From a virus: 34,211 bases of DNA. The notes beneath the pieces are model-generated. The model was not told where the DNA came from. It saw nothing but the letters and a program-made list of their open reading frames with translations, and did not search any database. The DNA is taken from IMG/VR virus record IMGVR_UViG_3300037502_001401, positions 1-34,211 of that record. One strand, 5' to 3'. Positions within the stretch are counted from its first letter, which is position 1, and each line of letters starts with the position of its first letter. The position numbers and the translations under genes are program-made. This document shows positions 1 through 34,211 of the stretch, in pieces.

Positions 1-127
1 GCGAGGCCGTCGTCTGCGAGGCGCAACGCCACGGTCACGTCGGACTGCTACTCGACGGCCCCGTGGACGTGTTCTTGACGTTCTTCTTCCAGCGACCCCA
101 AGGCCACTATCGGGCCAGCGGAGAGCT
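1..127. repeat. Terminal direct repeat (assembly overlap), left copy
   Basis: These 127 bases are identical to 34085-34211. A repeat of exactly 127 bases at the two ends of a contig is what a de Bruijn assembler with k = 127 leaves on a circular sequence. I infer a circular or circularly permuted genome of 34,084 bp rather than true terminal repeats. The repeat lies inside the RusA coding region. Confidence 0.9.
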
Positions 128-350
128 TAAGCCCATTGCGCCTCCGTATCCCACGACGCGCATGACGGGTGACATTGACAAGCTCACCCGCTCCACGTTG
201 GACGCCCTCGTCCAAGCATCAGTCCTGACCGACGACTCCATCGTCGTCGACCTCTCGGCGCGCAAGCGATTCGCCACCATCGCCAATCCGCGCGGCGCCG
301 TCATCCGCATCACACGTATCGGGGAGAGCAACTATGAGCCGTCTGCATGA
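1..350 (+). CDS. RusA-family Holliday junction resolvase, 3' part (gene crosses the contig junction)
   Basis: This is the C-terminal part of a RusA-type endonuclease whose start is at 33982; the reading frame enters at base 3 and stops at 348-350. Joined across the circle the protein is 150 residues, normal for RusA. RusA dimers cut Holliday junctions made by recombination or stalled forks. The visible family signs are the N-terminal GHPAPQGSKR strand, a downstream SKKVTPWR segment, and in this part the GDIDKLTRSTLDAL helix with aspartates where RusA binds metal, followed by DDSIVVDLSARK. The gene overlaps the following WhiB gene by 17 bases. The partial state comes only from where the circle was opened. 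Confidence 0.88.
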   Translation, partial: EAVVCEAQRHGHVGLLLDGPVDVFLTFFFQRPQGHYRASGELKPIAPPYPTTRMTGDIDKLTRSTLDALVQASVLTDDSIVVDLSARKRFATIANPRGAVIRITRIGESNYEPSA

Positions 351-594
351 CGTACTAATCCGCGACGACTGGGCGACGAGTGCCGCGTGCGCGCCCTATG
401 ACCCGGAGCTGTGGTGGATCGATGACCCCCACGACCCCGGCCGCGACCTCGCCCTGGAGATATGCGGCGGCTGCCCGGTCAAGCGGGATTGTCTCCAGCA
501 CGCCCTAAGCACGCCCGAGCGGGACGGCATCTGGGGCGGCATGATCGCCTCGCAGCGCAACGCCCTCCGTAAGCACGCTAAGTCGGTGGCGTGA
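334..594 (+). CDS. WhiB-family transcriptional regulator
   Basis: The 86-residue protein has the four cysteines of a Wbl [4Fe-4S] protein (Cys19, Cys44, Cys47, Cys53, with the last three as CGGCPVKRDC) followed by the GIWGG turn at 65-69 and a basic tail. Wbl proteins bind the RNA polymerase sigma-A region 4 and are confined to Actinomycetota and their phages, so this gene is the best host marker in the window. It starts inside the end of the RusA gene and overlaps the next gene at its stop, so it is part of the early operon. It probably changes host or phage transcription; phage Wbls can also interfere with host WhiB proteins, but which applies here cannot be read from sequence. Confidence 0.93.
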   Translation: MSRLHDVLIRDDWATSAACAPYDPELWWIDDPHDPGRDLALEICGGCPVKRDCLQHALSTPERDGIWGGMIASQRNALRKHAKSVA

Positions 595-851
595 TGCCCG
601 TCCTCATGCCCACCCCGGCCGAGCTGCGCGAGCTCACTCCCGCGCAGCGGGAGAAGGCCCGACGCGCCATCTGGCGCATCCTGCGCGACACCGACGACAA
701 CATCCGACGAGAGGTCCGTAACGTCGAGAGCGCGGCCGCCTTTGGGGAAGCCGTGCGCGAGCGTGCCCGCCAGCTTGAGCACTACGCCCCCAAGGACCCA
801 CCGTGGGTCACCGCCGAGCGCAGGCGCCTCCTGCTAGAGGCCGTCCTATGA
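594..851 (+). CDS. Small charged protein of the early operon, unknown function
   Basis: I do not recognise this 85-residue protein. It is helical and charged, with a TPAQREKARRAIWRIL segment near the start and a C-terminal PPWVTAERRRLL segment; no catalytic motif or membrane segment is visible. The ATG at 594 shares its A with the WhiB stop (TGATG), and an in-frame GTG lies one codon upstream at 591. The stop overlaps the next start as ATGA. Coupling on both sides and G/C-rich third positions support a real gene. Confidence 0.7.
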   Translation: MPVLMPTPAELRELTPAQREKARRAIWRILRDTDDNIRREVRNVESAAAFGEAVRERARQLEHYAPKDPPWVTAERRRLLLEAVL

Positions 852-1195
852 CCGGGCAGGGCGACCTCCTCAACCTGGCCGCCGCAATGGCGGCCCGCGA
901 TGAGGCCGTTACCCGCGTCGGACAGCACGCCGACCCCGACTGGGTGGAGCAGACGCTAGACGTCATCTACTGCCTCGCCGTCTCGCGGTCACAGATCACC
1001 ACCGACGACATCTGGCAGACCGTCGGCGAGGTCGCCGCCACCCACGAGCCCCGAGCGCTAGGCGCCGTCATGCGCCAGGCCGCGCGCCTGGGCTACGTCA
1101 AGGCGACCGACCGCTACGTCCCCAGCGCCCGAGCCGCCTGCCACGCCCGCCCCGTGCGCGTGTGGGAGTCGCTGATCCGGCCAGGTGCCGCATGA
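848..1195 (+). CDS. Putative winged-helix-like DNA-binding protein
   Basis: The 115-residue protein has an acidic N-terminal helix and then a segment (about residues 32-85) that reads like a winged helix: a first helix around WVEQTLDVIYCLA, a second around TTDDIWQTV, a recognition-helix-like PRALGAVMRQAARLGYV and a short wing. Proteins of this kind occur beside replication genes in actinophages. The start at 848 overlaps the preceding stop (ATGA), which excludes the longer upstream extension, and its own stop overlaps the next start. The fold is inferred from the helix pattern only. Confidence 0.62.
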   Translation: MTGQGDLLNLAAAMAARDEAVTRVGQHADPDWVEQTLDVIYCLAVSRSQITTDDIWQTVGEVAATHEPRALGAVMRQAARLGYVKATDRYVPSARAACHARPVRVWESLIRPGAA

Positions 1196-1353
1196 CCTCA
1201 CCCATCAGCCCGCGCCACCCGGCCGGCAAGAAGCGACCGCAGCTCTATCAGCGCTGGAGCTGCCTCCTGTGTGGCCTCGACGGCCTGGGAGGCGTCTACG
1301 GCTGGACCACCCACTACACCGCCCACCACTACCACCCCGGGGAGACATCTTGA
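1192..1353 (+). CDS. Short zinc-finger-like protein
   Basis: This is a 53-residue protein with a single CxxC pair (CLLCG) followed about 20 residues later by a histidine cluster (HYTAHHYH), the spacing of a C2H2-like zinc finger, preceded by a basic, proline-rich N-terminus. It starts at the ATGA overlap with the previous gene and its stop overlaps the TTG start of the SSB gene. It could be a small DNA- or protein-binding adaptor; no partner is visible. Confidence 0.6.
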   Translation: MTSPISPRHPAGKKRPQLYQRWSCLLCGLDGLGGVYGWTTHYTAHHYHPGETS

Positions 1354-1784
1354 GCACGTCCATCGCCATCGTCGGCAACCTCACCGCCGACCCTGAGCTC
1401 CGCTTCACCGCCTCCGGCAAAGCCGTCGCCAGCCTGCGCGTCGCCGTATCGGAGCGCCGCAAGGCCGCCGACGGCTCCTGGGAGGACGGGGACGCCACCT
1501 TCTGGAAGGTGACCGCCTGGGACGGCCTTGCCGAGCACGCGGGCGACAGCCTCGCCAAGGGCCAGCGCATCATCGTCCTCGGCCGCGTCGCCTCCCGCAC
1601 CTACGAGACCCGCGAGGGCGAGAAGCGCACCGACTATGAGATCACCGCCGACGCCGTAGGCCCGGACCTCAAGTGGGCCACGGTCAAGGTTGAGAAGGCA
1701 TCCAAGGGCGGCCCGAGAGCCACTCCCCAGGCCGATGATCCGTGGGCACACACTGCCGTCGGACTCGACGAGGTCCCCTTCTGA
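1350..1784 (+). CDS. ssb: Single-stranded DNA-binding protein
   Basis: The 144-residue protein has the SSB OB-fold pattern: IAIVGNLTADPELRFT at the N-terminus, VASLRVAVSER, a WEDGDATFWKVTAWD strand and GQRIIVLGRVASRTYETREG. It ends in DEVPF, a close match to the acidic interaction tip of bacterial SSB. The family coats single-stranded DNA during replication and recombination, here probably with RecT and RusA. I chose the TTG at 1350 because a GGGGAG ribosome site ends 5-6 bases upstream and the protein then begins right at the first strand. The start overlaps the previous stop and the stop shares one base with the next ATG. Confidence 0.93.
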   Translation: MSTSIAIVGNLTADPELRFTASGKAVASLRVAVSERRKAADGSWEDGDATFWKVTAWDGLAEHAGDSLAKGQRIIVLGRVASRTYETREGEKRTDYEITADAVGPDLKWATVKVEKASKGGPRATPQADDPWAHTAVGLDEVPF

Positions 1785-2164
1785 TGGCACTCCCCTGGGT
1801 CAGATTGGACACCGGATTGCCGGATCATCCCAAGATTCTGGCGCTCATTGACGCCAGAAAGCACCGCGCAGCGCTCGCGTATGTGTTCGGACTGGCCTAC
1901 TGCGGACGCCATGAAACGGACGGATTCATCCCCCGCGCGGCCTTGCCATTCCTCCACGCCAGCACCACCGACGCCCACGCGCTCGTCGAGGCCCGGCTCT
2001 GGCAGCACGCGGAGGGCGGGTACGTCGTCAATGACTGGGCCGAGTATCAGCCCACGTCAGAGGCATCGCGCAAGCGTCTCGACGATCTCAAGCGGGCAGC
2101 CCGTAAAGGCGGCTGTGCCAAGAATCACGGCCCGGACTGCAAGTGCTGGGAGGGCGCCGCATGA
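1784..2164 (+). CDS. Replisome-organiser-like / replication initiation helper protein
   Basis: The 126-residue protein begins MALPWVRLDTGLPDHPKI, a start shared by many phage and prophage replication-organiser proteins that have an N-terminal winged helix. Residues 30-90 carry a helix-turn-helix-like pattern with a GFIPRAALPFL segment, and about residues 75-90 give a wing ending VNDWAEYQ. The C-terminus has a basic helix and a CAKNHGPDCKCWE cysteine/histidine cluster that may bind zinc. It follows SSB with a one-base overlap, which fits a DNA-replication role. The exact function is inferred from family resemblance and position. Confidence 0.66.
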   Translation: MALPWVRLDTGLPDHPKILALIDARKHRAALAYVFGLAYCGRHETDGFIPRAALPFLHASTTDAHALVEARLWQHAEGGYVVNDWAEYQPTSEASRKRLDDLKRAARKGGCAKNHGPDCKCWEGAA

Positions 2165-2316
2165 GTGCCACAAGGCAGGCCAGAGGCATGTGCCTTATGG
2201 CAGTCCCTTACTGGTATGCCCACGGACGGACGGACGGACGGACTTACGGACGTAGTAGTTACTTCCGTAGGGATATGACTCTTAGTCACGCGCGCGAGCA
2301 AAGGCGATTCCGATGA
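2161..2316 (+). CDS. Small translationally coupled ORF, unknown function
   Basis: This frame of 51 codons starts at an ATGA overlap with the preceding stop and ends at an ATGA overlap with the next start, so ribosomes could pass through it. The product is basic and rich in Arg and Tyr, with no recognisable fold. It contains five GGAC units (2224-2243), read as an HGRTDGRTYGR stretch. Base composition is less biased than in neighbouring genes, so it may be a weak coding sequence or a spacer kept open for coupling. Confidence 0.45.
   Translation: MSATRQARGMCLMAVPYWYAHGRTDGRTYGRSSYFRRDMTLSHAREQRRFR
2224..2243 (+). repeat. (GGAC)5 tetranucleotide tandem repeat
   Basis: Five exact GGAC units lie head to tail inside the small frame 2161-2316. 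Because the unit length is not a multiple of three, gain or loss of a unit would shift the frame and uncouple the downstream gene. A short inverted repeat (TACGGA 2245-2250 and TCCGTA 2264-2269) follows. Confidence 0.8.
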
Positions 2317-3242
2317 CACTTCACGCCGATTGCGCCACCGCTTGCCGCCGTGGCGAGGACCAAATCCCGTGCCGAGTCGTCGGTGGATGCGGCGTCGAGT
2401 GGGCGCCCGTGTGCGTACTTTGCACCCGATCCCTGCACGACGGCCACGTCTGCGGACCCTGCGGATACAGGATCAGCCGCGACCTCGACGCCATCCTGGA
2501 GCTCACCGCGCAGGCGTTCACCCAGGTTGACCGCCCCAATCGCCCCGGCTCCGGCCGCTCCGTGCCGTCATCGCGTCCCCCGCTCGTCGTCGAGGCACTA
2601 GACCCCGAACTGGCATCCGTCCGGCTCATCGCCGACGACCCATCCTCCGACGTGCCACTCCTGGTGCTCCTAGAGGACTGGGAGCGCATCATCCGCGAGG
2701 ACCGGGGAATGGCGCCCTATGGCATGGCCTCAGAGGCGCGCCTCGCCGCCACCGGCCCACTCCACGGCGCCTCCTGGGCCAGACACACCCCCGTCACCCT
2801 GACCGGCGTAATCCGCTTCCTCCACGCCGTCCATGACTGGGTCCTCACCGAGCCCAGCTTCGACATCGCCGAATACGCCCGCCAGATACGCCTCTGCCGA
2901 CGCGCCGTGTCCCGCTGGGACGCCGACCTCGCCGAGCCCGGCTGGCGCGTGCCCTGCCCCACCGCCACCGACGACGGCGAGTGCGGCCAGGTGCTCAAGA
3001 TCAGCCGTGGTGCGGAGTCGGTCTACTGCCGAGCCTGCGGCCGGGAGTGGGAGATCACCCGCCTCCTCGCCGTCGCCGGACGCGACGCCGACGTGTGGGT
3101 CGACGTGGAGGCCGCAGCCACAATGGCCGGAGTCCACGAGCGCACCATCCGCAAATGGGTCGCACGAGGCAAAGTCCGCAAGCGCGGACAGCTCGTCCGC
3201 ATCCTTGACATCCGCGACTACGCGACCACGTTAGGGGCTTGA
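2313..3242 (+). CDS. Zinc-finger and helix-turn-helix protein, likely DNA-binding (actinophage type)
   Basis: The 309-residue protein has an N-terminal cysteine-rich module (about residues 7-51, with CVLC and CGPC pairs), a helical middle, a second cysteine module (residues about 215-243: CPTATDDGECG then YCRACGREW) and a C-terminal MerR/excisionase-like helix-turn-helix (EAAATMAGVHERTIRKWVARG) followed by a basic strand. Such proteins sit at the end of early operons in actinophages and probably bind DNA, but no activity is established by sequence alone. The start overlaps the previous stop (ATGA). The stop codon lies inside the -35 element of the next promoter. Confidence 0.68.
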   Translation: MTLHADCATACRRGEDQIPCRVVGGCGVEWAPVCVLCTRSLHDGHVCGPCGYRISRDLDAILELTAQAFTQVDRPNRPGSGRSVPSSRPPLVVEALDPELASVRLIADDPSSDVPLLVLLEDWERIIREDRGMAPYGMASEARLAATGPLHGASWARHTPVTLTGVIRFLHAVHDWVLTEPSFDIAEYARQIRLCRRAVSRWDADLAEPGWRVPCPTATDDGECGQVLKISRGAESVYCRACGREWEITRLLAVAGRDADVWVDVEAAATMAGVHERTIRKWVARGKVRKRGQLVRILDIRDYATTLGA

Positions 3243-3270
3243 CACATGGGGCCAAAAACTCTGATACAAT
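3239..3270 (+). promoter_or_regulatory. Sigma-70-like promoter for the nucleotidyltransferase gene
   Basis: A perfect TTGACA (3239-3244) is followed by TGATACAAT (3262-3270). Taking TACAAT as the -10 gives a 20-base spacer; taking TGATAC gives 17. It is the first break in a chain of overlapping genes and lies about 23-30 bases before the ATG at 3293, leaving a very short leader with no clear ribosome site. Confidence 0.6.
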
Positions 3271-3292
3271 CTAGCCCTCGGCGTCGTGCAAC

Positions 3293-3955
3293 ATGAGGGC
3301 GCTACTCCTCGCCGCAGGCGAGATGACCCGCTGGGACAACCACCTCGGACTACCCAAGCACCTCGCCCCCGTGCGAGGCGAGCCGCTGATCCACCGCACC
3401 CAACGCAAGCTCCACGCCCGAGGCGTGGACGACATCCGCGTCGTCTGCCAGACCGAGCGGGCCGACGCCTACATCCTCGACGGCATCGCCACCCACGCCG
3501 AGCCCGACTGGACTGGCGGCGGGCATCAGCACGAGTCCAGCCGACACCTGTGGCACAAGGCAGCCCCCACCGCAGTCATCTACGGTGACACCTACCTCAC
3601 CGACGCCCTCCTCGACGCCATCGTCGCCGACCCCGGCGACCCCTGGCACGTCTACGCCCGCTACGGCCCCAGCGAGATCACCGGCCGCAAATGGGGCGAG
3701 ATGCTGGCCTGGGTCATCGGCCCCGACCACCACGTCGCCATAGACCGCGCCACCGACCTCGCGCACATGGCCTACCGAGCCGGGACAACTAACCGCCTCC
3801 TGGGCTGGGAGGTCTACCGCGCCGCCGTCGGTCTACCCATAGACCTACACGTCCGCGAGGACACCCACTTCCGCGAGTGGGACGACGCCTCAGACGATTT
3901 TGACTATCCCGAGGACTACGAGACCTGGAGGGCACTCAACCCCCACCTAGCCTAG
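3293..3955 (+). CDS. Nucleotidyltransferase (MobA/sugar-nucleotide type, GT-A fold)
   Basis: The 220-residue protein opens with LLLAAGEMTRW and LPKHLAPVRGEPLI, a variant of the LAAGxGTR...PK signature of nucleoside-triphosphate transferases; the lysine of the PK pair is present. A YGDTYLTD segment around residue 97 supplies the metal-binding aspartate, and FDYPEDYETW near the C-terminus matches the terminal D-x-PEDY motif of MobA-like enzymes. The family joins an NTP to a sugar phosphate, a choline-type head group or a pterin; the acceptor here is unknown. It has its own promoter. A glycosyltransferase at 10576 could use a sugar nucleotide made by it, but that is inference. Confidence 0.8.
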   Translation: MRALLLAAGEMTRWDNHLGLPKHLAPVRGEPLIHRTQRKLHARGVDDIRVVCQTERADAYILDGIATHAEPDWTGGGHQHESSRHLWHKAAPTAVIYGDTYLTDALLDAIVADPGDPWHVYARYGPSEITGRKWGEMLAWVIGPDHHVAIDRATDLAHMAYRAGTTNRLLGWEVYRAAVGLPIDLHVREDTHFREWDDASDDFDYPEDYETWRALNPHLA

Positions 3956-3965
3956 GAGTGATCGC

Positions 3966-4202
3966 ATGGCCCCCAGAGCCACCGCGATCTCCACCGTTGA
4001 CGAGATTGACGAGGCGATCTGGTGGGTGCTGATGACAGCCCCACGGAATATCGACTACATGAAGATCGTCGACGCCCTGCTAGATCAGCGCAACGCCGTC
4101 AGCTCTGGTCTACGAGGTCAAGCCGCACGCCCACAGGAACAGAGTCCACGGCCCGAGGATCGCCCAGCCTGGGGTCCCACACGATCACACCGCTGCACAT
4201 GA
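3966..4202 (+). CDS. Small ORF converging with the HIRAN-like gene; C-terminal half doubtful
   Basis: A GGAG site precedes the ATG by 7 bases. The first 45 or so residues (STVDEIDEAIWWVLMTAPRN, then an IVDALLDQRNA helix) look like a real protein. After about base 4099 the frame reads antisense through the end of the leftward gene and becomes arginine/proline-rich and low in complexity. I read it as either a short gene overlapping its convergent neighbour by about 100 bases or the remnant of a longer gene cut by insertion of the leftward gene. Confidence 0.45.
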   Translation: MAPRATAISTVDEIDEAIWWVLMTAPRNIDYMKIVDALLDQRNAVSSGLRGQAARPQEQSPRPEDRPAWGPTRSHRCT

Positions 4203-4557
4203 TTGTCGTCGCGCCGTCAGCCTCCCATGCGCGCACACGAGGCAGCCACACCTTAGCCGCAACGTCCTCGACGTAACCCACCGTCGCCAGCCCGCACGTC
4301 ACTCGCAGTCGGTACTCGTCTGCGGTCAGCTCAAAGATGCTTGACACCCTGCCAGAGTCCAGGTTCACATCCTTTGGCAGCGCATTGTCAATCATGCGGA
4401 GCAAGGTATCTCGGTACTTAGACTCCCCCACTACCTCCGTCTCGGCATCCATGTCGGTGCCAAGCGATCCCAGCATGACGACGCCATCCTCAATGGCGAC
4501 GTCAACGTCGGCCATAGCCGGGCTACTCGGTGCTTCCTTCCGCGAGAACAGGCCCAC
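4099..4557 (-). CDS. HIRAN-domain-like protein, leftward
   Basis: The 152-residue protein begins MGLFSRKEAPSS and contains VVGESKYRDTLLRMI, the HIRAN-type 'VxGExxYxxxL' opening, then TVGYVEDVAAKVWLPRVRAW and a SGVIVWD strand, which match the 'GYL' and later strands of HIRAN. HIRAN domains bind damaged DNA or free 3' ends; this copy lacks the clear NPxDxxAV loop, so the call is tentative. I chose the GTG at 4557 because CTAGGGGAGG lies 7 bases upstream; a GTG at 4590 is possible but falls inside an operator-like palindrome. It is the only leftward gene in this part of the genome, and its leader resembles that of the leftward operon at 26741. Confidence 0.6.
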   Translation of the reverse strand: MGLFSRKEAPSSPAMADVDVAIEDGVVMLGSLGTDMDAETEVVGESKYRDTLLRMIDNALPKDVNLDSGRVSSIFELTADEYRLRVTCGLATVGYVEDVAAKVWLPRVRAWEADGATTIMCSGVIVWDPRLGDPRAVDSVPVGVRLDLVDQS

Positions 4558-4575
4558 GGTCCCCCCTCCCCTAGT

Positions 4576-4590
4576 GGTGTACCGCCACAC
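4576..4590 (-). promoter_or_regulatory. Operator-like inverted repeat upstream of the HIRAN-like gene
   Basis: On the plus strand GGTGTACC-GCC-ACAC resembles the GGTGTACC-T-ACAC operators at 26759-26791 (minus-strand reading) with two extra central bases. The 18 bases downstream on the minus strand (TACACCAC then TAGGGGAGG) match the leader of that operon with a single missing A. A weak leftward promoter may lie here (TGCCCT, 17 bases, TAGTGT). Confidence 0.45.
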
Positions 4591-4623
4591 TACGTCAGAC
4601 CCTCAGTCAAGGGCAGGTCAATC

Positions 4624-4953
4624 GTGAGCAGGATCGGCGGCCACCGATGGCGTAAGCTCCTCGCTCAAGTCCTGGAGGAGGACGGCGATGTGTGCTGGCT
4701 CTGCGGGAAACCTGGAGCCACAAGCGGCGACCACGTCGTGCCCGTCAGCGTCGCGCCTGAGCTGGAGTTCGACCGAGACAACGTGAGGCCAGCCCACTTG
4801 AGAGTGAGCGCCCGGTGCCTCGCGCATCGGGCGCTCACTCCGCAGATGCAACCAGAGGCGAGGCGATGCCCCCGCCGTCCGACAAGCACCGAGGGTCCGC
4901 ACCTCGCGGCCGTGGTGAACACGGGACCAGTGCGACCCCAGCACGCCTGCTAG
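4624..4953 (+). CDS. HNH endonuclease
   Basis: The 109-residue protein has CWLCGKPG, then GDHVVPVSVAPE and DNVRPAH: the H-N-H catalytic residues are all present, with the first zinc CxxC pair upstream. HNH proteins next to terminase genes take part in cutting the genome for packaging in HK97-like phages. The usual ending (HRxCNxxRG) is missing; in its place the coding sequence contains a perfect hairpin at 4802-4840 and then an arginine/proline-rich tail. The GTG at 4624 is the only start that keeps the whole domain. Confidence 0.75.
   Translation: MSRIGGHRWRKLLAQVLEEDGDVCWLCGKPGATSGDHVVPVSVAPELEFDRDNVRPAHLRVSARCLAHRALTPQMQPEARRCPRRPTSTEGPHLAAVVNTGPVRPQHAC
4802..4840 (+). other. Long perfect hairpin inside the HNH gene, packaging or terminator signal
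   Basis: Thirteen bases (4802-4814) are exactly complementary to 4828-4840; a G-T pair and three more pairs (TGC/GCA) extend the stem to 17 with a CTCGC loop. No T-run follows. Its place between the HNH catalytic core and the small terminase suggests either a terminator of upstream transcription or a recognition structure for packaging. Confidence 0.7.
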
Positions 4954-5136
4954 GCCCCAATATGTCCGCCCTGTCCGTTTTAGGGCAGGGGAGTCCGACG
5001 GTGCCGAGGGGTCTCGGGCGCTCTCTCTCCCCACGATCCGGGCCGAGGCGCCTCACGCGATGGTTGGCCTGCCCACAAATGGCCCCGATTTGGGCCGAAA
5101 GGCGGGCGTCTGCCCTAGACCTGATCGGAGCCCGAC
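4954..5136 (+). other. Non-coding stretch before the terminase genes, candidate packaging (cos/pac) region
   Basis: No convincing gene covers these 183 bases. They contain short inverted repeats (CCCTG...CAGGG near 4968-4990; GGCCC 5081-5085 with GGGCC 5092-5096; AGGCGCCT near 5046). Position between an HNH nuclease and the small terminase is where cos or pac sites are found in related head modules. A frame running from 4866 to 5174 exists but looks non-coding. A GGAG site ends about 8 bases before the next ATG. Confidence 0.4.
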
Positions 5137-5559
5137 ATGGAGAAGGACTGCGCCCGCTGCGGCAAGCCCTTTGAGTCGCGCCAGTCAGCCGCCCGCTTCT
5201 GCTCCAAGGTCTGCCGCAATCAGGCCAACCGCGCACGAGCCCAAGGCCAGCCGGAGTCCCTGGCACCCAAGCCCAAGCGCGCCCGCAAGCCCAAGGCCCA
5301 GACCGAGGACTTCCCTACCGGGACCCTCGGCGCCGTGATCGCTGAGCTCACCGCGGCCGGGCGGCTCCAGACGTCAGCCGGCCAGGCCGCTATCGCCCTC
5401 GCCTCCCGGATCGACGCGGGCGCTGAGTCATCCTCCGGCCTGGCCGCGCTGACCCGCGAGATGCGGGCCGCGATGGCCCAGGCCACCGCTAACGTCGCGC
5501 AGGCCGGGGATGCCCTCGACGAGCTGCGCGCCAAGCGCGAGGCTCGCCGTGCAGGCTGA
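5137..5559 (+). CDS. Terminase small subunit with N-terminal zinc finger
   Basis: The 140-residue protein starts with a four-cysteine knuckle (CARCGKPF ... FCSKVCRNQ, residues 5-28), then a lysine/proline-rich linker, then a helical domain (GTLGAVIAELTAAGRL, GQAAIALASRIDAG, SGLAALTREMRAAM) of the kind found in small terminase subunits of actinophages. The small subunit recognises phage DNA and loads the large subunit. It overlaps the large subunit gene by 11 bases. The role is assigned from the helical pattern and position. Confidence 0.78.
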   Translation: MEKDCARCGKPFESRQSAARFCSKVCRNQANRARAQGQPESLAPKPKRARKPKAQTEDFPTGTLGAVIAELTAAGRLQTSAGQAAIALASRIDAGAESSSGLAALTREMRAAMAQATANVAQAGDALDELRAKREARRAG

Positions 5560-7012
5560 CGCGATTACCCGGCCGGCCTACTTCTGGGTCCCCGAGCACA
5601 CCGCGTCATCGGCGGGCCGTGAGGCTGCCGACCTCGCCCGGTCCATCGGGCAGCAGCCGGATGCCGAGGAGGAGCTCGCCCTGGAGGCGATCCTCTCCGA
5701 GCGATCCGACGGCCGGTGGGCCTCACTTGAGGCCGCCATTGTCTGCGGTCGCCAGAATCTCAAGACGTGGACGCTCCAGATGAGCGCCCTCTATGACCTC
5801 TACGTCCGGGACGTGGGTCTCGTCGTGTGGACGGCGCACCGCTTCCGCACCACTCAAGAGGCGTTTCGCGACATCCATGCTCTTGTCGACAACTATGACC
5901 ACCTCCGCAAGCGGGTGAAGAAGGTCCGCACCGCTAACGGCGAGGAGGGCATTGAGCTTCTGTCGGGCGCGCGGCTGGACTTCCTGGCCCGTACGTCGGG
6001 CGGCGGCCGTGGTCTGTCGGGTGACACCGTCATCCTTGACGAGGCTCTATTCCTGACGCCGACGATGATGGGCTCACTCTTGCCGACGCTGTCGGCTCGG
6101 CCTGACCCGCATGTCCGCTACGGCTCGTCCGCTGGGCTACGCGAGTCGGACGTCCTCCGCAGCATCCGCGACCGAGGGCGCGCTGGCGACGACCCGTCGC
6201 TTGTCTACCTGGAGTGGTCTACCGAGCCCGGTGGCTGCGCTCGCCCTGAGTGCGATCACAAGGCCGGGACCGCAGGCTGCCAGCTTGACGACGTCGCCAT
6301 GTGGCACGCCGCTAACCCGGCACTAGGGCGCCGCATCTCAGTCGAGTATCTGGCAGCGGAGCGCAGGGCACTCCCGCCCAAGGAGTTCGCCCGCGAGCGA
6401 CTGGGGTGGTGGGAGGACCCACCCGCCCTAGGCGACAGCTCCATCATCCCGGGCGACGCCTGGAATGAGCGCCGCGATCCTGACTCCCACATCGTCCTCG
6501 GCGAGCGTCTCGCCTTTGCGGTGGACGTCTCGTGGGACCGCTCCGTCTCGTGGATCACCGTGTGCGGCACGCGCCCCGATGGCCGACCTCACGTCGAGAT
6601 CGTGGCAACCCGCGCAGGCACGGAGTGGGTCGTGGATTGGCTTGCCCAGCGGGTCGAGCAATACGAGCCCATCGCTGTGGCATTCCAAGCATCGGGCGCC
6701 CCGGTGTCCTCGCTCCTAGAGGACTTCTGCCAGGCGCTCGGCGACATCGCACTACCTATCGCCGGCCCTGACCTGGGTCGCTCGTGCGGCGCATTCTTCG
6801 ACGCCGCAACCTCTGGGGCGCTTGTCCACCTCGGCCAGCAACCCCTCGACGACGCCGTCGCCTTGGCCGTGGTCCGACCACTCGGTGACGCCTGGGCATG
6901 GGACCGACGCAAGTCGCCCGTGGATGTCGCCCCACTCGTGGCCGCTACCTCGGCCTATTACGCCTGGGCCGCAGAGCCCGAGGCCATTGACGTTACTGAC
7001 TCTGTCTGGTGA
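5549..7012 (+). CDS. Terminase large subunit (packaging ATPase and nuclease)
   Basis: The 487-residue protein has a variant Walker A (CGRQNLKT, residues 66-73), Walker B VILDE (161-165) and a nuclease domain beginning at AFAVDVSWD with a metal-binding aspartate near 326. The enzyme uses ATP to push DNA through the portal and cuts the concatemer. I prefer the GTG at 5549, which overlaps the small subunit stop and starts just before the conserved PAYFWVPEH; the ATG at 5510 would add 13 residues that read as an out-of-frame copy of the small subunit end. Four cysteine/histidine residues around 230-244 (CARPECDHKAGTAGC) suggest a zinc-bound insertion. Confidence 0.95.
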   Translation: MQADAITRPAYFWVPEHTASSAGREAADLARSIGQQPDAEEELALEAILSERSDGRWASLEAAIVCGRQNLKTWTLQMSALYDLYVRDVGLVVWTAHRFRTTQEAFRDIHALVDNYDHLRKRVKKVRTANGEEGIELLSGARLDFLARTSGGGRGLSGDTVILDEALFLTPTMMGSLLPTLSARPDPHVRYGSSAGLRESDVLRSIRDRGRAGDDPSLVYLEWSTEPGGCARPECDHKAGTAGCQLDDVAMWHAANPALGRRISVEYLAAERRALPPKEFARERLGWWEDPPALGDSSIIPGDAWNERRDPDSHIVLGERLAFAVDVSWDRSVSWITVCGTRPDGRPHVEIVATRAGTEWVVDWLAQRVEQYEPIAVAFQASGAPVSSLLEDFCQALGDIALPIAGPDLGRSCGAFFDAATSGALVHLGQQPLDDAVALAVVRPLGDAWAWDRRKSPVDVAPLVAATSAYYAWAAEPEAIDVTDSVW

Positions 7013-7023
7013 GAGGAGGCCGC

Positions 7024-7161
7024 ATGTTGAGCACCGCGCTAGAGCTCGCAGGCTTCGCCCTCATCGTGACCGCTGCCGCGCTTGTGGCTGTCCCGCTGGG
7101 GATGGCCGCGGCTGGGGTCTCTTGCATCCTTCTCGGCTACCTCTTGGGACGTGACCTGTGA
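7024..7161 (+). CDS. Small two-helix membrane protein
   Basis: This 45-residue protein is almost entirely hydrophobic, with two membrane-spanning stretches (LAGFALIVTAAALVAVPLG and MAAAGVSCILLGYLLG). A strong AGAGGAGG ribosome site sits 5-6 bases before the ATG and its stop overlaps the portal GTG. Small membrane proteins between terminase and portal recur in actinophages; the function is unknown. Confidence 0.75.
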   Translation: MLSTALELAGFALIVTAAALVAVPLGMAAAGVSCILLGYLLGRDL

Positions 7162-8579
7162 GCCTGTTCTCTAAGCGCCGCGCGCCCGAGGTGCGCCATG
7201 TCACGGGCGACGTCTCGGCCATGCTCACCGACTACCGCAATGCCCGCGTCGGCTCGCTCCTAGACATCTCGTCCGATCAGGCGATGCGCCACGCGGCCGT
7301 CTGGGCGTGTGTGCGGCTGATCGCGGGCACGGTCTCGACCCTGCCGGTGGACGTCGTGCGGACGACCCGCAACGGCCGCCAGGAGGTGACGGTCCCGCTC
7401 ATCGCGTCGCCCTCGGCCGTGGTCTCCCCCATCACCTGGCGCGATCAGATGATGGTGTCGCTTCTCCTGCGCGGTAACGCCTACGGCCTCATCACTCAGG
7501 TTGACCGCGCGGGCTACCCCGTCGCCGTCGAGCTCGTCCACCCCGACAAGGTGGCGGGCCGCGTCGAGGACGGCCGTGTCCGGCTGTCCTGGGATGGCGT
7601 CGAGCATGACCTGTGGCCGCTGGGTGATGCGATCCACGTCCCGGCCTTCACGGTCCCCGGCTCTCCCTTTGGGCTTTCGGTGCTGGACTACGCGCGCACG
7701 ACCATTGGCTCGGGATTGGCGTCCGAGGAGTGGGGTGCCCGCTTCTTCACCGACGGCGCCGTGCCTTCGGCCGTGCTGTCAACGGATCAGGCCATCACCC
7801 GCGAGCAAGCGCAGGAGCTCAAGGCCCGTTTCATGGCGGCTGTGGCTGGCAAGCGTGAGCCCGCCGTCCTGGGTGCCGGTGTCGCCTACACCCCGATCAG
7901 CGTGTCTCCTGGCGAGTCGGCCTTCCTTGAGACCTGGCGCATGTCCGGTGAGAATGTCTGCCGCCTCTTTGGCGTCCAGCCGGAGATGGTCGGACTGTCC
8001 AATAGCGGCAGCGGCTCGCTGACCTACGCCAGCCGCGAGCAGCGCGTCCAGGACTTTCTCGCCTTCACGCTCACGCCGTGGCTGGCGCGCGTCGAGGAGG
8101 CGCTAACCGCGCTCCTGCCCCCTGACCATGTGCTGCGCTTCCGCACGGGTGGCCTTCTGCGCGCCGACATCCAGACGCGCTACGCCGTCTACGAGGCCAG
8201 CGCCCGCATCTCGCAGATGACCGACGGCGCGATGCCGCTGACGGTCGAGGAGATGCGCGCCTTGGAGGACTTGCCGCCGCTGACCCGCGCCGAGGAGGTG
8301 CTGTCCCCGTCCGACATGGCCGAGGTGGCGCGTCGCCTCTACCTATCGGTCGGCAAGGTCGTCACGGTCGACGAGGCCCGCGAGATTCTGCGGCGCGCCG
8401 GTCTGCCGCTGGACACGCTCTCGCCCGAGGACGTGTTCTCAAATCTGCCGCCGATGCCATCAGCGGACCCCGGGGAGACACCCGACGATCCGGCCGCCGA
8501 GGTCGACCCGTCCGCAGACGCGGACGCCGACGCCGATGCGGACGCCGATCTACCCGACACCGATGAGGACAACGCATGA
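7158..8579 (+). CDS. Portal protein, HK97 family
   Basis: The 473-residue protein shows the HK97 portal pattern: AVWACVRLIAGTVSTLPVDV near residue 48, LLLRGNAYGLI, YARTTIGSGLASEEWGARFF and ICxL-like ENVCRLFGVQPEMVGL followed by TLTPWLARVEEAL. Twelve copies form the ring at the unique head vertex through which DNA enters. The C-terminal 25 residues are an acidic Asp-Ala repeat (DADADADADADLP) encoded by a GAC/GCC run and probably disordered. The GTG start overlaps the membrane-protein stop; the stop overlaps the protease start (ATGA). Confidence 0.95.
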   Translation: MSLFSKRRAPEVRHVTGDVSAMLTDYRNARVGSLLDISSDQAMRHAAVWACVRLIAGTVSTLPVDVVRTTRNGRQEVTVPLIASPSAVVSPITWRDQMMVSLLLRGNAYGLITQVDRAGYPVAVELVHPDKVAGRVEDGRVRLSWDGVEHDLWPLGDAIHVPAFTVPGSPFGLSVLDYARTTIGSGLASEEWGARFFTDGAVPSAVLSTDQAITREQAQELKARFMAAVAGKREPAVLGAGVAYTPISVSPGESAFLETWRMSGENVCRLFGVQPEMVGLSNSGSGSLTYASREQRVQDFLAFTLTPWLARVEEALTALLPPDHVLRFRTGGLLRADIQTRYAVYEASARISQMTDGAMPLTVEEMRALEDLPPLTRAEEVLSPSDMAEVARRLYLSVGKVVTVDEAREILRRAGLPLDTLSPEDVFSNLPPMPSADPGETPDDPAAEVDPSADADADADADADLPDTDEDNA

Positions 8580-10468
8580 CAGACGTCCCTAACCTTGAGC
8601 GCCGCACCGCGGACGCCCGCTGGGAGGTCCGCGAGGAGCCCGATGGCTCTGTGGGCCTGCGCGGCTACGCGGCCGTATTCGATGCCCCCGCCCACGGCGA
8701 GGTCGTCAAGCGCGGCGCCTTTGACCGCTCACTTGCCGAGGGTCCCGTCGTCGAGTTGCTGTTCGATCACGAGGGCATCCCTATGGCGTCTACGCGCGGC
8801 GGCACTATGTCGCTGTCGGTAGATGACAACGGCCTCGTGGTCGACGTCCCTGCGCTAGACATGGACTCCCCCTACGTCAGGTCCATCGTCTCGGCGATGC
8901 GCCGCGGCGACCTCCAGAAGATGTCCTTTGCCTTCTTCACCCGTGAGGACTATTACGACCCCGAGTCCCGCACGAGGGAGCTGCGGGATGTTTCGCTAGT
9001 AGACGTCTCGGTAGTCACGAGACCTTGGTACGACCAGACATCCGTCGCCCTCAAGAGCGACGCCACAGACCTAGTCGAGGCAAGAGACGCCTCGGCTACA
9101 TCCGAGCAGACCGAGACCGAGGCCCGCGACGACGTCGCGCCCGAGGTGGAGGCCGACCTCGGAACGCCCACCCCAATCCCGACCACAGGAGATACACGAA
9201 TGTCAGACCACGACATCGTCGAGCCGGTCGAGGCGCGATCCGAGGAGAACGCCCCCACCGAGCTTGAGTCCCGCGTCGCTGCCGTCGAGGCACGCGCCGA
9301 CCTGGAGGCCCGCATCGCGCAGCTTGAGTCGCGCGCCGCTGCCACCGCCGAGGCTCGCGCCTACGATCAGGTCGCTCGCGTGACCCGCGAGGAGCGCACC
9401 TACAACCCCGACGCCGACAAGCGTGGGGTGTCCTTCATCCACGACGTCATCGCCCGCACCTTCGGCGACATGGACGCCGCTCAGCGCCTCTCCAAGCATC
9501 AGGCCGAGGAGCGCACCGAGCGCGGCTCGGCGCTGGAGGCCCGCGCCATCGGCACGTCGGCGCTCGGCGCTCTCGTGGTGCCGCAGTACCTCACCGACCT
9601 TGTGGCGCCGCTGGCCCGCGCCGGTCGTCCCACCGCAGACATCTGCAACATCATGCCGCTCCCGGCCGAGGGCATGACGGTCGAGATTCCCCGCATCACC
9701 ACGGGCACCTCGGCTGCGACCCAGGCCACGCAGAACACGTCCGTCAGCGAGACCAACCTTGACGAGACGACCCTCTCGGTGCCGGTCGTGACCATCGCCG
9801 GTCAGCAGACGGTGTCAGTCCAGGCGCTCTCGCGTGGCCGTGGCACCGAGCAGATCATCATCCGCGACCTCGTGGCTGCCTACAATTCGCAGCTTGACGC
9901 GCAGATCATCAGCGGCAGCGGCTCAACCGGCTTCCACCGCGGCATCCTCAACACGGCGAGCATCCAGTCCGTCACCTACACGGACTCCAGCCCGACCGTC
10001 GCCGAGGTCTACCCCAAGCTGTTCGATCTCATCCAGAAGGTCCAGAGCGGCTACTTCGGTGGTATCTCGCACTTCCTGATGCACCCAAGGCGTTGGAACT
10101 GGATGGCGGCAGCGGTGTCCACGTCCTCGCCCTTCCTCCAGATCAACACGAATCCGCAGGGCGCGGCGGGCCAGTTCGGCGCACCGTCCTACGGCGGCGT
10201 CGTCGGCAACATCGCGGGCGTGCCCGTCGTGCTGGACGCGAACATCGCCACGACCACGGCGACCGATCAGGACACGATCTACGGCGTGACCGCTTCCGAG
10301 CTTCACCTGTGGGAGGACGCGGGCGCGCCGCTGTTCATCCGCGTCGAGCAGCCGAGCACCCTTGGCGTGACGCTGGCGGCCTTTGGGTTCACCGCGTTTA
10401 CGGCAGCCAGATACCCGGCAGCCCACGGGAAAATTTCTGGCAGTGGATTGGCCCAGCCCGTTTTCTAG
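8576..10468 (+). CDS. Fused prohead protease - major capsid protein (HK97 fold)
   Basis: One open frame of 630 codons joins two usually separate genes. Residues 1 to about 165 are an HK97-type prohead protease (RGYAAVFDAPA, the LLFDHEG histidine at 65, the KMSFAF serine at 117, VSVVTRPWYDQT). A Thr/Glu-rich linker follows, then from residue 209 a helical scaffold-like delta segment (ESRVAAVEARADLEARIAQL) and the capsid fold (GALVVPQYLTDLVAPLARAG ... SHFLMHPRRW ... VPVVLDANI). An in-frame ATG at 9200 has its own strong ribosome site, so free capsid protein of 422 residues is probably made in excess of the fusion. The protease would cut the linker and scaffold during head maturation. Confidence 0.93.
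   Translation: MTDVPNLERRTADARWEVREEPDGSVGLRGYAAVFDAPAHGEVVKRGAFDRSLAEGPVVELLFDHEGIPMASTRGGTMSLSVDDNGLVVDVPALDMDSPYVRSIVSAMRRGDLQKMSFAFFTREDYYDPESRTRELRDVSLVDVSVVTRPWYDQTSVALKSDATDLVEARDASATSEQTETEARDDVAPEVEADLGTPTPIPTTGDTRMSDHDIVEPVEARSEENAPTELESRVAAVEARADLEARIAQLESRAAATAEARAYDQVARVTREERTYNPDADKRGVSFIHDVIARTFGDMDAAQRLSKHQAEERTERGSALEARAIGTSALGALVVPQYLTDLVAPLARAGRPTADICNIMPLPAEGMTVEIPRITTGTSAATQATQNTSVSETNLDETTLSVPVVTIAGQQTVSVQALSRGRGTEQIIIRDLVAAYNSQLDAQIISGSGSTGFHRGILNTASIQSVTYTDSSPTVAEVYPKLFDLIQKVQSGYFGGISHFLMHPRRWNWMAAAVSTSSPFLQINTNPQGAAGQFGAPSYGGVVGNIAGVPVVLDANIATTTATDQDTIYGVTASELHLWEDAGAPLFIRVEQPSTLGVTLAAFGFTAFTAARYPAAHGKISGSGLAQPVF
9187..9202 (+). promoter_or_regulatory. Internal ribosome site and in-frame start for free capsid protein
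   Basis: ACAGGAGA (9186-9193) lies seven to eight bases before ATG 9200, in frame with the fusion and exactly at the protease/capsid border. The sequence upstream encodes the proline/threonine linker, so the site looks like a retained gene start rather than chance. Confidence 0.75.
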
Positions 10469-10505
10469 GTCCACTGTCCCACATAACTAAATAGCAGCGC
10501 ACCCA

Positions 10506-10540
10506 CCTCGGCCCCGTCTGGGTTACAGACGGGGCCGAGG
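10506..10540 (+). terminator. Strong hairpin after the capsid gene
   Basis: A perfect 15-base-pair stem (10506-10520 with 10526-10540) closes a five-base GGTTA loop 38 bases after the capsid stop. It lacks a T-run, as many actinobacterial terminators do. It probably trims or protects the abundant capsid transcript and lowers expression of the glycosyltransferase downstream. Confidence 0.85.
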
Positions 10541-10575
10541 CATGGGGACACATCGCGGACCCTGGGGAGGGCGTC

Positions 10576-11286
10576 ATGCGAACCAAAGACAAGGTCTACA
10601 TCGGTTGGATCGACGGCGGCCAGGTCGAGGGCCAGTTCGCCGCCGATCTCGCCACCATCACTCTCGGCAGAACGTCGCGCATAGACGGACTCCTCCGAGT
10701 AGGCGGGCACCTACTGTCCCGCCAGCGCAATGAGCTCGTCTCACACTTCTTGGATGCCACGACGGCGCCGTGGTTTCTGATGATCGACTCGGACCACCGC
10801 ATCCCGGTCGGCTCATTTGACCGACTGATTGACGCGGCGCACGAGGTCAGCGCCCCGGTCGTGGCGGGCATGTGCTTCGCGGCCTATCCCCCGCGACCCG
10901 GCGACTTGTACCCAACGCCTGTCCCGGCGATCTACAAGAACGCCGAGGGCGAGCAGTACCGCGCCTACAATGACTACCCGCGCGACCGCCTCGTCAAGAT
11001 TGACGCGGCCGGGACCGGGTGCCTTCTGATGCACCGCTCCGCGCTGGAGAAGGTGCGCGAGATGCGGCCTGAGGGGATGTCCCCCAAGTGGTGCTTCTTC
11101 ATTGACGGCCCCGTTGGGGACGACTGGTACTCGGAGGACTTGTCCTTCATGCGCCGCCTAGAGGCGGCCGAGGTGCCGATCCACGCGCACACCGGGGCGA
11201 TCATGCCCCACCTCAAGACCTACACACTCACCGACGCGCACCACGCGCGACACATGGAGGAGCTCGCCCATGAGCGCGCAAGCTGA
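10576..11286 (+). CDS. Glycosyltransferase family 2-like protein
   Basis: The 236-residue protein has a GT-A layout: an N-terminal strand (KVYIGWIDGG), a basic segment RQRNELVSHFL, the metal-binding DxD motif in FLMIDSDHRIP (residues 71-81) and a C-terminal DDWYSEDLSFMRRL segment with the ED catalytic pair, followed by histidines (HTGAIMPH). Such enzymes transfer sugar from a nucleotide donor. Encoded right after the capsid, it might decorate virion protein, host wall or DNA. A CTGGGGAGGG site precedes the ATG. The nucleotidyltransferase at 3293 could supply the donor (inference). Confidence 0.82.
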   Translation: MRTKDKVYIGWIDGGQVEGQFAADLATITLGRTSRIDGLLRVGGHLLSRQRNELVSHFLDATTAPWFLMIDSDHRIPVGSFDRLIDAAHEVSAPVVAGMCFAAYPPRPGDLYPTPVPAIYKNAEGEQYRAYNDYPRDRLVKIDAAGTGCLLMHRSALEKVREMRPEGMSPKWCFFIDGPVGDDWYSEDLSFMRRLEAAEVPIHAHTGAIMPHLKTYTLTDAHHARHMEELAHERAS

Positions 11287-11473
11287 GATCGACGCCCTGC
11301 TTGACGAGCGCCGCGGCTACGTCGCCCGCAACCTGCCCGACCGCGTCAAGGCTGTCGACGAGCAGCTCGCCCGGCTTGGCCACCGCGTCGCCCCTGAGGC
11401 CGCGGTCAAGGCACCCGCACCGGAGCGGGCAACCGAGCCCAAGCCGACCCGGGGGCGTAAGGCGTCGGCATGA
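11270..11473 (+). CDS. Small charged protein, head-module accessory of unknown function
   Basis: This 67-residue protein has an N-terminal helix pair (AEIDALLDERRGYVARNLPDRVKAVDEQLARLG) and a lysine/proline/alanine-rich tail. Similar short coiled proteins sit between capsid and connector genes in many actinophages. A GGAGGAG site lies 7 bases before the ATG; the gene overlaps its predecessor by 17 bases and its successor by ATGA. Confidence 0.68.
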   Translation: MSAQAEIDALLDERRGYVARNLPDRVKAVDEQLARLGHRVAPEAAVKAPAPERATEPKPTRGRKASA

Positions 11474-12054
11474 GCCTCGTCACGACGTCCGAGCTGGCGT
11501 CCTTCACCCAGCTCACCATCCCTGCGGGGGCGGTGACGGCACAGGCCCAAGCCGCGTGCGACCGCGCGACGGCGCTAGTGCGCGCCTACTGCCGCCGGCG
11601 CATCACCCAGACCAATGAGTCGGTGACCGTGACGCTGACATCCAGCATGGACTACGTCGTCCGCGGCATCGTCGACCGTCACCTCCTGGACACGATCCTC
11701 CTGCCTGAGACGCCGGTCATCTCCATCACCTCCATCACCATCGGCGGCCAGGTCGTCACCGGCTACACGCTGCGCGCGGACGGCTCCATCCTCCTGCCGC
11801 GTGGCTACGCCAATGGCACCACCGCGACCGTGGTCTATGTTTCGGGCTACCCGGCGACCGACTGGCGTGTTGAGGCCGCCCGTGCCGTGGCTGTGCGAGT
11901 GGCAGCCCGCCTCTGGACTAACCCTGACAGCCGGACCTCTTACACCGGCCCAGAGGCGCTCAACTACCAGAGCACCCCTGAGCTTGTGCGCGTCCTGACA
12001 GCTGATGAGCGGGCCATGCTCCAGCCGCTTGTACGCATGGACGCAGTCGGCTGA
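11470..12054 (+). CDS. Head-tail connector (HK97 gp6-like adaptor)
   Basis: The 194-residue protein has the pattern of phage head-tail adaptors: an N-terminal helix run (TSELASFTQL, then AQAACDRATALVRAYCRRRI), a beta-rich middle with LPETPVISITSITIGG and a Y-x-SGY strand, and a long C-terminal helix (RVEAARAVAVRVAARLWTNP). These proteins ring the portal and join it to the tail. The position after capsid and before the tail completion gene supports the call. Confidence 0.8.
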   Translation: MSLVTTSELASFTQLTIPAGAVTAQAQAACDRATALVRAYCRRRITQTNESVTVTLTSSMDYVVRGIVDRHLLDTILLPETPVISITSITIGGQVVTGYTLRADGSILLPRGYANGTTATVVYVSGYPATDWRVEAARAVAVRVAARLWTNPDSRTSYTGPEALNYQSTPELVRVLTADERAMLQPLVRMDAVG

Positions 12055-12494
12055 TGTTCCAGATTGACACGTCGGACTTGGACGCCGGCATTGCGCGCAT
12101 TGAGGAGAAAGTTGAGCGGGTCTCCAAGATCGCGCAAGACATGTCCCCGCTGTGGCCCAAGGTCGGCGAGCTCTTTGCCGAGCAGCAGCGCGATATCTTC
12201 GCATCAGGATTCAACTGGCAGCCGCTAGAACGCTCAACGATCATAAAGAAGGGCGACGCCCGCGTCCTTGTTGAGAGCGGTGCCCTCATGCAGGCAGCCA
12301 CGTCGCCGATCCCAGTAGAGGCGACACCGCTTTATGCCAAGTTCGGCGTCAGGCACTCGGACGTCAATTACGCGCATTGGCACGCCCGCGGTGCCGGTGT
12401 GCCAGAGCGTCGCCCAGTCCCTCCGCTATCGACCGAGCTGCGGCGTGCATGGCTTGAGGTTGTCGCCCAGAAGGTGCGCGAGGAGCTGGCATGA
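12054..12494 (+). CDS. Tail completion / virion morphogenesis protein (Mu gpG or HK97 gp10-like)
   Basis: The 146-residue protein starts MFQIDTSDLDAGIARIEEKV and contains a FNWQPLERSTI segment followed by VESGALMQAATS and YAKFGVRHSDVNYAHWHARGAG, the pattern of phage morphogenesis proteins that cap the tail-joining interface. Start and previous stop overlap by one base (TGATG); the stop overlaps the next start. Confidence 0.78.
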   Translation: MFQIDTSDLDAGIARIEEKVERVSKIAQDMSPLWPKVGELFAEQQRDIFASGFNWQPLERSTIIKKGDARVLVESGALMQAATSPIPVEATPLYAKFGVRHSDVNYAHWHARGAGVPERRPVPPLSTELRRAWLEVVAQKVREELA

Positions 12495-13081
12495 GGGGAC
12501 ACGAGTACGCCCGAGCGCAGATTCGCGCACACCTTCAGGCGACCGTCCCCGGTCGGCTATCGGCAATCAAGTCGGCGCTTACGGCGACCACTCCTGCGGC
12601 GCCCGCGTCCTACTCTCTCGCCGACCGCCTGCCGGTCGACCCTAATCTGTACCCCGCCATCTTGGTCACCTCGACGGCCGCTCCCACAATCCGCAAGCAG
12701 TCGGTCTACGCGGCAGGCGACTCGGCAGACTTCATCGTCACCTATGACGTGCGCGTTGTCGTGGCATGTCGCACCGACGTAGCGGGCGGGGATGAGGCTG
12801 CCAGCGTTGACCGCGACCGACTCCTCCTGGCCGTCCGCGAGTCTCTGCTAGGCCGGGCCAATCTGCCCGCCGACATGGAGATCAGCACCGCAGACCTGTC
12901 GGAGGACACGGGCGCCGCCACTCAGGACTTGCGCGGCCGACCCCTGTCAGCCGGACAGATCACCCTCCGCGTCGCCCTTATGGAGACGCTGACGCCCACC
13001 CCAGCCCCCGACGCCCTAGAGGAGTCGGCCGTCGACGTCAGCGGCTACGGCCGCGACACCGACGACATCACCCCCAACTAG
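12491..13081 (+). CDS. Probable tail terminator / minor structural protein
   Basis: The 196-residue protein has a mixed alpha/beta pattern with YPAILVTSTAAPTI, FIVTYDVRVVVACRT and a helix DRDRLLLAVRESLL, similar to tail-terminator proteins that cap the tail tube at the neck. Position between the morphogenesis gene and the sheath fits. The C-terminal 35 residues are acidic. A GAGGAG site precedes the ATG. Confidence 0.65.
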   Translation: MRGHEYARAQIRAHLQATVPGRLSAIKSALTATTPAAPASYSLADRLPVDPNLYPAILVTSTAAPTIRKQSVYAAGDSADFIVTYDVRVVVACRTDVAGGDEAASVDRDRLLLAVRESLLGRANLPADMEISTADLSEDTGAATQDLRGRPLSAGQITLRVALMETLTPTPAPDALEESAVDVSGYGRDTDDITPN

Positions 13082-13098
13082 CCCGAGGAGAGCTCCGC

Positions 13099-13242
13099 AT
13101 GAGCCGAGTCTCGCGCGCCGAGGTCGCCCTCGGTGCTCCCCCCATTGTCGAGGACGCCACCCCGGTCGTCGTCGAGTCCCCTAAGCCTGCCGCCCCCAAG
13201 GCCAAGGCCAAGTCCACCGAGTCCGAGGAGAGCTCCGAATGA
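13099..13242 (+). CDS. Small protein of 47 residues before the sheath gene
   Basis: It starts MSRVSRAEVALGAPP, continues with a Val/Pro-rich segment and ends in a Lys/Ala then Glu/Ser tail (KAKAKSTESEESSE). It has a strong GAGGAG site and its stop overlaps the sheath start (ATGA). No fold is recognised. The 22 bases around its start (13083-13104) recur with one change around the sheath start (13223-13244). Confidence 0.68.
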   Translation: MSRVSRAEVALGAPPIVEDATPVVVESPKPAAPKAKAKSTESEESSE

Positions 13243-14612
13243 GCGACCGCGTCTCAGTAGTTGTCAACACCTCGCCGTCGTCACCTCCCACAGCCGGGCC
13301 GGTGTCGGGGCGATTCTTCGTCGTCGGACAGACCCAGAAGGGGTCCACGACGCCGACCGTCATCCGCTCCATGCGCGAATACATTGCCGAGTATGGTGCC
13401 CGCACGGGTGGCGCCGCGATGTACGACGCCGCCGAGCTGGCGCTCCGCTCCGGCGTGGCCGAGCTCGTCGTCACCCGCGCCACAGGCCCGACCCCCGTGC
13501 GCGCCACCGTGAGCATTGACAGCGGCAAGATCGTCGTCACGGCTAAGGATGTCGGCGCCTTCGCCAATTCCTTCACCGCCGAGTGGGTGAGCGCCGACAA
13601 CAAGCTCGTCGTCGTCACCGATGTCGGCACTGAGTCCTACGTCGGGACCACGGCGGCAGCCCTCATCGCTGCGGCCAATGCCTCGCCCACGATCACGGTC
13701 ACGTCGTCAGGCACCCTGCCGTCAGGCAATCAGGCTGCGGCCAGCCTCGCGGGTGGCACCGACGACTACTCCAACGTCGTATGGGCGACCACGCTCGCCA
13801 CAATCACCCCCGACCTCGGCCCTGGCGCCATTGCCACACCCGGCATCGCCCACGGCGCCTCGGGCGCGGCGCTTGCTTCGCACGCCTCGGCCAATGATCG
13901 CCTCGCCCTCGTGACTGTCGCTGCGGGCGCAAGCCTGAGCACGGCCACATCGGCGGCGGCTACCATCCGCGGGTACACGGGCTCCAGTCACGTCGCTTTC
14001 GTCTGGCCCCACGTCACGGTCCCGGACGGCACGGGAGCCCAGCGCACCGTCGACCCGACCGCCTTTGCCGCTGGCCTGCGCGCCCGCGCGCACGCGGTCG
14101 GCATCGGAGAGTCGGCGCTCGCCGAGCGTTACGCCCGCCAGGTGGTCGACGTCGCCCCGGAGATCGCCACCACGTCGGCAAATTGGGTGACCGCTAATGC
14201 TGCCCGCATCAGCGTCGTCCGCACGGTGGCCGGTGTCACCCGCCTCTACTCGTGGCAGACCGTTGAGGCAGCCAAGGCAAACCTTCTGCCTGCCCAGTAC
14301 CGGGACATGATCAACGCCCTAGCCTACGGCGGCAGCGTGATCCTTGAGTCCTACGTCGGGCAGCCCGGTACCGCCGCGACCTACTCGGCCGCCGCAGGCG
14401 AGCTCTCGGGCTACCTGTCCGGCTTCGCTTCCTACCTCCAGCCGCGCGTCTCGGGCGGCGTCCAGGTGGACCCCGGCTACGTCGTGTCCGTCTCTGGCGG
14501 CGCCGACCCGGCCGACAACCGCATCAGCGCCGACGTCTCGCTCCGCTTCGCGGAGTCGGTTGAGTTCGTCGACTTCACCATCGCCGTCGGCGACGCTAAC
14601 GCCGTCATCTAA
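13239..14612 (+). CDS. Contractile tail sheath protein
   Basis: The 457-residue protein has the sheath signature near the N-terminus (GPVSGRFFVVGQTQKG, MREYIAEYG, YDAAELALRSG with VVTRATG) and a C-terminal domain (GGVQVDPGYVVSVSGGADP, VSLRFAESVEFVDFTIAV) matching phage sheath families. Many copies stack around the tail tube and contract at infection, which makes this phage a myovirus. It is followed at once by the tube gene. Confidence 0.92.
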   Translation: MSDRVSVVVNTSPSSPPTAGPVSGRFFVVGQTQKGSTTPTVIRSMREYIAEYGARTGGAAMYDAAELALRSGVAELVVTRATGPTPVRATVSIDSGKIVVTAKDVGAFANSFTAEWVSADNKLVVVTDVGTESYVGTTAAALIAAANASPTITVTSSGTLPSGNQAAASLAGGTDDYSNVVWATTLATITPDLGPGAIATPGIAHGASGAALASHASANDRLALVTVAAGASLSTATSAAATIRGYTGSSHVAFVWPHVTVPDGTGAQRTVDPTAFAAGLRARAHAVGIGESALAERYARQVVDVAPEIATTSANWVTANAARISVVRTVAGVTRLYSWQTVEAAKANLLPAQYRDMINALAYGGSVILESYVGQPGTAATYSAAAGELSGYLSGFASYLQPRVSGGVQVDPGYVVSVSGGADPADNRISADVSLRFAESVEFVDFTIAVGDANAVI

Positions 14613-14624
14613 GGAGAGACATAG

Positions 14625-15038
14625 ATGTCCAAGTACGTTTCTAAGAGTCGCCGCAAGGTGACGGTCTCGTCCATGCCCGGTGTGTGGATGACCGCGTCCG
14701 ACCCGTCGGCGTCGCGCACGAATCAGATGCGGCGTCGGGGCGCGGGCGAGAACATGGAGGTCATCACCTCCCGCCTCACCTGGGAGTCCATCACCCTCAC
14801 AAAGATGTGGGACCCCGACGTGGATCAGACGGTGTGGAACGAGCTCAACCGCGGCAACGCCTACAACAACACCACCATCACCTTCACCGACCTGGACAGC
14901 GACGGCGTGCCGCAGGGCACACCGGACGCCTATGCCGGGTGCGCCGTGGAGTCCTTCACCCGTACCGGCTCCGACGCCAATGCCGACGACGAGATCGTCG
15001 AGCTCACGGTCGTCTGGTCCGTTCCGCGGAAGGGCTGA
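14625..15038 (+). CDS. Tail tube protein
   Basis: The 137-residue beta-rich protein directly follows the sheath gene with a good AAGGAGAG site. Its pattern (KVTVSSMPGVWMTASDP, VITSRLTWESITLTKMWDP, YNNTTITFTDLDSDG, ELTVVWSVPRKG) is that of XkdM/gp19-like tube proteins that form the inner tube. Confidence 0.85.
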   Translation: MSKYVSKSRRKVTVSSMPGVWMTASDPSASRTNQMRRRGAGENMEVITSRLTWESITLTKMWDPDVDQTVWNELNRGNAYNNTTITFTDLDSDGVPQGTPDAYAGCAVESFTRTGSDANADDEIVELTVVWSVPRKG

Positions 15039-15040
15039 CC

Positions 15041-15475
15041 ATGAGCATCGGGGAGGAGATTCGCCGGGAGATCGCGTCCCGGCAGCGTCGCACCGTTGAG
15101 ATCACGCATCCCGAGGTGGTGCAGTACGCCATCACCTACCGCGTGCCCACAGATCGCAGCGAGGTTGCTGGCATCTTCAAGCGCGCCGAGATGAATAAGA
15201 AGGAGGCCGGTCTAGCCGATGCCTCTATCCTGGCCCTGTGCTGCCTAGAGATTAGGCGCTACGGGGAGCTCGTCGCCGACGATGAGGGTAACCCGCTCAC
15301 GTTCCGCGACAAGCAGCTCCAGGAGTGGGTCGGCGCAGTATCGGCCCGCGACGCGGCCCGAGCCTTGTATGGCTCAGACGGCTACGTCACCACCGTCGCC
15401 AGCCGCCTCCTTGAGGAGGCCGGGTATGGCAAGGACGACGAGGTTCTCGTGGAGGACCCTACGTCGTCGAGCTGA
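15041..15475 (+). CDS. Tail assembly chaperone, short form (G-like)
   Basis: The 144-residue, mostly helical, acidic protein sits between tube and tape-measure genes, the fixed place of tail assembly chaperones. It shows EIRREIASRQRRTVEITHPEV and DKQLQEWVGAVSARDAARAL. The chaperone coats the tape measure during tail building. A coding-like continuation lies in the -1 frame, so a minor fusion product is likely. The ATG at 15041 has a GGAAGGG site 9 bases upstream; longer upstream reading in this frame runs through the tube gene and is rejected. Confidence 0.82.
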   Translation: MSIGEEIRREIASRQRRTVEITHPEVVQYAITYRVPTDRSEVAGIFKRAEMNKKEAGLADASILALCCLEIRRYGELVADDEGNPLTFRDKQLQEWVGAVSARDAARALYGSDGYVTTVASRLLEEAGYGKDDEVLVEDPTSSS

Positions 15476-15633
15476 GTCGACACCCCGTCGTCGTCACAGC
15501 TCAGAGATTCGCTGCGGGCGGCCTCGGGTCGGTCTGGGATGTCCTAGACCGGCCCGAGGCTGATCTGCCACTCATCATCGCCCTCACGCTTGCGCGCTCG
15601 CGCGACGTTGAGGAGCAAAGCCGCAAGCCCTAG
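15415..15633 (+). CDS. Tail assembly chaperone, -1 frame extension (T-like), needs frameshift
   Basis: The -1 frame is open from 15415 to the TAG at 15631-15633 and has no ATG, GTG or TTG, so it cannot be started on its own. Past the end of the first frame it encodes a protein-like sequence (VELSRHPVVVTAQRFAAGG, then LDRPEADLPLIIALTLARSRD) with good third-position bias. Double-frame chaperones with a -1 shift before the tape measure are the rule in tailed phages. No classical X-XXY-YYZ heptamer is present in 15415-15475; the best slip candidate is the proline codon in GACCCT (CCT to CCC at 15457-15460). Confidence 0.72.
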   Translation, partial: GGRVWQGRRGSRGGPYVVELSRHPVVVTAQRFAAGGLGSVWDVLDRPEADLPLIIALTLARSRDVEEQSRKP

Positions 15634-15651
15634 CACGAGGAGGTGACCGTC

Positions 15652-18093
15652 GTGGCAGAAGAAGAGCTCATTGTAAAGATGACGCTCCAAGACGAGCTGA
15701 CACGACAGGCATCATCTCTGGGCAAGACGGTCGGCAAGCTGCGGACAGAGATGGAGAAGGCCCGCGAAGAGGCCGAGCGCACGGGTGACACCTCCAACTA
15801 TGACCGCCTACAGAAGGAGTACCAGCAGACCCAGCGCGAACTCGTCACGGTCAAGAACCGCGCCAAGGAAGTAGGCCGCGAAATCCGCAACATGGAGAAG
15901 CAGGCGGTCAGGTCTGCTACTCGCGTGCAGTCAGCCTGGAAGAAGCTCCAGGGGGTAATGAAGAGTCCCCTATTTACTGCGGCCACCATCGCCGGCGTCG
16001 CCCTCTTTGGCAAGCGCGCGGTGGAGGCTTTTGCTCAGGCCGAGCAGTCACAGATGAAGCTCGTCCAGGCATACTCCAAGTTCGAGGGCGTGCAAAACGT
16101 ACCCATTGACGCCATCCGCGCCTTGGCATCTGAGCTGCAATCCTTGACCGGCACGGACGATGATCTGCTCGCAGCCGCCGCAGCCACAATGGCTCAGTTC
16201 GGACTCACCGGCGATGCCATCATGCGCGTGCTGCCCTTGCTCAATGACTACGCCATCTACACGGGCCGCGATGTCACCGATGCTGCGACCGTTGTCGGTC
16301 GGGCGCTCATGGGCAATGCGCGTGCGCTCAAGGAAATCGGCATCAACTTCACCTCTACTGGCGACCGCGCCAAAGACCTTGAGATTATCCTGGGCGCGCT
16401 CCAGTCCCAGGTCGGCGGCACGGGTGATCGCTTTGGCGAGACTGCGGCTGGCGGCCTAGCGCGCGCACAAGAGGCTTTCGGCGACCTCCAAGAGGAGATC
16501 GGCGGCACTCTCGTGCCCGCATTGACCGCAATGTTGCGCGTTGTCGAGCCTGCGGCCAAGTTCTTCTCCAGCCTGCCCGGACCAATCAAGGGCGTCGCCA
16601 TTGCCATCGGCGTGCTGGGCGCTGCGGCCCTCGCCCTAGGCCCGCGCCTCGCCACGATGGTCATCGGCATGAGGGCCGCAGGCATTGAGGCGACGACCCT
16701 GCGGACCAAAATGGCGGCGGCGGGCAGTTTTATCGGCGGGCCGTGGGGGCTTGCCCTCGCCGCTGGCACTGTAGCCCTCGGCTACTTCTTGAGTGAACAG
16801 GCCGAGGCGTCTGCCCGCGTCGATCAGTTTGCCGACAGCATTGACGCGGCCACAGGCAAGCTCAACCAAGCCGGGGTCGCCCAGGTCGCCCAGACCCTAA
16901 TGAACGATATTTCACAAGAGGACTGGGACAAGCTCGCCACGGTCGGCATCACCGTTGAGGATGTCACCGCTGCGGTAATTGGCGGTGAAGAAGAGTGGGC
17001 CGCTTATGACGACCGACTCCAGGCCCTTATGGCTGATAACCGCGTCGGCTCAGGTGGCCTGTATGACGTCCTGGGTGTGCTGCGCGGCAATGTGTCCGGC
17101 CTCCGAAAGGACGTCGCAGACGGTACGCGCGCCTGGGAGGTCGCTACTCGCGCACAAGGCATCGCCGCCGATTCCTTTGAGGACGTCGCCTACACATCAG
17201 GAACCGTCCTGGCGGCGCTGCAGAAGGCCAATCCGGTCGTCGGCGAATACCGGGACAAGGCGTATTCAGCCTCCTATGCGGCATCGGCGCTCAGGGCCGC
17301 TAATCAAGGCGCGGCCCTAGCTACCGACAACCTGTCCCGCGGGCTCCAGGACCTGAGTGGGGTCATCGCCGAGGCGCAGGCCATGTCCTCGTATCAGACG
17401 GCCTTGGACGAATACATCAAAAATCCAAGCCAAGAGACAGCCGCCGCCGTGAGCTCAGCGATGGTCGGCGCGGCCGAGGCCATCCAAGACCCGGGCGAGA
17501 AGGCCAAGTTCACGCGCACCGCTGTTGACGACATCCGTAAGGCAGCAAGTGACGCGGGGATGAAGCTCAACCCAGAGCTCGACGCTGGACTTCAGCGGGC
17601 GCGAGGCCAGGCCAAGCTACTTGAGACTCAGATTGACCGTGCCGTCCGCGCTAGGACGGCAGAGATCACCCTGCGCTACTCCGACTCGCGCACCACATAC
17701 GGCGGTGGCGGTCAGGGAGACGGCCCGCGCCACGGCGGCTTCACCGATGGGTGGATCACTAAGGGATCAGGCGGTCCCACTTCCGACCTCGCCCCCATCT
17801 GGGCGTCGCGTGGCGAATACGTCCTACGCGCTGGCGCGGCCGCCGCTCTCCGCAACGCCATTGGCGACTCCGGCATGTGGGCGCTCAACCACGCCGACCG
17901 TTCCATGCCCTCCTTCCTTGACTCCCCCGTGCCTCCCATCGTCCCTGGCGGTGGCTCCGAGCCTGCGCTCGTAGGTGCGGGGGCTCCTGTCATCAATATC
18001 GGGGAGATCAAGGCCGACAGCGGAATCGACGTACAGTCTGAGGTGCTGTGGGCCTTGCGTCGCCATGAGCGCATCAAGCGGGAGCGGATGTGA
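15652..18093 (+). CDS. Tail tape measure protein
   Basis: The 813-residue protein has the tape-measure build: a long N-terminal coiled coil (about residues 5-100, rich in K, E, R), an SPLFTAATIAGVALFGKRAVEAF segment, a tape-measure core with ELQSLTGTDDDLLAAAAA and hydrophobic stretches (IKGVAIAIGVLGAAALALG; WGLALAAGTVALGYFL). It sets tail length, about 120 nm at 0.15 nm per residue. The C-terminal part has a glycine-rich GGGGQGDGPRHGG linker. I prefer GTG 15652, eight bases after GAGGAGG, over GTG 15643, which overlaps that site. Confidence 0.9.
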   Translation: MAEEELIVKMTLQDELTRQASSLGKTVGKLRTEMEKAREEAERTGDTSNYDRLQKEYQQTQRELVTVKNRAKEVGREIRNMEKQAVRSATRVQSAWKKLQGVMKSPLFTAATIAGVALFGKRAVEAFAQAEQSQMKLVQAYSKFEGVQNVPIDAIRALASELQSLTGTDDDLLAAAAATMAQFGLTGDAIMRVLPLLNDYAIYTGRDVTDAATVVGRALMGNARALKEIGINFTSTGDRAKDLEIILGALQSQVGGTGDRFGETAAGGLARAQEAFGDLQEEIGGTLVPALTAMLRVVEPAAKFFSSLPGPIKGVAIAIGVLGAAALALGPRLATMVIGMRAAGIEATTLRTKMAAAGSFIGGPWGLALAAGTVALGYFLSEQAEASARVDQFADSIDAATGKLNQAGVAQVAQTLMNDISQEDWDKLATVGITVEDVTAAVIGGEEEWAAYDDRLQALMADNRVGSGGLYDVLGVLRGNVSGLRKDVADGTRAWEVATRAQGIAADSFEDVAYTSGTVLAALQKANPVVGEYRDKAYSASYAASALRAANQGAALATDNLSRGLQDLSGVIAEAQAMSSYQTALDEYIKNPSQETAAAVSSAMVGAAEAIQDPGEKAKFTRTAVDDIRKAASDAGMKLNPELDAGLQRARGQAKLLETQIDRAVRARTAEITLRYSDSRTTYGGGGQGDGPRHGGFTDGWITKGSGGPTSDLAPIWASRGEYVLRAGAAAALRNAIGDSGMWALNHADRSMPSFLDSPVPPIVPGGGSEPALVGAGAPVINIGEIKADSGIDVQSEVLWALRRHERIKRERM

Positions 18094-18695
18094 CGGTCAC
18101 CGTAAGACTGCCCGGCTACAGGACGCCTGAGTCCCAACAGGTCACGATCTCAGCGCCGTCGGTCGGCACCGTCGTCCTACCGTGGTGGCCGGACGAAATC
18201 GCAACCAGCAACATTGCCGGCGTCTATGAGACACAGGAGAGGCCGGGCCGATCACCGTTGCTCCTGCGCTCCGGAGACTCGCTCTATGAGATGCGCGTCG
18301 GCTGCATCGTCACCGTTGCCGACGTCGAGACGTCGGACCATACTGTCGCTCAAGTGCTTGACGCGCTGGCGACGATGGCGACTATTGACTCGCCCGTCAC
18401 CGTCAAGCTCGCGAACCGCTCAGGGCGCTATCGCGTGACTGACCTGGGCATCACTGAGCTTGACTGGGACAAAGCAGGATCGGTCCTGTCCGCAGAAGTG
18501 TCCATGACTCTCGTCGTCGCATCCGAGGCGGTCATCCCCGTCGGTCCCATCAAGAAGAAGCCGCGACCTGGCCGAGGTGGCAACGGTGGCGGTGGCAATG
18601 GCGGCGGCAAGGACAAGCCCGCGCACGGTGGACCCAACAAGCCAAAGAGAGATCGCGGCGGTGGCGGTGGCCCTGGCCTGACGAGGGTGGACTAG
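18090..18695 (+). CDS. Tail/baseplate adaptor protein in the XkdP position
   Basis: The 201-residue protein follows the tape measure, where PBSX-type tails encode XkdP. The N-terminal 150 residues are beta-rich (VTVRLPGYRTPESQQVTIS, VVLPWWPDEI, YEMRVGCIVTVADVE); the last 50 are an unstructured, basic and glycine-rich tail (PRPGRGGNGGGGNGGGKDK and onward). I see no clear LysM repeat. It probably links tube tip and hub. The GTG start overlaps the tape-measure stop. Confidence 0.65.
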   Translation: MTVTVRLPGYRTPESQQVTISAPSVGTVVLPWWPDEIATSNIAGVYETQERPGRSPLLLRSGDSLYEMRVGCIVTVADVETSDHTVAQVLDALATMATIDSPVTVKLANRSGRYRVTDLGITELDWDKAGSVLSAEVSMTLVVASEAVIPVGPIKKKPRPGRGGNGGGGNGGGKDKPAHGGPNKPKRDRGGGGGPGLTRVD

Positions 18696-18872
18696 ATGAC
18701 TGCGCTATTCACAGACCCTAGCCCCAACGGCGTGCCAGCACCCGACGCGCCCGCAGGTCTACCTGACTACGAGGCGCTGTCCCCCGCACGCCGCTCCCCC
18801 CAGGTGCGCGCCGGGCAGCGGCTCGGCTCGCGTCGCCCCGACCGTCTACCTAAGCAACCCTCGGACGCCTAA
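18696..18872 (+). CDS. Small 58-residue protein between baseplate genes
   Basis: The frame begins at the base after the previous stop and shares one base with the next start (TAATG), so it is tightly packed into the baseplate operon. The product is rich in Pro, Ala and Arg (LPDYEALSPARRSPQVRAG). Its position and the VRAGQRLGSRRPDRL segment recall the small tail protein X, but the LysM pattern is too weak to claim. Confidence 0.62.
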   Translation: MTALFTDPSPNGVPAPDAPAGLPDYEALSPARRSPQVRAGQRLGSRRPDRLPKQPSDA

Positions 18873-19726
18873 TGCCTACCCGCGCACCGCGCGCCGACGC
18901 TCTCCGCATCGCGTCCAACAGATTGAGCGCACAGCTCGCTGACGTCATCACTGACATTGCATTGGACTTTGGCTCCGGCCAGGTTGCCGAGCTGACAATC
19001 ACGGCCGCCGACCCCATCGGACTACTTGACGACACACCCATCGCTGACCTGGGAACAAGCGTGACCATGACCGACGACCCTGCCGGATCGTGGGAGGTCG
19101 GCTCCATTGATGCCGCCTATGGAGCCGGGATTACCTGGACGTACCGCTGCCGCTCTAAGCTTGCCAAGAATCTGCGGGTCAGGTTCAAGACTGGGGCCGA
19201 GGTCCAAGTCTCCCCGACGGACTGGGTCAAGCGCCGCGTCAAGGAGGCAGGCGGCCGCACCGTCGCCCAGCCGTCATCCAAGCGCGTCGCCATCGGGCAA
19301 GGTGGCAAGCAGGACCGCCAGTCAGTCCTTGACGTGATCGGCAACCTGGCCGGAGAGCTGGAATGGGCCTGGGTCGAGCACGGGAACACTCTCTATTTCG
19401 GCGACCCCTACTGGGCACTCACGGGCGGCCCCGGTCTGCCGACGTGGCCGGTGACGTGGAAGTCCGATCCCGCCAGTGACGCTCTGGCAATGGCCGTCAA
19501 CCTGTCGGACGACGACACTGAGGCCGCAGGGACGCTGGACGTGACACTTCCCAACGCCTACGGCCGCCAGCTACGCCCGTGGCATCGCATCCAATTGCAG
19601 GACGCTGGGCGCTACTCCGGCCTGTGGCTCGTCACATCGGTGTCTTACCGAGACGACAACTACTCCGCAGTCGACATCTCATGCTTGCGGCCTCGTAAGC
19701 CTGCCAAGAAGGGCGGCAGCACATGA
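18872..19726 (+). CDS. Baseplate hub protein (gpD/XkdQ-like)
   Basis: The 284-residue protein starts with a beta-domain (DIALDFGSGQVAELTITAADP) and has the hub pattern: YRCRSKLAKNLR, a SPTDWVKRRVKEAGGRTVA helix-strand, then QSVLDVIGNLAGELEWAWVE with LYFGDPYW, and an OB-like C-terminal part ending in RYSGLWLVTSVSYRDD. The hub forms the ring under the tube from which the spike projects. Gene order agrees with XkdQ. Confidence 0.82.
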   Translation: MPTRAPRADALRIASNRLSAQLADVITDIALDFGSGQVAELTITAADPIGLLDDTPIADLGTSVTMTDDPAGSWEVGSIDAAYGAGITWTYRCRSKLAKNLRVRFKTGAEVQVSPTDWVKRRVKEAGGRTVAQPSSKRVAIGQGGKQDRQSVLDVIGNLAGELEWAWVEHGNTLYFGDPYWALTGGPGLPTWPVTWKSDPASDALAMAVNLSDDDTEAAGTLDVTLPNAYGRQLRPWHRIQLQDAGRYSGLWLVTSVSYRDDNYSAVDISCLRPRKPAKKGGST

Positions 19727-20028
19727 GCCTACGCTCAGGTTTCCAGCGTGGCGTCGTCACACGGGCCACCTCCGCGGGCGTCTGGGTCCAGATGCCAGAC
19801 CTGTACGGATCGTCCGAGATCGGGCCGCTGGACTTCATCGGACCTAAGCTGCGACGCCCTGCGCGGTCAACCGCCTCGGCTAACGGACCCGACGCCCACA
19901 CTCACAGCATCGCCCAAGTGGACAACGTCGCGGACAGATTCGCCACCGGGGATCGGGTCCTCATCGCTACTGTCGGCCCCGGCGATTGGGTTGTCCTCGG
20001 CAGGATTGAGACAGGAGCCAATGCCTGA
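19723..20028 (+). CDS. Short OB-fold baseplate/spike-like protein (XkdR position)
   Basis: The 101-residue protein begins SGFQRGVVTRATSAGVWVQM, the strand pattern of the OB-fold in gpV/gp5 spike and XkdR-type proteins, has a short HTHSIAQVDN metal-binding-like motif, and ends GDWVVLGRIETGA. No needle-like beta-helix domain follows, so it may be a minimal spike. Overlaps both neighbours (ATGA, TGATG). Confidence 0.7.
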   Translation: MSLRSGFQRGVVTRATSAGVWVQMPDLYGSSEIGPLDFIGPKLRRPARSTASANGPDAHTHSIAQVDNVADRFATGDRVLIATVGPGDWVVLGRIETGANA

Positions 20029-20330
20029 TGAGCGCCACGCTCTCGCATCCATTCCGGCTTGACAGCGCCGGAGCGGTCGCCATCGTCCCCCAGGGAAGCA
20101 AGCGACACGCCCTAGAGCTCGTCCGGCACATCGTCTCCTGCCGCCAGGGCGAGCGCCCTCTCGCGCCTGTGTGGGGTATCACCGACCCCCTGCTTGACGG
20201 GGTTGATGAGGCAGACATCCGCGCAGCCATTGACCTATGCGAGCCCGACATTGTCGTCTCAGGGGTCACCCTGACGCCGCGTGACGGCACCGACCTAGAC
20301 ATTGTGATCGACGCCGCCTGGAGGGCATGA
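20028..20330 (+). CDS. Baseplate wedge protein, gp25/XkdS-like
   Basis: The 100-residue protein matches the short gp25-like wedge family by size, place and pattern: SHPFRLDSAGAVAIVPQGSK, HIVSCRQGERPLAPVWGI, then IRAAIDLCEPDIVVSGVTL and a closing strand. gp25 proteins nucleate sheath assembly on the baseplate. Confidence 0.8.
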   Translation: MSATLSHPFRLDSAGAVAIVPQGSKRHALELVRHIVSCRQGERPLAPVWGITDPLLDGVDEADIRAAIDLCEPDIVVSGVTLTPRDGTDLDIVIDAAWRA

Positions 20331-20331
20331 C

Positions 20332-21438
20332 ATGAGCGACCTTGGCCTCTCCCGCGTGGAGCTGACCCCCGACGACCGCGACCCACAGGCGACTTTCGAC
20401 GCCATGCTCGCCACGGTCCAAGCAGCCCTTCCGACGTGGGACGCCAGGAATGGCGCCCTAGAGACCGTGCTCCTAGAGGCGTTTGCCACGGGCACCGCGG
20501 ACCTGATCTACGCCTTGAACAGGCTCCCGGGCCGAATTGAGGAGGACATCCTTGCCCTGTACGACGTGGCCCGGTACGCCGGAGCCAAGGCCACGGGCAA
20601 CGCTGTCATCACCTGGGACACGTCCCGCACCGCCACCGTGACCGCGGGGCTGCGCTTTGCCGTGCCCGACGCCGACATTGAGCTTGAGGTCACCACGACC
20701 ACGACCGGCACGGGCGCCACCCTGACCGTGCCCGTGCGCGCCACCGAGCCGGGCTCTGAGCCCAACGGCGTCGCGTCCGGCGCTGCCCTCGACGTACTTG
20801 ACGCGATCCCCTTTGCGGTCTCGGTGGCCCTGTCCGGCACCCTCTCAGGTGGAGCTGACCCCGAGACGGACGCTGCCTACATTGAGCGCGCCTCCACACG
20901 ACTGGCCCGCGTCACATCCTCGCTCGTCGTGCCCGACCACTTCACCGCCTACGCGCTAGAGAATCCTGCCGTCAAGCGGGCCAAGGCTTACGACCAATGG
21001 GACGGTGTGGCCCCGCTGTCCACCTCGGACCTCGGCTACGTCACCGTCGCCGTCTACGGCGCTCAAGCCCAGGTAGCGTCCGGCACCCGCGACACCATTG
21101 AGACCGAGATGGCCGAGCGCGCCGCCGCCATGATTACCCCCGTCGTCATCGGTGCCACCATCACCACCGTCAATGTGGCTGCCACCGTTGTCGCCCTCGC
21201 CGGGTACGACACTAATGAGGTCCGCGACGCCTGTGTCGCTGCCGTGAGGGCGTACATAAACACCGACACCTGGGTCTGGGACGCCTCCGTCATTGACACC
21301 GAGATCATCTCCGTCCTCGACGACGTCCCTGGCGTGGACTATGTGTCTACGGGCACGGTCACGCCGAGCGGCACGACGACGATCACGACCCCGGCTGGCC
21401 TAGCGCGGGCAGGCACCGTCACGATCACGGTCACCTGA
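20332..21438 (+). CDS. Baseplate J-like protein (gpJ/XkdT)
   Basis: The 368-residue protein shows the baseplate_J pattern: GALETVLLEAFATGTADLIYAL near residue 45, a VTAGLRFAVPDADIELEV domain, ATEPGSEPNGVASGAALDVLD, GGADPETDAAYIERASTRLARV and DHFTAYALENPAVKRAKAY, then a C-terminal domain with TWVWDASVIDTEIISVLDDV. The protein builds the periphery of the simple baseplate. Confidence 0.92.
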   Translation: MSDLGLSRVELTPDDRDPQATFDAMLATVQAALPTWDARNGALETVLLEAFATGTADLIYALNRLPGRIEEDILALYDVARYAGAKATGNAVITWDTSRTATVTAGLRFAVPDADIELEVTTTTTGTGATLTVPVRATEPGSEPNGVASGAALDVLDAIPFAVSVALSGTLSGGADPETDAAYIERASTRLARVTSSLVVPDHFTAYALENPAVKRAKAYDQWDGVAPLSTSDLGYVTVAVYGAQAQVASGTRDTIETEMAERAAAMITPVVIGATITTVNVAATVVALAGYDTNEVRDACVAAVRAYINTDTWVWDASVIDTEIISVLDDVPGVDYVSTGTVTPSGTTTITTPAGLARAGTVTITVT

Positions 21439-22073
21439 TGGGCACGCCCCGTACCGAGGCCCAGGTAGAGGACTACGTCTACCGCCTCCTCCCCGACTAC
21501 ATCCGAGACGACGACTCCGGCACGCTTGCCACCTTCCTCGGCAAGGCCACGGCCTCGTCAATGGGACCGGCGCTCCGGCTGGCCGACGTCGGCGACCCCG
21601 ATACCTCGGTCACCGGCACCGCCGAGCTGGCGAATCCTGACGCCGCCCCGAGGACGTGGCTGCGGTGGCTTGGGTGGCTCGTCGGCATTGACTTGGACAA
21701 CATCGCCGACGCCGACAAGCGGGCCGCGATCTCGGAGTCCTCCACACTCCAGCGCCGAGGGTCTAAGCGGGCCATCATCCGCGCCACCCAGCGCGAGCTC
21801 ACCGGCTCCAAGTCCTGCCGGGTCTACTGGAATCTGAGCGGGACTGACCCCTACGTCATCACGGTCGTCACCCTCACCGCGCAGACGCCCGACACCGTTG
21901 CGGCTCTAGCGGCGGCCGAGACTGAGAAGCCTGCGGGCGTGGACATCATCCTCCAGGACGTGACCGGCGCGACCTACGCCGAGCTCGCGGCCGAGTACGC
22001 CGATTACGACGCGGTCGCTGCCGCGTTCACCGACTACGACGATCTGGGCGACTGGGTGCCCCCCACCCCGTAA
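21438..22073 (+). CDS. Tail protein I-like (gpI/XkdU)
   Basis: The 211-residue protein follows gpJ as gpI does in P2-like tails. It has YRLLPDYIRDDDSGTLATFL, WLRWLGWLVGIDL, a RRGSKRAIIRATQRELTG segment and a C-terminal YAELAAEYADYDAVAAAF helix. gpI-type proteins attach fibres to the baseplate. Start shares a base with the preceding stop. Confidence 0.85.
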   Translation: MGTPRTEAQVEDYVYRLLPDYIRDDDSGTLATFLGKATASSMGPALRLADVGDPDTSVTGTAELANPDAAPRTWLRWLGWLVGIDLDNIADADKRAAISESSTLQRRGSKRAIIRATQRELTGSKSCRVYWNLSGTDPYVITVVTLTAQTPDTVAALAAAETEKPAGVDIILQDVTGATYAELAAEYADYDAVAAAFTDYDDLGDWVPPTP

Positions 22074-22082
22074 GGAGCAAGC

Positions 22083-23084
22083 ATGGCGAACACGACTAAG
22101 GGCTTCCCATACCCGCAGGGCGCGGACGCGGTCGACGTCGCGGGCGACATCCAAGCCCTCGCAGAGGCTGTCGACGACATGCCCGGTGTCCAGTCCTACA
22201 CGTCCACCGAGATCGCGGGCCTCGCGGCTGGCGACAAGTGGGCCGGGCGCATCGTCTGGAATAGCACCGCGGGCAAGCTCCAGGTCTCCAACGGCTCGAC
22301 CTTCTCGGACGTTGACACGTCCGTCGCCCTGGCCTCGACTAACCCCGCAGCCCTCGGCGTAGCGGCCCCCGGCAACGGCACCACCGCAGCTCGCGATAAC
22401 CACGTCCATGCCATGCCGTCGGCCTCCGACGTCGGCGCCATCGCCAACACACTCGTCGACGCCAAGGGCGACCTCATCACCGCCACGGCCAACGACACCC
22501 CAGCCCGGCTCGCCGTCGGGGCCACTAACGGGCATGTCCTGAAGGTAAACAGCGCAACATCCACGGGCCTGGAGTGGGGTGCCGTGGACGGGCTGCCGTC
22601 GCAGACCTCAAACGCCAATCGCCTCCTGACGACGAATGGCACGGCGGCGTCGTGGACTAACGTCCTCACTAACCTGATCCAGCTCGCACCTGAGGAGCGG
22701 TTCAATGTGGTGGCGTCTGCCGCCACGGGCACGATCAATATCAACTTCCTGACGGCTGGTGTGTGGTTCTACTCCACTAACGCAACGGCGAATCACACGA
22801 TCAACATCCGCGGGGACGCGTCGAACACCCTCAACAGCCTGCTCGCCACGGGTGACGCCATCACGGTGTCATGGATCATCGCCAATGGCACGACGGCCTA
22901 CTACCCGACGACGATTCAGATTGACGGGACTGGGGTGACGCCGCGCTGGTTGAACGGGTCGAGTCTGCCGACTGCGGCTCAGGCGAATCAGACGGCGGGT
23001 ATTGACTCGTTCACGTTCACGATTATCAAGACTGCCGCGACCCCCACCTACACGGTGCTTGGGGCTTGGGCGCAGTACAGGTGA
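22083..23084 (+). CDS. Tail fibre / receptor-binding protein
   Basis: The 333-residue protein has the typical fibre start (TTKGFPYPQGADAVDVAGDI, IQALAEAVD), a repeated shaft-like segment (NHVHAMPSASDVGA; KGDLITATANDTPARLAVG; LKVNSATSTGLEW) that is widespread in phage fibres, and a beta-rich C-terminal domain. It binds the host surface. An AAGGAG site lies five bases before the ATG. GC content falls towards the 3' end, as expected for a fast-evolving tip. Confidence 0.82.
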   Translation: MANTTKGFPYPQGADAVDVAGDIQALAEAVDDMPGVQSYTSTEIAGLAAGDKWAGRIVWNSTAGKLQVSNGSTFSDVDTSVALASTNPAALGVAAPGNGTTAARDNHVHAMPSASDVGAIANTLVDAKGDLITATANDTPARLAVGATNGHVLKVNSATSTGLEWGAVDGLPSQTSNANRLLTTNGTAASWTNVLTNLIQLAPEERFNVVASAATGTININFLTAGVWFYSTNATANHTINIRGDASNTLNSLLATGDAITVSWIIANGTTAYYPTTIQIDGTGVTPRWLNGSSLPTAAQANQTAGIDSFTFTIIKTAATPTYTVLGAWAQYR

Positions 23085-23091
23085 TGCGCTG

Positions 23092-23652
23092 ATGCCTATT
23101 GTGGGTCAGTTTGGTTCGCTGGCGGGGTTCGGTGTGTTTCCCGGTGGCGCGTTGGAGAGCATCGCTACGGTGACGCTCTCTGCCGCCACGCAGACGATCA
23201 CCCTGAGTTCAATCCCCAGCGGCTACCAGCACCTCCAGATCAGGTTTCTGGCACGCTCCAGCGGTTCAGCGGACAGATCACTGCTCCGCTTCAATAGTGA
23301 CTCTGGGAGCAACTACAAGGGCCACTACCTTTATGGCAGCGGAGCTGCCGCGTCGGCTGGTGTTTCTGGCGTAGACCAGACCTACATCGAGTCTGCAATC
23401 GTCCCGACCAGCAGCAAGACCGCGAGTGTGTTCTGCGGGGCGATCATTGACGTGCTTGATTATGCGTCTACGACAAAGAATAAGACGGTGCGTATTCTGA
23501 CTGGCGGTGACTACAACGGCAGCGGAGATATCGTCCTCTACTCCGGCCTGTGGATGTCTACTAGCGCCATTGACGCCATTTCGCTGATTGCTAATGCGGG
23601 GGCCAATTTCGCCCAATACACCACGGCTGCCTTGTACGGGGTGCGCGCATGA
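23092..23652 (+). CDS. Tail-tip protein, paralogue 1 of 3
   Basis: The 186-residue protein has a glycine-rich start (GQFGSLAGFGVFPGGALES), then a beta-sandwich-like core: TLSAATQTITLSSIPSGYQHLQI, LLRFNSDSGSNYKGHYLYG, and a closing SAIDAISLIANAGANFAQ then TTAALYGVRA. The same core occurs in the next two genes. A two-codon frame (ATG CGC TGA, 23084-23092) links the fibre stop to this ATG. Base composition is clearly less GC-rich than in the structural genes upstream. Function is inferred as adhesion. Confidence 0.72.
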   Translation: MPIVGQFGSLAGFGVFPGGALESIATVTLSAATQTITLSSIPSGYQHLQIRFLARSSGSADRSLLRFNSDSGSNYKGHYLYGSGAAASAGVSGVDQTYIESAIVPTSSKTASVFCGAIIDVLDYASTTKNKTVRILTGGDYNGSGDIVLYSGLWMSTSAIDAISLIANAGANFAQYTTAALYGVRA

Positions 23653-23696
23653 CACTAACGACACAGTTCCGAACATTGGGGGTGGCTGATGCCTAG
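23649..23696 (+). CDS. Fifteen-codon coupled micro-ORF between paralogues 1 and 2
   Basis: ATG at 23649 overlaps the preceding stop (ATGA), and the frame encodes MTLTTQFRTLGVADA, ending seven bases past the start of paralogue 2. A similar frame precedes paralogue 3. Likely a coupling or reinitiation device; a functional peptide is possible. Confidence 0.4.
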   Translation: MTLTTQFRTLGVADA

Positions 23697-24186
23697 GACG
23701 TATGAGCCCATCGCCTTCACGACGCTGGGCAGCAACGCCGCCACGGTTACCTTCGACAATATCCCCGCCACCTACACCGACCTCGTAGTAGTCGGCCGGT
23801 TTGGGATTCAAGATGGAAAACTTACCGAGGTCTACGCTCGATTCAACTCGGATTCAGGCACCAACTACTCCGTGACTGAACTGTGGGGCAACGGCAGCAT
23901 CACCGGATCAGGCAGGGCGTCAAACTCATCGCTCGGGTGTTTCATCGGAGGCACAGACGCAACCGCTAACAATATCGCAATCCTTCATGTGTTCTCTTAC
24001 GCGAACACTAACGTCAACAAGACCACGCTATCCGTTAGCGCCTCGCCCGGTAGAGGCGTTGGGCGAAACGTAGCCTTGTGGCGTTCCACCGCAGCCATTA
24101 CTCGCATGGACATCAGTAGGAACGCGGCAACGAATGACATTGTTGCTGGGTCCGTCTGGTCGCTCTACGGAATCAAGGCGGCGTGA
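23689..24186 (+). CDS. Tail-tip protein, paralogue 2 of 3
   Basis: The 165-residue protein repeats the core of its neighbours: FTTLGSNAATVTFDNIPATY with TDLVVVG, VYARFNSDSGTNYSVTELWG, an internal ANTNVNKTTLSVS strand, and the ending WRSTAAITRMDISRN then SVWSLYGIKAA. RFNSDSG is shared word for word with paralogue 1. It lacks the glycine-rich N-terminus of paralogue 1. Confidence 0.72.
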   Translation: MPRTYEPIAFTTLGSNAATVTFDNIPATYTDLVVVGRFGIQDGKLTEVYARFNSDSGTNYSVTELWGNGSITGSGRASNSSLGCFIGGTDATANNIAILHVFSYANTNVNKTTLSVSASPGRGVGRNVALWRSTAAITRMDISRNAATNDIVAGSVWSLYGIKAA

Positions 24187-24224
24187 TGTCACTAACCCAT
24201 GAGTTCAGGACAGGGGGCCGCTGA
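24186..24224 (+). CDS. Twelve-codon coupled micro-ORF between paralogues 2 and 3
   Basis: ATG 24186 shares its A with the preceding stop (TGATG), the peptide is MSLTHEFRTGGR, and its TGA shares an A with the next ATG at 24224. It resembles MTLTTQFRTLG at 23649. GATGTCACTAACC here recurs exactly at 26834-26846. Confidence 0.4.
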   Translation: MSLTHEFRTGGR

Positions 24225-24739
24225 TGGCGACGACATGCAAGCTTATCGCCAAGAACACGCTCGGAAGTGACGCTGGATCGGTCACGTTCTCTGACATTCC
24301 CGGTACCTACACCGACCTACTACTGGTCTGCTCCTCAAGGACAGACAGGGCCAGCAACGTCAACGACGGCATCAACGTGCAATTCAACGGTAACGGCTCC
24401 GGCTACTCAACAAGAGCGCTGGAGGGCACAGGGTCAGGTGTGCAAAGCCGCTCCTTTGGCAGCAATATGTATCTCACACAGGCGTGCACAGGCGCATCTG
24501 CGACGGCTAGCACTTTCGGCAACGCGGAAATGTACATCCCCAACTACGCTGGCTCAACGAATAAGTCGGCCTCGTCGTCGTGTGTTGGCGAAACCAATGC
24601 AACGGGCGCCTGGATGTCGGTAGACGCCTCCCTGTGGTCAAACACGGCAGCCATCACAAGCATCGCCCTCACCCCGATCACCGGGCCTAACTTTAAGAGC
24701 GGCTCGTCTTTCTTTCTGTACGGCATCCTCAAGGCTTAG
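24224..24739 (+). CDS. Tail-tip protein, paralogue 3 of 3
   Basis: The 171-residue protein again shows the core: KNTLGSDAGSVTFSDIPGTY with TDLLLV, INVQFNGNGSGYSTRALEG, STNKSASSSCVGETN and the ending LWSNTAAITSIALTPITG then SSFFLYGILKA. It is closest to paralogue 2 in its N-terminal third. Lower GC content than upstream genes. Probably an adhesin or fibre-associated protein. Confidence 0.72.
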   Translation: MATTCKLIAKNTLGSDAGSVTFSDIPGTYTDLLLVCSSRTDRASNVNDGINVQFNGNGSGYSTRALEGTGSGVQSRSFGSNMYLTQACTGASATASTFGNAEMYIPNYAGSTNKSASSSCVGETNATGAWMSVDASLWSNTAAITSIALTPITGPNFKSGSSFFLYGILKA

Positions 24740-24746
24740 GAGCATC

Positions 24747-24983
24747 ATGTCTGACACCCCCATCGCCGTCATCGTCAACTGCGAGACAGGCCAGGTCGAG
24801 GAGCGACCCCTCACCGCTGAGGAGATCGCGCAGCGTGAGGCCGATGCGGCTGCCGCTGCCGCTGCGGAGGCCGAGCGGGTCGCTGCGGAGGAGGCCAAGG
24901 CTGCCGCCAAGGCGTCGGCTGTCGCCAAGCTCGCCGCCCTGGGCTTGACCGAGGAAGAAGCCGCCGCCCTAGTCGGGGCGTGA
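24747..24983 (+). CDS. Small Ala/Glu-rich helical protein after the tail-tip genes
   Basis: The 78-residue protein starts SDTPIAVIVNCETGQVEERPL, followed by TAEEIAQREADAAAAAAAEA and a long Ala/Glu/Lys helix, ending LGLTEEEAAALVG. Proteins with this 'TGE..ERPLTAEE' opening and an alanine-rich helix often follow tail fibre genes and may act as fibre accessory or assembly proteins; this is inference from position. Confidence 0.65.
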   Translation: MSDTPIAVIVNCETGQVEERPLTAEEIAQREADAAAAAAAEAERVAAEEAKAAAKASAVAKLAALGLTEEEAAALVGA

Positions 24984-25112
24984 ACCTAGGGATTGATTCC
25001 CTCAGTCCCTAACGTAAGAGTTACGGACATAAACCCGCGTCGCTAATCACTTTTCCGACACGCCGTGATGTCAGCCAGGTGTGCCACTCTCACCTGCGGG
25101 GAGGTATCACCT

Positions 25113-26288
25113 GTGCGTATCGGCTCACTCTTTAGCGGCTACGGCGGCCTAGACATGGCCGTCAACTCAGTCTTAGGCGGCTCTGTCGCTTGGCACGTCG
25201 AGTACGACAAAGCGCCATCCCGCATCCTCGCCCACCACCACCCCGACGTACCCAACTACGGCGACGTTACCCAGGTGGATTTCACGACCATTGAACCCGT
25301 CGACGTACTGACAGGCGGCTACCCATGCCAGCCATTCAGCCACGCTGGCCTGCGGAAAGGCACCGACGATGAGCGACACCTGTGGCCTCACGTCCTGCGA
25401 GCCATTTGCGAGATGGGACCGCGACTCGCAATCTTGGAGAACGTCCGCGGCCACCTCTCTTTGGGATTTGGAACTGTCCTCGCTGACCTTGCCAGCGTGG
25501 GGTGGTCTGCACGATGGGGAATTGTGCGAGCATCAGACGCCGGAGCTTGCCACCAACGTGCTCGACTATTCATCGTTGCCTACCCCAGCGGCGATACCTG
25601 GGGCGAGCGACCTCAACTTCCAAGTGTCAGGGGATGGCAGGACGAAGCCCAACAAGCTGGGGTGGGCCATCGGGGAAATGCTGCCGACGCCGACAACGGA
25701 CGACGCCGGCAATATCACCAGGGAGAGCGGGGCGTTTCAGTCGCTGACCAGATCGGTGCAGATGCTCCCGACACCAGCCGTAAACGACATGGGCGAGGGC
25801 AAGACGCTGGAGTGGTGGGACGACTGGGCACCCCGTCAGAAGTCGTCGGACGGCAGGCCAGCCCCGCATGGCAGGTGGCTGGCGATAGAGGCACTGAGGC
25901 TGCTGCCCACGCCGACGACCGAGCACTCCTCGGGCGGCTACAACCCCGCATGGGGGCACGGGATGACGCTGCTAGATGCAGCCAAGGAAATTGTGGGACA
26001 GCCTGGGGCGACTACGGTCCCGCCATCTCCCGATGGGAAAGCATCCTCGGCCGACCCGCACCCTCACCTACTGAGCCTGGACGGACTGGCGCACCCCGCC
26101 TAGCCCCACGTTTCGTGGAATGGATGATGGGCCTGCCAGACGGGCACGTCACAGACCCCGCCATCGGGATCAGCCGCAATGACCAACTCAAGGCGCTGGG
26201 CAATGGCGTGGTGCCCCAGCAAGCGGCCCTCGCGCTCAGGCACCTACTGCCCCAGTGGGCAGTTCACCCCGTTGACGTAGTGCTCTAG
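25113..26288 (+). CDS. DNA (cytosine-5-)-methyltransferase
   Basis: The 391-residue enzyme has the m5C motifs in order: SLFSGYGGLDMA (I), the catalytic PCQPF with Cys72 (IV), ENVRGHL (VI), HQRARLFIVA (VIII) and NDQLKALGNGVVPQQAA (X). It transfers methyl from S-adenosylmethionine to cytosine, probably shielding phage DNA from host restriction; no partner endonuclease is seen. GTG 25113 has GGGGAGG eight bases upstream and starts right at motif I. Between motif VIII and FVEWMMGLPDGHV the target-recognition region is rich in Arg, Gln, Ala and Asp and shows weak G/C third-position bias because another frame (25369-26103) is read through it. Confidence 0.9.
   Translation: MRIGSLFSGYGGLDMAVNSVLGGSVAWHVEYDKAPSRILAHHHPDVPNYGDVTQVDFTTIEPVDVLTGGYPCQPFSHAGLRKGTDDERHLWPHVLRAICEMGPRLAILENVRGHLSLGFGTVLADLASVGWSARWGIVRASDAGACHQRARLFIVAYPSGDTWGERPQLPSVRGWQDEAQQAGVGHRGNAADADNGRRRQYHQGERGVSVADQIGADAPDTSRKRHGRGQDAGVVGRLGTPSEVVGRQASPAWQVAGDRGTEAAAHADDRALLGRLQPRMGARDDAARCSQGNCGTAWGDYGPAISRWESILGRPAPSPTEPGRTGAPRLAPRFVEWMMGLPDGHVTDPAIGISRNDQLKALGNGVVPQQAALALRHLLPQWAVHPVDVVL
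25369..26103 (+). CDS. Overprinted 244-residue protein inside the methyltransferase gene (+1 frame)
   Basis: A 245-codon frame lies wholly within the methyltransferase gene. It begins MSDTCGLTSCEPFARWDRDS and carries four copies of a (L)PTP motif (SLPTPAAIPGASD, MLPTPTTDDAGN, MLPTPAVNDMGEG, LLPTPTTEHSSGG) plus EWWDDWAPRQKSSDG, which look like a real repeat protein and not noise. In a hand count of 40 codons from 25561, 75% end in G or C in this frame against 52% in the methyltransferase frame. I recall similar MSDTCG/PTP-repeat proteins lying by phage dcm genes, but know no function. An AAAGG site 9-13 bases before ATG is weak. Confidence 0.72.
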   Translation: MSDTCGLTSCEPFARWDRDSQSWRTSAATSLWDLELSSLTLPAWGGLHDGELCEHQTPELATNVLDYSSLPTPAAIPGASDLNFQVSGDGRTKPNKLGWAIGEMLPTPTTDDAGNITRESGAFQSLTRSVQMLPTPAVNDMGEGKTLEWWDDWAPRQKSSDGRPAPHGRWLAIEALRLLPTPTTEHSSGGYNPAWGHGMTLLDAAKEIVGQPGATTVPPSPDGKASSADPHPHLLSLDGLAHPA

Positions 26289-26408
26289 GGCGCGTCGAAT
26301 AACCTCAGACACGCTGACGCCATCGTCTGCCGCTTTGGCCTGAGCATCACGCCATAGGTCATCATCTACTCGAACATTGCGGAGCGGTGTCTTTGGCGCG
26401 TTAGGCAT
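26244..26408 (-). CDS. Ribbon-helix-helix (CopG/Arc-like) DNA-binding protein
   Basis: The 54-residue protein shows the RHH pattern: a strand TPLRNVRVDDDLW, helix RDAQAKAADDG and helix VSVSEVIRRALEHYV. RHH dimers insert the strand in the major groove, often at tandem palindromes. It is the last gene of a leftward three-gene operon whose promoter carries twin palindromes, so it may repress its own operon. The ATG at 26408 overlaps the previous stop by 8 bases; the gene end overlaps the methyltransferase end by 45 bases on the other strand. Confidence 0.82.
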   Translation of the reverse strand: MPNAPKTPLRNVRVDDDLWRDAQAKAADDGVSVSEVIRRALEHYVNGVNCPLGQ

Positions 26409-26580
26409 TGGTAACTCCCGTGAAGAGCAGGGCGCCATCGCCGCACGCGGGGCAGACCTCGTGGACGCCGATAATGGCGGCAAGTCCAGCGGAGTCGGTC
26501 ACGGTGTGCCCGCAGGCGCGGCACTCAATTTTGGTGGCGGTGTAGGTGACGCCGTAGTCATCAATGAATGTGGTGGTCAT
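26401..26580 (-). CDS. Small zinc-ribbon protein
   Basis: The 59-residue protein has two CxxC knuckles 26 residues apart (CRACGH and CPACGD), a classical zinc ribbon, with a beta-rich N-terminus (TTTFIDDYGVTYTATKIE). It starts at an ATGA overlap with the gene before it, so it is the middle gene of the leftward operon. Partner and role unknown; zinc ribbons of this size commonly bind nucleic acid or protein. Confidence 0.72.
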   Translation of the reverse strand: MTTTFIDDYGVTYTATKIECRACGHTVTDSAGLAAIIGVHEVCPACGDGALLFTGVTNA

Positions 26581-26741
26581 CGTGCCACCTCCACAGCCTC
26601 GTCGCGGGTCGCGTAGGCGCCGACGTACCTGTCGGCATCGTCGAACACGGTCCACTTGCCCGCGTCATTCATGCGGACGATCCATCCACGAGTGGTGATG
26701 CCGTACTGCTGATCCTTGCCCCAGTTGACTGTGGCGTTCAT
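26577..26741 (-). CDS. Small beta-rich protein, first gene of the leftward operon
   Basis: This 54-residue protein (NATVNWGKDQQYGITTRG, WIVRMNDAGKWTVFDDAD, YVGAYATRDEAVEVAR) alternates strands and ends in a helix, like small DUF-type modules in phages. A GGGGAGG site lies five to six bases before ATG 26741. The longer frame up to 26798 runs through the promoter and is rejected. Function not recognised. Confidence 0.68.
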   Translation of the reverse strand: MNATVNWGKDQQYGITTRGWIVRMNDAGKWTVFDDADRYVGAYATRDEAVEVAR

Positions 26742-26758
26742 GGTGCCTCCCCTAGTTG

Positions 26759-26798
26759 GTGTAGGTACACCGTATGCCCGTGTAGGTACACCCGTCAA
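26759..26798 (-). promoter_or_regulatory. Leftward promoter with two identical palindromic operators
   Basis: On the minus strand TTGACG (26793-26798), an 18-base spacer and TACGGT (26769-26774) form a promoter. GTGTAGGTACAC occurs twice, at 26759-26770 and 26780-26791, centres 21 bp apart (two helical turns). One copy fills the spacer, the other overlaps the -10 end and start site. This is the layout of a tightly repressible promoter; the RHH protein of the same operon is the natural candidate ligand. Confidence 0.75.
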
Positions 26799-26871
26799 GC
26801 CTAATCAGGAAATGTCCGTTTCGGGCGAGTCCCGATGTCACTAACCGCTGCGTTGCGATCCGCACAACCCC

Positions 26872-26894
26872 AGCCCCCGAGAGTCGGGGGCTTT
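26872..26894 (+). terminator. Rho-independent-type terminator before the lysis genes
   Basis: A 9-bp perfect stem (AGCCCCCGA 26872-26880, TCGGGGGCT 26884-26892) with a GAG loop is followed by TTT. It would stop rightward transcription coming from the tail and methyltransferase genes, or attenuate a lysis transcript starting near 26800. Confidence 0.75.
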
Positions 26895-26912
26895 GCCATA
26901 AGGAGTCCACCC

Positions 26913-27203
26913 ATGCCCGACGGCGTGCATGTCAGCACCGAGGAGATGTTTCAGCTGTTGCGCCGCATTGACGCCACCGTCACCCGCATCTCTACCGCCG
27001 TCGACAGCCTTGACGACCGGGTCGCCGATCACGAGGCGAGGCTGCGCGTCATTGAGCAGCGCGAGGACTTGTCTCGCCGCGTGGGCGAGATGGAGTCCCG
27101 GCTCCAAGCGACCCAGGCCCGCGTGTGGGCCTTCCCATCCCTGGCCGGAGTCGCGGCCGTCATCGCCATCGTCGTCGCGGTCCTTGACCGCATCCCCGCC
27201 TAG
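26913..27203 (+). CDS. XhlA-like membrane protein (holin partner)
   Basis: The 96-residue protein has a long N-terminal coiled coil (EEMFQLLRRIDATVTRISTA and onward to about residue 67) and one C-terminal membrane helix (FPSLAGVAAVIAIVVAVL). This is the build of haemolysin XhlA-type proteins that accompany holins. ATG 26913 has an AAGGAG site; a start at 26835 in the same frame would read through a terminator hairpin and is not preferred. Confidence 0.75.
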   Translation: MPDGVHVSTEEMFQLLRRIDATVTRISTAVDSLDDRVADHEARLRVIEQREDLSRRVGEMESRLQATQARVWAFPSLAGVAAVIAIVVAVLDRIPA

Positions 27204-27213
27204 GAGGGCGCAA

Positions 27214-27480
27214 ATGTTCCAGGAGTGGCTTGCCACTAGTCCGCTCGCGTCATGGCTGCGGACCTTTGCAGCGATCATCCTGACCATGTTCATCGCCGAC
27301 GGCGCCGACATCTTCGCCGTGGACGCTGCCGATCTCAAGCTGTGGCTCGCCGGGGCATTCGCCGCGACGCTGCCCGCCGCCGTCCGATATCTCAATCCGG
27401 CCGACTACGCCTTCGGACATGGCGCCATCCCCGACGACCGCTTCGACGTGTTCGCCGACGAGGACGAGGAGAGTAAGTGA
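27214..27480 (+). CDS. Putative holin
   Basis: The 88-residue protein has two hydrophobic segments (LRTFAAIILTMFIADGADIF; LKLWLAGAFAATLPAAVRYL) and a charged acidic C-terminus (DVFADEDEESK), typical of small holins. A TAGGAGGG site lies 6 bases before ATG. It directly precedes the endolysin gene, whose ATG shares a base with its stop. Confidence 0.82.
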   Translation: MFQEWLATSPLASWLRTFAAIILTMFIADGADIFAVDAADLKLWLAGAFAATLPAAVRYLNPADYAFGHGAIPDDRFDVFADEDEESK

Positions 27481-28025
27481 TGGCTGTCTCCATAAACGGC
27501 TGGCCCGTCATTGAGTCCTGGAGCGATCCCCGACTGGATAAGAAGCCGGTGCCCGGTTGCCCAAGTCGCAGCCTCACCATGCGACGCGAGGTGCTGCCTC
27601 TGTTCCTGGCCTTGGCTGCGGATTACCACCGCACGGTCGCCCCACTAGATCAGGGCGACTGGGATGAGTGGAGCTACAACTATCGCCCCGCGCGCACCTC
27701 GACCGCCTGGAGCAACCACGCCAGCGGTACCGCAGTAGACCTCAACGCCAGCGCCGAGGGCGCGCGCGGCACCGCGTCTGCCGGGTGGTGGCGCACCGCC
27801 AAGCGCAACGTCAAGTGCTGGCGCATCCGTCGCCGCTACGAGATCGTCAACTGGGGCGGCTGGGCTGAGTACGCCGACGACCCCCGCACCCCGCAGCGCG
27901 AGGGCTGGGACGCGGCCTGGAGCGACCCGATGCATTGGGAGCTCAAGTCGGGGACGACGCTCACCGACGTCCAGCGCATCATCGCCAAGCTTGGCATCAA
28001 GCCTGATGGCACCCGCACCAAGTAA
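27480..28025 (+). CDS. Endolysin: M15-family peptidase (L-Ala-D-Glu or D-Ala-D-Ala type)
   Basis: The 181-residue enzyme has the M15 zinc motif SNHASGTAVDLN (His80, Asp87) and the MHWEL motif (His152), so the metal site is complete. Such peptidases cut the peptide stem of peptidoglycan to release phage. There is no clear cell-wall-binding domain; the last 30 residues (TLTDVQRIIAKLGIKPDG) may be a minimal binding tail. The ATG at 27480 fits GAGGAG eight bases upstream better than the GTG at 27477. Confidence 0.88.
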   Translation: MAVSINGWPVIESWSDPRLDKKPVPGCPSRSLTMRREVLPLFLALAADYHRTVAPLDQGDWDEWSYNYRPARTSTAWSNHASGTAVDLNASAEGARGTASAGWWRTAKRNVKCWRIRRRYEIVNWGGWAEYADDPRTPQREGWDAAWSDPMHWELKSGTTLTDVQRIIAKLGIKPDGTRTK

Positions 28026-28046
28026 GCCCACGACCGGGGAGGGATT

Positions 28047-28319
28047 GTGGCACTACTAGACGACCTGACAGCACTAGAGACCGCCCGCCGCCACTCGGGC
28101 GGGACGCGATGCACGGTCGCGCGCATCCTTGACAGCATGAGTGCCGAGGAGGCAGCGGCCCTACATCACGTCATAGACCGCACCGACGTCTATGCCTCAC
28201 AGATCGCCCGCGCGCTCGTCGACAACGGCCACAGCATCAGCGCGGGCATGATCTCCCACCACCGACGCCGCAAGCGCGGTGGCGGGTGTACCTGTCCCCT
28301 ACCAGAGGCGACCGCATGA
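28047..28319 (+). CDS. Small helix-turn-helix-like protein
   Basis: The 90-residue protein carries VARILDSMSAEEAAALHHVI and a helix-turn-helix-like ASQIARALVDNGHSISAGMISHHRRR, ending in a basic RKRGGGCTCP. Similar proteins stand directly before phage metallophosphoesterase genes. GTG 28047 has GGGGAGG six bases upstream. It could regulate the late-early switch, but no target is visible. Confidence 0.68.
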   Translation: MALLDDLTALETARRHSGGTRCTVARILDSMSAEEAAALHHVIDRTDVYASQIARALVDNGHSISAGMISHHRRRKRGGGCTCPLPEATA

Positions 28320-29515
28320 GTCTGTCCGACGAGCTGCGGCGTCTCGCCGAGCTCCCTGGGGCCACCGAGCCCCAGCGCGCGCCCCGCCCCACCGCCCCGA
28401 GTGGCTGGGAGCCGGGCGTCAAGTACGACCCCAGCGGCGCGATGACCGTGACCGCTCCCCCGTCGGGTCCGATGGACACCGAGGACGAGTGGCGGGCCGC
28501 CGTCGAGGCGCTGGGCCTGACGCTGCCGGACGGATGGCGCATCAGATTGCTGGAGGCGCGTTTCGATCCGGCTGCCTGGACGCGCGAGGCCCAAGGCGAG
28601 GACGCCGTCACCCGGCCCGTCTGGCGCTACCGATTCGCCGTGGAGCCCGCGCTCCGCACGGTCAATGTGGACGAGCTCATCGCGTCTATCCGCACACCCA
28701 AGAAGGCGACGCCCTCGGCCATAGAGGCGCCCGTCTACGTCGTCGCCCTGGCCGACACCCAGATCGGAAAGCCTGACGGCGACGGCACCGCGGGCACCGT
28801 GCGTCGCGTCCTCAACGCCCACGCCCGAGCCCTGGCCCGCTTCCGCGACCTCCGCAAGCGCGGCAAGGCAGGCGAGGTCGTCGTGGTCGTGGCAGGCGAT
28901 TGCATAGAGGGCACCGAGTCCCAAGGGTCGCGCTTGCTTGCGCGCCTGGACTGCGACGTCACCACCCAGGTACGCATCTACCGCAGACTCCTAGCCGAGA
29001 TCGTCACCGACTATGCGAACCTCGCTGACCGTGTCCGCGTCGCCGTAGTGCCCGGCAATCACGACGAGGCCAAGCGCGTCGGTGACAAGATGGCAACCCA
29101 TTACACCGACTCCTGGGCGCTAGAGGGCGCCGCGTCCGTAGCCGATGCACTCGACATCGCAGGCTACGAGAATGTCGCGTGGATCATGCCTTCCTATGAC
29201 GAGCTGACCGTCACCCTCGACGTCGCAGGCACGACGCTCGGCGTACTCCACGGACATCAGACCCGCGGCAAGATGGACTCATGGCTCGCCGCGCAAGCGC
29301 AGGGCCGCTACGCCATCGGCACCGCCGACCTCGTCATCAGCGGCCACTATCACCACCTCCGCGTCCAGCAACTAGGCCCGACGACGTGGATACAGACGCC
29401 GTCGCTTGACGGCGCGAGCCTGTGGTGGCGGCACTCGGGACACACCGACGCCCCGCCCGGCATGGTCACCCTCCTTGCCGGAGGCGGCGCATGGCAGTCA
29501 TTGGAGATCGTCTAA
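28316..29515 (+). CDS. Calcineurin-like metallophosphoesterase (MRE11-like)
   Basis: The 399-residue protein has the metallophosphoesterase motifs in order: ALADTQIG (D147, with Gln149 in place of the usual His), VVAGDCIEG (193-199), VVPGNHDEAK (245 on), HGHQ (312-315) and SGHYHHLRV (342 on). MRE11-type enzymes are DNA nucleases; the D-x-Q variant may change metal use or activity. The N-terminal 110 residues are a proline-rich linker and a small alpha/beta region. The ATG at 28316 overlaps the preceding gene by ATGA. Confidence 0.88.
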   Translation: MSLSDELRRLAELPGATEPQRAPRPTAPSGWEPGVKYDPSGAMTVTAPPSGPMDTEDEWRAAVEALGLTLPDGWRIRLLEARFDPAAWTREAQGEDAVTRPVWRYRFAVEPALRTVNVDELIASIRTPKKATPSAIEAPVYVVALADTQIGKPDGDGTAGTVRRVLNAHARALARFRDLRKRGKAGEVVVVVAGDCIEGTESQGSRLLARLDCDVTTQVRIYRRLLAEIVTDYANLADRVRVAVVPGNHDEAKRVGDKMATHYTDSWALEGAASVADALDIAGYENVAWIMPSYDELTVTLDVAGTTLGVLHGHQTRGKMDSWLAAQAQGRYAIGTADLVISGHYHHLRVQQLGPTTWIQTPSLDGASLWWRHSGHTDAPPGMVTLLAGGGAWQSLEIV

Positions 29516-29529
29516 GCCGGGGAGGCAGC

Positions 29530-29814
29530 ATGGATGTCAGGCGCCAGGTACTCAACGAGGCAGGCCGCCTCATCTCCGGCCCGCGCAACGCAACCCACGG
29601 CGACTACACCGTGGAGGCGGCGCGCATAGGACGGATGTGGGGCGCCCTACTGCAACTCCCCGAGCCCATCCCGCCGCGCACCGTGGCCGCCATGATGGTC
29701 GCGCTCAAGCTCGCCCGTGCCACGACCGGCGCGCTCAACACCGACGACTGGGTGGATGCCGCTGCCTACGCCGCACTCGGAGCCCAGACAGACGCCGACC
29801 TGGGGGCGCCGTGA
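29530..29814 (+). CDS. DUF6378-like phage protein
   Basis: The 94-residue helical protein shows NATHGDYTVEAARIGRMWGA and VAAMMVALKLARATTGALNT then DDWVDAAAYAAL, the pattern of a family common in phage nucleic-acid modules, with conserved His/Asp positions like those of all-alpha nucleotide pyrophosphohydrolases. A GGGGAGG site precedes ATG 29530. Catalytic role is not established. Confidence 0.72.
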   Translation: MDVRRQVLNEAGRLISGPRNATHGDYTVEAARIGRMWGALLQLPEPIPPRTVAAMMVALKLARATTGALNTDDWVDAAAYAALGAQTDADLGAP

Positions 29815-30041
29815 AGGTGACCATCGCCATCGGCGGCGTCGAGGTCACCACCTCCGGCCTAGACCTTGACTACGCCCAGGTCCGCAGCCTTATGCGGCAC
29901 GCCGCATCCATCGCCCTCGCCTTACCCAAGGACGAGCCCGACGTAGACGTCACCCCCGAGCGACACCCGCTCGGCTTCACCGCACACACCGAGATCGCGC
30001 CAGCGCCCGAACCTGAGCCCTGGTACGACGACGAGGAATAA
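29811..30041 (+). CDS. Small acidic protein, unknown function
   Basis: The 76-residue protein opens with a strand-helix unit (KVTIAIGGVEVTTSGLDL, YAQVRSLMRHAASIALAL) and ends in an acidic proline-rich tail (APAPEPEPWYDDEE). GTG 29811 overlaps the previous stop (GTGA). It is the last gene of this rightward block; a large terminator follows four bases later. Confidence 0.65.
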   Translation: MKVTIAIGGVEVTTSGLDLDYAQVRSLMRHAASIALALPKDEPDVDVTPERHPLGFTAHTEIAPAPEPEPWYDDEE

Positions 30042-30045
30042 CCCC

Positions 30046-30110
30046 CTAGACCGCGCCCCCGCTCCCTGAGACCTCCCCGCTCAGGTGAGCGGGGGCGCAC
30101 CCCTGTCTAG
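30046..30110. terminator. Large bidirectional terminator between convergent genes
   Basis: Nested inverted repeats: CTAGAC/GTCTAG at the outside (30046-30051, 30105-30110), a 12-bp GC stem (30053-30064 with 30087-30098), a one-base bulge, and a 6-bp inner stem (30065-30070 with 30080-30085) around a nine-base loop. It lies between the end of the rightward block and the stop of the leftward gene at 30107. Confidence 0.85.
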
Positions 30111-30472
30111 GCAGACAGTCGCGCCAGCCGCAGCGCCGCCGACGCCGCGGCCAGCGCCGCCTCCGCGGCCTCCAGCGCCACGCGCGACCGCTCGGGAGTG
30201 TCGCCGGGCGTGTCTGCGGGAGTGTCGCCGCGAGTGTCGGTCGGCGTGTCGGATGGGGGCTCGGGAGTGTCGCCATCGCGTAGGGCGAGGCCATTTGCGA
30301 CATACCAATCCGCAATCCGCTTATCGACCGCCTCGCGATCTAGGGGAAGAAAGCCCCACTTCTCAAGCTGGAGCGCCGTCTCCCGATCCCCGGCGAACAG
30401 TCCCTCGACAGGCTTGCCCGCCTCACGGGCCATGCTGAGAGCCTGCCGGACGTCCGTCCTCGCGTATGGCAT
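30107..30472 (-). CDS. Leftward protein with DTP repeats, unknown function
   Basis: The 121-residue protein has an N-terminal helical domain (YARTDVRQALSMAREAGKPV, QLEKWGFLPLDREAVDKRI, WYVANGL), a repetitive acidic middle of DTP units (DTPTDTRGDTPADTPGDTPE) and an alanine-rich C-terminal helix. An AGGAGGGGAG site lies about 9 bases before the ATG. It is the only leftward gene in this half and faces the early operon across the control region, the place of regulators in many phages; no DNA-binding motif is visible. Confidence 0.65.
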   Translation of the reverse strand: MPYARTDVRQALSMAREAGKPVEGLFAGDRETALQLEKWGFLPLDREAVDKRIADWYVANGLALRDGDTPEPPSDTPTDTRGDTPADTPGDTPERSRVALEAAEAALAAASAALRLARLSA

Positions 30473-30532
30473 GTCTGTCCACTCCCCTCCTGTGGGTAGC
30501 GCCGCGATCTACGGCGCGCCCAATGAGGGTCC

Positions 30533-30560
30533 TTGACATTGACCGGTCACGCATTAGGGT
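30533..30560 (+). promoter_or_regulatory. Rightward early promoter
   Basis: TTGACA (30533-30538), a 16-base spacer and TAGGGT (30555-30560). A second CTTGACAT copy follows at 30566-30573, 34 bases after the first. The transcript would have a 5' leader of nearly 290 bases with several hairpins before the gene at 30855. Confidence 0.55.
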
Positions 30561-30581
30561 TACCGCTTGACATAACTGCAA
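30553..30581 (-). promoter_or_regulatory. Leftward promoter overlapping the rightward -10
   Basis: On the minus strand TTGCAG (30576-30581), 17 bases and CCTAAT (30553-30558). Its -10 shares bases with the -10 of the rightward promoter, so only one could be open at a time. It would serve the gene at 30472. Confidence 0.4.
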
Positions 30582-30742
30582 CCCGCGTGCGTCTCCTGCC
30601 TACCGATCTGTACGTTATCGGCGAAGGACCCTCACGCGGCCAACGTAAGTCGGGGGTGGCTCCTTATGCCAGTCAAGCAAGCAATCTCTAAGCAGATCGT
30701 GACCGATTCGTCACTTTTGATCCGCGCCTGACCCACATCTGT

Positions 30743-30768
30743 CCGACCTCTGTCCCCCCGGAGGTCGG
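30743..30768 (+). terminator. Hairpin 1 in the early leader
   Basis: CCGACCTC (30743-30750) pairs with GAGGTCGG (30761-30768) around a ten-base C-rich loop. It stands four bases before a larger hairpin, so the two may act together as attenuator or terminator. Confidence 0.65.
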
Positions 30769-30772
30769 CTCT

Positions 30773-30812
30773 GGCGGGCGCGGTGACCCCCTGTCCACTC
30801 ACCGCGCCCGCC
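30773..30812 (+). terminator. Hairpin 2 in the early leader
   Basis: A perfect 14-bp stem (30773-30786 with 30799-30812) encloses a 12-base loop and is followed by CCCTTCCT. It ends 42 bases before the first gene of the early operon. It may block readthrough or be controlled by antitermination. Confidence 0.72.
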
Positions 30813-30854
30813 CCCTTCCTATCCGCTGGACAACGGAGACCCAAGGGGGTCGCA

Positions 30855-31133
30855 ATGGCACCACCGCAGAATCCCAAGAACGTGCCCACAGGCGGGAATA
30901 TGACCTATGCCGCCCTGGAGCGCGTGACCCCAGCGCAGCTCAAGCAACTGCGCTATCTCAAGCGCACCGCAGGAAACCCGCCCACCTGGGACGACTCCTG
31001 CGGCCTCGTGCTCGGCAAGGACTGGGACGGCACTTACGAGACGCTGTCCAAGGCTGCCGCCTCATGGCTCATCCATAACCTCCAGACCGGCCTCGGCGTC
31101 GTCGCCGCCCGGCAGGGGGTCGATCTCCCATGA
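30855..31133 (+). CDS. First gene of the early operon, small protein of unknown function
   Basis: The 92-residue protein begins APPQNPKNVPTGGN and contains a helical TPAQLKQLRYLKRTAGNPPTW and WLIHNLQTGLGVVAARQG. It has no recognised fold. An AAGGGGG site lies six to seven bases before ATG 30855; reading further upstream would enter the leader hairpins. The stop overlaps the RecT start (ATGA), which suggests a recombination accessory role. Confidence 0.65.
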   Translation: MAPPQNPKNVPTGGNMTYAALERVTPAQLKQLRYLKRTAGNPPTWDDSCGLVLGKDWDGTYETLSKAAASWLIHNLQTGLGVVAARQGVDLP

Positions 31134-31972
31134 CCGACGTCCTGCGCCACGAGCCGACCGCCTTGGACTCCAAGGTCACCTACGCCAAGCACCTCGCCCA
31201 GGCGGGCCTCCTGCCCAAGGCATACCAGGGACAACCGGCCAATCTCCTGCTCGCAATGGAGTACGCCGACGCCCTCGGCATCCCCACGATGACTGCGATC
31301 TCGGGCGTCCACATTGTTGACGGCAAGCCCACCGCATCCTCGGGCCTGATGTCGGCACTCGTGCGACGCGCGGGCCACAAGCTGCGCGTCACCGGGGACG
31401 ACACCCAGGCCACAGCCGAGATCATCCGCGCCGATGACCCGGACTTCACCTTCCGCAGCGTGTGGACGATGGAGCGCGCCAAGGCCGCGGGCCTGGCCGG
31501 TAAAGGCGTCTGGAAGTCCTACCCCGCCGCCATGCTCAAGGCCCGCGCCATCTCCGAGGTCGCCCGCGACGCTTGTCAGGAAGCCTTGAGCGGCGTCTGC
31601 TACACCCCCGAGGAGTTGGGCGCATCCGTCGTCGTCACCGCTGACGGCGAGATGGCACCGGCCGACCTGACACCTGAGCCCGCCGACATTGTCGACGCCG
31701 AGGTGGTCGAGGAGGACACCTTGACGCCCGACCGCGACTGGGCGCGTGAGATAGCAACCGCCACCGAGGTCGCCAGCCTGCGGACCCTGTGGGCCGAGGC
31801 CAAGGCCGCCGACGTTCTTGACCTCTACGGCCAGGACATCACCGACAAGGTCGCCGCGCTCAAGTCGGCGACACCTATCCCGCCGCCGTTCACGCCTGAG
31901 CCCGAGCCTGACGTTGACGTCGCGGCCCGTATTGCTGAGGCACGCGCCGCACTCAAGGAGGCCCGAGCATGA
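31130..31972 (+). CDS. recT: RecT-family single-strand annealing protein
   Basis: The 280-residue protein matches RecT-like annealing proteins: LLPKAYQGQPANLLLAMEYA, LGIPTMTAISGVHIVDGKPT with SSGLMSALVRRAGH, and KGVWKSYPAAMLKARAISEV with ARDACQEALSGV. These proteins pair complementary single strands in phage recombination. The C-terminal 90 residues are acidic and proline-rich, probably flexible, and may contact SSB. No partner exonuclease such as RecE is seen nearby. Confidence 0.9.
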   Translation: MTDVLRHEPTALDSKVTYAKHLAQAGLLPKAYQGQPANLLLAMEYADALGIPTMTAISGVHIVDGKPTASSGLMSALVRRAGHKLRVTGDDTQATAEIIRADDPDFTFRSVWTMERAKAAGLAGKGVWKSYPAAMLKARAISEVARDACQEALSGVCYTPEELGASVVVTADGEMAPADLTPEPADIVDAEVVEEDTLTPDRDWAREIATATEVASLRTLWAEAKAADVLDLYGQDITDKVAALKSATPIPPPFTPEPEPDVDVAARIAEARAALKEARA

Positions 31973-32238
31973 GATCAGCGGAGAGGCGCTTCACCTGGGC
32001 GCTCATCGCCGGAGGCATCGCCACCGGCCTCGGTGCCGGGCACACGGACGCCCCCATCTACAACCTCCTCGTCGGCATCGCTTGGGGCGTGCCCGTATGG
32101 ATCGGGACATGGTGCCTCCTGGAGACCTTGCACTACCTCCAGGAGTCACGCGACGAGGCAGGCAACGTCAAGCCGCAGCGCCCGCGCTCGTCCAACGTGT
32201 ACGTCATGCACGGCCGTCCGCAGGACGGTGACAAGTGA
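31969..32238 (+). CDS. Small membrane protein of the early operon
   Basis: The 89-residue protein has two membrane segments (FTWALIAGGIATGLGAG; YNLLVGIAWGVPVWIGTWCL) and a basic cytosolic tail (KPQRPRSSNVYVMHGRPQDG). It overlaps RecT by ATGA. Function unknown; it could act with the lysozyme-like protein two genes on, or alter the host membrane after infection. Confidence 0.72.
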   Translation: MRSAERRFTWALIAGGIATGLGAGHTDAPIYNLLVGIAWGVPVWIGTWCLLETLHYLQESRDEAGNVKPQRPRSSNVYVMHGRPQDGDK

Positions 32239-32510
32239 GCGGCGTCGCTGACCTCCTTGTCATGGCCGAGAATCAGGAGAAGGCGGCCAAGCTCGCCGTC
32301 GACTTCGGCCAGCGTTTCGGCTACGACTCCACGCGCGCCGCGTTGGAATACGCCGAGATCGCCCGCGAGCTGCGACTCGCCGCCGCCGAGATCGCCCAGA
32401 TGGACCCGGCCGTTCAAGAGGACCGGGTGCGGCGCATGAAGGCAGCCGTCTGGGCGCGCCTTGACGACTCCCCCGACCTGGGCGAGCCTGACCGCGAGGA
32501 CCCGCTGTGA
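32235..32510 (+). CDS. Small helical acidic protein, unknown function
   Basis: The 91-residue protein is nearly all helix (SGVADLLVMAENQEKAAKLA, ARELRLAAAEIAQMDPAVQE) with an acidic end. It starts at GTGA and ends at GTGA overlaps, so it is firmly in the operon. No family recognised. Confidence 0.66.
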   Translation: MSGVADLLVMAENQEKAAKLAVDFGQRFGYDSTRAALEYAEIARELRLAAAEIAQMDPAVQEDRVRRMKAAVWARLDDSPDLGEPDREDPL

Positions 32511-32986
32511 TCGCCGAGATGGCGTTGGGCCTCGTCCTCGCGATGCCGCCCAAGGCTAAGCCAGCGCCGCCAGCCAAGTGCAAGGACCGCACGGCTCTGA
32601 TGCTGTGGCGCGCAGGGTTTCGCGGAGCCGTCAATCAGGTTGCGTGGTCGGTGACGTGGAGAGAGTCACGCCATCAGAATCTGGTGCCCGGTCACCCGCA
32701 ATTCAATGGCGGCGACTGGGGCATGTGGCAGATAAACCGCGGCGCCCACGGCGATCAGCGTTGGTGGACTGAGTCGAGCATGAGCGACCCAGCCCGACAG
32801 TCGCGCATCGTCTATCGCATTGTGTCGCAGCGCGGCACCTACTGGCGGCCCTGGGGACTGACCCCGGACGGCCGCGGCATGGACACCACCCACTACGGGA
32901 TGTGGTCCTCCTGGCAGCACCACAACTGGATATGGGCTCCGTACTCCTACGCGCGGTCCATCTACCCCAAGGAGTGCGCGCGATGA
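32507..32986 (+). CDS. Lysozyme/transglycosylase-like protein in the early operon
   Basis: The 159-residue protein has a lysozyme-fold core: AWSVTWRESRHQN with a probable catalytic glutamate, then FNGGDWGMWQINRG, the 'GxxQIN' turn of transglycosylases, and a C-terminal SYARSIYPKECAR helix. A short hydrophobic stretch (MALGLVLAMP) at the N-terminus may be a weak export signal. It cuts, or once cut, glycan strands. It lies among recombination genes, far from the M15 endolysin and the tail, which is unusual. Start GTG 32507 overlaps the previous stop. Confidence 0.78.
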   Translation: MIAEMALGLVLAMPPKAKPAPPAKCKDRTALMLWRAGFRGAVNQVAWSVTWRESRHQNLVPGHPQFNGGDWGMWQINRGAHGDQRWWTESSMSDPARQSRIVYRIVSQRGTYWRPWGLTPDGRGMDTTHYGMWSSWQHHNWIWAPYSYARSIYPKECAR

Positions 32987-33207
32987 GCACCCTCTACAAC
33001 TCCAAGCAAGTAGCAGACGCGGTGGAGACCGCTATCCGTAGCACCCGCGACACCGTCCTTGCGGAGGAGCGCGCGCGCGTAGCCCGCCTCATCTACCTAC
33101 ACGGCAACACCCTCGTCGATCCACGGTGCGCCGAGGCCGTGCTGGAGCTTCTTCCCTTCCTGTACGAGAACGCCGACCGCGAGGAGGCCGACCGTGTCCC
33201 GCAATGA
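32983..33207 (+). CDS. Small helical protein before the recombinase
   Basis: The 74-residue protein (STLYNSKQVADAVETAIRST, VLAEERARVARLIYLHGN, CAEAVLELLPFLYENA) is amphipathic and acidic. AAGGAG lies 9 bases before ATG 32983. It overlaps the recombinase gene by 14 bases. Function not recognised. Confidence 0.64.
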   Translation: MSTLYNSKQVADAVETAIRSTRDTVLAEERARVARLIYLHGNTLVDPRCAEAVLELLPFLYENADREEADRVPQ

Positions 33208-33985
33208 CGAGCTCGTCGCCCTGTATGACGCCTACTGCCAGGCCGGAAGTATGTCTACCGGCACACGCGCACTCAAGCGTAACTATCTCCAGCGATTCGG
33301 TGCCACCCATGACCTCCAGACCTGTACGTCCCAGGAGATCGTGGAGTGGCTGTCACATAACCCGACATGGAAGCCCGCCACACGACGCTCGGCACGCTCG
33401 GCGCTGACGACGTTCTTCTCCTGGGCGCGCAAGATGGGCCACCGCGACGACGATCCCGCTGCCGACACCATGGCCGTCCGCGTCCCACCGGGAGCACCCA
33501 AGCCCTGCCCAGAGTCGGTGCTGGAGCACGCCATCGCCAGCGCCGACGCCCGCACCCGGGTCGCCATTCTTCTGGGCGCCTACGCCGGTCTACGCCGAGC
33601 CGAGATCGCCGGACTCCACGCCGACATGATCGACCTGGAGGCAATGACGCTCCGCATCACCGGCAAAGGCGGGCGCACGCGGGTAGTCCCCCTAGCCGAC
33701 GCTCTTGTCGAGCCGATGACTGAGGCCAAGGCACGCGGCGGGTATCTGTTCCCCAACGGCGACAAGCCCGTCACCCCGACCACGCTTGGCCGGATGGTCA
33801 AGCCCTACCTCGGGCCGGGACTGTCCACACACACCTTGCGCCACCGTTTCGCTACCCGCGTCTACGCCGGGTCGCGCAACCTCCGCGCCACCCAAGAGCT
33901 TCTTGGGCACGCCAGCATCGCCACCACCGAGCGCTACACCGCCGTAACCGACACCGAGCGCCGCGAGGCGGTGGCGGGCCTGTGA
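33194..33985 (+). CDS. Tyrosine recombinase / integrase
   Basis: The 263-residue protein has a SAM-like core-binding domain (residues 1 to about 95) and a complete catalytic domain: Arg134 in AGLRRAEI, Lys158 in TGKGGR, His213 and Arg216 in THTLRHRFAT, His239 in LLGHAS and Tyr248 in TERYTAV. It lacks an arm-binding N-terminal domain, so it resembles XerC/D-type or minimal integrases. It may integrate the genome or resolve dimers. It sits in the early operon instead of beside a visible attP or repressor. GTG 33194 follows a GAGGAGG site. Confidence 0.9.
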   Translation: MSRNDELVALYDAYCQAGSMSTGTRALKRNYLQRFGATHDLQTCTSQEIVEWLSHNPTWKPATRRSARSALTTFFSWARKMGHRDDDPAADTMAVRVPPGAPKPCPESVLEHAIASADARTRVAILLGAYAGLRRAEIAGLHADMIDLEAMTLRITGKGGRTRVVPLADALVEPMTEAKARGGYLFPNGDKPVTPTTLGRMVKPYLGPGLSTHTLRHRFATRVYAGSRNLRATQELLGHASIATTERYTAVTDTERREAVAGL

Positions 33986-34211
33986 TCCACATGAGGGTCC
34001 TAGGCCATCCCGCGCCGCAAGGCTCTAAGCGTCACGTCGGTCGCGGGATCATGGTCGAGGCCAGTAAGAAGGTCACACCCTGGCGCGAGGCCGTCGTCTG
34101 CGAGGCGCAACGCCACGGTCACGTCGGACTGCTACTCGACGGCCCCGTGGACGTGTTCTTGACGTTCTTCTTCCAGCGACCCCAAGGCCACTATCGGGCC
34201 AGCGGAGAGCT
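33982..34211 (+). CDS. RusA-family Holliday junction resolvase, 5' part (continues at base 1)
   Basis: This is the N-terminal part of the RusA-type gene, continuing at bases 1-350. It begins at GTG 33982, overlapping the recombinase stop (GTGA); an ATG three codons on at 33991 is the alternative. The segment RVLGHPAPQGSKRHVG then VEASKKVTPWREAVVC is the typical RusA beginning. Together with RecT and SSB it completes a recombination set. Confidence 0.88.
   Translation, partial: MIHMRVLGHPAPQGSKRHVGRGIMVEASKKVTPWREAVVCEAQRHGHVGLLLDGPVDVFLTFFFQRPQGHYRASGE
34085..34211. repeat. Terminal direct repeat (assembly overlap), right copy
   Basis: Exact copy of bases 1-127. Treat it as the same DNA; unique genome length is 34,084 bp. 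Confidence 0.9.

Follow-up and report, generated by a model that had tools for sequence, protein, structure and literature searches.

A second gene nested in the +1 frame of a viral cytosine-5 DNA methyltransferase gene and its candidate role as a specificity subunit

Known two-polypeptide enzymes and the nested locus

Long overlapping genes on the same strand are rare and usually weakly supported. Among cytosine-5 DNA methyltransferases, M.EcoHK31I (recognition sequence YGGCCR) is said to have the gene for its small polypeptide lying out of frame within that for the large one, as reportedly described by Lee et al. in 1995. The Bacillus phage enzymes of the SPR and phi3T type, reportedly shown by Behrens et al. 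in 1987 to be multispecific (work cited in PMC4081073), have multiple variable units between motifs VIII and IX. The large subunit of M.EcoHK31I holds motifs I-VIII and X and is accompanied by a smaller second polypeptide; the predicted target-recognition domain was assigned to the large subunit, and in cytosine-5 methyltransferases it is the small domain that makes specific DNA contacts (PMC3404938).

The locus studied here belongs to a 34.2-kb viral record, the whole of which (34,211 nt) is referred to as the window and which carries genes for a terminase, tape measure, endolysin, exonuclease/RecT and integrase. The window is otherwise a lone viral record, with weak matches in 3 of the 297 actinobacterial genomes searched. 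Going by its description, M.EcoHK31I resembles the locus in that a second polypeptide (beta) is encoded in another frame within the gene of the large subunit (alpha), and in that the large subunit holds motifs I-VIII and X. It differs in that motif IX of the window lies in alpha and beta has four modules bounded by LPTP motifs. The exact M.EcoHK31I layout, with motif IX in beta and motif X in alpha, is found in the relatives L048, L054, L061 and L067.

Like M.AquI and the split gene pairs of actinophages, the window has motifs I-VIII in alpha and a variable region in beta. In those systems, however, alpha ends past motif VIII and beta contains motifs IX-X, whereas the window alpha continues to motif X. 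The M.AquI-type split architecture occurs in L001, L003, L203 and L204, not in the window; in the phages Catdawg and Andrew, the annotated alpha and beta genes share about 210-240 nt in the +1 register. With the SPR and phi3T enzymes the locus has in common tandem variable units between motifs VIII and IX, but there all units stand in one polypeptide and one frame, and for the LPTP modules we infer a recognition role. The closest profile is phrog_1008 ('DNA methyltransferase', PHROGs). Beta matches its positions 61-212 of 329 (E=1.3e-14) and the alpha C-terminus matches positions 198-319 of the same profile, which combines the N-terminal domain, modules and motifs IX-X in one frame, whereas the window splits them over two.

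The first-pass annotation of the window had called the embedded protein so far undescribed. This was too strong in view of phrog_1008, the annotated actinophage alpha/beta pairs and the M.EcoHK31I precedent (PMC3404938). M.EcoHK31I and the annotated split phage genes already exemplify this kind of arrangement. What is new, as far as the literature searched shows, is the nested variant in which alpha holds motif IX, together with the selection and start-site evidence, the breadth of occurrence and the frame-changing modules; our literature search found no description of nested beta genes as a general family.

Layout of the outer and embedded genes

Alpha extends over positions 25113-26288 of the plus strand (391 aa). 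Its start is most likely the GTG at 25113, with a Shine-Dalgarno-like GGGGAGG (25098-25104) 8 nt upstream, rather than position 25065. The protein matched PF00145 (E=3.4e-35), TIGR00675 and phrog_363 and contains all PF00145 features considered, i.e., PCQ (25314), ENV (25434), QxRxR (25554), motif IX (26091) and motif X (26199). Its motifs I-VIII are followed by a low-complexity stretch read across the beta modules and then by motifs IX and X. Motif IV (GGYPCQPF, 25314-25337) lies 5' of the overlap, and motifs I-IV, IX and X are outside it. The earlier statement that all catalytic motifs avoid the overlap was incorrect, with motif VI (ENV, 25434-25442) and motif VIII (QRAR, 25554-25565) located inside. 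A conserved WGDYGPAISRWES segment at 26004-26046, read in the other frame as the beta tail, precedes the motif IX region (PRLAPRFVEWMMGLPDG, 26091-26144), which belongs to alpha here and to beta in the M.EcoHK31I-like relatives. Motif X is present as the sequence GNGVVP at 26199-26216.

Beta was found as first described, a long frame with an MSDTCG start lying wholly within alpha in the +1 register. It spans 25369-26103 on the plus strand and encodes 244 aa from an ATG, with a ribosome-binding site, GGAAAGG (25354-25360), 8 nt 5' of this codon. The N-terminal domain (FARWDRDSQSWRTS...TLPAWGGLHDGEL, 25390-25575) is coded over alpha motifs VI-VIII. It is followed by module 1 (LPTPAAIPGASDLNFQVSGDGRTKPNKLGWAIGEM, 25576-25677), for which a similar module occurs in L068, a distant phage of the class with motif IX in beta, and by the LPTP-bounded module 2 (LPTPTTDDAGNITRESGAFQSLTRSVQM, 25678-25764). 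Module 3 (LPTPAVNDMGEGKTLEWWDDW...LAIEALRL, 25765-25899) belongs to a module cluster (cluster 2) represented in 11 loci and in both the alpha and beta frames, and module 4 (LPTPTTEHSSGGYNPAWGHGMTLLDAA...) occupies 25900-26003. The four LPTP motifs reported earlier are present (25576, 25678, 25765 and 25900), but they are not regularly placed, with spacings of 34, 29 and 45 codons.

The third-position GC content in the overlap is 0.76 in the beta frame and 0.57 in the alpha frame, and for alpha outside the overlap it is 0.75 upstream and 0.77 downstream. A recount of the 40-codon sample used in the first-pass annotation gave 0.75 for the embedded frame and 0.55 for the methyltransferase, against the 75% and 52% given there. 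At 263 codons, the open stretch in the +1 register exceeds every other alternate frame among 15 long genes of the window, the next measuring 190 codons. Further long alternate-frame open stretches of 189 and 190 codons were noted at 7158-8579 and 8576-10468. Pfam and NCBIfam searches with beta gave no match, and a PDB sequence search returned only weak, implausible matches to glycolipid-transfer proteins.

Selection and start-site evidence for the embedded frame

We gathered about 100 distinct loci and took motif IV in each as the reference for placing the +1 frame, with shuffled synonymous codons of the outer gene as a null model. In the window alone, a stop-free +1 frame is unremarkable (P = 0.23 under synonymous shuffling), and the first LPTP results when the codons for 'VAYP' in motif VIII are read in the +1 frame. 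Both observations would suit a by-product, in which a GC-rich variable region of the methyltransferase has ADAD/APDT repeats that happen to read as LPTP in the +1 frame. The relatives make such an origin extremely improbable. The window has four LPTP motifs against 0.28 expected, a number reached in 0 of 1000 shuffles, and LPTP counts were far above the shuffled expectation in most loci tested. Of 74 loci, the window among them, 69 have an embedded frame free of stops over the stretch tested. These include phages of only 41-51% GC, where shuffled sequences average 1.3-5.5 stops. The start site is conserved as well, and in fused and split genes these modules form part of the translated frame.

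The constraint on each frame points the same way. Across the module region, 409 gap-free matches, which have loci in common and are therefore not independent, differed by 0.230, 0.203 and 0.421 at beta codon positions 1, 2 and 3. Protein identity in these matches was 0.695 for beta, as compared to 0.438 for alpha and 0.453 for the unused third frame, so that the embedded frame is favored and the outer frame is unconstrained there. For the family, this codon-position and identity pattern rules out a chance open reading frame. The window and its four nearest relatives gave 0.055/0.086/0.225 at the beta positions, with identities in this group of 0.866 for beta, 0.72 for alpha and 0.70 for the third frame. 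The suggestion that two proteins share this DNA was thus borne out by codon-position, identity and start-site evidence in the relatives, and comparison across loci confirmed, at the sequence level, a genuine second protein coded in the DNA of alpha.

Because alpha identity equals that of the third frame and substitutions accumulate at beta position 3, the alpha reading is, on these figures, passive and unconstrained over the LPTP modules in the relatives. It is nevertheless translated there, judging from the 6 stops found against 92.7 expected, all 6 occurring in the split loci L001, L003 and L075. Over motifs VI-VIII the alpha frame leads in the window's group, with differences of 0.139/0.063/0.263 at its codon positions; the beta N-terminal domain adds little constraint in this close group, as alpha third positions vary by 0.263. 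In several close pairs, alpha has fewer synonymous differences across motifs VI-VIII (a drop from 14/38 to 1/39, from 24/33 to 7/29 and from 23/40 to 6/35). With all pairs, the drop is only 0.069 (bootstrap 0.040-0.101), small because divergent pairs are saturated at synonymous sites. The earlier claim that the embedded frame dominates selection consequently holds for the LPTP region and not for motifs VI-VIII, where alpha leads and synonymous constraint is partial.

The beta ATG derives from an outer-frame Asp codon, GAT, and the G that follows it. At this fixed Asp, GC-rich relatives use GAT and GAC in a ratio of 22:6, compared to 29:102 for matching contexts further upstream (p=3.5e-10). 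Similarly, AAAGG is present in 20 of the 22 GC-rich relatives with a beta ATG, while AAA represents 14% of the upstream alpha Lys codons (p=2e-11). L061 and L063 (51% GC) have AAAAGGAGGT at the start site. By these counts, the beta ATG and its Shine-Dalgarno sequence are maintained through the use of rare codons by the outer gene, and the conserved ATG and AAAGG site points to internal initiation, not frameshifting. Programmed frameshifting would produce one long protein that passes from alpha motifs I-VIII into the LPTP frame and back to motifs IX-X, and its domains would then be ordered much as in the fused relatives L038 and L177. The window class, however, would require two opposite shifts, and the overlap codes both motifs VI-VIII and the beta N-terminal domain in two frames, whereas the fused relatives hold both serially. 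Since motif VIII is followed by the N-terminal domain in the fused proteins and both use the same bases in the nested genes, only two separate translations would yield both. A single frameshifted product is disfavored by this overlap of two segments that are consecutive in fused relatives, and with the ATG and Shine-Dalgarno sequence also conserved we consider it very unlikely.

A start codon at the usual place is missing in 30 of 94 homologues. L090-L099 and L107, from actinobacterial genomes and without the usual ATG, have in common a GTG located 9-15 nt downstream that derives from a Ser AGT codon, often with an AAGGA-like sequence upstream. This GTG is possibly an alternative beta start.

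Arrangements in relatives and the proposed enzyme

Four arrangements occur among the relatives, in which frame A denotes that of alpha and frame B that of beta. In the window class, the LPTP modules are in frame B and motifs IX and X in frame A. A second class of 23 loci, e.g., L054 at 42% GC, has motif IX in B and motif X in A. In the split class, alpha stops past motif VIII and beta has the modules and motifs IX and X, as found for Gordonia phages Upyo (gp54/53) and Float294, Mycobacterium phage Catdawg (gp6/5) and Arthrobacter phage Andrew (gp43/44). In the fourth arrangement the modules are in frame A, partly in L019, L022 and L034 and wholly in L038, L177 and L186. The order in fused proteins is motifs I-VIII, beta N-terminal domain, LPTP modules and motifs IX-X; in L038 and L186, the modules and motifs IX-X are in the alpha frame.

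An HMM derived from the N-termini of 74 nested beta proteins, with L177 left out, matched the fused L177 chain at residues 197-262, directly past motif VIII (domain E 1e-9; the best of 2000 shuffled decoys scored 0.015 for the whole sequence). Its position C-terminal to motif VIII indicates that the beta N-terminal domain exists as a protein element in its own right and is no shadow of motifs VI-VIII. The fused genes also serve as natural controls: their +1 frame contains 3-14 stops and 0-2 LPTP motifs, and L038 lacks the ATG. A mixed nested and fused state was seen in L019, L022 and L034, where one module is in frame B behind a conserved ATG and the others are in frame A. The record of Rhodococcus phage ReT1v-2 (L002) lists the beta frame (2501-3405) as a 'hypothetical protein' and only a 50-aa alpha tail as 'DNA methyltransferase', the catalytic part of alpha being unannotated. 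Methyltransferase genes carried on plasmids of Nostoc, Halotia, Leptospira and Bacteroides, and of the archaeon Methanomethylovorans, also contain nested beta frames; for these, the outer gene alone is listed in a plasmid gene table that is incomplete.

The comparisons establish that the DNA is dual-coding, that beta has a start of its own and is homologous to the segment inside fused enzymes, and that modules are shuffled. On this basis it is highly probable that the locus encodes one cytosine-5 methyltransferase made as two polypeptides, with beta as the segment between motifs VIII and IX. Alpha would provide the catalytic domain with motifs I-VIII, followed by a linker under little constraint and by motifs IX-X. 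Beta, translated from its own internal ribosome-binding site, would contribute a small beta-strand domain and the four LPTP-bounded modules. Together they would assemble into an active enzyme in which beta serves as the DNA-recognising small domain and the modules as target-recognition units exchanged as cassettes between phages. The phage could thereby methylate and shield several restriction sites. Self-protection against host restriction is the likely benefit, as no restriction enzyme gene was noticed near the locus in an unsystematic look.

Of the two roles offered in the first-pass annotation, methyltransferase partner and anti-restriction protein, only the former agrees with the fused and split relatives and with phrog_1008. 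An independent protein that merely shares the locus would be in line with the benefit of anti-restriction genes to phages and with the empty Pfam and NCBIfam searches. Its existence as a free protein is nonetheless very doubtful, since beta-type segments in relatives are fused inside methyltransferases or bear motifs IX-X, and all beta proteins tested match the profile comprising the N-terminal domain, modules and motifs IX-X (E 1e-15 to 1e-30 for the others). A different role for the modules within a two-polypeptide enzyme deserves more weight. The distance from LPTP to LPTP has a median of 34 residues (5-95%: 25-59), and the modules cluster into recurring types that appear in unrelated loci in varied order, number and frame (A or B). 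Modules 3 and 4 of the window recur in L004 at 87-93% DNA identity and in opposite order. The modules could form a structural or regulatory repeat, for which the common LPTP..D..G pattern would be a scaffold; their low predicted structure and the lack of a demonstrated match to known recognition domains agree with this, and we regard it as quite possible, though not probable. On the other side, the four shuffled modules are positioned between motifs VIII and IX, the usual place of recognition domains, and their size of about 34 residues, variable number and distinct shuffled types are as expected for cassettes under diversifying selection. The LPTP modules are probably target-recognition units.

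Structure prediction was informative mainly outside the modules. The AF2 model of L177 had a mean pLDDT of 68.6; the catalytic domain and the strands of the beta N-terminal domain were confident, the modules were not, with pLDDT below 50 across most of residues 247-358. For the window beta (mean pLDDT 57), the N-terminal strands alone were moderately confident, and four strands were predicted at places corresponding to the N-terminal domain of L177. The models thus lend no structural support to a recognition role, and the assignment of the predicted target-recognition domain to the large subunit in M.EcoHK31I (PMC3404938) also speaks against such a role for beta. As expected, Foldseek and VIA matched the L177 model to M.HhaI and other cytosine-5 methyltransferases; the full-length VIA alignment to M.HhaI (Z 17.4, 253 aligned residues, 3.7 A, model residues 3-454 versus 1-327) says nothing on the modules. 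The longest module array among the loci examined was seen in L078, which has at least seven LPTP motifs in frame B from position 2318 onward.

In a broader proposal, on which we are evenly divided, the locus represents a widespread family in which the overprinted specificity subunit would be a library of LPTP-bounded recognition cassettes, each some 34 residues long, that are exchanged among phages and move from one frame to another, so that targets could be changed or added with the catalytic domain untouched. Comparison of many loci strongly supports the overlap itself, both in phages and on plasmids from Cyanobacteriota, Spirochaetota, Bacteroidota and a methanogen. Should beta prove to be the specificity subunit, many genes listed as 'DNA cytosine methyltransferase' would be annotated with only half the enzyme, and recoded expression of the annotated open reading frame would destroy the other half. 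The natural fused, split and nested versions make the migration of a segment between reading frames directly testable.

At the 3' end of the methyltransferase gene, a 79-aa open reading frame on the minus strand (26244-26483) overlaps alpha from the opposite side and resembles a ribbon-helix-helix antitoxin (VRVDDDLWRDAQAKAADDGVSVSEVIRRALEHYV).

Follow-up and report, generated by a model that had tools for sequence, protein, structure and literature searches.

Twin palindromes at a leftward actinophage promoter are candidate operators of a ribbon–helix–helix protein, two residues of which appear to predict the middle letters of its sites

The viral record IMGVR_UViG_3300037502_001401, analysed here over its whole stretch of 34,211 nucleotides (the window), carries a small leftward cassette forming an island among rightward phage genes and placed, as the preliminary description had stated, between a DNA methyltransferase gene and the lysis genes. 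Since the window begins and ends with an exact direct repeat of 127 bp (positions 1–127 and 34085–34211), it very likely represents an entire genome, 34,084 bp in length, though the record is classed as linear in IMG/VR. The cassette consists of three real open frames on the minus strand, joined by start/stop overlaps: a first gene of 54 aa (26577–26741), whose product resembles DUF2188 just below the Pfam cut-off, a second of 59 aa (26401–26580), which contains two CxxC pairs in a zinc-ribbon-like arrangement and has a relative in contig L236, and a third of 54 aa (26244–26408), which encodes a ribbon–helix–helix (RHH) protein. The overlapping frames and the RHH_1 match of the last of them bear out the proposed three-gene operon ending in an RHH protein. 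The convergent methyltransferase gene on the plus strand (25065–26288), a frequent neighbour of the cassette, overlaps the RHH gene tail to tail over positions 26244–26288. Just before the lysis genes, a perfect GC-rich hairpin (AGCCCCCGA-GAG-TCGGGGGCT, 26872–26892) is followed by a short T run; it is terminator-like by eye and was not scored as a terminator by the scan. Elsewhere in the window, short repeats (CGGGAGTGTCGCC, 30193–30274) lie in a leftward frame (30472–30107) encoding a DTP-rich repeat protein.

By sequence, the product of the last cassette gene belongs to the ribbon–helix–helix (MetJ/Arc) family, matching Pfam RHH_1 (1.2e-06, above the cut-off) and PHROG 6506, an 'Arc-like repressor' (1.2e-15), and is a candidate autorepressor. 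An AlphaFold2 model of the monomer displays an extended N-terminus followed by helices at residues 16–28 and 33–46, and its top fold matches are Arc (1b28 and 1par) and other RHH proteins; the E-values are weak, which is unsurprising for a chain of only 54 residues. A profile search against solved sequences returned AvtR, the N-terminus of SeqA, VapB26, NikA, Arc and omega, in most cases weakly. The predicted recognition residues Leu9, Asn11 and Arg13 are encoded on the minus strand at 26382–26384, 26376–26378 and 26370–26372, respectively.

Upstream of the first gene, GTGTAGGTACAC occurs in exactly two copies in the window, at 26759–26770 and 26780–26791, 21 bp apart start to start, as had been noted before for their centres. 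Their earlier designation as identical palindromes holds as regards identity, which extends to 13 bases (GTGTAGGTACACC), and only partly as regards symmetry, which is confined to the arms (GTGTA-GG-TACAC), the central GG being non-symmetric. This pair is the only one of the 53 palindromes of the 5+2+5 form in the window to be repeated within 40 bp, and accounts for two of the four GTANNTAC cores found over the 34 kb. On the minus strand both copies read GTGTACCTACAC and are interleaved with a leftward promoter: downstream of the −35 hexamer TTGACG (26793–26798), the first predicted operator (26780–26791) fills the 18 bp spacer preceding the −10 hexamer TACGGT (26769–26774), while the second (26759–26770) covers the end of the −10 hexamer and the expected start site, transcription probably starting near 26762. 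The complete order is CTTGACGG-GTGTACCTACAC-GGGCA-TACGGTGTACCTACACC, followed by the ribosome-binding site GGGGAGG of the first cassette gene (26746–26752) and by its ATG at 26741, so that the predicted operators (26759–26791) overlap the promoter of the operon encoding the putative repressor (26741–26244). A generic sigma-70 scan left the leftward promoter at the pair unscored, and its −10 hexamer is weak; despite this, the hexamers and the two copies stand where the preliminary description had placed them, and the recurrence of the same layout in 82 loci, described below, reinforces the assignment and argues against a fit by chance.

Among close relatives, the operators and the −10 hexamer are conserved while the flanks diverge. 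Operator and RHH gene are retained in contigs L044, L029, L067 and L072, and L048 and L079 display the same order of methyltransferase, RHH gene, operator and holin as the window; in L044, L048, L029 and L046 the sites likewise overlap the promoter. L046 retains the operator, one small gene, the RHH gene and the methyltransferase at another genomic location; the unit therefore moves as a cassette. Since the first gene varies between relatives, the regulator and its sites constitute the constant part. A ACATCGGGACTCGCCCTAATCGGACATT-like block upstream of the −35 hexamer (26810–26839, minus strand) is conserved in the window, L044, L048 and L029 and is absent in L046. Overlaps of the RHH and methyltransferase genes similar to that of the window are found in Madiba, prophiT46-2 and L168–L172.

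A scan of viral contigs for two copies of GTGTANNTACAC separated by 5–13 bases yielded 93 stretches, against about one expected by chance according to our own estimate for 20 fixed bases; the outer GTGTA and TACAC were imposed by the search pattern and are no evidence of their own conservation, while the search left the central dinucleotide and the flanks free. The same promoter grammar surrounds the pair in 82 loci from about 80 actinophage or provirus contigs, with TTGCG or TTGACG immediately preceding the first box, TAnnGT extending into the second one, and a ribosome site and start codon beyond it. The boxes are mostly spaced 21, 23 or 25 bp start to start, and the central bases are mostly equal between the two boxes of one locus. 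When all frames were searched with the window RHH protein, an RHH gene was found in 85 of 94 IMG/VR loci with the pair and within 600 bp of the boxes in 79 of them, which answers favourably the earlier call for conservation of the repeat beside RHH genes in relatives; in nine loci none was detected within the stretch examined. The gene is divergent and immediately upstream in 76 of 97 placed cases, and lies inside the controlled operon in the other 21, the window included. A parallel scan of bacterial genomes gave 63 hits, with an RHH gene within about 430 bp in 33 of 35 actinobacterial hits and in none of the 28 from other phyla. A reversed-pattern control returned zero. Among 50 records the motif is mostly restricted to one pair; two large records, those of L021 (99 kb) and L054 (98 kb), contain 19 and 12 copies of GTGTANNTACAC, respectively, spread over the genome, which suggests that operators of this kind serve a regulon there. 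In a Spirochaetaceae contig (L151:5655–5834), copies of GTGTACGTACAC recur at multiples of 21 bp away from any RHH gene; they probably form an unrelated tandem repeat. No paper describing the twin sites was retrieved by literature searches for the 12-mers or for actinobacterial phage repressors of the RHH type.

In Arc, residues Gln9, Asn11 and Arg13 contact operator bases (PMC12645479), and residues 9 and 11 of the RHH proteins studied here are the counterparts of the first two. Over 94 distinct RHH/operator combinations (residues in window numbering), mutual information with the central dinucleotide NN was highest, among about 40 columns, at residues 11 and 9, and Arg13 was present in 93 of the 94 proteins. 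After matching for overall identity, residue 11 ranked first and residue 9 second, with odds ratios of 8.5 and 7.0, respectively. The two residues together predicted the operator class in 60 of 72 leave-out cases from which relatives at least 60% identical had been excluded, whereas the nearest neighbour judged on the remaining columns did so in 34 of 72. Asn11 is mostly associated with GG, His9/Ser11 with CG, Gln11 preceded by Ala9 or Pro9 with GC, Thr9/Pro11 with GC, Ala9/Pro11 with CG and Ala11 mostly with TA; the Leu9/Asn11 combination of the window pairs with GG, as its class predicts. As judged from covariation at residues 9 and 11 together with the conserved Arg13, alternate residues of the β-strand would thus read the bases. 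The operator class follows descent in part; on a tree computed with columns 9 and 11 left out, few branches of which are well supported, it switches at least 19 times. A tree-based independent-pair test was not significant, the resolved pairs being too few.

The association was also approached in reverse, using 140 loci fetched by the RHH protein alone. An exact GTANNTAC pair was present near the RHH gene in 28 of them, while control DNA from the same loci contained two pairs in 352 kb. Wherever the pair occurred, Asn11 was always accompanied by GG/CC and Ala11 by TA (GA in one box), and the code fitted in all 16 new distinct cases, counted with known contigs left out and duplicates taken once. 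In three more loci the pair is present with one box or both slightly altered. The other 112 of the 140 PHROG 6506 relatives, including the whole Thr9/Thr11 class, are without the exact pair; the operator can therefore not be assumed from the protein family alone, and the rule linking residues to site centre covers part of the RHH family. The Thr9/Thr11 class, a large group of TPTRTIRV proteins (L237–L307), is devoid of twin boxes. Gordonia phages Hedwig, Kenna and Ecliptus (L161, L162 and L167) encode RHH relatives and carry other palindrome-like repeated words at promoters (GGTGCCAATGCACC and GGTGTGGGCACACC), which are possible further operator classes.

Cultured phages display comparable arrangements. 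In Majeke and prophi104-2, both with Ala11, two copies of GGTATATACC lie 12 bp apart at the corresponding position of the promoter; in prophiT46-2 the duplicated box is TGTATATACA. Majeke gp56, prophiT46-2 gp24 and Madiba gp72 are annotated as Arc-like, RHH or DNA-binding proteins, and in these three phages, as in the window, one or more small genes and the RHH gene form a leftward cassette with twin palindromes at its promoter, which in Madiba and prophiT46-2 also abuts a DNA methylase gene. They differ from the window in that their boxes are TGTATATACA or GGTATATACC and lie 12 bp apart. The three records carry no annotation of a regulatory site.

It is highly probable that the twin repeats are the operators of the RHH protein encoded at 26408–26244 and that this protein represses its own cassette, much as the preliminary description had proposed for a self-regulating RHH protein on twin palindromes; at the level of sequence, conservation, linkage across genomes and the covariation of residues with bases give this reading strong support. 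RHH dimers, presumably one per box and perhaps binding cooperatively, would insert their antiparallel β-ribbon into the major groove of each GTA-NN-TAC box, with Arg13 reading the outer bases and residues 11 and 9 the central dinucleotide (GG in the case of Leu9/Asn11). As the boxes occupy the −35/−10 spacer and the start site, protein bound to them would block RNA polymerase, and the last product of the operon would in this way turn down its own cassette. Taken over more than a hundred related phage genomes, the data suggest that two residues of the repressor predict the two middle letters of its sites. It is rather likely that within this one actinophage RHH family residues 9 and 11 form a code setting the centre of GTA-NN-TAC, that swapping them would switch the phage whose cassette is repressed, and that cross-regulation groups among co-resident prophages could be deduced from sequence.

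The preliminary description had also suggested a role in lysogeny or immunity control, in which case the RHH protein would be the immunity repressor of the phage and the twin operator its main switch. The apparently complete genome encodes a tyrosine integrase and the window contains no HTH_3 (CI-type) repressor domain, for which reason this role is retained as an unlikely one, and the 12 and 19 copies in two other contigs are what a wider regulon would show. A MerR/HTH_17-like domain at 2313–3242, considered as a CI-like repressor, falls below the cut-off, and an XRE repressor suspected by eye in L068 has no Pfam match. An immunity repressor would be expected to act on lytic promoters and to lie with integrase, Cro or excise genes. 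Against such a role, only one promoter in the window carries the sites, and it does not lie by the integrase gene; the cassette is flanked by methyltransferase and lysis genes, and in L046 its position has changed. Indeed, the temperate mycobacteriophages Majeke, Madiba and prophiT46-2 carry the cassette, likewise as a leftward island, together with a separate annotated immunity repressor located 9–14 kb away, near the integrase/excise genes. The suggestion of lysogeny control is thus unsupported, and from the island position and the distance to the immunity repressor in these phages the cassette is read as a self-contained, self-limiting and moron-like unit, which may be expressed in lysogens.

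The frequent vicinity of a methyltransferase gene raises the question of whether the sites mainly control this enzyme, with leftward transcription interfering with the convergent overlapping gene to a degree set by the RHH protein. Such interference is possible, since the overlap is common to several relatives: the tail-to-tail arrangement of the window recurs in L048/L079, L028, L046, L168–L172, L211, Madiba and prophiT46-2, and a divergent methyltransferase gene stands beside the operator in L189, L190 and L204. However, such a methyltransferase is missing from the neighbourhood of the pair in many loci, and we consider this explanation improbable. A target that always leads to late genes was likewise discarded, as the large terminase gene, found in a minority of contigs, occurs in various orientations. 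Binding of the sites by a host factor or another phage protein, with the RHH gene linked for other reasons, would account for the nine of 94 loci in which no RHH gene was detected in the stretch examined, but would explain neither why an RHH gene is the common neighbour across very different gene contents and in both orientations nor why the site centre tracks two base-contacting positions of the RHH fold; it is very improbable. The sites are short and the generic promoter scan was empty at this position, as might be expected of a chance repeat or of a constraint on coding sequence; conservation amid diverging surroundings and the same layout in about 80 contigs make this barely credible, and chance was ruled out by the paired-site scan, the comparison of phyla and the reversed-pattern control.

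Tiny 'Arc-like repressor' genes without a known target abound in phage and prophage genomes. Protein, operator and promoter are now paired in over a hundred genomes of one such group, and two residues appear to set the specificity. Both the protein–DNA recognition code and the cross-talk between prophages of one host become directly testable, and the group is a source of small repressor/promoter pairs, candidates for orthogonal control in Streptomyces and other actinobacteria.

Repeated inverted-repeat operators are also a feature of the phiC31 repressor of Streptomyces phages. The repeated word there is ACTCACGTGAGT, to which type the window sites do not belong; a comparison with the conserved inverted repeats of phiC31 was abandoned as the motif differs, and a search of phiC31 for TGTANNTACA-type sites found none. 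Arc of phage P22 is likewise a small phage RHH protein with the same recognition positions (PMC12645479) and an operator located within a promoter. Arc binds, as a dimer of dimers, a single 21 bp operator whose adjacent half-sites are separated by about one turn, whereas the family described here has two separate palindromic boxes 21–25 bp apart (12 bp in the mycobacteriophages). Arc acts in the immunity I region of P22, unlike the RHH cassette, which is located apart from the immunity genes in those phages in which the latter are known. CopG, omega and RHH antitoxins autorepress their own operons through repeated sites overlapping the promoter. Unlike these systems, the window cassette contains neither plasmid copy-control genes nor a recognised toxin, but DUF2188-like and zinc-ribbon-like genes; like them, it carries repeated sites that overlap the promoter of an RHH operon, and its RHH protein gives profile matches to omega, NikA and VapB26.
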